51,532 nucleotides of DNA from Phycisphaerae bacterium (GTDB taxonomy: Bacteria > Planctomycetota > Phycisphaerae > Sedimentisphaerales > Anaerobacaceae): NCBI GenBank assembly GCA_017993835.1, contig JAGOLX010000043.1:1-51532 (forward strand), in the 5' to 3' direction. Positions 1 to 51,532 of this stretch are shown here, in pieces; position 1 is the stretch's first letter, and each line of letters begins with the position of its first letter. The notes under the pieces are model-generated. The model was not told the DNA's origin. It did no database searches and saw nothing but the letters and a program-made list of their open reading frames with translations. Made by a program: the position numbers and the translations under genes.

Positions 1-90
1 AAGAGCTACCCCTATGCAGACTGTCACCAGCCACCCGCTCGATTCCGGCGTCCTAACCACCGACAGAATCAGTACTTGGCAAAGGCAGGC
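1..90. other. left flank of the CRISPR array
   Basis: No repeat copy is visible in these 90 bases, although the 72-73 bp period would place one near base 18. Base 91 is therefore the first repeat. If crRNAs are read from the + strand, as the ATTGAAGC repeat end suggests, this is the inner part of the leader. It is not AT-rich and carries no clear promoter. The base touching the first repeat is C, which matters for the boundary drift described in the findings. Confidence 0.4.
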
Positions 91-3000
91 CTTTCCGCGT
101 TCAAACGAACGCGGCCCCATTGAAGCCACTCTACTCTACTCTACTCTAAGAAGGGGTATAGTACTTTCCGCGTTCAAACGAACGCGGCCCCATTGAAGCA
201 CAACAAGTGGCGGGCGAAGAAGCGGGGCAGTCTGGCTTTCCGCGTTCAAACGAACGCGGCCCCATTGAAGCTGCGGCTGACAGTCGGGATGCTCCGCTGG
301 AACCCTTCCTTTCCGCGTTCAAACGAACGCGGCCCCATTGAAGCACCTCCTGCTACTGCCCCGGCTCCGAGATCCAGCAGCCTTTCCGCGTTCAAACGAA
401 CGCGGCCCCATTGAAGCTATCTCATTGCCCCGACCACCTTTATCGCTTCACGCCTTTCCGCGTTCAAACGAACGCGGCCCCATTGAAGCGACCTTGCCGC
501 AGACGCGGCAGGTCCGCTCGCCCCGCCTTTCCGCGTTCAAACGAACGCGGCCCCATTGAAGCGCCGAGGGGGTCCAGATCATCAGGGACGCGATGGGCCT
601 TTCCGCGTTCAAACGAACGCGGCCCCATTGAAGCCCACCCAGATTGCCTGTGACAGATCCCACGGCACCCGCCTTTCCGCGTTCAAACGAACGCGGCCCC
701 ATTGAAGCAACTCAGTCGTCCCGCAGACCCTCGATCAACTTGGCCTTTCCGCGTTCAAACGAACGCGGCCCCATTGAAGCAGGTAGTAGAACGAGTCCGC
801 GTCGATGACGGTAATCCTTTCCGCGTTCAAACGAACGCGGCCCCATTGAAGCGCCAGCTCTCGCAAACCGTCTCGGCTCTCGTCGGTGACCTTTCCGCGT
901 TCAAACGAACGCGGCCCCATTGAAGCTTGAAGGATCGCGGGGCCAAGCACGACCAGGCATTCCTTTCCGCGTTCAAACGAACGCGGCCCCATTGAAGCGC
1001 ACTCTGCGCCCATCAGCAGGGCAACGAGGGTGACCCTTTCCGCGTTCAAACGAACGCGGCCCCATTGAAGCTCGGAGACGGAGAAGTAGGCCGAATAGTT
1101 CCACGGACCTTTCCGCGTTCAAACGAACGCGGCCCCATTGAAGCGCGTAGAGCCACACGCCGTATACGGCGGGAACTGGCTCCTTTCCGCGTTCAAACGA
1201 ACGCGGCCCCATTGAAGCGATACCGGGGCTACGCGCGACGACAACGCGAACAAACCTTTCCGCGTTCAAACGAACGCGGCCCCATTGAAGCTCCCCGCTG
1301 CCCTTCGTCCACCGGGCGACCAGGTATCCTTTCCGCGTTCAAACGAACGCGGCCCCATTGAAGCCCCTTCTTCACGGACCGGTCCAATACGCGGCCCGGC
1401 CCTTTCCGCGTTCAAACGAACGCGGCCCCATTGAAGCTTCGCGACGGCATCGTTCAGGCCGACGAACTTGATCCTTTCCGCGTTCAAACGAACGCGGCCC
1501 CATTGAAGCCATACCCGCACAAAGCGATCCTCATGCGGGGATCGTCCCTTTCCGCGTTCAAACGAACGCGGCCCCATTGAAGCACGTAGACGCCGCGAGA
1601 CACGTTGTCGATGGTGTTGCCTTTCCGCGTTCAAACGAACGCGGCCCCATTGAAGCGCCGCGAGATTCTGCTTTCGCAACTGGCGGTGCCATCCTTTCCG
1701 CGTTCAAACGAACGCGGCCCCATTGAAGCTTGAATCGCGGACACCCGCTGGCCCGCGGTCTCGGCCTTTCCGCGTTCAAACGAACGCGGCCCCATTGAAG
1801 CGTCGTACCACCACGACTGTTCGGCGCTGAAGGACAATCCCTTTCCGCGTTCAAACGAACGCGGCCCCATTGAAGCCAATCGCGTGGAGGCGGACCGCTA
1901 TGCTAGAGGAACCCTTTCCGCGTTCAAACGAACGCGGCCCCATTGAAGCACGATCGCGCTCTTGAGATTCCCGAACAGGTACGCCCCTTTCCGCGTTCAA
2001 ACGAACGCGGCCCCATTGAAGCACCGCTTTGGAAGCCGCCACGTCGGCCGATTCTACACCTTTCCGCGTTCAAACGAACGCGGCCCCATTGAAGCCCGGC
2101 ATCGTAGACGCCCGCCGCCTTCATCTTGGTCCTTTCCGCGTTCAAACGAACGCGGCCCCATTGAAGCTGCTTACTATACCCTTGAAAAAAGCCATAGTAG
2201 CATCCTTTCCGCGTTCAAACGAACGCGGCCCCATTGAAGCTAGCGACACGCTGCGGAGATATATCGCCGTCATAGAGCCTTTCCGCGTTCAAACGAACGC
2301 GGCCCCATTGAAGCTACATCGCCTTTTCGGCCGTCATCCCCGCCGGCCTGCCCTTTCCGCGTTCAAACGAACGCGGCCCCATTGAAGCTCAGGAAGCTCC
2401 CTACGGCGCGACACTGTCGATCCTCCTTTCCGCGTTCAAACGAACGCGGCCCCATTGAAGCGGTCTGGTACCCGCGGGGGTGCTGGCGATGTCATACTTT
2501 CCGCGTTCAAACGAACGCGGCCCCATTGAAGCTACGAACGCAAACAGGCCCGAACGTCCGATAACTGCTTTCCGCGTTCAAACGAACGCGGCCCCATTGA
2601 AGCAGGTCGATCAGGTAATCCCGATACGCGGCCTTCCGCTTTCCGCGTTCAAACGAACGCGGCCCCATTGAAGCCGCGCGAAAGCGAGAGGGCCGTGGCC
2701 GCCGAGGTCGTCTTTCCGCGTTCAAACGAACGCGGCCCCATTGAAGCCAATCGTCGCCCGCGGGTCGTGTAGTGGAATGGACTTTCCGCGTTCAAACGAA
2801 CGCGGCCCCATTGAAGCAGACCATGCAAAGGAGACGGCTTATGCCCGAAGAAACCCTTTCCGCGTTCAAACGAACGCGGCCCCATTGAAGCTGAACGTCC
2901 TGCTCCACGACTTCTCCGAAGCCCGTCTTTCCGCGTTCAAACGAACGCGGCCCCATTGAAGCCCTGAGAACGTGCAGCGTTCGACCCAGCAATTGCTCCT

Positions 3001-6000
3001 TTCCGCGTTCAAACGAACGCGGCCCCATTGAAGCACCAAACTGCTGCCGCTTCTGATTGTCGTGGCGGTGCCTTTCCGCGTTCAAACGAACGCGGCCCCA
3101 TTGAAGCTAGACCAGCGCGCCGCCGGAGCCCAGAGTCGTTGCCCTTTCCGCGTTCAAACGAACGCGGCCCCATTGAAGCAACACCCTGAACGATCCGTCC
3201 AGCCAACTGACGCTCAACTTTCCGCGTTCAAACGAACGCGGCCCCATTGAAGCTTTAACGACCTGTTCCTCATGCTCGGGGACGCCAACTTTCCGCGTTC
3301 AAACGAACGCGGCCCCATTGAAGCGAGCACGAGGCGAGCGGGACGGAGTCCGGGTCTCCGCTTTCCGCGTTCAAACGAACGCGGCCCCATTGAAGCTCGA
3401 ACAGCATCTTCCAGGCGTGGGGCTCAACGAGCTTTCCGCGTTCAAACGAACGCGGCCCCATTGAAGCGTGGAATACTTCGGGGGTTCCGACTCGTCCTCC
3501 GGGCTTTCCGCGTTCAAACGAACGCGGCCCCATTGAAGCCGGGCGGACGCAGACCTGTCGAGCGATTTTCCGCTGCTTTCCGCGTTCAAACGAACGCGGC
3601 CCCATTGAAGCACGGGCAACACCTATGGGACTCCGACCGAGACGGCCACTTTCCGCGTTCAAACGAACGCGGCCCCATTGAAGCTAAGCCACGGGCTCAT
3701 GGACCCACCGGGCACCCGACTTTCCGCGTTCAAACGAACGCGGCCCCATTGAAGCGGGCGATGTGGTGCGGATCTACATCTCCGACAGTGAGCTTTCCGC
3801 GTTCAAACGAACGCGGCCCCATTGAAGCTGGGGCGATCCGGAAGAACGCGAGTACGGTCTGTGGTCTTTCCGCGTTCAAACGAACGCGGCCCCATTGAAG
3901 CACCGACACCGGAGGCGTGGAATACGAGGTCTGGATCTTTCCGCGTTCAAACGAACGCGGCCCCATTGAAGCAACGATTCGCTCTAGTGTGGCGTTGACG
4001 TCTATCGTCCTTTCCGCGTTCAAACGAACGCGGCCCCATTGAAGCGTCTTCCGTGACCATGCCGAGCAGTTGAGCCACGTCAGCTTTCCGCGTTCAAACG
4101 AACGCGGCCCCATTGAAGCCATCAAGGTTCACGCCACCAATGATGACTTCTTCCCCCTTTCCGCGTTCAAACGAACGCGGCCCCATTGAAGCCAGGCGGG
4201 ATTCGACCCCTACAGACAGGCGATTTCCGCCTTTCCGCGTTCAAACGAACGCGGCCCCATTGAAGCTCCTTGCCCTTGTCCCGGTGCTCCAGGCCGAGCC
4301 GGCCTTTCCGCGTTCAAACGAACGCGGCCCCATTGAAGCAGTTTCTGTGTTCCCCAGACCCGAAGTCTCGGACACCTTTCCGCGTTCAAACGAACGCGGC
4401 CCCATTGAAGCGCGGCCCTCAAGAAGGCTTGCGGCGAGGATCCCGCACTTTCCGCGTTCAAACGAACGCGGCCCCATTGAAGCGCTCGGACTGGCGGAGA
4501 TCGACGCGCTCGGGGACGGCTTTCCGCGTTCAAACGAACGCGGCCCCATTGAAGCTACTCCCGGTATACACCATTGGTCAGGTTGGGTGATCCTTTCCGC
4601 GTTCAAACGAACGCGGCCCCATTGAAGCACGGGGAGATCTTCCTCGATGACCTCGGTGGCGGTGGCTTTCCGCGTTCAAACGAACGCGGCCCCATTGAAG
4701 CCGCCCCGAGACAAGGCCCCTGACATCCATCGTGCCCCTTTCCGCGTTCAAACGAACGCGGCCCCATTGAAGCATCGGCATGGTCTGGAGAAGATGAAGG
4801 CGTATCTTTCTTTCCGCGTTCAAACGAACGCGGCCCCATTGAAGCTTCGGGGGCGAACCCCGAAGCCGACGGCGGGCTCGACTTTCCGCGTTCAAACGAA
4901 CGCGGCCCCATTGAAGCGTCTTGCTCTTGTACGTCGATCTCGATCTGTACGTCTTTCCGCGTTCAAACGAACGCGGCCCCATTGAAGCGGAGCCTGCGTC
5001 ACCGCGACCAGTTCAACGCCTGCGTGCTTTCCGCGTTCAAACGAACGCGGCCCCATTGAAGCTCCACCCCCTTTCCCGAACCATTCACCCCCCCGCAACT
5101 TTCCGCGTTCAAACGAACGCGGCCCCATTGAAGCGGCAAATGCCGCTTGAGGTCATCCATCGTGTCCGGATGCTTTCCGCGTTCAAACGAACGCGGCCCC
5201 ATTGAAGCCGAAGACGAGTTGTGCTGTGCGCTATGGAAAGAGATGCTTTCCGCGTTCAAACGAACGCGGCCCCATTGAAGCTTCGTCGTGGCCCCCTGAA
5301 CAACGAGGTCCACAGAACTTTCCGCGTTCAAACGAACGCGGCCCCATTGAAGCACCGCCTGAGTGCCCAGCCAGACCGACCACTTGTCTTTCCGCGTTCA
5401 AACGAACGCGGCCCCATTGAAGCGCGGGCGTGCTGCTTATCCACCGCGGCGGAGTAGTCTTTCCGCGTTCAAACGAACGCGGCCCCATTGAAGCGGGTCC
5501 ACCCGCCAGACGACGCAGTCGTTCACATCTTTCCGCGTTCAAACGAACGCGGCCCCATTGAAGCTCGCCGATGAGAGCGGCCGACTTGCCCAGCCCGATC
5601 CTTTCCGCGTTCAAACGAACGCGGCCCCATTGAAGCTGGCGTTGGTCTTGTGTCTCCTGTGCAGCACGGTCTGCTTTCCGCGTTCAAACGAACGCGGCCC
5701 CATTGAAGCGCCGCCTTCTTCATCTTGCCCCGCACAAGCCGCAGCTCCTTTCCGCGTTCAAACGAACGCGGCCCCATTGAAGCAGGAGTAACTCTGCCGG
5801 GGCGTCTTCGTTCGTAGTCTTTCCGCGTTCAAACGAACGCGGCCCCATTGAAGATGGCTGCGGCACCGAGTATAGCCAGTGGTCTGCAGGGTCTTTCCGC
5901 GTTCAAACGAACGCGGCCCCATTGAAGACTCCGATCCCGACTCGTCGAACGACACACCACCGCCACTTTCCGCGTTCAAACGAACGCGGCCCCATTGAAG

Positions 6001-6217
6001 ATGCTCTCCTCCCGGCTGTCTGCCGCCGGGTCGCATACTTTCCGCGTTCAAACGAACGCGGCCCCATTGAAGGACAAGGGTGTTTTAGATGGCAACGCAA
6101 GCGGTTCTCCTTTCCGCGTTCAAACGAACGCGGCCCCATTGAAGTGCTACCTCGGGCTCCCGGACCGGATGGGGTTCGACGCTTTCCGCGTTCAAACGAA
6201 CGCGGCCCCATTGAAGC
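91..6217 (+). CRISPR. CRISPR array, 85 repeats and 84 spacers
   Basis: A 36-bp direct repeat starts CTTTCC and ends ATTGAAGC. It holds a perfect 8-bp stem (CCGCGTTC/GAACGCGG) closed by an AAAC loop. I indexed 85 copies, the first at 91 and the last at 6182-6217. Repeat-to-repeat distance is 70-75 bp, so spacers are 34-39 nt and I noticed no duplicates. No internal substitution was seen in any copy; only the edges vary. The 3' ATTGAAGC resembles the 8-nt crRNA tags (ATTGAAAC type) of several type I and III systems, so + strand transcription is favoured, but the subtype cannot be set. No cas gene lies in the 45 kb to the right. Long open frames across the array are artefacts of the stop-free repeat. 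Confidence 0.98.
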
Positions 6218-6254
6218 TCCGCCAACTCCGCCGGGCCGCACCCACCGGAGGGGT

Positions 6255-6276
6255 TGACCTGCCCTGCGGATGGTGG
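6255..6276 (+). repeat. 22-bp mobile-element end beside the CRISPR array
   Basis: This 22-mer begins TGACCTGCCC and ends GGATGGTGG. It matches 33250-33271, the end of the IS3-type element, at 21 of 22 positions. It lies 37 bp after the last CRISPR repeat and 12 bp before the stop codon of the recombinase remnant. I infer a solo or relic terminal repeat. Confidence 0.6.
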
Positions 6277-6288
6277 TCATCTGGGTTC

Positions 6289-6597
6289 CTACCTCCCACT
6301 GTCCGCGTGTGCCAGTGCCATGATCGCTGCCCTGATATGCTCCGGTAGCTTCGGCCAGCGATCAATCAGGGTTGCCAACTCTGGCGGGGTCTGTATGATC
6401 TGCTCCGGCACGGGGCATTCTGCCCGTGTCGGTGCATCGTGTACGCCGCTTTTTGTGCGCTCGGTTTCAGAAATCGGCGTTTTTGGGGCCGCCAACCCGG
6501 TTTGTTCGACTCCTTGGGGTATCACTTGCGACTCTGTGGTATCGCATGGAGTCGCAAGCCTTTGTTTCTGGCCGAAGATCCCGGCTTTGGTTACTTC
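6289..6597 (-). pseudogene. C-terminal remnant of a tyrosine recombinase/integrase
   Basis: The minus frame is open from an in-frame TGA at 6598-6600 to a TAG at 6289-6291, about 102 codons. It ends in the pattern LATLIDRWPKLPEHIRAAI, a tail style I associate with planctomycete phage-type integrases. An LATPCDTTESQ segment sits upstream. The catalytic R...HxxR...Y core is absent, so only the extreme C-terminus remains. A GTG at 6523-6525 could restart a 78-residue peptide, but no ribosome site supports it. A perfect 10-bp inverted repeat (CTTGCGACTC, 6525-6534 and 6549-6558) lies inside. The family call rests on recalled sequence style, not a search. Confidence 0.45.
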
Positions 6598-6783
6598 TCA
6601 TCTGCGCCGGATGACCGCTGGGCCGCTGCACTCCTAAGAAAAACCTTCGTTGGCGACAGGACCCTTGTGCGTCCAGCGACGACCAGATCGCGTTGTTGAT
6701 ACCGCCATCGCGGCTCTTATGGGACAAGGGCCTCGCCTTAGCTTGTTTCTGGTCAAGCTGGGAAAGTGCTAGATACGCCCGTA

Positions 6784-6811
6784 TTGAAAAACTGGGGTGC
6801 TGTGGTATAAT
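6784..6811 (+). promoter_or_regulatory. sigma-70-like promoter for the PEP-CTERM gene
   Basis: TTGAAA (6784-6789) and TATAAT (6806-6811) are separated by 16 bp. They lie about 120 bases before the ATG at 6930. The rest of 6598-6929 shows no gene. Confidence 0.55.
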
Positions 6812-6929
6812 GGGCACTAGTTGAGGGGATAGGGACTCCGCGAGGAGTTCCGCGGCAGGGGATAGGTGGGGGCGTCGTGCTCCGCAGTCCAGTTCAGTTC
6901 GCAGGGTGTTGACCTCAGGAGGTTTGTGC

Positions 6930-7595
6930 ATGTTGTGCTCGAAGGCTGTTGTCTGGGCGATTTGCGTAGTCGGCGCGGTGATGGGCGTTGTGGCGCCGGT
7001 TCAGGCGGGTGATGCCTTCTTTGCGGGCGAACTGTCCGTCGGCAGCGGCCTGACCGCCACGAATGGGTGGATTGGCTCGGCCACGACGCTCGGTTGGGAG
7101 GTAAGCTATGTGGAGGCGTCCGGTCTGTGGCACTATGAGTACACGCTGGCAGTGGCCGACGATCCCGGGATCAGCCACCTCATCATCGAGACCTCCGCGA
7201 GCTTCACGGTCGACAACCTCCTCTCGCCGAGCGCCAGTTGGGAGATTGGGACCTACGATTCGTCCGTGGGCAAGAGCAATCCTTTCATGCCGGATTCTGC
7301 GTACGGGATCAAGTTCGCGGCCACCGGGACGGAGTACACGGTGAGATTCGACTCCGACCGCGTCCCGGTCTGGGGTGACTTCTACGCGAAGGGGGGGACT
7401 GACACTGTACTCTACAACACAGGGTTCACCGTGGGCGACACCGACCCGACGGCCGCCACCGTCGATGGCAGCGTGGCTTACCATGTCCTCGTGCCCGATA
7501 CCGTGTCTACGCACGCTCCGGTGCCCGGCGCGATGCTGCTCAGCGGGTTTGGGACCGGCGTGGTCACGTGGCTCCGCAGACGCCGGACGATCTGA
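6930..7595 (+). CDS. secreted PEP-CTERM-anchored protein
   Basis: A 221-residue exported protein of unknown function. ATG 6930 is chosen because an AGGAGG-type ribosome site sits about 7 bases before it, and because it starts a clean signal peptide (residues 1-26, cleavage after PVQA). The last 24 residues show the PEP-CTERM layout: a VPGAML motif, a hydrophobic stretch and a final RRRR cluster, the signal recognised by exosortase/archaeosortase enzymes. No exosortase is in the window. The body (27-197) is beta-rich with many Gly, Thr and Ser and no recognised catalytic motif. The nearest neighbours are CRISPR/IS debris, and it has its own promoter. Export and anchoring are inferred from the two terminal signals. 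Confidence 0.85.
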   Translation: MLCSKAVVWAICVVGAVMGVVAPVQAGDAFFAGELSVGSGLTATNGWIGSATTLGWEVSYVEASGLWHYEYTLAVADDPGISHLIIETSASFTVDNLLSPSASWEIGTYDSSVGKSNPFMPDSAYGIKFAATGTEYTVRFDSDRVPVWGDFYAKGGTDTVLYNTGFTVGDTDPTAATVDGSVAYHVLVPDTVSTHAPVPGAMLLSGFGTGVVTWLRRRRTI

Positions 7596-7670
7596 CCGAC
7601 GCCTCTGGCAATGGTGACAACTTCGGGCCGCAAGGTTTGACTTGCAGCCCGTTTCTTTTTGTGCGATGTG

Positions 7671-7841
7671 GCGAGCGAGAGACCAACGAGAACACCAACG
7701 GCCTCCTGCGTCAGTACCTGCCCAAGAGCGCAGATCTGACCCAAGTTGCCCCCGACCAACTGCGCGCCATCGTTCACGCCCTGAATCGCCGGCCCCGCAA
7801 GTGCCTGGGCTTTGCAGGTCCGTTTGAAGTCTTCCACGCCC
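7671..7841 (+). pseudogene. IS30-family transposase C-terminal relic
   Basis: The frame reads TNENTNGLLRQYLPKSADL and then LNRRPRKCLGF..FEVFHA, the hallmark end of IS30-family DDE transposases (ENTNG motif, then NxRPRKxLGF). Only about 57 residues survive. The N-terminal helix-turn-helix and the first two acidic catalytic residues are gone. The 5' side runs straight into unrelated sequence behind the PEP-CTERM gene, and no terminal inverted repeats are visible. Confidence 0.8.
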
Positions 7842-8015
7842 AACCGCCAGGAGGACTCCTGTGGCCGACTCTCCTTGCGGATACACTCGATCTGCCGTGG
7901 TGGAGGATAGGGCTCTGCTGGGAAGCAACCCGAGCGCCGCTGCGGCCCAGGCCCAGGGGCAGGGGCAGGGGCGAGGTTGTATAGATACCACATCGCCTTA
8001 CCCTCTATCCTGTCT

Positions 8016-8070
8016 CTGGCCCAATGCGAAAAATCCCAGGGGTCTGGGGACAGAGTCCCCAGTCTCTCGA
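8016..8070 (+). repeat. family A dispersed repeat, solo arm
   Basis: Carries the TTGGCCCAAAGCG-like and AATCCCAGGGG motifs followed by a GGGGACxxxGTCCCC hairpin. The same order occurs in the arms of the copies at 9720-10040 and 48164-48447. Confidence 0.6.
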
Positions 8071-8187
8071 ATGTCACTGTGCTATCGGATCGCTTGCGAT
8101 CCCCGCGAATGGCTGTGTTGCACTTCGCATGTTAATGCGCCTGGCTGTGTTGCGCTTCGCGTGTTAATGCGCCCGGTACTCTCCAGT

Positions 8188-8234
8188 ACCTCAAAGAACC
8201 GAGATTCTGGTCTTGACAGTCGGGAGTACCTCAG
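8188..8234 (+). repeat. 47-bp repeat C, copy 1
   Basis: Matches the reverse complement of 39592-39638 at 45 of 47 positions. It contains GAGATTCTGG followed by TTGACA. Confidence 0.8.
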
Positions 8235-8333
8235 CATAAGAACTTGTTGTGGTTATGGATCACAAGAGAATCTGAAGATGAGAAAGAGGACGGAATCTGG
8301 ATGAGCACAAGATAGAGAAGAGAGGCGAGCAAA

Positions 8334-8699
8334 ATGGGATATGTGATAGTGGCGGCACTTGTCATCGTTGGGATGATCGCAGTTGTATTTCTTGTTCACT
8401 GCATAGCGAATCTTCTGATCGTATTGCTCGGCATTGCAGCGTTTGTACTAGTGTGCAAAGGGGCCGAGAGCGGAATGGTCCGTTCACTTCAGGACCTAGC
8501 CATTGTCAGCCTTCTTGCAGGTGTGGGTGCCGGGTTACTGTCTATTCCATTGCTTCCATATTCCTCGGTGTTTCGTCGATGGGCTGTGCCCGGTGACATG
8601 TCAGTATCCAAAGGATGGAGAGCCCAGCGGTATCTAGTTCCTAGAGCCAGTGCAGGGCAAGAACGCCAAGCAGAGCAGGATCAGCCACCTGAGGATTGA
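8334..8699 (+). CDS. small hypothetical membrane protein
   Basis: 121 residues with two or three hydrophobic helices (about 3-22, 24-42 and 56-76), then a polar, charged tail rich in Arg, Gln and Glu. No family is recognised. The ATG at 8334 follows a modest GAGGCGAG ribosome site. Codon use is less GC-biased than in the housekeeping genes, so it may be a recent arrival. It stands alone between repeat-rich spacers. Confidence 0.5.
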   Translation: MGYVIVAALVIVGMIAVVFLVHCIANLLIVLLGIAAFVLVCKGAESGMVRSLQDLAIVSLLAGVGAGLLSIPLLPYSSVFRRWAVPGDMSVSKGWRAQRYLVPRASAGQERQAEQDQPPED

Positions 8700-9286
8700 T
8701 GTACTCCCGATTTCCACACCAGATTCTTGAGATTCTTTAGAAACAGGAGAAACAGGGGACAGCCACCGTGTTCTGAGCCTCGTGCTACTGCAAACGGATC
8801 TCCCGAGATCCACTCCACACCCAAGACACAATGGTCGTCCGCATTATTCACCGGCTTCTTGGCGGAGGGGGGGAGGAGGGGGGGAGGGGTCAGGCTTTGG
8901 ACATAGGTGTTGGCAGCGGTGGATGATCAGCAGGACGGTGTGCGGAGCACACCCTACCGCTGCCGCCGGTTTCCATGCCCCCTTTTGCCTCTGCGATCCT
9001 CTGCGCCCTCTGTGGTTTGAAGAAGTTGCACCTGCCCTGCCATGCAGTCGCACGGATTTGGTTGGTCCTCGTCTGTGCTCTAGCGATGCCCTGTTGCCTG
9101 TCTCGTCGCTCGTGGCCCGCGACCCGTGGCCCGTTCTGACCTCGCCGTGCGTTGTGCGTCTTGCGGTTGGGCCTCTTGAGGAATCGGGGGACGCCGTACT
9201 CCATTGGGGGCCGCAAGGAGTGAGATATCTCTGGAATTCCTTACTGCGGCCCAAACGGCAGATGGGGTCCGCTCATCACTGCCTTC
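8700..9286. other. gene-free stretch
   Basis: No gene, RNA or clear terminator was recognised. It holds a purine-rich G tract near 8865-8890. Open frames on both strands are short and lack protein-like composition. Confidence 0.4.
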
Positions 9287-9610
9287 CTATTCGTTGTCCT
9301 CCATGGGCACTCGGACGCTGTCCACCCTGTGCGTCTTGCCTGTCTTCTCGGAAAGCGCAGCGGCCCGTGCCTCGGCCTCGTCTTTCGCCGGGTAAGGGAA
9401 AGATGCAATCTCCTTGGAATTCGCGTCGACGACTTTCCAAACGAGTTTTATACGTTTCGGTTTTGGCGCGGTCTTTCTGGAGCCGGACGCCTTGCGCACA
9501 CGTGGTTTGGGCTCCTTATCCTCGGCGTCTTGCTCCTTCTCCTCGGCCTCGATCGTAGCTTCCTCGGCCATTCGTTCGATTCGTTGCCTGTTCGACAGTC
9601 GCTTCGCCAT
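9287..9610 (-). CDS. small basic protein, planctomycete-type hypothetical
   Basis: 107 residues. The N-terminal half (about 1-50) is a charged helix, Glu-rich and then Lys/Arg-rich (PKPRVRKASGSRK). The C-terminal half is a compact domain with the pattern KLVWKVVDANSKEIASFPYP and a final VDSVRVPME. Short basic proteins of this plan recur in planctomycetes, but I know of no function. The N-terminus could bind nucleic acid (inference). It reads opposite to its neighbours, and a full family A repeat lies upstream of its start. Confidence 0.7.
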   Translation of the reverse strand: MAKRLSNRQRIERMAEEATIEAEEKEQDAEDKEPKPRVRKASGSRKTAPKPKRIKLVWKVVDANSKEIASFPYPAKDEAEARAAALSEKTGKTHRVDSVRVPMEDNE

Positions 9611-9719
9611 GGAATCATCCGTTTCTCAGGGTCGCCTGATAGAAAACCTTGTGTACCGATACGCCAGGCAGGACTCTACCAAATATACGGCGGTCGTGCA
9701 AGATCCTGAAGGAAATACG

Positions 9720-10040
9720 GCCCATCCGGTTCTCGCGTACTTCGATGGTTCTTGGGGACCTGTCCCCAAACCCCTGAGATTTATTGCTTTGGGCCAATAG
9801 CATTGCATGGATGAGAGGGCGACGCCCCCTGCAGGCGGAGTCGGCATACCCTGTGCAAGCGAGCACGAAGGGGTCTCACCGGGATTCCCGTCGACCGATC
9901 CAGAAAGGCCCAAGACATCCGCACGGGCGTGTCGTGCCGCCTTCGCGCCATGCTATTGGCTGAAAGCGGAAAACCTCCCTTGCACGACCGCTTCGGGCGT
10001 GCCTGGATCACGAAAGTACGCAAGAACCGGAAGAGCCGGT
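9720..10040. repeat. family A dispersed palindromic element, full copy
   Basis: The left arm (about 9720-9805) reads CCGGTTCTCGCGTACTTCG, a GGGGACCTGTCCCC hairpin, then GGGCCAATAGCAT. The right arm (about 9950-10040) is the inverted version with a different central hairpin (CGCTTCGGGCGTG). Between the arms are a GAGGGCGACGCCCCCTG palindrome and a GCCCAAGACA..CCGCAC segment, both also present in the copy at 48164-48447. It looks like a non-autonomous (MITE-like) element, with no coding capacity. Confidence 0.75.
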
Positions 10041-10112
10041 CGTTCGCCGTCTGCGCTACCGGCGACCGGGGAGCGACCCCTGTCGGCTTTCCGAGGCACT
10101 GGTTCCTTTCCC

Positions 10113-10140
10113 TTGTCACCTTGGCTCTGTTCGCTATAGT
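10113..10140 (+). promoter_or_regulatory. promoter for the GH172-like gene
   Basis: TTGTCA (10113-10118), a 16-bp spacer and TATAGT (10135-10140), about 65 bases before the start codon. Confidence 0.5.
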
Positions 10141-10205
10141 ACTTCCAGGAGAACACCGCGGATGAACGTGTGACGAAAGACGTGGATTGTGCAGGAGAGA
10201 ATCAG

Positions 10206-12194
10206 ATGTCTGTGAATGTCCCGAACTCTGTGTCTGCCCGTTTCGCCTTGCCGGCGATGATCCTCGCAGGGTGCAGCAGCCTTTTCGCCGCGATAGACAG
10301 CCCGGCGCCGCCCGCGGCGTCGAACTCGCTGCTGGAGCGGCTCATTCGGATTCCAGGGCAGGTGCAGGTCCTCCAGACATCGAGCCGGAACAAGGAGAGT
10401 CGCAACGGCGACGCCGACATGCCTCTCTACAAAGACGCCAGGGGAGACGATGTCATCTTCGACGCCGCGGGCCCGGGCTGCATCCGCAGCCTGTGGGGCA
10501 CCTGGTTCAGTCACGACGCGGTTCTCAACTTCTACTTCGATGGCGAGCAGGAGCCGCGGTATCGCATCAATGAGATCGAGTTCTTCTCGGGCAAGCATCC
10601 GGACTTCCCGGCGCCGCTGAATTCCTATGAGCTGCGCGGATACTACGGAGACGAGCCGTACGCGGGCAATAGCTTCGTTCCGATTCCCTTCGCGAAGTCC
10701 CTCAAGATCTCGGTCACCGGCGAATCAAGGTTCTTCCACGTGCTGTACGAGGTCTATCCCCATGGCACGCCCGTCGCGTCGTTCACCGGCCGGGAGGATC
10801 GTTCGTCGCTGCTCGAGAGCTTCGAGCATCTTGGGGTCGCTTCCCCGTCGGATTCCGGCGGGGATGTGCAGACCGACAGCAAGGAACTCGACGGCTCGAA
10901 CGCGGAAATCGTCCTGCTGGAACGCAAGGGCGGCGCGGGCGTGGTCCGCGAGATCGCGATGGAAGCGGACGACTCCGAGGCGCTCTTCCAGAACACGGAA
11001 GTGGTCATGCGCTGGGACGGGCATATGCGCGACGACGTTCGCGCGGCCACGGGGATGTTCTTCGGGAGCGCCAATCGTGCCTACGACGTCGCGTCTTTGC
11101 CTGTGACGGTGAAGAAGCTAGCCGGCGGGCGAGTCCGGCTTGATTGTCGATTCCCTATGCCGTTCTGGCGGGAGGCCCGGATCGCGTTTCGGAACCTGTC
11201 CGGCAAGCCCTTGGGTCGGCTGGACAGCAGGATCGTTGTGGGTCCGAACCCGGTCCCGGAAGCGGACGGCGCCTACTTCACCGCGCTCTATCACAAGGGC
11301 GAGACGACCTACGGTCGGGACTGGCCGCTGTACGACAGTCCCGGCGCCGGCTGGTTCGTCGGCGTCGTCCAGTCGATGCAACATCAGCACTATTGCGAGG
11401 GTAACGAGCACTTCTACATCGACGGCGCCGTCTCGCCGCAAATCAACGGGACCGGCTCGGAGGACTACTACCTCGGCTGCTTCTGGCCCAATCGGCAGTA
11501 CAGCTCTCCCTTCGCGACCTGTGCCGGCGATATTCAACTGGAGGCTGGCGGAGACACGAGGGCGGCCTATGCGATTCCCGCGTCGTACACGCGATTTCAC
11601 CTTGAGGCGCCCATCCCGTTCTTCCGTTCGATCGACGCGAGGATTCAGCACGGCGCCGTGAGCAATATTGCCTCGAACTACCGCAGCCTCGCGTTCTGCT
11701 ATCTCCGGCGGCGTCCGGCGCTGCGCCAGACGGATTTCCTCGATGTCGGCAACGCCACGAGCGAGAAGGCTCACGACTACTCGGCCGGCTGTTCCGAACT
11801 GACGGGTCTGGTTGCCGCCCGTCCGGAGGGAGAGTATTTCGAGACTGCGGAAGACGAGAATGGCCGACGCCATCCGTCCGGCGAAATCCAATTCACAGTC
11901 GCCATCGACCCGCAGAACGGCGGGGTCCGAATCCGCCGTCGTCTCGACCAGAAGGGCAGGCCCCAGGCTGCGAGGGTGTTCGTGAACGGCGCCTACGCGG
12001 GTACCTGGCGGTATGCATACCAGAACGAGAGCCTCCGCTGGTTCGACTCCGACTTCGACATCTCCCCCCAATACACGAGGGACAAGGCCTCGCTGAGGTT
12101 GAAGCTCGAAGTGATCGATGCCCCCGATTGCGGCGAGTACAGCGAGTTCAACTACAAGGTCTTCTGTTTCGAGCGGAGGACGGGTTTGTGGTAG
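10206..12194 (+). CDS. DUF2961/GH172-family secreted lipoprotein
   Basis: 662 residues from ATG 10206, chosen because a CAGGAGAG ribosome site precedes it and it begins a lipoprotein signal (lipobox LAGC, Cys23). The core is the DUF2961 fold, now glycoside hydrolase family 172, whose characterised members act on fructofuranosyl or related furanosyl sugars. The conserved segments are present: GNEHFYIDG (Glu401) and GTGSEDYYLG (Glu419). These acids are the likely catalytic pair by family analogy. A C-terminal beta-sandwich (about 560-662, with FVNGAYAGTWRY) makes it longer than minimal members. It is probably membrane-anchored and acts on plant or microbial glycans. The true substrate cannot be read from sequence. 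rlmN follows after 9 bases. Confidence 0.88.
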   Translation: MSVNVPNSVSARFALPAMILAGCSSLFAAIDSPAPPAASNSLLERLIRIPGQVQVLQTSSRNKESRNGDADMPLYKDARGDDVIFDAAGPGCIRSLWGTWFSHDAVLNFYFDGEQEPRYRINEIEFFSGKHPDFPAPLNSYELRGYYGDEPYAGNSFVPIPFAKSLKISVTGESRFFHVLYEVYPHGTPVASFTGREDRSSLLESFEHLGVASPSDSGGDVQTDSKELDGSNAEIVLLERKGGAGVVREIAMEADDSEALFQNTEVVMRWDGHMRDDVRAATGMFFGSANRAYDVASLPVTVKKLAGGRVRLDCRFPMPFWREARIAFRNLSGKPLGRLDSRIVVGPNPVPEADGAYFTALYHKGETTYGRDWPLYDSPGAGWFVGVVQSMQHQHYCEGNEHFYIDGAVSPQINGTGSEDYYLGCFWPNRQYSSPFATCAGDIQLEAGGDTRAAYAIPASYTRFHLEAPIPFFRSIDARIQHGAVSNIASNYRSLAFCYLRRRPALRQTDFLDVGNATSEKAHDYSAGCSELTGLVAARPEGEYFETAEDENGRRHPSGEIQFTVAIDPQNGGVRIRRRLDQKGRPQAARVFVNGAYAGTWRYAYQNESLRWFDSDFDISPQYTRDKASLRLKLEVIDAPDCGEYSEFNYKVFCFERRTGLW

Positions 12195-12203
12195 AATGGG
12201 GCG

Positions 12204-13301
12204 ATGAATCAGGATCTGAAAGACAAGACGTTCGAGGAGCTCGAACGCGTGGTGGTCGGGCTCGGGCAGAAGAAATACCTCGCGGGCTACCTGTTCAAGT
12301 TCATCCACCAGCAGGGCGGGCGGGACCTCGCAGCAGTCACCACGCTCAGCAAAGCGTTTCGCGCCCGACTCGCCGAGCAGGGATATTTCATCTCGCAACT
12401 GAAGGTCGTCGATCGTCTGACCGACCCCGACGGCTCCGCCAAGTTTCTCTTCGAGCTGGCCGACGGCGAGCGGATCGAGTCCGTCCTGCTGCCCGATGAG
12501 GACCGCATGACCCTGTGCGTCTCGACGCAGGTGGGCTGCCCGATGGGCTGTGCGTTCTGCGCGACGGCGAAGATCCCGTTCCGGCGCGACCTGACCGCGG
12601 GTGAGATCGTCGACCAGGTGCATGCAGTTTGTAGTGTGCCCGTAAGGGCATATTCTGAGTTGGGAGAGGACAAGACACCGCCTCACGGCGTCACTGCGAA
12701 CAGGATCACGAACATCGTCTACATGGGCATGGGCGAGCCTTTGGAGAACTACGACGCGGTGCTGCGATCCATCCGGATCCTGAATCACTCGTCCGGCCGG
12801 AACATCGGCATCCGGCACATCACGATCAGCACGTCCGGCGTCGCGCCGGCGATCCGACAACTTGCGAAGGAGGAGATCCGCCCCCGCCTGGCGATCTCGC
12901 TCAGCGCACCCTCGGACGCCCTGCGGGACCGGCTCATGCCGATCAATCGCAAGTACCCGCTGGGCGAGCTGCTGGGCGCGGTGCGGGCCTACCAGGCCGA
13001 GACCGTACAGCGCGTGACATTCGAGTACGTCCTGATCGAGAAGGTCAACGACACGGTGAACCACGCGAAGCTGCTCGTGAAGCTCCTTCGCGGCCTGATG
13101 TGCAACGTGAACCTGATCGAGCACAATCCGTTCTCCGGCTGCGAGTTCGCGGGCAGCAGCCGGGAGCGAATCGAGCGATTCGCCGACACGTTGAAAGAAG
13201 CGGGCGTCGAGACGACGATCCGCTTTCGCATGGGCCGGGGGATCCAGGCCGCCTGCGGCCAGCTCCAGGCCGGCTACAGCCCCCGCAGGCAGACGGAGTG
13301 A
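12204..13301 (+). CDS. rlmN: dual-specificity RNA methyltransferase RlmN
   Basis: 365 residues, a radical-SAM enzyme that methylates C2 of adenosine in 23S rRNA (and tRNA). The cluster motif CPMGCAFC gives Cys112, Cys116 and Cys119. Cys105, seven residues before it, and Cys351 in AACGQL correspond to the two mechanistic cysteines of the family. Other family signatures are VYMGMGEPLENYD, ITISTSG and EHNPFSG. One oddity is a stretch of about 25 residues (142-166, bases 12627-12701) between the EIVDQVHA helix and the MGMGEP strand. It is longer than usual, and its DNA contains a short palindrome (TGCCCGTAAGGGCA). The start is 9 bases after the DUF2961 stop, with a weak ribosome site. Confidence 0.97.
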   Translation: MNQDLKDKTFEELERVVVGLGQKKYLAGYLFKFIHQQGGRDLAAVTTLSKAFRARLAEQGYFISQLKVVDRLTDPDGSAKFLFELADGERIESVLLPDEDRMTLCVSTQVGCPMGCAFCATAKIPFRRDLTAGEIVDQVHAVCSVPVRAYSELGEDKTPPHGVTANRITNIVYMGMGEPLENYDAVLRSIRILNHSSGRNIGIRHITISTSGVAPAIRQLAKEEIRPRLAISLSAPSDALRDRLMPINRKYPLGELLGAVRAYQAETVQRVTFEYVLIEKVNDTVNHAKLLVKLLRGLMCNVNLIEHNPFSGCEFAGSSRERIERFADTLKEAGVETTIRFRMGRGIQAACGQLQAGYSPRRQTE

Positions 13302-13316
13302 TTGTAGGTTCCAACC

Positions 13317-13445
13317 ATGGCAAGCGAGCATAGAAGGAGTCGTAGAACGGATCAACGAGGTGAGCCGAGCCGCTATGTCCGAGACTATGAGCTCTTGACG
13401 GCTCTCTTTGTGGAAGCCTTGGAGCGCCGGTTGTCAGATGGCTGA
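13317..13445 (+). CDS. possible 42-residue basic small protein
   Basis: A short open frame between rlmN and the sugar kinase. It starts MASEHRRSRRTDQRGEPSRY and continues with an amphipathic Leu/Glu-rich helix ending in a TGA at 13443-13445. The composition (basic start, then a helical segment with LLTALFVEALERRL) looks protein-like, but the ribosome site is weak (TAGGTT). Conservation in relatives would be needed to accept it. Confidence 0.3.
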   Translation: MASEHRRSRRTDQRGEPSRYVRDYELLTALFVEALERRLSDG

Positions 13446-13606
13446 GCGGGGATGCCGCGTGCTCCCTCGAAGACAGACGACTGGCGGGCATTGTTGTGTA
13501 GCACCGCTCTGCGATGTGCCGAATCGGCCAAGTAAGGATTGCTCTGAAGCAGCGATTTCATGATATCCATTATACAGCCCATGGCGACGAAAGGGAAGAT
13601 GCGATC

Positions 13607-14560
13607 TTGAGCAACGATAGCGGCAGAATTGTGACGGTTGGCCTGTCGCCGGCGTGGGATGTCGTGTGCCGGGGCAGGGAGTTGGAGTGGGGTCGGCATC
13701 AGGGCATCAACGAACAGACGGTCCGGCCGGCGGGCAAGGCGTTGAACGTATCGTATGCCCTGGCGTGGATGGGCGCCCCCAGCATCGCGGCGGGTCTGTG
13801 GGGATGCGAGGATTACGGGGAGATGGAGGGCGCGGTGGCCCGCCTGGGCGGGCGGATCGAGAGCCGGATGACCGCAGTGGAAGGGCGGACCCGCCGGAAT
13901 GTCACGGTTGTCGATACCGCCAATCGCCGGGAGATGCACCTCCGCGCCGCCAGCGGTCTGGCCTCCGCAGACACCCTCGGCCAACTCGCGGCTGGATTGA
14001 CCAACCTGGTGCGACCGGGCGACACCTGTGTGTTCGCGGGCGCCATGCCTGCGGGCGAACTCCTCGCGTCCACCGTCGATCTGGTGCGGACGTGCCGGCG
14101 CAGGGGGGCCCGAATCGCGGCCGACACGTACGGACCCGTCCTGCGAGGCATCGTGGACGCCGGCCTGGCCTGGCTGATCGCCCCCAACGTCGAGGAGTTG
14201 CGAGAACTGCTCGGCTCGCAGGTGGAGGATACGCCTGCACGACTGGTCGAGGCGGGCCAATCGCTGCTCGACAGGGCGGAGGCGGTACTGATCAGCCGAG
14301 GCGAGCAGGGGGCGTTGCTGGTGACGAAAGCGGGCGTCTGGACGGGTAACTCGACGGTCCGGCGGGAGGTTCTGTCCACCGTCGGCTGCGGCGACTACCT
14401 TCTCGCGGGCTTCCTGGCCGGTCTCGCAGAGAAGGGCGACCTGCCGGCGGCCCTGGCGCAGGGTCTGCAAGCGGCCACCGCCCGCGCGTGGGGCTGGACC
14501 GAGACGGGGACTTGGGCCCAGGCCCGGAAAGAGGTGGCGGTGGCAGTGTCGCCCCTGTAG
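13607..14560 (+). CDS. PfkB-family sugar kinase, 1-phosphofructokinase/tagatose-6-phosphate kinase-like
   Basis: About 317 residues if translation starts at TTG 13607. An AAAGGGAAG ribosome site lies about 10 bases upstream, and the family's first strand (IVTVGLSPAWD) begins a few residues later. Longer starts back to 13514 add a non-homologous stretch. The N-terminal layout (VTVGLSPAWD, then RPAGKALNVSYAL) matches the FruK/LacC branch that phosphorylates fructose-1-phosphate or tagatose-6-phosphate. The C-terminal STVGCGDYLLAGF holds the catalytic Asp263 and anion hole. Usual members read GAGD; here Cys replaces Ala. No PTS or sugar-specific partner is adjacent, so the substrate is open. Confidence 0.85.
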   Translation: MSNDSGRIVTVGLSPAWDVVCRGRELEWGRHQGINEQTVRPAGKALNVSYALAWMGAPSIAAGLWGCEDYGEMEGAVARLGGRIESRMTAVEGRTRRNVTVVDTANRREMHLRAASGLASADTLGQLAAGLTNLVRPGDTCVFAGAMPAGELLASTVDLVRTCRRRGARIAADTYGPVLRGIVDAGLAWLIAPNVEELRELLGSQVEDTPARLVEAGQSLLDRAEAVLISRGEQGALLVTKAGVWTGNSTVRREVLSTVGCGDYLLAGFLAGLAEKGDLPAALAQGLQAATARAWGWTETGTWAQARKEVAVAVSPL

Positions 14561-14636
14561 AATCGATGCGGGCACGAACGCGGATATCTCGCGCAGCCCG
14601 CGTGGGGCAGGATTCGACCGATCTGGAGGTATGGAT

Positions 14637-15608
14637 ATGACGATGGAATCGAGGCGCCGAGCACTCATCCTGGGCATGAGCGCCGTCGCACTGCTGGCCC
14701 TGTCCGGCAGTGCCGGGGCAGCCGTGCAGTTGCAGCTCAAGCTGGAAGAGGGCAGAACATACTACGAGCGACTGCGGATCGAGCGGAAGATCACCCAGGT
14801 GCTCATGGGCCAGGAGCAGATCACCGACCACGAGATCGGGGTGGGTCGCAAGCTGGACGTGCTCGAGGTGGATGCCGAAGGGAACATGCGGATCGAGTGC
14901 AAGTACGTCTGGTCCCGCTTCAGGGAGTCCAGCCCGATGGGCAGCGTGGACTACGATTCGTCCCACCGCCCGGGAGTCCCCGGCGGGGCGGAGGGCTTCG
15001 CCGCTCTGCTGGGCCAGAGCTACACGATACGCCTGAGCCCGAAAGGCGAGGTCCTCGACGTCAATGGCATCGAGGACCTGGCAAAAGCGGTCCGCAAGAA
15101 GGTGCCGGAGGAGCTGGACACGTCATCGGGCGTCAGTCCGGTGGCCTTCCTGCTCAGCGAGGATGCGGTCCGCGAGACGACGAAGAGCCTGCTGGGAGTC
15201 TACCCGGCTGAACCGGTCGAGCTGGGGGCGTCCTGGAGTGCGAGAAGACTGACGACGCAGGGAACGACGATCCTCGCGGAGTTCGACTGGAAGCTCACGA
15301 GGCTCTGGCTCGGCGCCGCGACCATCGCTTCGACGTGTTCCATGAAGTCCGATCCTGAAGGACCGCCCATCGAAGTCGGGGGCACCACGATGAAAGCCGA
15401 TCTCTCGGGAACCCAGGAGGGTACCGCGGAGGTGCACCAGGAAACGGGCCTGATCAAGAAGAGCAGCAGCCTGAGTGTGCTCAAGGGCAAGATCGGGATC
15501 GTAGCCGCGGACGGGGAGCTGCTCGATACGATGACGATCCCGATCACCTTCGAGACCGCAACAACATTCGAAATGAGCGCCCGGCGGATCGATATGGCGT
15601 CCTGGTAG
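14637..15608 (+). CDS. secreted DUF6263-like protein
   Basis: 323 residues. ATG 14637 is preferred over 14631 because a GGAGG site sits 7 bases before it but only 1 base before the other. A signal peptide (RRRALILGM..ALLALSGSAGA) ends near residue 29. The mature part is one beta-rich domain whose phrases (KLEEGRTYYERLRIERKITQ, SPKGEVLDVNG, a long central helix) resemble the planctomycete family DUF6263, whose role is unknown. There are no catalytic motifs or further membrane anchors. It lies about 75 bases downstream of the kinase and could be co-transcribed. Confidence 0.75.
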   Translation: MTMESRRRALILGMSAVALLALSGSAGAAVQLQLKLEEGRTYYERLRIERKITQVLMGQEQITDHEIGVGRKLDVLEVDAEGNMRIECKYVWSRFRESSPMGSVDYDSSHRPGVPGGAEGFAALLGQSYTIRLSPKGEVLDVNGIEDLAKAVRKKVPEELDTSSGVSPVAFLLSEDAVRETTKSLLGVYPAEPVELGASWSARRLTTQGTTILAEFDWKLTRLWLGAATIASTCSMKSDPEGPPIEVGGTTMKADLSGTQEGTAEVHQETGLIKKSSSLSVLKGKIGIVAADGELLDTMTIPITFETATTFEMSARRIDMASW

Positions 15609-15845
15609 CGACCCAGCAGGTCCGGGATTGCCCTGTGTCGTGGACGAATCTTTTTTGTGCGACCGCGGGGCAAGAGGGTTGACTTGGTCCACCGGACCCG
15701 GTATAGTACACCGCTTAGGACTGCCTTGTCGCACGGGGTAGACCGGGGCCGAAAGGGTCCCAGGGGCCGGTAGTATCACGGCATAGCCGGCTCAAGCCTC
15801 CGACAGGGTCCTACCAGACCGCGCCCGGCGTGGTCTCCGTGACAA
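15609..15845. other. leader region before tRNA-Gln
   Basis: No gene was recognised. It contains the strong promoter at 15679-15707 and, downstream of it, a GC-rich stretch with short inverted repeats (GGGGCCGAAAGGGTCCC near 15745). That stretch could fold but matches no RNA family I know. Confidence 0.4.
15679..15707 (+). promoter_or_regulatory. strong sigma-70-like promoter
   Basis: TTGACT (15679-15684), exactly 17 bp, then TATAGT (15702-15707). It points towards tRNA-Gln, glmU and prs and is probably their main promoter. Confidence 0.65.
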
Positions 15846-15959
15846 CGAATTGGAATTGACGATTTACTATTGACTATTTGCTATTGGGCCTCGCCCCGGC
15901 AGTGGAACGTGCTGAGGGCTGTACATCCCAAATCGTAAATAGTAAATCGCAAATGCGAT
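15846..15959. repeat. family B AT-rich inverted repeat, copy 1
   Basis: The left arm holds GACGATTTACTATTGACTA and TTTGCTATTGGG. The right arm holds CCCAAATCGTAAATAGTAAA and TCGCAAATGCG. A GC-rich centre of about 35 bp separates them. The right arm abuts the first base of tRNA-Gln. The arms are made of 7-8 nt variations on GATTTACTATTTGC. Confidence 0.8.
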
Positions 15960-16031
15960 TACCCGGTGGTGTAATCGGCAACACAGGAGGTTTTGGTCCT
16001 CCTATTCCAGGTTCGAGTCCTGGCCGGGTAG
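15960..16031 (+). tRNA. tRNA-Gln (anticodon TTG)
   Basis: A 72-nt cloverleaf. The acceptor is TACCCGG/CCGGGTA with a G discriminator. The D stem is GTGT/ACAC, the anticodon stem GGAGG/CCTCC with loop TTTTGGT (anticodon TTG), and the T arm CCAGG-TTCGAGT-CCTGG. CCA is not encoded. It is sandwiched between two copies of repeat B, and glmU follows 127 bases later. Confidence 0.97.
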
Positions 16032-16033
16032 CT

Positions 16034-16147
16034 GTCGTTATTGATGATTGACTATTTGCGATTTGGCTTCGCGTGGACGCGAAGGGCGTCTCAGTCAGCG
16101 GTTTGGATGCCCCAAATAGCAAGTAGGAATTCGTAAATGGTAATTTA
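16034..16147. repeat. family B AT-rich inverted repeat, copy 2
   Basis: The left arm has GATTGACTATTTGCGATTTGG and the right arm has CCCCAAATAGCAAGTAGG and TCGTAAATGG, around a GC-rich centre. It starts 2 bases after tRNA-Gln and ends 11 bases before the glmU start codon. Confidence 0.8.
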
Positions 16148-16158
16148 GGAATGCTTTC

Positions 16159-17394
16159 ATGGCTGAACGGGTTGCGATCCTGTTGGCGGCGGGCGTGAGC
16201 AGCCGGATGAACACCAAGCTGCCCAAGGTCCTGCACGAAGTGACCGGCCGGCCCATGTTGGCCTACGTGCTCGATGCGTGCCGAAGTGTCGGTGTGAAAA
16301 AGATTTACGTGATTGTCGGGTTCGGCGCCGACCAGGTGAAGGAACGGTTCGCCGAGGCCTCTGACATCGTCTGGGTGCATCAGGCCAAGCAGATGGGCAC
16401 CGCCCACGCGGTGATGTGCTGCCGGGAGTATCTGGAGAACTTCAGCGGCCAGACCCTCGTCCTGTGCGGCGACGGGCCCCTGATCCGAGCCAAGACCCTC
16501 CAGACGCTGATCGCCAAGCACGAGGCCGAGCAGTCGGCGGCGACCCTGGCCACCGCGGTCCTGGAAGACCCAAGCGGGTACGGGCGGATCGTCCGCGACG
16601 CCTACGGCAACATCCAGGGCATCGTGGAAGACAGCGACTGCACGCCGGAACAGCGGGCGGTCAAAGAGGTCAACCCGAGCTACTACCTGTTCAACAACCA
16701 GGCCCTGTTCAAGGCCCTGACGCAGGTCAAGCCGAACAATGTCAAGCAGGAATATTATCTGACGGACGCCTTGTCCGTGCTCATTGCGACGGGCCACAAG
16801 GTGGTGGCGGTGACCGCGGTGCGTCCGGAAGAGGCGATGGGCGTCAACAGCCGGACCCAGTTGTGCGTGGCCAGCAAGATCATGCAGCACCGGATCCAGC
16901 AGGAGCTCATGGAAAGCGGCGTGACGATCGTGGACCCGGAGAACACCTGGATCGACGCCAGGGCGCAGATCGGCCAGGACACCGTGATCGAGCCGTTCGT
17001 GTACATCCACGGCGCCGCGAAGATCGGGCGAGACTGCCGGATCGGCCCCTTTGCCTTCCTTCGGGAAGGGACGGTGATCGGCGACGACGTGGTGCTCGGG
17101 GTGTTCACCGAAATCAAGAATGCCACGTTGGGGGAGGGGGTCCGGGCGCGGCATCACAGCTATCTGGGCGATGCCAGCATCGGACGGCGTGTGAACGTCG
17201 GGGCCGGATCGATCACCGCGAACTACGATGGGGACAAGGTCAACCAGACCTGCGTGGGGGATGATTGCTATATCGGCTCGGGCGCGGTGTTGATCGCGCC
17301 GCTAGTGCTCAAGCCCGGCGCCAATGTCGGCGCCGGATCGGTGGTCTCGCAGGAAAACGCCGACGTAGTCTGCTCGAAGAAGCAGGCGGGTTGA
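16159..17394 (+). CDS. glmU: bifunctional UDP-GlcNAc pyrophosphorylase/GlcN-1-P acetyltransferase GlmU
   Basis: 411 residues; makes UDP-GlcNAc for peptidoglycan and surface glycans. The N-terminal nucleotidyltransferase domain (1-225) shows LAAGVSSRM...LPKVLHEVTG, QMGTAHAV, GDGPLI and a GYGRIV loop. The C-terminal left-handed beta-helix (about 245-405) shows hexapeptide repeats, the acetyltransferase His in RARHHSYLGD, and GAGSITANYDGD. It is shorter than the E. coli enzyme (456) but has all motifs. The AGGA ribosome site at 16147-16150 overlaps the edge of repeat B, so the repeat may affect expression (inference). prs follows after 47 bases, as in many bacteria. Confidence 0.97.
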   Translation: MAERVAILLAAGVSSRMNTKLPKVLHEVTGRPMLAYVLDACRSVGVKKIYVIVGFGADQVKERFAEASDIVWVHQAKQMGTAHAVMCCREYLENFSGQTLVLCGDGPLIRAKTLQTLIAKHEAEQSAATLATAVLEDPSGYGRIVRDAYGNIQGIVEDSDCTPEQRAVKEVNPSYYLFNNQALFKALTQVKPNNVKQEYYLTDALSVLIATGHKVVAVTAVRPEEAMGVNSRTQLCVASKIMQHRIQQELMESGVTIVDPENTWIDARAQIGQDTVIEPFVYIHGAAKIGRDCRIGPFAFLREGTVIGDDVVLGVFTEIKNATLGEGVRARHHSYLGDASIGRRVNVGAGSITANYDGDKVNQTCVGDDCYIGSGAVLIAPLVLKPGANVGAGSVVSQENADVVCSKKQAG

Positions 17395-17441
17395 CGGACG
17401 GTGGACAACAAGTGGTGCATGGGAAATCACGAGAGGCGCGG

Positions 17442-18401
17442 ATGTTTCTAAACGACAATCTCAAGATCTTCTCCGGCAGCAGCAATCCGGATCTGGCGAT
17501 CGAGGTGTGCCGATACCTGGGCATCCCGATCGGCGGGTCCAAGATCAGCACGTTTCCCGACGGGGAGAGGCTGATCCGCATCGAGGACGACGTGCGGGGG
17601 CGGGACTGTTTCGTCGTGCAGTCCACGTGCCGCCCGGTGGATGAGCACCTGGTGGAACTGATGATCTACCTGGATTGCCTTCGTCGGGCCAGCGCCAAGC
17701 GGATCACGGCGGTGGTCCCGTACTTCGGGTACGCCCGCCAGGACCGCAAGGACGAGGGTCGCGTGCCGATCACGGCCAAGCTCGTCGCGAACGTCATCAC
17801 GACCGCGGGCGCCGACCGCGTCCTGGCGATCGACCTGCACGCGCACCAGTTGCAGGGGTTCTTCGACATCCCGGTCGATCATCTGACGGGCGAACTGGTC
17901 CTGAGCCGGTACTTCCGCGAGAAGCGGATCGAGGATCTGACCGTGGTGTCGCCCGACGTAGGCAATCTCAAGACGGCCGCCCGGTATGCGGCCCACCTCG
18001 GCGGCGATCTGGCCATCGTCCACAAGAAGCGGCTCAGCGGGTCCCAGGTCCAGGCGGGCGAGCTGATCGGCTCCGTGGAGGGCTGCAACGTCCTGATGTG
18101 CGACGACATCGTCGCCACCGCGGGCACGATCTGCACCGCGGCCGCCCTGGTCAAGCAGCGCGGCGCTAAGAGCGTCCGCGTGGGCGTGACCCACGGGGTG
18201 TTCGCGCCCCCGGCGCTGGAGCGGATCGCCCAGGCGCAGATCGACGAGGTGGTCGTTACGAACACGATCCCTCTGACGGACGAGGCGAAGAAGATCAGCA
18301 AAATCAAGGTCCTGAGCGTCGCGGGCATGCTCGGCGAGGCGATCAAGCGGATTCACCGGGATGAATCGGTGAGCAGCCTGTTCGCCCAGGACATATCGTG
18401 A
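17442..18401 (+). CDS. prs: ribose-phosphate pyrophosphokinase
   Basis: 319 residues; converts ribose-5-phosphate and ATP to PRPP for nucleotides, His and Trp. The start at 17442 has a GAGAGGCG ribosome site and matches the family N-terminus (KIFSGSSNPDLA). Diagnostic segments are FPDGERLIRIEDDVRG, DLHAHQLQGFFDIP, and the PRPP-binding loop CDDIVATAGTICTAA. The frame extends upstream into glmU, but that part is not Prs. SPDVGNLKTA replaces the more common SPDAGGVKRA, an acceptable variant. Confidence 0.97.
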   Translation: MFLNDNLKIFSGSSNPDLAIEVCRYLGIPIGGSKISTFPDGERLIRIEDDVRGRDCFVVQSTCRPVDEHLVELMIYLDCLRRASAKRITAVVPYFGYARQDRKDEGRVPITAKLVANVITTAGADRVLAIDLHAHQLQGFFDIPVDHLTGELVLSRYFREKRIEDLTVVSPDVGNLKTAARYAAHLGGDLAIVHKKRLSGSQVQAGELIGSVEGCNVLMCDDIVATAGTICTAAALVKQRGAKSVRVGVTHGVFAPPALERIAQAQIDEVVVTNTIPLTDEAKKISKIKVLSVAGMLGEAIKRIHRDESVSSLFAQDIS

Positions 18402-18515
18402 AGTGGAGTTCTGCAAGAGGGCGGATTCGGCCCGTGTTTTCTGAAGGAACCCGGTCCCTTTTGCACAATGGCAATCGAAGGGAAAGTTGGCGTAAGTTTT
18501 TCAGGTGAGATGATT

Positions 18516-19163
18516 ATGGACAAGACGTTTGCTTTACAGGCGGAATTGAGGGAGCGCATCGGCTCGAAGGCGACTGCGGCGGTTCGCAAGCAGGGTCGCA
18601 TCCCGGGCGTCGTGTACGGACACAAGCAGCAACCCGTCGCGATCTCGGTGAACGCCCATGACTTCGTCGAGGGCGTCCGTCACGGACATCGGCTGATGGA
18701 CATCACGGTCGGCGGCACCACGGAAACGGCGCTCATCAAGGATCTGCAATACGATCACCTGGGCCGCAACATCGTTCACGTCGATCTGATGCGCGTGGAC
18801 GTGACGGAAATGATCACGGTGACGGTGCCGGTGGAGCTCAAGGGCGTCGCCAAGGGCAGTCAGGAAGGCGGCGTCGTCGAGGCGAACACCAGCCGGCTCG
18901 AAGTCGAGTGTCTGGCGATCCACATTCCCAACTCGATCGTCGTGTCGATCAAGGACCTGGGCGTGGGCGAATCGATCAAGGCCGGCGACGTCAAGCTGCC
19001 CGAGGGCGTCAAGCTGGTGACCCCGGCGGACATCATCGTCGCGAGCTGCCGCATCGTGGCCGAGGCCAAGACCACGGAGCAAGTGGAGGCCGAGGCGCCC
19101 GCAGTGCCCGAGGTCATCACCGAGAAGGCCCCCAAGGCCGAGGAAGGCGGCGAAGAGCAGTGA
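18516..19163 (+). CDS. rplY: 50S ribosomal protein L25, CTC/TL5 form
   Basis: 215 residues from ATG 18516. AGGTGA lies 7 bases before it, whereas the ATG at 18510 would have only 1 base of spacing. The N-terminal L25 domain (1-90) binds 5S rRNA (GRIPGVVYGHKQQPVAI, HVDLMRVD). A second beta domain (91-180) gives the long CTC form, and an acidic Glu/Ala/Pro tail follows. It sits 114 bases behind prs and 39 before pth, the normal prs-ctc-pth order. Confidence 0.95.
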   Translation: MDKTFALQAELRERIGSKATAAVRKQGRIPGVVYGHKQQPVAISVNAHDFVEGVRHGHRLMDITVGGTTETALIKDLQYDHLGRNIVHVDLMRVDVTEMITVTVPVELKGVAKGSQEGGVVEANTSRLEVECLAIHIPNSIVVSIKDLGVGESIKAGDVKLPEGVKLVTPADIIVASCRIVAEAKTTEQVEAEAPAVPEVITEKAPKAEEGGEEQ

Positions 19164-19202
19164 TCGTCTGGCCGCGCGGCTTGCTGAGCGGAAACGGGAC
19201 CC

Positions 19203-19781
19203 ATGGCAGAAGTCAGGCTTGTCGTTGGTTTGGGAAATCCGGGTCCGGAGTACGCCGAGACGCGGCATAACCTGGGCTTCAAGGTGATCGAAGCTCTGGA
19301 GGATGCATTGGGAATCGAGGTCAAACAGCGTAAGTTCAACGCCCGAATCGGCGAAGGGCTCCAGGCCGGGGTCAAGGTGATCCTGATGAAACCCTGGAAG
19401 TTCATGAACCGCAGCGGCGAATCGGTCGCGGCGGCCGTCGGGTTCTACAAGCTGGACCTTCGCAGTCTGATGGTCGTGGTGGACGACCGGGCGCTGGAGC
19501 CCGGCGCGATGCGGCTCCGCGGCCAGGGTTCGGCCGGCGGGCACAACGGGCTGGCGGACATCATCGAGAAGCTCGGCTCGAACGAGTTTCCCCGCTGCCG
19601 GGTCGGGATCGGCCAGTGCGCGGGTGCCGAGGCGGTGGGCTACGTGCTGGGTCGACCGGACCCGCAGGACAAGCCGCTGCTGAACCAGGCGATTCTCAAG
19701 GCCCGCGATGCGGTGTTCCACTGGCTGCGGTTCGGACTGGACAAGACGATGAATGAGTTCAACAGGGCGCAGGAACAATGA
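19203..19781 (+). CDS. pth: peptidyl-tRNA hydrolase
   Basis: 192 residues; releases peptides from stalled peptidyl-tRNA. The start matches the family (VRLVVGLGNPGPEYAETRHN) with the conserved Asn and catalytic His20-equivalent. The middle has KPWKFMNRSGESV and the catalytic Asp in VVVDDRALEPG, then QGSAGGHNGLADI. The length is typical. The preceding gene is the L25 homologue and the S6 gene follows after 80 bases. Confidence 0.97.
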   Translation: MAEVRLVVGLGNPGPEYAETRHNLGFKVIEALEDALGIEVKQRKFNARIGEGLQAGVKVILMKPWKFMNRSGESVAAAVGFYKLDLRSLMVVVDDRALEPGAMRLRGQGSAGGHNGLADIIEKLGSNEFPRCRVGIGQCAGAEAVGYVLGRPDPQDKPLLNQAILKARDAVFHWLRFGLDKTMNEFNRAQEQ

Positions 19782-19861
19782 CCGTGAAGCGTCGTGCTCT
19801 CTGTTGGTTTGAGTGTTGATGTGGGATGGTTATTCACAATCGGGAGGTCATAGGTTCACAG

Positions 19862-20338
19862 ATGGCTGCAAAGCGATTATACGAAGGGATGTTTCTGGTG
19901 GATTCGGCTCTCGCGACCGCCGACTGGGACGGCACGCTGGCCATAATCGAGAACATCCTCAAGCGAGCGGATGCCGAAGTGGTGGCGATCCGCAAATGGG
20001 GTGAGCGCAAGCTCGCGTACGACATCGAGCGCAAACAGCGAGGGACGTACATCCTGGCCTACTTCAAGGTCGACGGCCGTCGGATTCCCGGGATCGAGAA
20101 GGACGTGCAACTGTCCGAGAAGGTGATGCGGTGCCTGGTCCTGACGACGGAGAAACGTCCGCCGGAATTGATCGAGGCGGACATCAAGGGCCTCCCGAAG
20201 GACGACATCCCGGTTGAAGGCAGGCCCGAGCCCGAGGATCGGGAGGATCGCGGCGATCGAGATCGTCGTCGTCGCAGCCTGAGCGACGAGCCGCTGGCAA
20301 TTCCCGCGTACGATGATTCCGTCGGCCGGGCCGACTGA
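19862..20338 (+). CDS. rpsF: 30S ribosomal protein S6
   Basis: 158 residues from ATG 19862. The upstream ATG at 19826 adds 12 non-homologous residues, but a GGAGGT lies between the two, so either may be used. The body is bS6 (KRLYEGMFLVDSA, WGERKLAYDIERKQRGTY, VLTTEKRP). A C-terminal charged extension (from about 118) is rich in Asp, Glu and Arg and is longer than in E. coli. It starts the S6-SSB-S18-L9 group. Confidence 0.95.
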   Translation: MAAKRLYEGMFLVDSALATADWDGTLAIIENILKRADAEVVAIRKWGERKLAYDIERKQRGTYILAYFKVDGRRIPGIEKDVQLSEKVMRCLVLTTEKRPPELIEADIKGLPKDDIPVEGRPEPEDREDRGDRDRRRRSLSDEPLAIPAYDDSVGRAD

Positions 20339-20470
20339 GACACGTGAGGACCCGCTCTCGAAAGGGGCCCTGCCGACCCGGGAAGGAATGCGTGGGGCGG
20401 CCCGAAGGCTCGGGGATTCCCTCGGGCACGATGCGCCGCGCGGCGCGCACGACAAGGGATGGATGACGAT

Positions 20471-20926
20471 ATGGCAAGCTACAACAAGATTCTGCTGATG
20501 GGCAATCTGACGCGCGACCCACAGCTCTCCTATACGCCCAGTCAGACTGCGGTGGTGGATTTCGGCCTGGCGACGAACCGCAAGTGGAACGCCCAGGACG
20601 GGAGCCAGCGCGACGAGACCTGCTTCGTGGACTGCCGTGCGTTCGGACGGATGGCGGAGAACATCAACAAGTTCTTCAAGAAGGGCAAGCCGATCTTCGT
20701 GGAAGGCCGGTTGTCCTTCGATCAATGGACCGGCCAGGACGGCGTCAAGCGGAGCAAGCACCGCGTGACCGTGGAGAATTTCACGTTCCTGCCCGGCACG
20801 GGGGCCGGCGGCGGACCCGCCGACCAGCAGTTCGACCCCGGCGCCGGTGGCGGATACGACGAGTCGGGACCCGCCGGACCAGGGCGGCCGGCCGGGCCCG
20901 TGCCCAATGATGAAATACCGTTTTGA
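20471..20926 (+). CDS. ssb: single-stranded DNA-binding protein
   Basis: 151 residues from ATG 20471. An ATG at 20459 overlaps the ribosome site AAGGGA and is less likely. The OB-fold (about 1-108) shows NKILLMGNLTRDPQL, FVDCRAFGRMAENI and GRLSFDQW. A Gly/Pro linker follows, and the acidic tip ends NDEIPF, the peptide that recruits replication and repair partners. It sits between S6 and S18, 21 bases before the latter. Confidence 0.96.
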   Translation: MASYNKILLMGNLTRDPQLSYTPSQTAVVDFGLATNRKWNAQDGSQRDETCFVDCRAFGRMAENINKFFKKGKPIFVEGRLSFDQWTGQDGVKRSKHRVTVENFTFLPGTGAGGGPADQQFDPGAGGGYDESGPAGPGRPAGPVPNDEIPF

Positions 20927-20947
20927 TCGTTGACTATGAGGTAAGAT

Positions 20948-21226
20948 ATGGCGATGCGACCAAGAACACAAAGGACAGGACAACAGAAGACGACCAGGAG
21001 AAGGAGCGGGTTTGCCGGCGCGCGGGAGCAGACGCAGTGCCGATTCTGCCGGGGCGGGATCAAGTACATCGACTACAAGGACATCGACACCCTGCAGAAG
21101 CTCCTGACCAACCGCGGCAAGATCTACTCGCGCAAGCGAAGCGGGAACTGCGCCGGCTGCCAGCGCAAGGCGAAGCTGGCGATCAAGCGGGCGCGCTTCA
21201 TGGCCCTGCTGCCCTACACCGCGTGA
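20948..21226 (+). CDS. rpsR: 30S ribosomal protein S18, zinc-ribbon form
   Basis: 92 residues. The S18 core reads IDYKDIDTLQKLLTNRGKI and RKAKLAIKRARFMALLPY. Two CxxC pairs (CRFC near 31-34 and CAGC near 68-71) make this a putative metal-binding variant. Many bacteria have lost these cysteines. The GAGGTAAG ribosome site is 4 bases before the ATG. Confidence 0.96.
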   Translation: MAMRPRTQRTGQQKTTRRRSGFAGAREQTQCRFCRGGIKYIDYKDIDTLQKLLTNRGKIYSRKRSGNCAGCQRKAKLAIKRARFMALLPYTA

Positions 21227-21227
21227 T

Positions 21228-21336
21228 CCGAATTTACGATTTACAATTTACTATTCACGATGGGGAACGCCGCGATGCGGCCAGCGTGATCCCGTCGGCG
21301 GTGGCCAAATAGTAAATGGCAAATAGTAAATAATCC
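21228..21336. repeat. family B AT-rich inverted repeat, copy 3
   Basis: The left arm reads TTTACGATTTACAATTTACT and the right arm reads CCAAATAGTAAATGGCAAAT and then AGTAAATAATCC, around a GC-rich centre. It fills almost the whole gap between rpsR and rplI. Confidence 0.8.
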
Positions 21337-21354
21337 ATTCCAAGGGGTTTTGAT

Positions 21355-21849
21355 ATGAAAGTATTGCTCTGTGAGGATATCAAGAAACTGGGCTGGCTCG
21401 GTGACGTGGTGGAGGTCAACGTGGGCTATGCCCGGAACTACCTGCTGCCCCAGGGCCTGGCCAAGGTGGCGACCGAGGGGAACATTCGCGCCATCGCCAA
21501 GGAGAAGGCCAAGCGCGCGGAACAGCGGTTGAAGGAGCGCCGGCAGCTCGAGAAGGCGGTCGCGGCGGTCAACGGCGCCGAGGCCGTCCTGGCCGCGAAG
21601 GCCAACGAGCAAGGCGTGCTCTTCGGGTCCGTGACCGAGAGCATGATCGCCGCCAATCTGCGGTCCCAGGGCTTCGAGGTGGCCGACGAGATCGTCAAGC
21701 TGCCCGAGCACATCAAGCAGGTCGGCACGCACGAAGTGACCCTGCGGTTTGCGGAAGACCTCACGGCGACTGTCCGCGTCGTCGTGGTTTCGGAGCAAGC
21801 CGAAGAAGCGCCGAAGGAAGAGACGCCACAGGAACCCCCGCAGGCGTGA
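21355..21849 (+). CDS. rplI: 50S ribosomal protein L9
   Basis: 164 residues. The N-terminal domain (KVLLCEDIKKLGWLGDVVEV, GYARNYLLPQGLA) and a long connecting helix (about 45-75) precede the C-terminal rRNA-binding domain (GVLFGSVTESMI). An acidic tail (EEAPKEETPQEPPQ) ends it. An AAGGGG ribosome site lies 8 bases before the ATG. Last gene of the ribosomal group. Confidence 0.97.
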   Translation: MKVLLCEDIKKLGWLGDVVEVNVGYARNYLLPQGLAKVATEGNIRAIAKEKAKRAEQRLKERRQLEKAVAAVNGAEAVLAAKANEQGVLFGSVTESMIAANLRSQGFEVADEIVKLPEHIKQVGTHEVTLRFAEDLTATVRVVVVSEQAEEAPKEETPQEPPQA

Positions 21850-22566
21850 GTGGTTGAAACGACGGACAGAGGACGGAGAACCCGAGCGTCTGCGTCCTCT
21901 GTCCTGCGCCCTCTGAGAATCCCACCTCGACGAAGCCCCATGGGCTCATCCCGCGCAAGAAGCGATAATTCAGGAATTTCCGAACTAGCGAGAGATTGCC
22001 GCGTATCGTACTGTGATGCGGTGAGAAGATGACCGGGTCCCCGAAAGATGCACAGAATCGGGGGACCGGATGTGCCCTGCTGAAACGGAGGACAGGCTGG
22101 TGCGCGTTCGGTGCCAAGCTGGGATTTGGCGCCGAACGCGGGAAAGGGGTACCGTCGTGGTTGGATTCGCGGCGAAAACAGATTGTCAAACCCTACCCTT
22201 GGATTCGGCTTGCATTCCCAATTCATGCCTCTCTTTCTGAGATGGCCACCGCGGGCCGCGCGCCTGCGGCGAGGACATAGCCATCCACAGGGCCTCCAAC
22301 CAAAAGGCTGCGAGTTGCACAGGCTCGCAGCCTTTTACTTTGACGGCGCAGGCGCAGAACTCGCGGAGTCCACGCTCCGCCCGGAACACGGATCGTTCAC
22401 CCCACCGGCAATCAGGTCGGGGAATGGGTGAACGGTTTGAACGGCAGGCGGCCTGGAGGGATTGGGCAGGGTGTTGCAGGGCCTGATCCTCGCCGCTCCC
22501 TACAAGTTAACTCGCGTTAAACGACGTAAGATGAGGCCCTGCAACAGCTTGCGGGAATAATGGTAG
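21850..22566. other. 717-bp gene-free stretch with five strong hairpins
   Basis: No protein-like frame. It holds an 11-bp stem (GGACAGAGGAC, 21864-21874 with 21894-21904) just after rplI and a hairpin at about 22032-22068 (CCGGGTCCCCGA/TCGGGGGACCGG, one bulge). It also holds a 15-bp stem with one mismatch (22103-22117 with 22126-22140), the terminator at 22302-22336, and a 12-bp stem with a 49-nt loop (22473-22484 with 22534-22545). It could contain an unknown structured RNA. Confidence 0.5.
22302..22336 (+). terminator. bidirectional intrinsic terminator
   Basis: A perfect 13-bp stem AAAAGGCTGCGAG/CTCGCAGCCTTTT with a 9-nt loop, A-rich on one side and T-rich on the other. It can end transcription from the rplI side and from the opposite strand. 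Confidence 0.8.
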
Positions 22567-22649
22567 TGGACAGGGTAGGAATCGAACCTACGTAGGCTCA
22601 CGCCAATGGGTTTACAGCCCATCCCCTTTAGCCGCTCGGGCACCTGTCC
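22567..22649 (-). tRNA. tRNA-Tyr (anticodon GTA)
   Basis: An 83-nt class II tRNA. The acceptor is GGACAGG/CCTGTCC and the anticodon loop CTGTAAA (anticodon GTA). It has a long variable arm and a T arm with GGTTCGATTCC. CCA is not encoded. The promoter at 22685-22713 lies upstream on the same strand. Confidence 0.97.
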
Positions 22650-22684
22650 GAGTATCCAGCCGCGACCATCGCGACCAGACCATC

Positions 22685-22713
22685 ATTAAACTGCAAAAGC
22701 CCGCTTGTGTCAA
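22685..22713 (-). promoter_or_regulatory. promoter of tRNA-Tyr
   Basis: On the minus strand: TTGACA, 17 bp, TTTAAT, ending about 36 bases before the tRNA 5' end. Confidence 0.6.
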
Positions 22714-22822
22714 CCGCCAAAGGCGGATTTTTCACACGCCCGCCGGGAATGCACCCCCGCCGCGGGGTACATTCCCGTTGTTGCGGCCACTCACATAGCG
22801 ACGAGACACGGGCCGGACACTG

Positions 22823-22951
22823 TCATTCCTGCGAAGCAGGAATCCAGCAACCGTGGCGTGCGACAAATCCCAGGAAGTGGATTCCCGCTTCCGCGGGAAT
22901 GAAAATCCAGGGGCTCCGTGAACCCCTATCGTATGCCCGCAGGCACGGTCA
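22823..22951 (+). repeat. repeat D, palindromic intergenic repeat copy 1
   Basis: Contains GGATTCCCGCTTCCGCGGGAA, a weaker CATTCCTGCGAAGCAGGAAT hairpin, and a GGGGCTCCGTGAACCCC segment. The reverse complement of 28485-28601 has the same parts in the same order. The remainder of 22650-23089 shows no gene. Confidence 0.7.
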
Positions 22952-23089
22952 CGCGACCCCGCCCGTGGCCCCGAGTTGTTTTCCCTTGTCTGGTCGGAAG
23001 ACGTGTGCCACAATGGCGCGCGAGGCACGCGCTCGCACATCGCAGCAAGCCCCGGCCCGGCAGGACGCACACTGGATTCGGAAGGTCAA

Positions 23090-24619
23090 ATGGGTGACAA
23101 GGCGCCGAAGGAAATCGTGAGGGAGACCCCGCAGGGTTCCGCCTGTCCTGCGCCCCCGACGGGCGAAGGCGCCCATGCGCCCCTGTGGGACACGGACTAC
23201 CAGAACTACGTCGCGGAGCACCGAACGTTCTTCGACAAGGTGGCGGGCCAGTGGGATGGCTGGCACCGGCGCAACGCGGGTTATCACCGACAGATCCTCG
23301 ATCAGTATCGGTTCCTGATCGCCCCCGGCGCTCGGGTCCTGGAGGTCGGCTGCGCCACGGGCGAGCTGCTGGCCGGACTGGAGCCCGCGAGCGGCGTGGG
23401 GATCGACGTCAGTCCCGAGATGATCGAGTCCGCCCAGCGCAAGTTCAAAGACAGGGGCATCGAGTTCGTCGCCTCGCCGATCGAGGAGTGGTGCCCGGAC
23501 GGTCGGCAGTTCGACTACATTATCCTCTCGGATGTTGTAGGCCTGCTCCGCGACATCGAGCTGGTGTTCCACCGTCTCCGCGCCTGCTGCCATCCGAGGA
23601 CGCGACTGATCCTCAATTTCCACAGTCAGGCGTGGATGCCCGTCTTCGCCGCGGCGCAGAAGCTGAAGCTCAAGGCGCCGTCTCCCCGCGTCAACTGGGT
23701 CACTCGCGAGGACGTCGCGGGCCTGCTCCGTCTGGCGGGCTTCGAGCCGTTTCGCGCGTTCTCTCGCATCCTGATCCCGACGCGGATTCCCGTGGTCCGC
23801 ACGCTGGCCAATCGGATCTTCGCCCGATTCGTTCCATTCAAGTGGTTCTGCATCAGCAACTTCGTGGTCGCCCGAGTCCCGATAGCTCCGTTCCAGCGTC
23901 CGCCGCGAGTGTCGGTGGTGTGCCCGTGCCGGAATGAGGCCGGCCATATCGAGCGGGTCGTGTCCCGCGTCCCGCAAATGGGCGCGGGCACCGAGCTGGT
24001 CTTCGTCGAGGGCGGGAGCCAGGACGACACGTACGACCGCTGTCTCGCGGCTCAGCGAGATCATCCCGAGCTGGACATCCAGGTCGTCAAGCAGGCGGGA
24101 AAGGGCAAGGGCGACGCGGTCCGCCTGGGTTTCTCGAAGGCCTCCGGCGACGTCCTCATGATCCTCGACGCCGACATGACGGTTCCGCCCGAGGACCTGA
24201 CGCGCTTTTATCGTGTCCTCGCGAGCGGCATTGCCGAGTTCCTGAACGGCTCGCGCCTGGTCTATCCGATGGACAAGAAGGCCATGCGATTCCTGAACCT
24301 GTGCGCCAACAAGTTCTTCGCGTGGGCGTTCAGCGCCATCCTGGAGCAGGGGGTCAAGGACACCCTGTGCGGCACGAAGGTCCTGCTCCGCAGCGACTAC
24401 GAGCGGATCGCGGCGTCTCGTGCGTACTTCGGGCACCTGGACCCGTTCGGGGATTTCGACCTGCTCTTCGGGGCGGCCAAGCTCCACCTGAAGATCCAGG
24501 ACCTGCCCATCATCTACCGGGACCGAAGCTACGGGACGACGAACATCAGCCGCTTCCGGCATGGCTGGATGCTCCTGAGGATGGCCGGACGAGGTCTGTG
24601 GCGTCTCAAGTGCGGGTAG
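23090..24619 (+). CDS. SAM methyltransferase fused to a GT2 glycosyltransferase
   Basis: 509 residues from ATG 23090, which has GGAAGG 5 bases before it. The longer frame from 22976 adds non-homologous sequence. The N-terminal half (about 45-255) is a class I methyltransferase: motif I VLEVGCATGELL (83-94), GIDVSPEMI, then YIILSDVVGLL. The C-terminal half (from 273) is a GT2 glycosyltransferase of the polyprenyl-phosphate mannosyl/glucosyl transferase type. It has VSVVCPCRNEAGHI, GKGKGDAVRLGF, the DAD metal site (360-362), TLCGTKVLL and YGTTNISRF. It may glycosylate a lipid carrier and methylate the sugar or a linked group. No membrane helix is obvious. The next gene starts 8 bases later, so the two form an operon. 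Confidence 0.9.
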   Translation: MGDKAPKEIVRETPQGSACPAPPTGEGAHAPLWDTDYQNYVAEHRTFFDKVAGQWDGWHRRNAGYHRQILDQYRFLIAPGARVLEVGCATGELLAGLEPASGVGIDVSPEMIESAQRKFKDRGIEFVASPIEEWCPDGRQFDYIILSDVVGLLRDIELVFHRLRACCHPRTRLILNFHSQAWMPVFAAAQKLKLKAPSPRVNWVTREDVAGLLRLAGFEPFRAFSRILIPTRIPVVRTLANRIFARFVPFKWFCISNFVVARVPIAPFQRPPRVSVVCPCRNEAGHIERVVSRVPQMGAGTELVFVEGGSQDDTYDRCLAAQRDHPELDIQVVKQAGKGKGDAVRLGFSKASGDVLMILDADMTVPPEDLTRFYRVLASGIAEFLNGSRLVYPMDKKAMRFLNLCANKFFAWAFSAILEQGVKDTLCGTKVLLRSDYERIAASRAYFGHLDPFGDFDLLFGAAKLHLKIQDLPIIYRDRSYGTTNISRFRHGWMLLRMAGRGLWRLKCG

Positions 24620-24627
24620 TGCGTGAC

Positions 24628-25404
24628 ATGGCGGACCCGAATCCCTCCAACGACTACTTACAGGAACTGCTGCACCAGCGCAAAGCGTGGGACCGCAAGG
24701 CCTCGCTCCGCGCGATCTATCACCTCTGGTACCAGCGGATCGTCGAGTCCCTGGCTCCCCTCGTTCCGACGGTCGAAATCGGCTCCGGCTGCGGCAACTT
24801 CAAGACGTACTATCCCCGCGCTGTGGCGACGGATGTGGTCCGTGCCCACGAGTCCATTGACCGCATTGTGGATGCCCGCGACCTGCCGTTCGGTGAGCGC
24901 CAGGTCGGCAACTTCGTTCTGATCGATGTGCTGCACCATCTGTCCCGCCCGCTGCAATTCCTGCGGTCCGCCCAGAAGGCGCTCGCGCCGCAGGGACGAA
25001 TCGTCATCCTGGAGCCCGCGGGAACGCCCTTCGCAAGGCTCATCTGGAAATGCTGCCATCACGAGCCCTTCGACGCTCGTCAGGACCTCTTCGGGGAAGC
25101 CTGGCAGACGTGGCCTTGCGAGGATCGCGAAGCCTTCAGCAATATGGCGATCGCGACGATCCTGTTCCGCGACCGGCGGGAGGAGACGCTGAAGTGCCTG
25201 CCCGAACTGTCCTTGCGCTCGATGGAATACTCGGACTTCGTCGTTTGGCCCGCGACGGGCGGGTTCAGCTACTTCGGCTTCATGCCCGCCTGCCTGGTGT
25301 CTCCACTGCACAGGCTGGAGCACTGTCTGACCTCGTGGTGCGCCTCCAAGCTGACGGGACTCCGCGTCCTGATCGTCCTGGAGAAGAGGCCGGAGGCCCC
25401 CTGA
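24628..25404 (+). CDS. class I SAM-dependent methyltransferase
   Basis: 258 residues, start at ATG 24628 just after the stop of the fusion gene. Motif I reads VEIGSGCGNFKTYYP (49-63), and the post-I acidic residue may be in ATDVV. IDVLHHLSRPLQFL and RIVILEPAGTPFARL are typical of methyltransferases acting on small molecules, lipids or glycans. The C-terminal region (FSYFGFMPACLVSPLHRLEHC) carries a lid-like hydrophobic segment. It probably works in the same surface-glycan pathway as the preceding gene. Confidence 0.88.
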   Translation: MADPNPSNDYLQELLHQRKAWDRKASLRAIYHLWYQRIVESLAPLVPTVEIGSGCGNFKTYYPRAVATDVVRAHESIDRIVDARDLPFGERQVGNFVLIDVLHHLSRPLQFLRSAQKALAPQGRIVILEPAGTPFARLIWKCCHHEPFDARQDLFGEAWQTWPCEDREAFSNMAIATILFRDRREETLKCLPELSLRSMEYSDFVVWPATGGFSYFGFMPACLVSPLHRLEHCLTSWCASKLTGLRVLIVLEKRPEAP

Positions 25405-25507
25405 TCGACGAACTCAGGCGACCGTCCCCGCCATCCAATCAGCGGGGTCCTTGTCTTGTGGACGCAGACCCCGCCGGGATCTCAGGATGTACGCCGCGCC
25501 GGTCGGG

Positions 25508-28309
25508 TCACCTGGCTGAGTGCCCAAAGGCGATGTCGTCGATGAAGACGATGCCGGTCCCGCCCGGAGCAGTGGCGGTCTTGTCGCCGAGGGTGATGAC
25601 CATCTTCTTGACCTTGGCGAAGTTCACGTCTGCGAAGTCGCTCATCGGGATCGTCCACTGTGTCCAGTCGGGCTCGGTGGCCGCGGTGGCGCTGGTGACT
25701 GTGGCGTTCCTGCCCGTGCTGTCCACGACAGTCAACGACATGTTCACCGCGTCGTTGTACAACGGGCTGTTGATCATCACGCCTTGCCAGGAACCCGTGA
25801 CGTCGCCCGTCGTGGCGATGTTGTCGAACTCGAAGACCCGATCCTCGCCGGCCATGGTGGACACGGCGCACAGACCGATCTGGACAGGGGCCGTCATCGG
25901 GATGGTGACTGCTCCCACGGCTGACCAGGTCTTGCTGTCGGCGGACGCATAGCCCGTGAGCAGGTCGCCGGATCGGTTGATCTTGACCCAGTAGGGCGGC
26001 GTCACGACCTTGATGATGTCGTTGTTGCCTGATACGCCGTTTGTGGTCTGGCGGTACTGGAAGTTGGCGCCGTTTCCGCCGCCGGCGGTGATGACCATCA
26101 TGGCGTGAGTGGAGCCGCCGTTGAGGCTGTCGCGGATCATGACGCCGCCTTTGGCCCACGTGCTGGAGCCGGTGCCGTTGCTGACCACGCGGGCGACCAT
26201 CGTGCCGTCGCCGGTGAGGGTCTTGAAGGCGTAGACGAACTCATCGGAATTGCCCCAGATATCCGCGCCTTTGCCGATGAGAGTCATCTTGCCTGCGGTT
26301 TCCGTGACCGTCACGGCGGTGACCGCCGGGTAACCCCGGACCCAGAGGCTCAGCTCGGTTGCACCGTGGACGGACCAGTCCTGCAGCGGGTCGAATTCCC
26401 GCTCGGCCTCGCTGTAGAACGGCACCCCGGTTCTCTCGTATTGGGTGCCCTCTCGGAATGTGCCGTCGTTGTCGTACGTCAAGGGCATGGACTGCTTGCC
26501 GCCGTGGACGATGCTCGTCTCGGCGAACGGGACGTTGTCATAGCCGACCTGCGAGCCGCTGGCGCCAGTAGTCATGCCATCGAGCCAGGCGTGCCAGATT
26601 GTCTCTTTGGCGTCTGCGTTGTCCGTATAGCTCTCGAAGTCGTCAATCGACTCATACTCCCGCGAGGTGAAGCTCCAGACGTCGCCTTCGCAGGTTCCGT
26701 CGTCGCCCACCTCATCAACCTTCCAGTAGTAGGTGGTCCCGAAGGTCAGGGAGGCGGGCGTATAGCGATGGTCGGTCACGGTCTCGGACGCCACGGTCCC
26801 CTCGGCCATCGCGTTGGCGTCGGCGCCGAGATAGACCTGATGCGAAGTCGCCTTGCGCCCGGGTCGCCAGTTGAGCGTTGCAGCGAGATCGACTCCCGCG
26901 GCGCCGTCCGCCGGAGTGGGCTCAAAGGCCTGCACCGGGACATAGAAGAACCGCACCTCGCTGAGGCTGGCGGCGGCCGCCGAAGGGGAAGGGTTCCACA
27001 CGGCGTTGATGGTCAGTCTGACGTGCTTGGCGCGGACGCCGCTGAAGCTGACGACGGTGTTGGCCTTGTACGTCGGCACACCGGTCCCTTGGGTGAATTC
27101 AGGCACATTCTCCAAGGGCGTCCAGGTCTGCCCGTCGCGGGAATATTCGATGACGACCGTCCTGGCCCCCCACCCTACCCATGTTTCGACCTGGGAGTTG
27201 GCGTTCCACACCCACAGCTCGTGCAACACGTATTCCTTGTCGAAGGTGTACTCGATCCAGGCGGGCATGGCCTGGACGATCCACATGTCGCCCATGTCGA
27301 TGGAGTGCTGGTCGTCCACGAGTCCGGAGCCGTCGATGGTCGCGGTCGCAGGCGAGGTGGTGTTTTGCCCGGAGGCGGTGACCGTCAGCTTGGTGATCGG
27401 GTAGGCGTACGGCTCCGCGGTGAAACTCCAGATGTCCCCTTGGGTAACCGCGTAATCGGGGGCCGCGTTGACCTCGTCGATTCTCCAGTAGTAGACCTGG
27501 CCGTATTCGAGCGGATCGTCGAGCTCGAACTGGGTTTCCGCCCGGCCCTGGCTCACCAGGACGCCTCTGGGATCGGAGGTGTCGGCTGCGCCGACGTCCT
27601 CGAGGACCGTGCCGAGGTACACGTCATGGGTCGCCGCGCGGTCGCCGGGCTTCCAGCTCAGACCGGTGTCACGAGGCACGTCCGTGGCGCCGTCCGCGGG
27701 CTCGGGCTCCGACGCGGACCAGACCGTGCTGTCCAGCAGCGGGGGCTGCTCGCCCACGTGCACGCGGTCCACCCAGACCTTGGACGCGACGTCGGCGCCC
27801 TTCATCGACCACCACTGCCCCTTGAGCATGAGGTACATCGTCGCGACCCAGTTCGGGTGGTCGGCCATGCTGTCGTCGTTGTGCGTGTACTCGTAGAGGA
27901 AGGTCTGGGGCTCCGTTGTGAGGGCTGGTCGTTCCAGAACGATGTCTACCCAGGTGGGGACCTCGGGCTTGTACAACTGGATCAGGATGACCATTTCCCT
28001 TTCCTTGTCCGCCCTGGCCGTCACGCCGATCGGGTATTTCTTGCCTCGCTCGAACTTGAGATTCCCCTGCGCGATCCCGATGCTTGCCACGGAAGGATCG
28101 GTCACGTCAAGCAGTGCGGCGTTGGCGCCCGACAGGCGGGCGTCCGACACCACGTCCGCCGTAAAGCCCGCTCCGCCATACAGGAACCACGAGTCGAGGC
28201 CGCTGTCGAACTCGGCGTTTTGGATTTGATTCTGCTGGCCCCAAGCGAGGTGTCCGGGACCTGCCAGCAACAGCACCAGAAGAACCAGATGGACGCGTGC
28301 TCTGTTCAT
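25508..28309 (-). CDS. secreted multidomain carbohydrate-binding protein with a nested LamG-like domain
   Basis: 933 residues with an AAGGAGG ribosome site 7 bases before ATG. The signal peptide is 1-24. A carbohydrate-binding-like sandwich (about 26-190; NAEFDSGLDSWFLY) is followed by a fibronectin-like module (EPADGATDVPRDTGLSWKPG, ending YYWRIDEVNAAPDY). Then come a discoidin/F5-8C-like module (WIEYTFDKEYVLHELWVWNA) and a second fibronectin-like module (YYWKVDEVGDDG). The last sandwich (from IDDFESYTDNADA) is interrupted after LSLWVRG by about 165 residues resembling DUF1349/LamG-type domains, before resuming with WTQWTIPMSDF and FIDDIAFG. No catalytic site is seen; it likely binds glycans at the cell surface or outside. 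A paralogue lies at 45022-47943. Confidence 0.9.
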   Translation of the reverse strand: MNRARVHLVLLVLLLAGPGHLAWGQQNQIQNAEFDSGLDSWFLYGGAGFTADVVSDARLSGANAALLDVTDPSVASIGIAQGNLKFERGKKYPIGVTARADKEREMVILIQLYKPEVPTWVDIVLERPALTTEPQTFLYEYTHNDDSMADHPNWVATMYLMLKGQWWSMKGADVASKVWVDRVHVGEQPPLLDSTVWSASEPEPADGATDVPRDTGLSWKPGDRAATHDVYLGTVLEDVGAADTSDPRGVLVSQGRAETQFELDDPLEYGQVYYWRIDEVNAAPDYAVTQGDIWSFTAEPYAYPITKLTVTASGQNTTSPATATIDGSGLVDDQHSIDMGDMWIVQAMPAWIEYTFDKEYVLHELWVWNANSQVETWVGWGARTVVIEYSRDGQTWTPLENVPEFTQGTGVPTYKANTVVSFSGVRAKHVRLTINAVWNPSPSAAAASLSEVRFFYVPVQAFEPTPADGAAGVDLAATLNWRPGRKATSHQVYLGADANAMAEGTVASETVTDHRYTPASLTFGTTYYWKVDEVGDDGTCEGDVWSFTSREYESIDDFESYTDNADAKETIWHAWLDGMTTGASGSQVGYDNVPFAETSIVHGGKQSMPLTYDNDGTFREGTQYERTGVPFYSEAEREFDPLQDWSVHGATELSLWVRGYPAVTAVTVTETAGKMTLIGKGADIWGNSDEFVYAFKTLTGDGTMVARVVSNGTGSSTWAKGGVMIRDSLNGGSTHAMMVITAGGGNGANFQYRQTTNGVSGNNDIIKVVTPPYWVKINRSGDLLTGYASADSKTWSAVGAVTIPMTAPVQIGLCAVSTMAGEDRVFEFDNIATTGDVTGSWQGVMINSPLYNDAVNMSLTVVDSTGRNATVTSATAATEPDWTQWTIPMSDFADVNFAKVKKMVITLGDKTATAPGGTGIVFIDDIAFGHSAR

Positions 28310-28422
28310 CGAAAGCCTCCTTCCTCAATAGGATTAAAGTTGTCGCCACTCGGATTCTCGATTGCACACCATAAACCCACGTTTGCGACAGGAGTGAAAT
28401 GCCGGTTGCCTATATGCCGTCC

Positions 28423-28450
28423 ATACTACCGCTGTGGGAGGATTTGTCAA
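28423..28450 (-). promoter_or_regulatory. promoter of the modular secreted protein
   Basis: On the minus strand: TTGACA (28445-28450), 16 bp, TAGTAT (28423-28428), about 110 bases before the start codon. Confidence 0.5.
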
Positions 28451-28484
28451 GGCTGCCGTCAAATTGTCGGCGCTCACGGGTGCA

Positions 28485-28601
28485 TGACCGTATCTGCGCG
28501 CGTACAACAGGGGTTCATGGAGACCCTGGATCGTCATTCCCGCGAAAGCGGGAATCCAGTCCTGTGGTCGTGCCCGATCCCACGGTTCCTGGATTGCTGC
28601 C
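28485..28601 (-). repeat. repeat D, palindromic intergenic repeat copy 2
   Basis: Contains CATTCCCGCGAAAGCGGGAA and an AGGGGTTCATGGAGACCCT segment. It is in inverted orientation relative to 22823-22951. Confidence 0.7.
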
Positions 28602-28659
28602 TGATTTGGAACGGTCTTCGGCCGCAACCAAAGCCTGAGTGCATCTGGTCTTGAGTCCG

Positions 28660-28825
28660 TTCGTGTCTCTTGGGGGCGCCGCCCCCAAACCCCCGGCATT
28701 TGACGCATTGGGCCAATAGCATGGGAAACAGGAGCAGTGGACTCGCCCCTCGGCGCGCCTTTTCACCATGCTGCTGGCGCAAAGCGCAAAATGCCGGGGG
28801 GCCGGGGGCAGCGCCCCCGCTCGCA
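28660..28825. repeat. family A element, diverged copy
   Basis: Inverted arms with GGGGGCGCCGCCCCC, GGGCCAATAGCATGG and, on the other side, GGGGGCAGCGCCCCC. The middle is shorter than in the copies at 9720 and 48164. Confidence 0.6.
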
Positions 28826-29019
28826 CGGTGCGGTCCCAACTCTGGACGCGCGAGGACCGGATGAGGCCAGAATGCTTGTGACGAAAGCAAGATGTCGCGC
28901 CTTCGCAGTGCAGGAATGACGGCGCCGGGTCCACGTCTTGTCACTCTACGCGAGGCCATGGGAACAGACATGCACCCGGCGCTCACGGCGAGCGCCGATT
29001 CTCCGAGCACCCTATGTGA

Positions 29020-30594
29020 TCACTGTACGCTTGCCTGGCCTGCCTTGTAGGTTTCCGTTGCCTTGGCCTTCGGCGTCGCGCCGGTCGTTGAATCGACGTG
29101 GATTTGCGTGGGGCCGACGATGGCCTGGAGCAGCGTCTTGTTGTCCACGGGCACCGGCCCGGCGACCAGTTCCGGCGTGTTGTACACGCAATAGCACGAG
29201 TCGTAGAAGGACGGGGACCGCTGCGGCAGGATGAACGGCTTGCCCATCTGCCCGTCGGCGTCGACGTGGCTGATGAACGCACGGGTGAACAGTCCGCCCT
29301 CTCTCTTGCTGCTGAACACGATCCACCGGCTGTTGCTCGACCAGCTATGCCAGGCGTCCGCGTAGTCGCTGTTGATCGTCGTCTTGCGGTACGCGCCGGT
29401 CTGGAGGTCCATCAAGTAGAAATCGCTGGTCGGCTGATAGATGGGGAAGCAGCCGTACTCGGCCATGCAGAACATCAGGAACCGCCCGTCCGGCGACACG
29501 CGCGGCAGCAGGATGCTCAACCCGGTGTCGGCGGCGCGCAGCACGGTCTCCAGCTCGCCCCAATGGTCGCTCTCGATGTCATAACCGATCCGCATCAGAT
29601 CGTACTTGACTTCCCGATACCGCGCAGGCGGCACCGTCGGCGTGCCCTCCCACAACAGCGGTGCACTGCAGAAGTACAGGACCTTGCCGTCCGGCGTCCA
29701 CGCGGGGTAGGTCTCCAGACGCTTCTTGTCGGCGAGGGCCGGCGCGGTCTTGACCTGGGCCTGCTCGACGTCATAGCAGAAGATCGCCGAATCCAGATCG
29801 ACCACGTCGTGGATCTCCTCCCGGGCGGTGTGGAAGAACTGGCGGACGTCGTTGACGGAGTAGGTGACGAGCTTGCCGCTGGGATGCCAGGTGGTGTAGC
29901 CGAACTTCTCGCCGATCTTGTCCACCCGGCCGTTGTGCCCGTGCAAGGTGGCGCTGGGCAGCGAGACGCTCCGCATGCCGAGCAGGATTGGGTCGGGATG
30001 GTTGTTCAGAAAGGTGTGGCAGTGGGCACACCCGTTCCCGAACGAGGTCGTGTCGAGCACTTCCGTGTCCTCGAAGCTCTCGATGTCCCGCTGACGGATG
30101 CACATGGGCTTGGGGAAATAGGAGGACGGGGTCATGTATCGGTAGACGAGATAGGGGTCGATGGGCTCCGCCGCGATGGCGATGACGAGCGGCTGGTATC
30201 GGCTCCAGGTCCCGTCGCCCGTCTTCACGCAGACCTCGATACGCAGCTCTTTGCCGGCGTTGCGGGTCAGCAGATCTCGCCACTTGCCCTGGGGAATCTC
30301 GATCTCGCCCGTCTTGCCGGCGATTTCGATGGTTCCGCCCGCGACGGAACGAATCGTCGCGTGGTACCTCCTGCCCGGCTCGTGAATCGCCAAGTTCAGC
30401 GGCGCGATGTTGGGCGGGATCACGACGCCGTCGTAGTCCGGCGTGACATGCGGCTGTCTGGGCACCGCGACAACGGACCGCGGCGTCTCGTCCCTGCAAG
30501 AACCCGCCGGCAGGGCCGCCGCCAATGCCAGCATGGCCCAGCGCGTCGCCATCCACCTGCTCGATCTCATCGTCACGTCCCGAAGCCTGCCCAT
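29020..30594 (-). CDS. PD40/TolB-like protein with a CxxCH haem motif, exported
   Basis: 524 residues if it starts at ATG 30594 (AGGA 5 bases before). An ATG at 30570 is also possible. A hydrophobic segment (ATRWAMLALAAALPAG) followed by SC at 32-33 suggests a lipoprotein or signal peptide. The motif CAHCH at 189-193 is a c-type haem attachment site, which fits translocation to the periplasm. Downstream are several PD40 beta-propeller blades (TTWHPSGKLVTYSVND, AWTPDGKVLYFCSA, RVSPDGRFLMFCMAEYG, SSNSRWIVFSSKREGG). Proteins with a CxxCH followed by PD40 blades often sit beside DUF6057-like membrane proteins, as here (divergent, 157 bp apart). The substrate is unknown. Confidence 0.82.
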   Translation of the reverse strand: MGRLRDVTMRSSRWMATRWAMLALAAALPAGSCRDETPRSVVAVPRQPHVTPDYDGVVIPPNIAPLNLAIHEPGRRYHATIRSVAGGTIEIAGKTGEIEIPQGKWRDLLTRNAGKELRIEVCVKTGDGTWSRYQPLVIAIAAEPIDPYLVYRYMTPSSYFPKPMCIRQRDIESFEDTEVLDTTSFGNGCAHCHTFLNNHPDPILLGMRSVSLPSATLHGHNGRVDKIGEKFGYTTWHPSGKLVTYSVNDVRQFFHTAREEIHDVVDLDSAIFCYDVEQAQVKTAPALADKKRLETYPAWTPDGKVLYFCSAPLLWEGTPTVPPARYREVKYDLMRIGYDIESDHWGELETVLRAADTGLSILLPRVSPDGRFLMFCMAEYGCFPIYQPTSDFYLMDLQTGAYRKTTINSDYADAWHSWSSNSRWIVFSSKREGGLFTRAFISHVDADGQMGKPFILPQRSPSFYDSCYCVYNTPELVAGPVPVDNKTLLQAIVGPTQIHVDSTTGATPKAKATETYKAGQASVQ

Positions 30595-30714
30595 GGATCC
30601 TGCTCTCTTGCCTTTCCCCCAGGCAGCCGTTGGATTCCCGGGGCGGCATCCGCTATGATACACCATGCCTGGGCCGGATGCACGGCCCATCGCGACATGT
30701 GGGAACCAGGGGCC

Positions 30715-30733
30715 TTCGGCCGCCGGCCGAAGC
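30715..30733. promoter_or_regulatory. palindrome in a divergent promoter region
   Basis: CTTCGGCCGCCGGCCGAAG, an 8-bp inverted repeat with a 3-base centre, lies between two divergent genes about 19 bases before the start at 30752. It could be an operator or a leader hairpin. Confidence 0.3.
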
Positions 30734-30751
30734 CTCCGGCAGACAAGGATC

Positions 30752-32668
30752 ATGAGAATGGCTCGGGAGAGCATACTGGATCATCGCAGGCTTGAATCGG
30801 GCCTGTCGGCCGCCGTCTTTCTGGGGCTCTTCCTGTACCTGTGGAAAGGGATCGAGCCCCACCTGCTGTACTCCGGATTTGGTGTGTTCGCCGCATACCC
30901 GATCGTCTCTCTGGAAGGCTCCTTTCTTCGCGAGACGTTCAGCACTCCCGGCGGGCCGGCCGGCGCGCTGGCCGCCCTCCTGGCGCAGAGCTACGCCCGG
31001 TCGTGGCTCGGCGCCCTGACCGTCGCCGCGGTCCTGGGCACGCTGTTCCTGGGCATCCGACGCCTGCTACGACTCGGGCGGGCGGAGAGGTTTAGAGACT
31101 TGGCCTGGGTGCCGGCCCTGCTCGCGATGACGGTCTATAGCTACTACTACGAGAATCCGCTGCCGGCGCTGCTGGCCGTGACACTGTCGGTCTGGGCCGC
31201 GATCCTCTACGCCGGACTGCCGATCCAGACCGTGCCCGGCCGGGCGGCGTGGTTCGGGGTGCTCTTCGCAGCAGTCTACTGCCTGGCCGGCGCTTCCGCC
31301 CTGGTCTTCGCGGGCATTGCCTGTGTCGCCGAAGCCGTGCTGCATCGCAGGATCAAGCTGGCGCTCGTGCAGGCGGTCCTGGCAGCCGCCGGGGCTCTTG
31401 TCCTCGGTCGATTCGTCTTTGGCCTGGCGCTTCCCGCGATCTACACTGCGGGCACGCCCTGGGAGCCAGACAAGGCCCTGAAGCTCTCGCCCCTCGCCAA
31501 CTGGCTCGTGTTCGTTCTGTACGCGTTCGTGCCCAGCCTGATTCTGGTCGCGTACTTCGGCCAGGTCCTGACGGAGGCCGACACTAGGAAATCCGCACAG
31601 CGTGCCCGCCGCAAGGAAGTCCCTCGATCTGCCGGCAAGCCGGTGCGGGTACCTGGGCGATGGGCCGACCCGCGTCTGGGGGTGGCCCTGCGAATGCTCG
31701 CGGTGGCCGGCATGGCGGCCCTGTGCCTGCTCTTCTCGCGGACGCACGTCCGTTACGAGCGGGCGCTGCACTACCACGCCCAGCAGCGGGACTGGGACGG
31801 AGTCCTCGCCCTCGCCGCCCGGATGCGGGGCCGGCATCCGTTCACGCCCGCCGGTGTCTTCGACATCAACCGGGCGCTCGCCCACCAGGGCCGTCTGGGC
31901 AGCGAGCTGTGCGCCTTCCCCCAGGACGATGTCAAAATGTTGTTCATCACGTCCGAGAGGCTTCCTGGCCGCGTGATCCACGCCAAGTCGCTCGAACTGT
32001 ACCTGGACCTCGGCTATCTGAATATGGCCGAAAAGAACGCCTATGAGCTGCTCGCGCAGGAAGGCCCGTCGCCCCGCATTCTGGAGGCGATGGTGAGGGT
32101 CCACCTGGCCAAAGGGCAGTACGAAGCCGCTCGGGTCGTCCTGCAAGCTCTGCAGAAGTCCGTGGGCGGCCGGCGGTACGCGCGCAGATGGGAGCCCATC
32201 GTGGCCGATCCCGCGCGGGCCGACACCGATCCGCTCATCCAGTCCTGGCGCCGAGTGAGGAACACGCGGGACGACACGTCGATCGCGATCTCGCCCGCGG
32301 CGCTGGCGAACCTGCTGCAAGACCATCCCGGCCATCGCCTGGCGTTCGAGTATCTCATGGCGTGCCATCTGCTCCGAGACGAGCGGGCGGAGATCATCGG
32401 CCGTCTGCCTATGCTCTGGCCGCTGGGCTATACGCAGCTCCCGCGCCACTACGCGGAGGCCCTGCTGGTGCAGTCGCTCAGGACCGGGACGTCCGTTGAT
32501 CCGCAGGGCTGGACGCTCGATCCCGACCTGCAACGCCAGTTCCAGGACATCCGCACCATCGTGACACAATCCCGCGGCGACGACCGCATGGTGTACGACA
32601 CGCTCGTGCCGAAATACGGGGACACCTATATGTTCTACAGCATGTTCCACCTGTGCGGGCTCAAGTAG
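30752..32668 (+). CDS. polytopic membrane protein with TPR-like C-terminus (DUF6057-like)
   Basis: 638 residues from ATG 30752 (AAGGATC upstream). About ten hydrophobic helices occupy residues 15-350 (LSAAVFLGLFLYLW, LGALTVAAVLGTLFLGI, VPALLAMTVYSYYY, LVQAVLAAAGALVLG and others). A linker rich in Arg and Lys (ARRKEVPRS) precedes the last helix. The rest (about 370-600) is helical and TPR-like (ALHYHAQQRDWDGVLALAARM, YLNMAEKNAYELLAQEG). The plan and the neighbouring PD40/haem protein match a pairing seen in Bacteroidetes and planctomycetes, where the family is called DUF6057. No function is known. Confidence 0.78.
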   Translation: MRMARESILDHRRLESGLSAAVFLGLFLYLWKGIEPHLLYSGFGVFAAYPIVSLEGSFLRETFSTPGGPAGALAALLAQSYARSWLGALTVAAVLGTLFLGIRRLLRLGRAERFRDLAWVPALLAMTVYSYYYENPLPALLAVTLSVWAAILYAGLPIQTVPGRAAWFGVLFAAVYCLAGASALVFAGIACVAEAVLHRRIKLALVQAVLAAAGALVLGRFVFGLALPAIYTAGTPWEPDKALKLSPLANWLVFVLYAFVPSLILVAYFGQVLTEADTRKSAQRARRKEVPRSAGKPVRVPGRWADPRLGVALRMLAVAGMAALCLLFSRTHVRYERALHYHAQQRDWDGVLALAARMRGRHPFTPAGVFDINRALAHQGRLGSELCAFPQDDVKMLFITSERLPGRVIHAKSLELYLDLGYLNMAEKNAYELLAQEGPSPRILEAMVRVHLAKGQYEAARVVLQALQKSVGGRRYARRWEPIVADPARADTDPLIQSWRRVRNTRDDTSIAISPAALANLLQDHPGHRLAFEYLMACHLLRDERAEIIGRLPMLWPLGYTQLPRHYAEALLVQSLRTGTSVDPQGWTLDPDLQRQFQDIRTIVTQSRGDDRMVYDTLVPKYGDTYMFYSMFHLCGLK

Positions 32669-33249
32669 CTCTGGAGTCCATCGTGCGTCTCGTGTCCCGC
32701 GTCCTGCGGCTTGGTCTTACCCCTTTTGCCTTCTTGCTTCTTCCCTCCGTTCTTCCGCTCTTGCCTTTGCCCTCTTCCTTTCTGACTCGGCCATCCGTCC
32801 TAGCCCGCTTCGCATACACCTGGGCCCGACGCTCGGGCGGCCACTCCTGCGGGAGGTTCAGCCTGGCATACTCTCGGAACAGCTCGATTGCCATCCGGTC
32901 ATATGCGCGTGCTGCCTCGACCTCTTCCGCGAACAGTGTGGACCTGGGGCGGGCATTGCCCGATCGGATTTCCGCATACCACTTGCCGCTTCTCTTATCG
33001 CGTGCAACGCCTTTGTAGATAGAGGCTGTGCCGACGTGTTTGCCCTTGTAGTTCATGTTCTGGCGCCGCGTGGTGTTCCGTAGATTGATCCGTGTGTTGT
33101 CGAAGCCGTTGCCGTTGATATGGTCCACGATCATCCCTTTGGGCGGCTGCATGATCTGGCGGTGCATGTAGACGAGTCTGCCCTTTTCGTACCGTTCGGC
33201 GTACCCGGTGCTGTATGCCCGCGAGTGCCACCGGCTGAGCCATTCATCG
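32661..33249 (-). pseudogene. HNH-AP2 homing-endonuclease-like gene, 5' end cut off by an IS
   Basis: Reading into the gene from 33248, the frame shows DEWLSRWH, RLVYMHRQIM, then the HNH core VDHINGNGFDNTRINLRN. An AP2-type DNA-binding segment follows (SIYKGVARDKRSGKWYAEI, AARAYDRMAIELFREYARLN). This is the usual plan of phage and intron HNH-AP2 proteins. The normal first 10-20 residues are missing because the frame ends at 33249, exactly where the IS3-type terminal repeat begins. An internal ATG at 33167 lies within the domain and is not a natural start. A basic, low-complexity tail overlaps the 3' end of the membrane-TPR gene by 8 bases. Confidence 0.8.
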
Positions 33250-33990
33250 TGACCTGCCCTACGGATGGTGGGCGCGGGAACCGCTAACAGAGGGCCGCCT
33301 GTTCCATGGGAGTTAGTTGTCCTGCTTGATACCGACGTTCGTATTCTGTCGGACTGAGATAGTCCAACGCACTGTGGCGTCGGGTCGGATTATAGAACAT
33401 CTCGATGTACTTGAACAGCTCCATTCGCGCCTGGGCCTCGGTGGCGTACTCCTCGTCGATCCACTCGGTCTTGAGCGAGCCGAAGAAGCTCTCCATCATG
33501 GCGTTGTCCCAGGGGTCCCCTTTGCGGGACATGCTCATCGTCAGCCCTTCCCGTTGGAGCAATCCGCGCAGCGACTCGGAGGCGTACTGGACGCCGCGGT
33601 CGGAATGGTGCACCAGATCGCCCTGGGGACATCGCCGATGCAACGCCATCTCCAGGGCCGCACAGACCAGTTGGGCATCGATGTGGCGGCTCAGGCTCCA
33701 GCCGACGACCCGCCGCGAGAAGCAGTCCAGGACCACCTCCAGGTACAGCCAGCCTTTGACCAGACGGATGTACGTGATGTCCGCCAGCCACTTCTGATCC
33801 GGACCTGTAGCCGTGAAGTCCCGCTGGAGCCGGTTGGCGGCGATCGGCTCGGTGTGGTTCGAGTCCGTCGTCTGGACGAAACGTCGCTTGTGCCTGCCCG
33901 TCAGGCCCAATTCGCCCATGATCCGCCGAACCGTCCCGCGACAGCAGGGAATCTCCTGATCCGAGCGACGGGAACGTGCAGCGAACCCCG
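33250..33990 (-). mobile_element. partial IS3-family element
   Basis: One terminal end (33250-33271, starting TGACCTGCCC) and the transposase orfB are kept. orfA and the other end are lost at the junction with the response-regulator fragment near 33990. The 22-mer end recurs next to the CRISPR array (6255-6276). Confidence 0.7.
33284..33919 (-). pseudogene. IS3-family transposase OrfB, 5'-truncated
   Basis: 211 residues from the internal ATG 33919; the frame continues upstream without a credible start (RGTVRRIMGELGL). The rve/DDE domain is intact: first Asp in QKWLADITYI, second in HHSDRGVQYAS, Glu in DNAMMESFFGSLKTEW. It ends YNPTRRHSALDYLSP. Full OrfB is about 270-290 residues, so roughly the first 70 (HTH_21 region) are missing along with orfA and the frameshift site. 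Catalysis might be possible but autonomous movement is unlikely. Confidence 0.88.
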
Positions 33991-34016
33991 AGAGACGATC
34001 TGGCAGGGTGAAGAGT

Positions 34017-34298
34017 ATGCAGTATCCGGGCCTTCAGAGCAGTGTGCAGAGCAAGAAGGCTCCTGCGGCGCAACCGAATCGCACGACGCGGGGGAGAATC
34101 CTCGTCGTCGACGATGAAGAGGATATCGTCGAACTCGTCACGCTCAACCTGGTGCGCGAGGGCTACGATGTCCTGGCGGCTTCCACGGGCGAGCAGGCTA
34201 TTGAACTCGCTCGAGCTCGTCAACCCGACCTGGCGATTCTCGACCTGATGCTGCCGGGCATCGACGGTCTGGAGATGGCGGACGACCAGCCCCTTTGA
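34017..34298 (+). pseudogene. response-regulator receiver fragment
   Basis: Starts MQYPGLQSS and then shows a receiver domain: RILVVDDEEDIVELV, the phospho-acceptor Asp in AILDLMLPGIDGLE. The frame stops at residue 93 after MADDQPL, before the conserved Thr/Lys segments and any output domain. An AGGGTGA site precedes the start, so a short protein could be made, but it cannot signal. The IS3 relic lies directly upstream, pointing to a past rearrangement. Confidence 0.8.
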
Positions 34299-34333
34299 TC
34301 CATCGGTCCGCTGGTTCTCAGCTTTCTGTTTCC

Positions 34334-34362
34334 TTGAATTGTCGTCGCTCTGGTGCTATAGT
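34334..34362 (+). promoter_or_regulatory. promoter of the Tat-exported isomerase-like gene
   Basis: TTGAAT (34334-34339), 17 bp, TATAGT (34357-34362), 55 bases before ATG 34418. Confidence 0.6.
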
Positions 34363-34417
34363 CAAATGCGCACGTTGAAACAGGATCTGCCATTGCTCTC
34401 TATTAAGGGGTATTCTC

Positions 34418-35851
34418 ATGTGTGAGCATTGTACGAGACGAGAGTTCCTGGGAACGGGAGTGGCCAGCGGATTGATTCTTGCCGGGTCAGCTTGGACGCA
34501 CGCATGGGCCTCGCAGTCCGCCCCTCGCCCATTCCAAGGGAAGTCGCGAATCTGTGTCGTCTTCACCGGCGTGCCCGCGCCAGGGGACCGCGATTGGGGA
34601 GCCGACGCCGGGCAGGTCGAAGCGGTGAAAGCCCGCCTGACTGAAGTGGAACAGGAGTTTGGAAACGTCGAACTGCTGATCGGGCAATCGACCAGCGCCC
34701 AGGAGACAGCGGCTCTGTTGGAGAAGGCGGGGCCGGGGACGCCGGTTCTCGCGGTTAACGTGCGGAACTTCGCTTTGACAGGCGTCGTGAAGCCGATTCT
34801 GGATGGGGCGCATCCCATGGTTGTATTCTCGTTGCCGGCGAGCGGCCATGACTGGATGTATGCCCCCCGCTGGCACCGTCAAGGGCACCGCGTCACCCTG
34901 CTGGCCAGCGGCAACTACGACGAACTCGAGCGAGCGATTCGCCTGCTGAGAGTCGTTCCAATGATGAAGCAGACACGGATTCTGCTTTTCCCGCCCGCTC
35001 GAGGCACGGCGCCTGCTCAGTCTCCGGAGGAAATCAGAAAGCGTCTTGGGGCGGATGTCGTGGCCGTCGAAGAGAAGCTTTTTGACGAAATGACTTCTAC
35101 CGTGGAAGACGAGGCCGTTCGGACGGAGGCCGATTGGTGGACGAAGAACGCCAAGGAGATCATCGAGCCAAACAGAGAGGACATCCAGAAGGCGGCCCGC
35201 GTCAGCGTGGCATTGCAGCGTCTTCTCCAACAGCAACAGGCTCAGGGGCTCGCCGTAGGCACCTGCATGGGATGGCTGTCGAAAGGATTTCCCTGCCTGG
35301 GTTTTGCCCGCCTCCGCGACCGTGGGATTCCTGCGGCCTGCGAAGGGGATATGGACTCGTTGCTGACGATGCTCCTGTTCCAATACGCGATGGATCGCCC
35401 CGGCTTCCAGGGCAACGCAACCTTCGACACCGCGCGAAACGCGTTGTGGACCGCGCACTGCACGGCGCCGCTGAAGATGGACGGCCCCCAAGGCAAGGAG
35501 GCGCCGTACCTGCTGCGCGGCCATTCCGAGGTGGCTGGCAGCGGTTGCGTCCCGGAGGTCCAATACCGCGTGGGCGAGACCATTACCCGCTCCAAGCTGG
35601 TCAACCTGGACACGATTCTCGTTTCCACCGGCAAGATCATCGAGGTCCCGAAGAAAGCGGTCCACGGTTGCCGTACCCAGATCGTCACCGAGGTCCGTGA
35701 TGCGACGAAGATGGCCGCCAACTGGAGCAGCGTCCTTGAGACCGAGGATGCCATGACGCTGTTGCACCGCGTCGTTGTCTACGGCGACCACCTGCAGAGC
35801 GTACACCACCTCGCCCGATTAATGGGCATGAAGGTCGTCGAGGAAGGCTGA
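34418..35851 (+). CDS. Tat-exported sugar-isomerase-like protein
   Basis: 477 residues with an AAGGGG ribosome site 8 bases upstream. The N-terminus TRREFLGTGVASGLILAG is a twin-arginine signal, so the folded protein crosses the membrane. The body resembles L-fucose/L-arabinose isomerase-fold proteins: an N-terminal Rossmann-type part (RICVVFTGVPAPGDRDWGAD), a central part with AVGTCMGWLSKGFPCLGFARL and IPAACEGDMDSLLTMLL, and a C-terminal barrel (VRDATKMAANW). Such Tat-tagged isomerase homologues are frequent in planctomycete sugar loci, mostly uncharacterised. Activity as an isomerase is unproven, and Cys-rich MCEHC at the extreme N-terminus is unusual. Confidence 0.78.
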   Translation: MCEHCTRREFLGTGVASGLILAGSAWTHAWASQSAPRPFQGKSRICVVFTGVPAPGDRDWGADAGQVEAVKARLTEVEQEFGNVELLIGQSTSAQETAALLEKAGPGTPVLAVNVRNFALTGVVKPILDGAHPMVVFSLPASGHDWMYAPRWHRQGHRVTLLASGNYDELERAIRLLRVVPMMKQTRILLFPPARGTAPAQSPEEIRKRLGADVVAVEEKLFDEMTSTVEDEAVRTEADWWTKNAKEIIEPNREDIQKAARVSVALQRLLQQQQAQGLAVGTCMGWLSKGFPCLGFARLRDRGIPAACEGDMDSLLTMLLFQYAMDRPGFQGNATFDTARNALWTAHCTAPLKMDGPQGKEAPYLLRGHSEVAGSGCVPEVQYRVGETITRSKLVNLDTILVSTGKIIEVPKKAVHGCRTQIVTEVRDATKMAANWSSVLETEDAMTLLHRVVVYGDHLQSVHHLARLMGMKVVEEG

Positions 35852-35925
35852 GGCGACCCTGGGCCTGCGGTTCGTTGAGGGCGTGCGAAGGTTTCTCTTC
35901 CAGGCGCAAATGGACGAGTATGCGC

Positions 35926-35955
35926 TTGACAGGGGGGCCTGCTCTCTGGTATCAT
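35926..35955 (+). promoter_or_regulatory. consensus promoter of a short transcription unit
   Basis: TTGACA (35926-35931), 18 bp, TATCAT (35950-35955). Transcription should begin near 35962. Confidence 0.65.
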
Positions 35956-35961
35956 CTGGGT

Positions 35962-36080
35962 GTTGTGAGTGTAGACAATAGGTCTTGCCAAAAGACTGTG
36001 GAGGAATGTTGATGACACTGCACAACATGGAGACGAGGTGATCGAGCCGTACGCGTCGCCTGCGTCTCCCTTTTTTGTTT
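35962..36080 (+). ncRNA. candidate small RNA or leader, about 115 nt
   Basis: Bounded by a good promoter and an intrinsic terminator. It contains a small hairpin (GTCTT/AAGAC near 35982-35996), then GTGGAGGAAT followed by a nine-codon frame (ATG 36012, MTLHNMETR, stop 36039-36041). The terminator is GGAGACG (36031-36037) pairing with CGTCTCC before a run of six T. It could be a free small RNA, a leader with an attenuator for the next gene, or a tiny peptide gene. I know of no matching RNA family. Confidence 0.4.
36031..36080 (+). terminator. intrinsic terminator of the short unit
   Basis: A 7-bp stem GGAGACG/CGTCTCC, extended by a few imperfect pairs, followed by CTTTTTTGTTTTT. Confidence 0.6.
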
Positions 36081-36135
36081 TTCATGCAAACCTCTCGCTT
36101 CTGTTCTCCCCACAAAGCGAACATTCTATGCGGAA

Positions 36136-36654
36136 GTGCCAATCGGATCTTTCTGCGCCCAACAAAGTTTCGAGAATCCGGCGGAACGGGCAAACTCCGA
36201 GCTGGTTTGGCCGTACTCCCATGTAAAGACCGGGGCGCCAACTCGTGATTGGGCGGGCCAGAACCGCACGAGTCAGTCCATCGCCATGACAGCCCCAGTG
36301 AGCCAACAGGCCTGCTCGGAGAAGATCGCGATGACCGCCCCAGTGAATCAGCAGAGGTCCGGCGATAACTGGGTTGTCAGCTTTCTGATGCCGGCCGAGT
36401 ACACGATGCAGACGCTGCCCGAGCCGTTGGACCCGTCCGTAACGCTGAGAGAGATCCCCACTCGGAAGATGGCATCGGTGAGGTATTCCGGAACGTGGAG
36501 CCGGAAACGGTATGAAGAGCACCTTGCACGCCTTATGCAGTTCGTGGAGAAACGCGGTTGGAAGGTCCTCGGCGAGCCGGTTTTCGCGCGGTACGATCCG
36601 CCGTTTCAGTTGCCCTTCCTGCGTCGCAACGAGATCCTGATCCCGGTCGAATGA
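36136..36654 (+). pseudogene. SOUL haem-binding-like protein, N-terminally degraded
   Basis: The C-terminal two thirds is a clear SOUL/HBP domain: IAMTAPVSQQ, KIAMTAPVNQQ, WVVSFLMPAEY, TMQTLPEPLDPSVTLREIP, FVEKRGWKVLGEPVFARYD, ending PFLRRNEILIP. The first 45-50 residues of the open frame do not resemble the family (expected EVRxY..and a FRxLxxYI segment). A credible start is also missing; only a GTG at 36136 is available. I read it as a 5'-damaged gene, or one with a frameshift near 36240. SOUL proteins bind haem or tetrapyrroles. Confidence 0.75.
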
Positions 36655-36748
36655 GCTGTGGACATCCACGCGGTCAGGTGGCAACATACCTATACGCGTG
36701 CGGCAACAGGCGGCGCGAAGAGGCAGGCAATCTTGCAGGAGCCTGAGA

Positions 36749-38959
36749 ATGGCCATGGGTCACATGCGATGGATTCGTTTTACAGTAGCTGCATGGGTTT
36801 CATGCTGTATCGCGGCTGCGCAACCAGCCCGGGCGGCCAAGGAAGCACCCGATTCTGCATGGTTCCGTCGCTCGTTGGTTGGGATGGAGGTCGGACCCAC
36901 GGGGGCGCAATTCGGGCACAGCGATCCAAATGACGCTTGCTACTGTTCGCAATTCAACGGCAGGGAGATAGTCCGTCACTGTGTAGCCGCCCACTGCGAC
37001 TACGTCGTCATCTGGGCACGCGATGGGGATTATGCATACTATGACTCCAGGCTGCTGCCGAAGGCCCCTGGCCTCGGCGAGCGCGATCCCCTGCGGGAGG
37101 CGGTGGACGAAGCAGCCCGACACGGACTTCCGGTGATCGCCTACTGCGTGGTGCAACAGGGTGGGCACTACCTGCGCGAGCATCCGGAGTTCGAGATGCG
37201 CGACCCAGCAGGCAATCGAATCGGGCGATTCTGTTACGAGTCGGGCTACCTCGAGACGATGAAGCAAATCGTAGCCGAGCAACTTGCCTACGGCATCGCC
37301 GGCTTTCACATCGACATGCTGGATCAGGGTTTTGGCCCTCCCTACGGCTGCTGGTGCGAGCACTGCCAGAAGGCGTTCGAGGCGAAGTACCGCCATGCCA
37401 TGCCAACGGGCGTCACATGGGACGAGAAGTGGGACCACATGCTTGAGTTCCGCTATGCGACGAGTGCGCGATTCGAGCGGGCACTCTACGAGCACATCAA
37501 GTCGCTCGACCCAAACGCCACAGTGGATTTCAACTATCATGGCAGTCCCCCGTTTTCCTGGGAGGTTGGCCAGCGGCCGGTGCAGCACGCCGGCAATGCG
37601 GATTTCGTCACCGGCGAGACGGGCGTATGGGGCTTCAGTGCCCTGACGGTCGGGCTCAATGCCGAGTTCTACCGGGCCGCGACGCCCGGTCTGCCCGTTC
37701 AGGTGGCGATCCAGCGCGGGGTGCGGATGTACCATGATCAGACGACACGTCCGCTCAACGACATCCGCTGGGAACTCCTGACGCTGCTGGCCCACGGCAC
37801 CTTTGTGACGATGGTGGACAAGGCCGGCTTTGATGGCTGGCTCGACCCGGTAGCCTACGACCGCATCGGGACGGCCTTCAAAGAAGCACACGCCAAACGA
37901 GAGCATTTCGGCCAGACTCCCGTCGCCGAGGTGGGGATCTATTTCAGCAGCCGAACGCGGGATTGGCTTGGACGCGAACAGGCGGCAGATTACTTCCAGA
38001 GCTTCCAGGGCGTCCACAAGGCCATGGTCTATGAGCACCTGCCCTGGGGAATTGTGCTGGACGAGAATGCGACGCTCGAACGGTTGCGACAATTCCCGGT
38101 GATGCTGCTTCCGCACGCCGCCATCGTTTCCGACCACGAGGTTGCCCTGCTACGAGACTATGTGCAGGAAGGCGGCAACCTGATCCTGACCGGCTGGACC
38201 GGCATGCTCGGCTGGCGGGCCGAGCCCCGCGAGGAATCAGCCCTGAGTGAACTCGCGGGCGTCCATTTGGTCCGGCGGCTCGAGTCCTTGGACAACTGGG
38301 TGCGATTCCCTGGCCGTTCTGAAGGTCCGCCATCCGTCTTGGGACAGGGCATTCCCGGGGCTTGGCCATTCCTGGTCAAAGGACCTGCTGCGGTTTTGGA
38401 GGCCACCACAGCGCAGCCGGTCGGCGAACTGCTGCAGCCGTTCCGCACCACGCGTCAGCGCGAGGGCACGGAAGGTGCTGACTGGCCCATGAGTGCTGAC
38501 TCACCGGCAGGCCCCGCCATTCTCCTGAACGAGATCGGCAAAGGCAAGGTGTTTACCCTCGCCTGCTCGCCCGATTGTGCCACGGCCAGCGAGCATCACA
38601 TCGTGGAGGCACGCCGTCTTTTGGTTAACGCGGTCCGATTCCTCAATCCTGATCCCAGGATTCGCATCACGGCGCCGACCACCGTCGAAGCGATCGTCAC
38701 CGAGGATCAGGCCAAGCGGACGTTTCGCGTCCACCTGCTGGGGTACAACGCGCCGCCGCAGACCACCCCGCCCAAGGATCGGCCCCATATCCTGCCCGGC
38801 CTCATGGAAGACGCCCCCATGTATCGGGCGACCATCGAATTCGCCGAGCCGATCAGACGAGCCACGGCCACTAACAAATCCACAAAACTGGCACGGTCCG
38901 ACCGCCGGTTGGAACTGATAGTCAACGACATCCATGAGATCGTGATCATCAGATACTGA
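36749..38959 (+). CDS. secreted glycoside-hydrolase-like protein (GHL6/beta-galactosidase-trimerisation type)
   Basis: 736 residues from ATG 36749, which has AGGAG 7 bases before it. The signal peptide (FTVAAWVSCCIAAAQPARA) ends near residue 30. The barrel domain (about 40-400) has FGHSDPNDACYC, YVVIWARDGDYAYYDS, GLPVIAYCVVQQGGHY, and the family's acid-and-cysteine stretch FHIDMLDQG..CWCEHCQKAFE. A Rossmann-like middle domain follows (WGIVLDENATLERLRQFPVM, LLRDYVQEGGNLILTG), as in beta-galactosidase trimerisation domains, then a C-terminal sandwich. The Asp of HIDMLDQG and an acid in DFVTGETG are candidate catalytic residues by analogy. The substrate is unknown, plausibly fucose- or galactose-containing glycans. 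Confidence 0.85.
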   Translation: MAMGHMRWIRFTVAAWVSCCIAAAQPARAAKEAPDSAWFRRSLVGMEVGPTGAQFGHSDPNDACYCSQFNGREIVRHCVAAHCDYVVIWARDGDYAYYDSRLLPKAPGLGERDPLREAVDEAARHGLPVIAYCVVQQGGHYLREHPEFEMRDPAGNRIGRFCYESGYLETMKQIVAEQLAYGIAGFHIDMLDQGFGPPYGCWCEHCQKAFEAKYRHAMPTGVTWDEKWDHMLEFRYATSARFERALYEHIKSLDPNATVDFNYHGSPPFSWEVGQRPVQHAGNADFVTGETGVWGFSALTVGLNAEFYRAATPGLPVQVAIQRGVRMYHDQTTRPLNDIRWELLTLLAHGTFVTMVDKAGFDGWLDPVAYDRIGTAFKEAHAKREHFGQTPVAEVGIYFSSRTRDWLGREQAADYFQSFQGVHKAMVYEHLPWGIVLDENATLERLRQFPVMLLPHAAIVSDHEVALLRDYVQEGGNLILTGWTGMLGWRAEPREESALSELAGVHLVRRLESLDNWVRFPGRSEGPPSVLGQGIPGAWPFLVKGPAAVLEATTAQPVGELLQPFRTTRQREGTEGADWPMSADSPAGPAILLNEIGKGKVFTLACSPDCATASEHHIVEARRLLVNAVRFLNPDPRIRITAPTTVEAIVTEDQAKRTFRVHLLGYNAPPQTTPPKDRPHILPGLMEDAPMYRATIEFAEPIRRATATNKSTKLARSDRRLELIVNDIHEIVIIRY

Positions 38960-39022
38960 AGTGCACCGCCGTGATCGAACAGTCGAAAGCTGGCGGCGCT
39001 TCGCAGTCCGAACCCTCGGCAT

Positions 39023-39583
39023 TCACAATCCGTCAGGGCGGAATTCCCATTCCGTGCGAGTGTCGTGATCGAATCGCAGTCGAGTGCTCAGCATGTGCTC
39101 ATCCGTCATCTTCAGTGTGTTGCCGGGCCGATCCTGGAAGATGAAAGGCTTGCCTTGGCGCCTGCACATAACTTCGATCACAAGCGTCGATTGGTGGTCG
39201 TAGAGGGCGATGTGCAATTCAAAATCGAGTTGGTGTTCTGCGTCGGTGGAGTGAACCACCAACTGCCGGCCTTGTCCCAGCCGGTCCTGAAAACGTACTG
39301 TTTGCGTCGTGTGTTGATAGGCCGGCTCACTTGTGGCGCGAGTACCCCTGTTTGTGTTCGCCCGGAACGTCACGCCGGAGAGGAAGGCTTCTCCGCCTCG
39401 ACGCCAGACGGCAAATCGCCCCCGCTGACTATCGAAAGCCACGGCGAAGGCGTCATTCTCGATTTCGGGTGCAAGCTGTGTCCCGGCGAGCACCCGCGTG
39501 GTAGCGTGCACCACCGGCGGCACCGCCACGCCAGAATAGGGAAGGCCTTTGATGAAGTCTCTTCGGTTTGAGCGAAGATTCAT
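39023..39583 (-). pseudogene. N-terminal fragment of a Tat-exported glycosidase-like protein
   Basis: 186 residues from ATG 39583. SNRRDFIKGLPYSGVAV is a twin-arginine signal. The mature part (ENDAFAVAFDSQRGRFAVWRR, LVIEVMCRRQGKPFIFQD) looks like the first beta-sandwich of large alpha-galactosidase or GH36/GH31-like enzymes. The frame stops at about 190 residues with no catalytic barrel, only 63 bases from the end of the convergent gene at 38959. I infer a 3'-truncated gene. Repeat C sits immediately before its start. Confidence 0.6.
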
Positions 39584-39591
39584 GACCATCA

Positions 39592-39638
39592 CTGAGGTAC
39601 TCCCGGTTGTCAAGACCAGAATCTCGGTTCTTTGAGGT
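39592..39638 (-). repeat. 47-bp repeat C, copy 2
   Basis: Inverted relative to 8188-8234, with 45 of 47 identical. It ends 9 bases before the start codon of the fragment gene, and its TTGACA could act as a -35 element. Confidence 0.8.
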
Positions 39639-40038
39639 TGTATGGTGTAGTAGTATGGTCTTCTTTTTTTTTGCTTCTTTTTCTTTGTGTGTCAGTGAGA
39701 CTATCGTTGTCTTGTGATCTGGAAGGAGGTCACCATGGAATGACCCGTTTGCCATGTAGCCGCCCAGATGTTTCCTGACGCGATCATCGGGTTTACGGCC
39801 GCGCCCTCCAGGGAGTGTTCCGGCTTGCGGATATATGCAGGATACCTCTCCTCGAGCGACGATCTTACGCCGTTGGGCAGCACGCATTCTTCCCTGATGC
39901 GGCTGCCTCGTGTGTCTTCCCTCTGCGTCCATCAACGAAATCTGTGGGCATATTACCTTGTTTTCTACAGACCGCTGCGTATTATGGACGTCGACAACCG
40001 GATGTTGTGCCCAGTCTAGATTCTGAGGGAGGTAGTTC
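39639..40038. other. gene-free stretch with T-rich tract
   Basis: Contains a T-rich run near 39660-39690, a very strong GGAAGGAGGT site followed by ATG GAA TGA (39722-39743), and no supported gene. A 60-residue minus frame (39701-39883) has some protein-like composition but no start signal or family. Confidence 0.4.
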
Positions 40039-40710
40039 ATGGTTGCTGAGAGTTCGCCGTCGACGAAGGCTGTCGGGTTCTGGTCGGCTGTGTTGGCTAC
40101 CGTGTTCAGCGTCACGTATGTCGTCGCGCAGATCGCGGAGTGGATGGGATGGATGGGGTCGGGGGGCGGAGCGGACAATGCCAGTACGCCTTTCGGGCTG
40201 GTCATACTGCTCACGCCGTCGCTGTTCCTGGGCTCGGCGTTTCTGGTGCTGGTTGTCAGTATCCACTATGTGACCTCTGCGGATCGGAAGGTCTTCAGCC
40301 ATGCGGCGGTAGCATTCGCCACCGTCTACGCGGTCCTGATCAGCATCAACTATTACGTGCAACTGGCCTGGGTGATGCCCCGACTGGCGGCGGGCCGGAC
40401 CGAGGGCATCGAGCAGTTCCTGTTCACGCCCTTCGATTCGTTCCTGTACGCCGTGGATATTCTCGGGTACAGCTTCATGAGTGTCGCGACGCTCTTTGCT
40501 GCCAGGGTGTTCACCGGCAGGGGGATCGAACGCGTGGTGCGTGCGTCCCTGGTGGCAAATGGTCTGTTGCTCCCCTTCATCGCGCTGCAGATGTACGTTC
40601 ACTGGCTGATCTGGATCGCGGCACTGTGGGCGGTGACGTTCCCGGCGTCGACGTGGTCCCTGGCGATCCTGTTTCGCCGGCTGCCGACGAGCGAGAAGAC
40701 GGGGTCGTAG
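40039..40710 (+). CDS. six-helix integral membrane protein, unknown family
   Basis: 223 residues with GGGAGG 7 bases before ATG. Hydrophobic helices lie near 12-35, 52-75, 86-108, 134-158, 165-188 and 189-212. Short loops contain MGWMGSGGGAD and a polar VTSADRK. Conserved-looking aromatic and acidic residues (YYVQLAWVMP, FTPFDSFLYAVDILGY) lie in or next to helices. No transport or enzymatic signature is recognised. The next small gene lies 87 bases downstream and may be co-transcribed. Confidence 0.8.
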   Translation: MVAESSPSTKAVGFWSAVLATVFSVTYVVAQIAEWMGWMGSGGGADNASTPFGLVILLTPSLFLGSAFLVLVVSIHYVTSADRKVFSHAAVAFATVYAVLISINYYVQLAWVMPRLAAGRTEGIEQFLFTPFDSFLYAVDILGYSFMSVATLFAARVFTGRGIERVVRASLVANGLLLPFIALQMYVHWLIWIAALWAVTFPASTWSLAILFRRLPTSEKTGS

Positions 40711-40797
40711 ATGGGCATCGGGCGGCCGTGGGTGGTTCGTCAAGCGGGCCGCGTGGAGCGTGAGAGTATCCGACGTGTCGGGGAAGGAGAAGAACGG

Positions 40798-41001
40798 ATG
40801 GTCTTCGTGAAGGTAAACAACGGCAAGTACATCAATGTCGCTCGGATGACCTACACCGAGCCCACGCGAAAGGGAGGTTTGACCGTTCACTTTGACGTCG
40901 GCGGTGGGGACATCGCCGGGCCTTCGTGCTGCGTGAAGCTGGAGCCGGGCGAAGCGTCGATTCTCCAACAGTTCCTCGACGCCCAGACCACACGACCATG
41001 A
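40798..41001 (+). CDS. small hypothetical protein, 67 residues
   Basis: Starts MVFVKVNNGKYINVARMTY after an AAGGAGAAG ribosome site; the longer frame from 40711 is less likely. It is a compact beta-rich domain (LTVHFDVGGGDIAGP, SCCVKLEPGEASIL) ending in a short helix. Similar short proteins occur in planctomycetes without known function. Cys-Cys at 47-48 is the only notable residue pair. Confidence 0.65.
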   Translation: MVFVKVNNGKYINVARMTYTEPTRKGGLTVHFDVGGGDIAGPSCCVKLEPGEASILQQFLDAQTTRP

Positions 41002-41174
41002 GGGCAGCTGGAGAAACCGGGCCAACCCGACAAGAACGCGAATGGTGCCGCCTTCGAACGTACTTAATAGGTGGGACCTGGAGCCAGAATCCGATTCTCC
41101 CTCGGGGCATCTCTTCGGTTCCTGTGGATACACACCTGCTAGGAAAACAGAGCAGGAATACGTATTTATCACAA

Positions 41175-41204
41175 TTGACACGAGCGGGACTGGGGTGAGA
41201 TAAT
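41175..41204 (+). promoter_or_regulatory. promoter of the thioredoxin-TPR-protease gene
   Basis: TTGACA (41175-41180), 18 bp, GATAAT (41199-41204), giving a leader of about 160 nt. Nothing else was recognised in 41002-41372. Confidence 0.55.
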
Positions 41205-41372
41205 CTGGCTGTCTGGAGTCTGTTGGCTTTGCCGGGCAGACCCCAGAGGGGAGATTGAGGAATGATTTCATGGCCGGCAGAGCACCCGTGCCGGTGACGC
41301 ATGCACGTGGGTATGTATCCTTGTACCGGTATTCTCTGTCTGCGGTTGCATTGCTGGATCGGGAGAAATCCG

Positions 41373-44300
41373 ATGATGATCGCATGGCATCCAGGTTGGG
41401 TTCTGATAGTGGTATACCTTGGCCTCGGATTCGTCGGCAACTCCCCTACCAAGGCCGGGCAGTCTGCCTCCTACCGTGAGCAGAGCAGGACAGACAACAC
41501 AGAAAAAGGTACACAAGTCGGCCTGCCCGAACAGCGATGGGAGGTCCGCCTTGAGGCAGGGGAACTCAATTCGAAGCTGTACCCCCGGTTCAGTCCCGTT
41601 GGGACTCGATTGGCGCTCATGCCGGCCAAGATGCCTGATCTGGACGGTTTCGATCACCTGGAAGGTCAATTGAGGCTTGGAGCCGCTATACACGACAGAT
41701 CAGGTCAGCGATTCGTCATCGCTCGCAGCCAGAAGGGCAGCTTCTATGATCTGCTCTTCATCGACTTCGACCATGATGGCTCCCTTGTTGGCGAGGTAGC
41801 CATCAGATGTCAGCCGCGTCGTTCTCGGGAGAAATGGTGGTCGAGCTTTCAGTCCTCCGTGCAGGTAAAGCTGAACGTCGATGGAACGGTCCTCTGGCAG
41901 GACTACCCCCTGAGCTTCTGGGCCGTCGTGGACGAGCCCGACGAAACACCACAAGAGATTCGGTTTACGCGGACAGGATTTCGCACGGGCAAGGTGCGCA
42001 TTGGCGGCACCGACTATGACGTCATTCTGTCGGACGGCAACAACGACGGCCTGTTTGCGCCCGGCGACAGCTGGACTATCCAACCGGTCAACATAGCCAG
42101 TCCATCGCGGGTACACCGCCGGGTGGGTGATTTCAATTGGGTGGATAACAAAGCTTATCTGTTGGAGTTGGCGGACTCGACCGGTACGCGGGGCTGGGTG
42201 GTGCGTCACGATCCGGGGATCACACAGGAGGAAGACCAACAGACCAGGGATATGTACAGGGAGGATCATGCTGCGCCTCGGGCCATGCGCCCCGTGGTGT
42301 TCAGATATGACGTAGATCAGGCGATCGCCGATGCCAGAGCGGAAGAGACGCCGTATTTCCTGGATTTCGAGACGAGTTGGTGTGGGCCGTGCCGACAGAT
42401 GGACCAGTTGGTCTACACGGCTCAGCCGGTCGTGGATGCCGCCAAAGGCATCATCTGCATCAAGGTCGACGGAGACATACGCAAGGACCTTGTGGACAGC
42501 TATCAGGTGAAAGGCTATCCGACGGGCATCCTCTCTGCGTCGGACGGCCGGGAGATGAGACGATTCATCGGATATCGCTCTGTGAAGTACATGGCCCGTT
42601 TCCTCGATGCTAGAGGACAGACACCGGACGACATACAATCACTGGTTGCGCGGATGGAGTCGCTCAAGCAGAACAGATCCTGGAGTACGATCGAAGAGGA
42701 AGCAACTGCCTGGATGACCAGCCACCCCCAGGATGCCTCTGCACTCGCCATCATGGCCACGCCCAGAATCGCCAGTCGATCCGATCCACAGTCTCAGCAG
42801 ACCGCGGAGCACATCCTCCGCGAAGCCCTGGTCATTGATCCCAACTCTGCTCGGGTGCTCCAACTCCTCGCCATGTTCGCTATAGATGCCGGACGTCATA
42901 CGGAGGCAATCCGACTCAATCGCAGGCTTCTCGAAATAGCACCGAACGACGCCACAGCCCTCAACAATCTCGCGTGGAGTCTCGCCGAACACAATCAGGA
43001 TTATGAGCAGGCCCTTGCACTGACTACAAGGGGACTTGTTCTTGCCCCGGACGATGCGGATCTCTTGGACACTCACGGCGTCGTTTGCCTCCACCTGAAA
43101 CGCCTCGACGAAGCGCAGAAGTATCTGACGGAGGCTGTCCGTCTGGTGAAGCCGGCGTCACCAGGCGCAGCCGTAGTTCGCTATCATCTCGCGGAAGTCT
43201 ATGAAGCCAATGGTCAGGATCGTGAGGCAGCAGGTCTTTTTGAGAAGAGCTTGAATCTGCATGGTGGGATCAGGGGTCTGACGCCCGCGCAGGTTTCCCA
43301 CGCCAAGGAATTCCTGAATCAGTGGGCAGCCGTTCCCGCAGATCAGGCTATCTCTGGCGCCACAGCCTTGGGTTCAGCAGACGCATCCCCCCCGCCTTCG
43401 TCTGGGGTCGCGGTCGTATCCGCCGACAAACTCCTGCGTGGAACATGGGCCTGGGATATCGACAATGAGGACGATACCAACCAGCAGGCAGTGGATCTAT
43501 GGTGGGAACATGTCAATGAACACGAGCGATACCTTGTGCCCAGAAATGGCACACAGCTTGCCGTGGTCAAAGACAAGAGTTTCGAGGGATTGACGCTAGC
43601 CGATCTATCGAGAATCGGTCTTGCCCGCGATCGGATTGCTGCCTCCGATTATGAGGCGACAATCGATGTGGGCACAATCCTTGCCGTGCGGACTACAGAG
43701 GCGAACCTGGCCAAGCTGGAAGTCCTCGGTTTCGACTCGCTCAAAGGCGAAAGGCTCGGTGCGAAGTATGACATGCGACTACGGTACACGCTTTACAGGA
43801 CTGTTGGCTCTCCCTCCACGGGAATATCGACAGCAAGGCGAATACAGACGGCCGATAGCAACGAGTCAGACCACTCATCTCTCGCCGGTCAGAGTATCTC
43901 TGTGAACGACCGCAGGTTGTATGAATCGTTCCAGGCAGGTCTGGCCGGACTGATCGAGAGCAACAGAAGTGCGAGAATCGACACGCTCACCGAGCAGCTA
44001 CAGCGCGATCACACGTCACTGGCTCTGCCCAAGATGGCGACGACGAAGATGAACCCTGCGAAACTATACCAGAACTGCAGGAACAGTGTGGTAGTGGTGG
44101 GTCATCTCTGCAAATGCGCCCAGTGTGGCCGATGCCATCCCATCATCGCGGCCGGGTTCTTTGTGACTGCGTCGGGAGTGATCGTCACGAACTACCACGT
44201 CGCCAGCAAGCCGGACTCACTGGCGATGGGGGCGATGACCTGGGACGGACGCGTGTACCCGGTAAGAGAAGTCCTCGCGGCTGACAAGGAAAGCGATGTT

Positions 44301-44699
44301 GCGATCCTCCAACTCGAGGGGGCGGGGTTCACACCCCTGGCACTCTCATCGGAGGCACCTACTGGTACCCCAGTCGCGGTCATAGGCCACCCCGGCAACA
44401 AGTTCTACACCCTGACTACTGGGATTGTCTCTCGTCACTTCACCGTCGATTCGGATGGCAGAGAGACCACCTGGATTGCGGCGACTGCCGAGATCGGGGC
44501 CGGATCCAGTGGCGCGCCTATGTTGAATGAGTGTGGGGCCGTTGTCGGCTTCGCATCGCAGACACAACTCCTGAGGACTGCGAGGCCGGATGATCACCAG
44601 GCTCCCCAGATGACCATCGGCTGGTTCGTGCCCGCCAGTGCTGTTCTGCAGCTTGTCAGTCCTGACATGGATGGCAAAGGAAGAAGTCGGACAGAGTAG
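41373..44699 (+). CDS. exported thioredoxin-TPR-trypsin-like protease fusion
   Basis: 1108 residues from ATG 41373 (GGGAGAAAT upstream). A hydrophobic signal (PGWVLIVVYLGLGFVG) is followed by an unassigned region with a calcium-loop-like DGNNDGLFAPGDSW (about 60-300). A thioredoxin-like domain has WCGPC (Cys337, Cys340) and the cis-Pro segment VKGYPTGIL. Tetratricopeptide repeats follow (about 460-630; ALNNLAWSLAEHNQDYEQAL). A second unassigned domain (about 690-800) precedes an HtrA/trypsin-like peptidase. That peptidase has FVTASGVIVTNYHVAS (His942), KESDVAILQLEG (Asp975) and EIGAGSSGAP (Ser1046). A cysteine cluster CKCAQCGRCH (913-922) just before the protease may bind zinc; it also contains CxxCH. 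All catalytic residues are present. It may perform redox-linked quality control outside the cytoplasm (inference). Confidence 0.88.
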   Translation: MMIAWHPGWVLIVVYLGLGFVGNSPTKAGQSASYREQSRTDNTEKGTQVGLPEQRWEVRLEAGELNSKLYPRFSPVGTRLALMPAKMPDLDGFDHLEGQLRLGAAIHDRSGQRFVIARSQKGSFYDLLFIDFDHDGSLVGEVAIRCQPRRSREKWWSSFQSSVQVKLNVDGTVLWQDYPLSFWAVVDEPDETPQEIRFTRTGFRTGKVRIGGTDYDVILSDGNNDGLFAPGDSWTIQPVNIASPSRVHRRVGDFNWVDNKAYLLELADSTGTRGWVVRHDPGITQEEDQQTRDMYREDHAAPRAMRPVVFRYDVDQAIADARAEETPYFLDFETSWCGPCRQMDQLVYTAQPVVDAAKGIICIKVDGDIRKDLVDSYQVKGYPTGILSASDGREMRRFIGYRSVKYMARFLDARGQTPDDIQSLVARMESLKQNRSWSTIEEEATAWMTSHPQDASALAIMATPRIASRSDPQSQQTAEHILREALVIDPNSARVLQLLAMFAIDAGRHTEAIRLNRRLLEIAPNDATALNNLAWSLAEHNQDYEQALALTTRGLVLAPDDADLLDTHGVVCLHLKRLDEAQKYLTEAVRLVKPASPGAAVVRYHLAEVYEANGQDREAAGLFEKSLNLHGGIRGLTPAQVSHAKEFLNQWAAVPADQAISGATALGSADASPPPSSGVAVVSADKLLRGTWAWDIDNEDDTNQQAVDLWWEHVNEHERYLVPRNGTQLAVVKDKSFEGLTLADLSRIGLARDRIAASDYEATIDVGTILAVRTTEANLAKLEVLGFDSLKGERLGAKYDMRLRYTLYRTVGSPSTGISTARRIQTADSNESDHSSLAGQSISVNDRRLYESFQAGLAGLIESNRSARIDTLTEQLQRDHTSLALPKMATTKMNPAKLYQNCRNSVVVVGHLCKCAQCGRCHPIIAAGFFVTASGVIVTNYHVASKPDSLAMGAMTWDGRVYPVREVLAADKESDVAILQLEGAGFTPLALSSEAPTGTPVAVIGHPGNKFYTLTTGIVSRHFTVDSDGRETTWIAATAEIGAGSSGAPMLNECGAVVGFASQTQLLRTARPDDHQAPQMTIGWFVPASAVLQLVSPDMDGKGRSRTE

Positions 44700-44871
44700 A
44701 GCCTATCCAAAACCTTCTGGCGGTCGAGGGAGAATGGGGGGGGCATCCAGATAGAGTTCCTGTCAAGTACATAACCACGGGATTTCGAGGGCCCAGAGAA
44801 AGCACCTGATGCCTTCGCTTGACTCAAGCACGCCGCGGCGTCGTTCATCGTTCCATGCCAGGCGATTTTGC

Positions 44872-44901
44872 TTGCGTGGTTCGGGCAGTCGTGCTTATAA
44901 T
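44872..44901 (+). promoter_or_regulatory. promoter of the LamG/discoidin gene
   Basis: TTGCGT (44872-44877), 18 bp, TATAAT (44896-44901), 120 bases before ATG 45022. 44700-44871 also holds an eight-G run at 44735-44742 and no gene. Confidence 0.5.
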
Positions 44902-45021
44902 TGCCTTATGGAGCGGAAGGGGGGACGGGTCTGTCGCAGGAGAGGGACGGGACCTGCGTGGCGAGGGAGTGTCGTTCGTAGCAGCACCTTGACACGAGGA
45001 GAATTGGAAGGAGGTTCCACC

Positions 45022-47943
45022 ATGAGCAAGTCGCGATTCATCACCGTCGTAGCATTGGGCCTGATGACCCTTCAGACCCAGGCTGCCGACAAGTCCCTGA
45101 TTCTGTACCTGCCCTTCGACGAGGGGGCCGGCACGACGACGAACGACATGTCCACCTACAGCAACCCCGGGACGATCGTCGGCAACGCCCTTTGGGTCGC
45201 AGGCGTGAGGGGTGCGGCACTGGAGTTCGTCAGCGGCTCGCACGTCAGAGTCCCGGAGATCCCCGAGCATGACGTGAGCGCCCAGGTCAGTCTGCTGGCG
45301 TGGGTCAAGGCGACGACGGTCCCGAACTGGGCCCGCGTGATCGACAAATCCCAGTGGCAAACGACGGGTTTCGACCTGGTCCTGACTCAGTCCGTCGGCC
45401 TGCCGCGCCTGGAGTTCTTCGTCAACAACACGACGTCGCTGGTCGATGGGACGACGCCGGTCATCGACAACGAATGGCACTTCCTCGTGGGCACGTTCGG
45501 CAACAAGACCTTGCGCATGTACGTGGATGGCCAGAGACAGGGGCAGGCCCAGTCCACCGGCTTGGTGGACATGAATCCGAACGACTGGCCGATCCTGATC
45601 GGGGCGGAGTCGAGTTCGAACGGCGGGCAGCAGTACTTCGGCAGCATCGACGAGGTCGCGATGTACAACCGCGAATTGTCGGCGGACGAGGTGATGGCCA
45701 TCTTCCAGAACGGCATGGCGTTGCCGGACGTCGCGACCGATCCGGAGCCGGAGAATGGCGCGGTCGATGTGCCTTGCGACGCTGCGCTGGGCTGGGTGCC
45801 TGGCGGGTTCGCTGCATTGCATGACGTCTACTTCGCGACGACCTTCGCGAGTGTGAACGACGCCGGTCGGGACAATCCGATGGACGCACTGGTCAGCCGG
45901 GACCATGCGGATACCGCGTACGTGCCGGACGGTCTGCTCGAATACGGCCAGACCTACTACTGGCGAATCGACGAGGTCAACGGCGCTCCCGACTACACCG
46001 TCTTCAAAGGCGATGTCTGGAGCTTCACGACCGAGCCGTATACGTATCCGATCACCAGCCTGACGGTGACGGCCTCCGGCCAGGAGTCCTCTTACCCTGC
46101 GATCAAGACGATCGACAAGTCCGGACTGGACGGGGACCGGCACTCGAACGTCATGAAGGACATGTGGATCGTCAAGTCCGTGCTGGCCTGGATCCAGTAC
46201 TCCTTCGACAAGGAGTATGTGCTGGACGAGCTGTGGGTGTGGAACGCCAATGCGGATATCGAGTCCCTGCTGAACTACGGCGCCAAGGATGTCACGGTCG
46301 AGTACTCCACCGATGGGGAGACCTGGACCGCGCTGGAGAACGTGCCCGAATTCACCCAGGGCCCCGGCGTAGAGAGCTACGCGGCCGACATCATCGTCCG
46401 CTTCGGCTCCGTCGCCGCCAAGCACGTGAAGCTGACCATCAATGGGACCTGGGGCAGCACAAAGGCGACCAGTCTCAGCGAGGTGCGGTTCTACTACATC
46501 CCGGTGCAGGCGTTCCATCCCGACCCGGCCGACGGCGCGACCGCCGTCAGTGTCGAGCCCACGATGAATTGGCGTCCCGGTCGCGAGGCGACCTCGCACA
46601 CCGTGTATATCGGCGCCGACAGCAACGCGGTGGCGGAGGGCCTCGTCTCGGGCGAAACCGTGACCGAGCACACGTACACCCCGACTCTGAACTACGCGAC
46701 GACGTACTACTGGAAGGTCGATGAGACGGGCGACGCGGGGACCTATGCAGGCGAGGTCTGGAGCTTCACGACGGAAGAATACGGTTCTGTCGATGACTTC
46801 GAGAGCTACAACGACTTCGACAACCGCATCTTCGACATTTGGAGCGACGGCTACGAAGATCCCGCCAATGGCTCGATCGTCGGGTATATCGAGGCCCCGT
46901 TCGCCGAGCGGACCATCGTCCACAGCGGCGGGCAGTCCATGCCCTTCGCCTACAACAACACCGGCGACGCCACGGTCTCCGAGGCCACGCTCGCCTTCGA
47001 CCCGGCCCAGGATTGGACGCAGCACGGAATCACGAACCTCGTGTTGTACTTCCGTGGCCAGGTGGGCAATAGTCCCGCCCCCTTGTACGTGAAGATCAAC
47101 AATACGAAGGTTTCCTACAACGACGGTGCGGCCGCCACGGCGATGCCGCTGTGGAAGCAGTGGGCCATTCCGCTGGCCGAGACCGGCGCGGCGCTCCAGA
47201 GCGTCAAGAGCCTCACGATCGGCGTCCAGGGCAGCGGCGCCGGCAGGCTGTTCATCGACGACATTCGCCTGTACGCCGTCGCGCCCGAGGCGGTTGCTCC
47301 CGCCGATCCGGGGACTGCCGGCCTCGTGGCCCTCTACACGATGGACGGCAACGTCCAGGACGCCGCGGGCAAGAACTACCACGGCGCCATCAGCGGCGAC
47401 ACCAGCTATGAGGCCGGATACGCCGGCCAGGCCCTGGTCTTCAATGGAATCAACGCCTACGTGGACCTGCCCATTGGCCCGGCGATCGCCGCGATGACCG
47501 ATACGACCGTCGCCACGCACGTCTACTTCGGCGGCGGCTCCGGCTCCTGGCAGCGGATCTTCGATTTCGGCTCGGGCAACACGAACTACATGTTCCTGTG
47601 TCCTCGCCAGGGCACCAGCGGGCCCCTTCGGCTTGCGATCCGGACCCCCGCAGTCAACGAACAGATCGCGGACAGCGTGGTCACCCTGAGCGAAGGCTGG
47701 CACCATGTGGCCGCCACGATCGACAGCCAGGCGATGATGCTGCGTCTATATCTCGACGGCGAGCTGATTGCCTCGGGCGCCACGACGTTGCTGCCCAAGG
47801 ACCTGGGCAACACGACGCAGAACTGGCTCGGCAGGTCGCAGTACTCCGCCGATGGGTACTTCCTCGGCTCTCTGGATGACTTCCGGATCTACAATCGGGC
47901 ACTGTCGGCGCCCGAAGTGCGGTATCTCGCTGGAGATCGATGA
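45022..47943 (+). CDS. secreted LamG/discoidin multidomain protein
   Basis: 973 residues; GGAAGGAGGT precedes ATG 45022, and the frame upstream is non-homologous. The signal peptide is about 1-20 (ALGLMTLQTQA). Domains in order: LamG 1 (SLILYLPFDEGAGTT to SADEVMAIFQNG, 25-235), fibronectin-like module (YYWRIDEVNGAPDY), discoidin-like module (WIQYSFDKEYVLDELWVWN), second fibronectin-like module (YYWKVDETGDAG). A sandwich with DDFESYNDFDNR and LFIDDIRLYA follows, then LamG 2 (VALYTMDGNVQDAAGKNYHG to FRIYNRALSAPEV, about 765-970). No catalytic motif; it is probably a glycan-binding or adhesion protein. It is a paralogue of the 25508-28309 protein, sharing four modules, but with terminal LamG domains instead of the nested one. 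Confidence 0.92.
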   Translation: MSKSRFITVVALGLMTLQTQAADKSLILYLPFDEGAGTTTNDMSTYSNPGTIVGNALWVAGVRGAALEFVSGSHVRVPEIPEHDVSAQVSLLAWVKATTVPNWARVIDKSQWQTTGFDLVLTQSVGLPRLEFFVNNTTSLVDGTTPVIDNEWHFLVGTFGNKTLRMYVDGQRQGQAQSTGLVDMNPNDWPILIGAESSSNGGQQYFGSIDEVAMYNRELSADEVMAIFQNGMALPDVATDPEPENGAVDVPCDAALGWVPGGFAALHDVYFATTFASVNDAGRDNPMDALVSRDHADTAYVPDGLLEYGQTYYWRIDEVNGAPDYTVFKGDVWSFTTEPYTYPITSLTVTASGQESSYPAIKTIDKSGLDGDRHSNVMKDMWIVKSVLAWIQYSFDKEYVLDELWVWNANADIESLLNYGAKDVTVEYSTDGETWTALENVPEFTQGPGVESYAADIIVRFGSVAAKHVKLTINGTWGSTKATSLSEVRFYYIPVQAFHPDPADGATAVSVEPTMNWRPGREATSHTVYIGADSNAVAEGLVSGETVTEHTYTPTLNYATTYYWKVDETGDAGTYAGEVWSFTTEEYGSVDDFESYNDFDNRIFDIWSDGYEDPANGSIVGYIEAPFAERTIVHSGGQSMPFAYNNTGDATVSEATLAFDPAQDWTQHGITNLVLYFRGQVGNSPAPLYVKINNTKVSYNDGAAATAMPLWKQWAIPLAETGAALQSVKSLTIGVQGSGAGRLFIDDIRLYAVAPEAVAPADPGTAGLVALYTMDGNVQDAAGKNYHGAISGDTSYEAGYAGQALVFNGINAYVDLPIGPAIAAMTDTTVATHVYFGGGSGSWQRIFDFGSGNTNYMFLCPRQGTSGPLRLAIRTPAVNEQIADSVVTLSEGWHHVAATIDSQAMMLRLYLDGELIASGATTLLPKDLGNTTQNWLGRSQYSADGYFLGSLDDFRIYNRALSAPEVRYLAGDR

Positions 47944-48005
47944 TCCGCGGCGTGAGCGAATAGACCCCGGGCTCTATAATAGACGGGACGAAGACTGTTA
48001 CACCA

Positions 48006-48036
48006 GGGGCTGCCGGTGTCGTGGGCAGCCCCTTTT
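48006..48036 (+). terminator. intrinsic terminator after the LamG gene
   Basis: A perfect 9-bp stem GGGGCTGCC/GGCAGCCCC with a 9-nt loop and a TTTT run, 62 bases after the stop codon. Confidence 0.75.
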
Positions 48037-48163
48037 CGACTGTGCAGTCGGACAGAGGGGAGGGGCTCCGCGTGACCTGTCTGGATGCGAGGTTCCCCCT
48101 TTCATGTTCGGATAAGGGCGAGGGGATCATGAGATCATCTGATTGAGAGCGTGGCACCATTAT

Positions 48164-48447
48164 GAGGCTCATCCGGTTTTCGCGTACTTCCTGATCCAAG
48201 CACGCCCGAAGCGGGCGTGTAAAGGAGATTTTTCGCTTTGGGCCAATAGCATAGTAGGGGCAAGAGGGCGACGCCCCCTGTAGGCCCCACCGAGGGCCGG
48301 CACGCTGATCCCCCGAACGCCCAAGACAACCGCACAGGATGTCGTGCGGCTCTTCTGTCCATGCTATTGGCCCAAAGCGGAAAATCTCAGGGGTTTGCGG
48401 ACGGCGTCCCCAAGAGCTATCGAAGTACGCGAAAACCGGATGAGCCT
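48164..48447. repeat. family A dispersed palindromic element, full copy
   Basis: Arms read GAGGCTCATCCGGTTTTCGC (left) and GCGAAAACCGGATGAGCC (right), with GGGCCAATAGCAT and ATGCTATTGGCCC inside. The left arm has a CGCCCGAAGCGGGCG hairpin, the right a GGACGGCGTCC hairpin. The centre shares GAGGGCGACGCCCCCTG and GCCCAAGACAACCGCAC with 9720-10040. Confidence 0.75.
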
Positions 48448-48457
48448 GAAATCCCTC

Positions 48458-48486
48458 TTGTCTCTTACCCTGCCCGGCGGTACAAT
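48458..48486 (+). promoter_or_regulatory. promoter next to the family A copy
   Basis: TTGTCT (48458-48463), 17 bp, TACAAT (48481-48486), starting 11 bases after the repeat. It probably drives the beta-helix gene at 48665. Confidence 0.5.
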
Positions 48487-48664
48487 ACGGGAAATAGAGA
48501 ACGAGAGCCGAAGGCGGGCCGGATGTCCTCTTATAATCTGGTCGTCATCATAACGTAGCATTTGCAGCACCTTTCATACTCGCCCCCTTCGACCGACACG
48601 CACGTGTCTCGTGCGACGGGTCCGTCGCATGTGGTCATTATCCATTCATCCAAAGGAGCGGAGT

Positions 48665-49483
48665 ATGAAGGCGAAAACAGCGGTATTCAGTCTCGCGGCG
48701 GTCCTCTGCCTGCTCACGGGAGGCAGTGCCTGGGGCAAGGTGATCTACGTCGATGACGATGCGCCGACGGGAGGCGACGGCGCCTCCTGGACCACGGCCT
48801 ATCGATTCCTCCAGGACGCTCTGACCGCCGCCAAAGCGGCCGGGGAGGCCGTCGAGATTCGGGTGGCCCAGGGGACGTATAAGGCGGACCAGAGCGCCGC
48901 CAAGCCGCAGGGGACGAAGGATCGGTATGAGTCTTTTACGCTGGTCGATGATCTGACTCTGCTGGGTGGCTATGCGGGCATCGGCGCGGATGATCCGAAT
49001 GCACGCGATTTCGAGGCGTATGAGACTATTCTCAGCGGCGATCTGACGGGCAACGACGTCGAGATCACGGATGTCACCCTGCTGCGGAGCGAGGACACGC
49101 GGAACGAGAACACGCGGGATCTGGTGTACGTGAAGGGAAGTCGGGCGTTGCTGGAGGGATTCACGATCACGGGTGCGGTCAACGCGGGAACGTATGTTGG
49201 TTCCTGGATCGTAGATAGCATTATCCGGGACTGCCTCTTTCAAGGGAATCGCGGCGGCGAGGGGGATTTCCAACTGGGCGGAGGGGCCTTGACTGTCTAT
49301 GGGCAACTGCGTGTGGTGCGGTGCTCGTTCATCGGCAATACCGGCGCCACGGGGGCTATGCGCACTGAGGACACTGTCTTTGAGGACTGTGTGTTCACAG
49401 GAAATTATGGCTGGGATGTCATGGGGGGGGGCTGCATACTGCAGCCGTTCGACTTTCACCGACTGTACCTTCACAGGGAATAA
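48665..49483 (+). pseudogene. right-handed beta-helix secreted protein, N-terminal part before a frameshift
   Basis: Start at ATG 48665 with AAGGAGCGG before it, then a signal peptide (AVFSLAAVLCLLTGGSAWG). The mature part begins VIYVDDDAPTGGDGASW, a standard opening of planctomycete beta-helix proteins, followed by helix rungs (DDLTLLGGYAGIGADDP, LLEGFTITGAVNAG, VVRCSFIGNTGATG, FEDCVFTGN). After residue 253 the frame crosses a nine-G run (49423-49431) and ends wrongly at 49483. The natural continuation (AAYCSRSTFTDCTFTGN) is in another frame (to 49676), reached if the run were eight G. A second break at an eight-G run (49645-49652) leads into the C-terminal part. This is either phase variation, a decaying gene or homopolymer sequencing error. 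Confidence 0.8.
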
Positions 49484-50374
49484 GGCCAAGTGGAGCGGCG
49501 GGGCCCTGCACTTCAATAACGGGGTGTGCACGCTCATGCGATGTGTGTTTCGTGGGAATGTGACAGAGAGGGGGGGGGGCGGGGTATGTGGTGGATATGT
49601 AACCATCACAGACTGTGTCTTCGTTGCAAATGAGAGCGAAACGAGGGGGGGGCGGTGGTTGCAGATGGTCTTATGATGTCCAATTGTTTATTTGCGGGCA
49701 ATCGCGCCGGGGAACCGGGGGGAGCGATCTCCAAAGGATCTGGATATGTCACATTGTACAACTGTACTTTTGTTAACAACAGGGCGACAGATGGTGCGTT
49801 CCTGCGTTTATCGCTCGCTGGCCCCACTGAGATCCGCAATTGTGTTATTTCTGATGGCGACAGCGAGATCTGGAACCTGGGTTCTGCGGAGATTGTCTTC
49901 GAGCATACGAATCTGGTGGGCGGAGAGACGACGATCTACGATCCGAAAGGTTTGGTCGTTTGGGGGGACGGCAACATTGAGGTCGATCCGTGTTTTGCGG
50001 ATACGGGGTATTGGGACCCGAATGGGACGCCGGATGATCCGAACGACGACTTCTTTGTCGAAGGGGACTACCACTTAAAGAGCCAGGCGGGACGCTGGGA
50101 CCCTGCAAGCGGGGCTTGGGTCCAGGACGACGTAACGAGTCCCTGCATCGATGCGGGCGATCCGAACAGTCCCATCGGCTACGAGCCATTCCCGAATGGC
50201 GGCGTGGTCAATATGGGCGCTTACGGCGGCACAACGCAGGCGAGCAAGTCGTACTTCGGCGAACCGGTCTCCGAAACGATCATTGCAGGCGACATCAACG
50301 GCGACGGAAAGGTGGACTGGCTCGACCTCGACATCCTGGCCAGGCACTGGCTCCAGGAGGGGGACGCTGAGTAG
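49484..50374 (+). pseudogene. beta-helix protein, middle and C-terminal part with dockerin-like tail
   Basis: The middle rungs (ALHFNNGVCTLMRCVFRGN, VTITDCVFVANES) are in one frame to 49676. The rest (from about 49655: MSNCLFAGNRAGEPGGAI, VTLYNCTFVNNRATDG, HLKSQAGRWDPASGAW, SPCIDAGDPNSPIGYEPFPN) is in a third frame to 50374. It ends with GDINGDGKVDWLDLDIL, an EF-hand-like dockerin repeat, and then ARHWLQ. The GTG at 49655 is not a real start. Three G runs of 9, 10 and 8 bases lie within 230 bp (49423-49431, 49570-49579, 49645-49652); the middle one keeps frame. The complete protein would be about 570 residues, exported, probably binding or cleaving polysaccharide. Confidence 0.8.
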
Positions 50375-50446
50375 ACGTCTTGTGTAGCTGTATACGTGGG
50401 TTCGAGGGAAACTGCCGACCGGGCTTGACAACCTGCGGAGGTTCTT

Positions 50447-51532
50447 ATGAAGCGGACAATGTTATCAAGTATCGTTTGGTTTCTGCTTATGGGGAGTTGG
50501 AGCCTCGGCGCAGTGCTCAAGGTCCCTTCAGAGTATCCGACGACCCAGGCGGCCATTGATGTGAGCGTCGATGGCGACACAGTCCTGGTTGCCCCCGGCA
50601 CCTACACCGGCGATGGGAATCGCGACATCGATTTTGGCGGAAAGGCCATTACCGTCAGGAGCGAGGCGGGGCCTGGAACCTGCATCATCGATACTCAGGG
50701 GGCCTGGAACAACTGGCACCGCGGATTCTACTTCCACAAGGGGGAGCAAGCCGATTCGGTTCTGGATGGTTTCACGATCACAGGGGGGTATTCGTTCCAA
50801 CTCGGCGGTGGTGGGATTGCCTGTTATGATAGTAGTCCAACCATTCGGAATTGCGTCATGATAGGTAATGTGGCTCCCGCAGGCGGAGGCTTGGCACTTG
50901 GTGTTTCAGAAGCAATCGTGTCGAACTGTATCATTGCCGGCAACCGTGTTGTATACACAGTCCCCAGCGCTGATGTTGGAGGCGGCGTTAGCTGCGCGGG
51001 GGATGGCTACGTAATCTTGCGGAACTGCACCATATATGCGAATCACGCTCTATATGGAGGCGGTGTTCGGGCTGGACTCGGGCGCTGGGGCAAGATTTCG
51101 CTGGTCAACTGTATCCTCTTCGGCAACAGAGCAACCGGTAGTGGGAATCAGATCTCGCGTGCTGCTCTCGGCGTGATTGGGCCTATCGGCGTTGAGCTCA
51201 GAAATTGTCTGATCGAGGATGATCCCAACGCATTTGGAGCACATGTGGACTACGTGATGAGCCACATGACCGATTGCATCTGGGGCGATCCGTTGTTCGC
51301 GAATCCGGGGCACTGGAATAGTGAAGTTACCCCCACATCGTGGACCGATGGCGATTGCCATTTGAAGTCCCAGTTCCCATCCGAGACCACGAAGAGCACG
51401 AAGCAACCCAGCGCGGCCTCGCTGCGCTCGGCCGCAACCCAAGGGGTGAAAGGCGTTGCGCTTTGGGGTACGGTATCGCTTTTGGCAAACAGTACCGTTC
51501 CAGAGGAGCAACGCCATGGAGGCTTTTATACA
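50447..51532 (+). CDS. secreted right-handed beta-helix protein, partial at window end
   Basis: Open for 362 codons from ATG 50447 (GGAGG 6 bases before) to the window edge without a stop. The signal peptide (SSIVWFLLMGSWSLGAVL) is followed by VPSEYPTTQAAIDVSVDGDTV and LVAPGTYTGDGNRDIDFGGK. Rungs then follow, such as VLDGFTITGGYSF, TIRNCVMIGN, VSNCIIAGN, LRNCTIYANHALYGGG and SLVNCILFGN. This is the pectate-lyase/parallel beta-helix architecture, without identifiable catalytic residues. After CHLKSQF (about 51370) the sequence stops resembling the family and may be inserted or read-through DNA. The gene is related to its upstream neighbour. Confidence 0.85.
   Translation, partial: MKRTMLSSIVWFLLMGSWSLGAVLKVPSEYPTTQAAIDVSVDGDTVLVAPGTYTGDGNRDIDFGGKAITVRSEAGPGTCIIDTQGAWNNWHRGFYFHKGEQADSVLDGFTITGGYSFQLGGGGIACYDSSPTIRNCVMIGNVAPAGGGLALGVSEAIVSNCIIAGNRVVYTVPSADVGGGVSCAGDGYVILRNCTIYANHALYGGGVRAGLGRWGKISLVNCILFGNRATGSGNQISRAALGVIGPIGVELRNCLIEDDPNAFGAHVDYVMSHMTDCIWGDPLFANPGHWNSEVTPTSWTDGDCHLKSQFPSETTKSTKQPSAASLRSAATQGVKGVALWGTVSLLANSTVPEEQRHGGFYT
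51452..51532 (+). other. possible element or gene start at the window edge
   Basis: An 8-bp inverted repeat (GGCGTTGC 51452-51459 with GCAACGCC 51508-51515) brackets AGAGGAG, followed by ATG 51516 (MEAFI...). It reads like the ribosome site and start of another gene lying inside the end of the beta-helix frame. Only 17 bases of it are in the window. Confidence 0.3.

Follow-up and report, generated by a model that had tools for sequence, protein, structure and literature searches.

Probable natural one-base shifts of integration register recorded in a type I-G CRISPR array from a Phycisphaerae bacterium

In type I-E CRISPR-Cas systems the last base of the repeat is supplied by the prespacer, and in the type I-B system of Haloarcula hispanica spacer size reportedly depends on terminal sequence. 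A close experimental counterpart to the array described here comes from engineered type II-A arrays of Streptococcus thermophilus, in which the duplicated unit becomes 35 or 37 bp after changes of a single base, and the repeat can take in a base of the spacer; insertions inside the repeat left the leader-side cut unaffected, with the spacer-side cut following an internal ruler (PMC6895254). For type I-G, an enzyme that has been studied trims the non-PAM end of the prespacer without sequence preference, and this end is integrated on the leader side (PMC10504553). The present array, from a Phycisphaerae bacterium, depends on ordinary machinery and belongs to a known kind of system, and it documents natural one-base shifts in integrase register with unusual clarity. 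Both the 35- and 37-bp units and the capture of a spacer base into the repeat have their parallels in S. thermophilus. There, however, it is the spacer-side cut that moves, the leader-side one being fixed, whereas here the leader-side edge moves naturally for 30 acquisitions and then returns.

The window (the whole stretch of DNA analysed, 51,532 bp) is contig C27 of a 6.37-Mb genome assembled in 115 contigs. Its array contains 85 identical copies of the 35-bp core CTTTCCGCGTTCAAACGAACGCGGCCCCATTGAAG, the first starting at 91 and the last at 6182, and the forward strand of the window bears the ATTGAAGC end of the repeat. The 3' 90 bp of the leader (1–90, forward strand) and repeat 1 together make up window bases 1–126, which recur without a mismatch close to the end of contig C115. 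On that contig, csb1, csb2, cas3g, a Cas3-extension gene, a Cas4/Cas1 fusion gene and cas2 are followed by the leader. The signatures of Csb1/Cas7g, Csb2 and Cas3g (NCBIfam models TIGR02570, TIGR02165 and TIGR02621) all exceed their cut-offs, and the Cas4/Cas1 fusion and Cas2 score 708.8 bits against NF049935 and 45.9 bits against TIGR01573, respectively. By its cas gene set and leader, the array is type I-G, and it shares with type I-G adaptation by a Cas4/Cas1 fusion and Cas2 the gene set, the repeat family, the 36-bp unit and spacers of 34–40 bp. Because the cas genes and the shared leader lie together on C115, the leader is at the left of the array, repeat 1 is the newest and repeats 80–85 are the oldest. 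Beyond the array, an open reading frame at 6906–7595 ends in what, judged by eye, resembles a PEP-CTERM sorting signal.

The order of acquisition being fixed, the bases that flank the repeats can be read as a chronology. The leader ends in C at position 90, directly before repeat 1. In the newest era (repeats 1–3, 91–271, forward strand), the bases before repeats 2 and 3 are A and G. All 30 repeats of the next block (repeats 4–33, 308–2461, forward strand) are preceded by C, and the mean period is 73.0 bp, compared with 72.2 bp in the middle era. In repeats 34–85 only 14 of 52 preceding bases are C, and across all spacers outside the block 14 of 54 end in C, which is the chance level. The 36th base of the repeat is C in repeats 1–79, including the 46 repeats of the middle era (repeats 34–79, 2497–5783, forward strand); it then becomes A, A, A, G and T in repeats 80–84 (5819–6145, forward strand) and is C again in the terminal and oldest repeat 85 (6182–6217, forward strand). 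These remeasured junctions and coordinates agree with the initial annotation, which had reported the constant and near-random stretches of preceding base, mean periods of 73.0 and then 72.25 bp, the variable final bases of repeats 80–84 and a return to variable bases at repeats 2 and 3.

The run of C is far from random. A runs test along the array gives z = -4.7, bearing out the suspicion of block structure that the annotation had raised, and the observed run of 30 compares with a maximum of 21 across 200,000 permutations. With a C frequency of 0.27 outside the block, the expectation for such a run is 0.27^30, or about 1e-17. Assembly error or chance, for which one might cite the fragmented assembly of 115 contigs and an array that begins near a contig end, can be given almost no weight given thirty independent junctions, a run not reached in any permutation and a contig overlap that is a clean 126-bp graph overlap.

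The central question is whether the constant C was copied with the repeat or belongs to the spacers. Block spacers are 0.78 bp longer than the others (95% CI 0.34–1.23). When the C is counted as spacer, their mean is 37.0 bp against 36.2 bp in the middle era (p = 0.003), and the probability of a mean of at least 37.0 bp given the other eras is 9e-5; when the C is removed, the mean falls to 36.0 bp and the lengths match (p = 0.35). The corresponding log-likelihood ratio favours copying by +5.4 to +6.7 nats. A second line of evidence comes from a position profile of spacer 3' ends, built from 1,005 spacers of related arrays, in which base preferences near the 3' end are weak but significant. Scored against it, the block spacers favour a frame that excludes the C by +3.8 nats, where +4.5 ± 2.9 nats would be expected if the C were copied and -3.2 ± 3.3 if it were spacer-derived. 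Finally, the constant base is the same as the last base of the leader, C90. It is therefore well supported that the block C lies outside the spacers, the leader-side cut having fallen one base inside the leader so that C90 was copied each time, which upholds the one-base shift of leader-side cleavage proposed in the initial annotation. That the leader-side cut itself is the site of the shift is what we infer from these data, and the fixed leader-side cut of type II-A (PMC6895254) fits a cut that is anchored to the leader here.

The annotation had alternatively suggested that the edge base is derived from the spacer or linked to the PAM. For the C block, this would mean that non-PAM prespacer ends were trimmed or selected, for example by another nuclease, to finish in C, leaving spacers one base longer. 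Spacer 3' ends in the family are indeed mildly biased, the third-last position holding C in 40% (402/1005) against 31.5% (p = 1e-8), and mean spacer length varies among related arrays. Yet no related array with at least 10 spacers exceeds 62% of any one terminal base, the studied I-G enzyme trims independently of sequence (PMC10504553), the length and position-profile tests both favour a base outside the spacer, and the block base is the leader base; we consider a spacer origin of the block C improbable. The preference at the third base recalls the type I-B spacers of Haloarcula, and the likeness to H. hispanica extends to this I-G family only as a partial bias, not as a constant base of the kind seen in the 30/30 block.

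The length and position-profile tests agree, but the origin of the block C rests on statistics since no protospacer was found. Searches with the array as query found none in phages or plasmids. Exact-match scans of IMG/VR with merged two-spacer patterns covering spacers 1–15 and 28 also found none, although diverged protospacers would escape such scans, and relatives yielded only weak matches at the level of chance given the number of genomes searched.

Because C is not in excess outside the block, the shift operated during 30 acquisitions and at no other time, a pattern that a heritable change would produce and random slippage would not. Scattered 37-bp events in the middle era were considered, as spacers with a final C exceed the rest there by 0.9 bp (p = 0.02), but with no excess of C (14/52) this difference is probably due to chance. 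Beyond repeat 1, contigs C27 and C115 carry different spacers (window 1–126; L009 12270–12494), which indicates that the leader-proximal end of the array exists in two or more versions within the population. In the C115 version a G precedes the second repeat, and the extra C is consequently missing wherever the newest acquisitions can be scored, in three cases: before repeats 2 and 3 of the window and in the C115 variant.

Nearly all of 46 related arrays from several phyla (1,018 spacers) have a sharply bounded 36-bp unit, and none has an era that duplicates 37 bp including a leader base. The initial annotation had looked to contiguous blocks with the same one-base edge in related arrays for support, and no such block occurs among the 46. 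No run of a flanking base longer than five was found in these arrays except in L051, where it reflects a change of the first repeat base coupled to one inside the repeat; apparent blocks in the short arrays L117, L118, L125 and L146 are too small to count. Nor are leader bases echoed in relatives (137 observed against 142.5 expected of 557). The 30-repeat C block is thus unique among the 46 related arrays. Two of the family's arrays show edge variation of other kinds: L112 (6962–7991) has a 35-bp unit whose first repeat base is variable and spacer-derived, and the five newest repeats of L114 (reverse strand, 5037–5362) end in G and not C, a single last-base change copied onward.

The oldest era follows a different logic, on the spacer side. 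Since the 36th base of repeat 80 is A, the C of repeat 79 cannot be a copy of it and must have come with the spacer; the final C of repeat 79 is probably spacer-derived. By copying logic, repeats 79–84 represent six 35-bp duplications in which the 36th base came from the spacer. The succession of 37-, 36- and 35-bp eras set out in the initial annotation stands as the best-supported history, with the correction that the 35-bp era, there left as either the oldest or the newest, is the oldest and must take in repeat 79; likewise, a spacer-derived edge base, disfavoured for the C block, does fit repeats 79–84. During this era the spacer-side cut would have fallen one base short, leaving position 36 to be filled by the spacer until one that begins with C was captured, after which the duplication would have spanned 36 bp and carried the C onward within the repeat. 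The filler in these six repeats may be a base of the spacer proper or an extra PAM-side base. That the C of repeat 79 is also the family's usual C would be a one-in-four coincidence if it is spacer-derived, or else a sign of recombination. As in type I-E, the spacer supplies the final base of the repeat; unlike type I-E, this holds for six acquisitions only, with a variable base and no constant PAM base.

Read from the sequence, the oldest six acquisitions duplicated 35 bp, the next 46 duplicated 36 bp, the following 30 (spacers 32 to 3) 37 bp and the last two 36 bp again. The array would be filled by a Cas4/Cas1–Cas2 integrase, with everything between the leader-side and spacer-side cuts duplicated at each acquisition. 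A candidate cause for the 37-bp era lies in the leader, where a conserved box, CTCGA (38–42, forward strand), precedes the repeat by 53 bp. Across the repeat family, CTCG[C/A] or TTCGC occurs 51–53 bp upstream of the repeat at 38 of 51 array starts. The CTCG[C/A] box is present in leaders from L040 to L156, across several phyla, and may be a binding site for an adaptation factor. The box-to-repeat distance is 52 bp in two relatives of the same genus, G006 and G004, and 53 bp here. In G006, whose Cas4/1 is 86% identical, the homologous leader has one base fewer, the difference lying among the final nine or ten positions ahead of the repeat; G004 and the mode of the family hint at a gain in the present genome rather than a loss in G006. 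The cut position may be set partly by distance from the CTCG box, normally 51–52 bp upstream. An insertion of one base among the last nine of the leader would then push the repeat out to 53 bp from the box with the cut still made at 52 bp, giving a 37-bp unit, and a later heritable change would have returned the leader-side cut to the junction. The same final sequence would be expected if the C arose by mutation at the repeat edge and was not a native leader base. Two related arrays, L070 and L110, have a distance of 53 bp yet normal 36-bp units, so distance alone does not dictate a 37-bp unit, and because the present leader is still at 53 bp while the newest units are 36 bp, the reversion requires another cause.

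Reversion is where a mosaic origin of the array has its appeal: if the 30-spacer block was built up behind a different leader allele, or in a different array, whose unit was 37 bp, and recombination between repeats later joined it to the present leader, no second change of the cut would be needed. The two leader-proximal variants in the assembly indicate a mixed population, and in L051 two repeat positions change together, an effect that recombination could have. A search of the genome, however, revealed no second array of this repeat with a different leader, the core repeat is identical in 85 of 85 copies, and the block base matches that of the present leader; a mosaic is an unlikely but live alternative, a little less improbable than selection of spacers ending in C. 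A second adaptation module acting in trans was also considered and rejected, as the genome's only other Cas1 is encoded in a type II-C-like locus that has an array of its own, with normal edges. This second CRISPR system, on contig C34 (L159 5750–13527), encodes Cas9 (1160 aa), Cas1 and Cas2 beside 45 repeats (36 + 30 bp).

Taken as a whole, the best explanation, to which we assign a probability of roughly 0.75, is an ordinary type I-G array that underwent a one-base shift of the leader-side cut, with C90 copied at each acquisition and a leader insertion as the presumed cause. Somewhat doubtful, at less than even odds, is the broader proposition that spacing between leader box and repeat sets the register of the leader-side cut, such that a one-base indel beside the junction would switch unit length heritably and reversibly and the array would record each switch.

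Since arrays preserve the order of acquisition, a block of altered junctions dates natural changes in the position at which the integrase cuts. For type I-G, the array is a natural experiment on what sets the leader-side cut, the sequence of the junction or distance from an upstream leader element, and it shows that a 37-bp unit was tolerated across 30 acquisitions. It also carries a warning, as repeat-calling software would assign the leader-copied base to 30 spacers.
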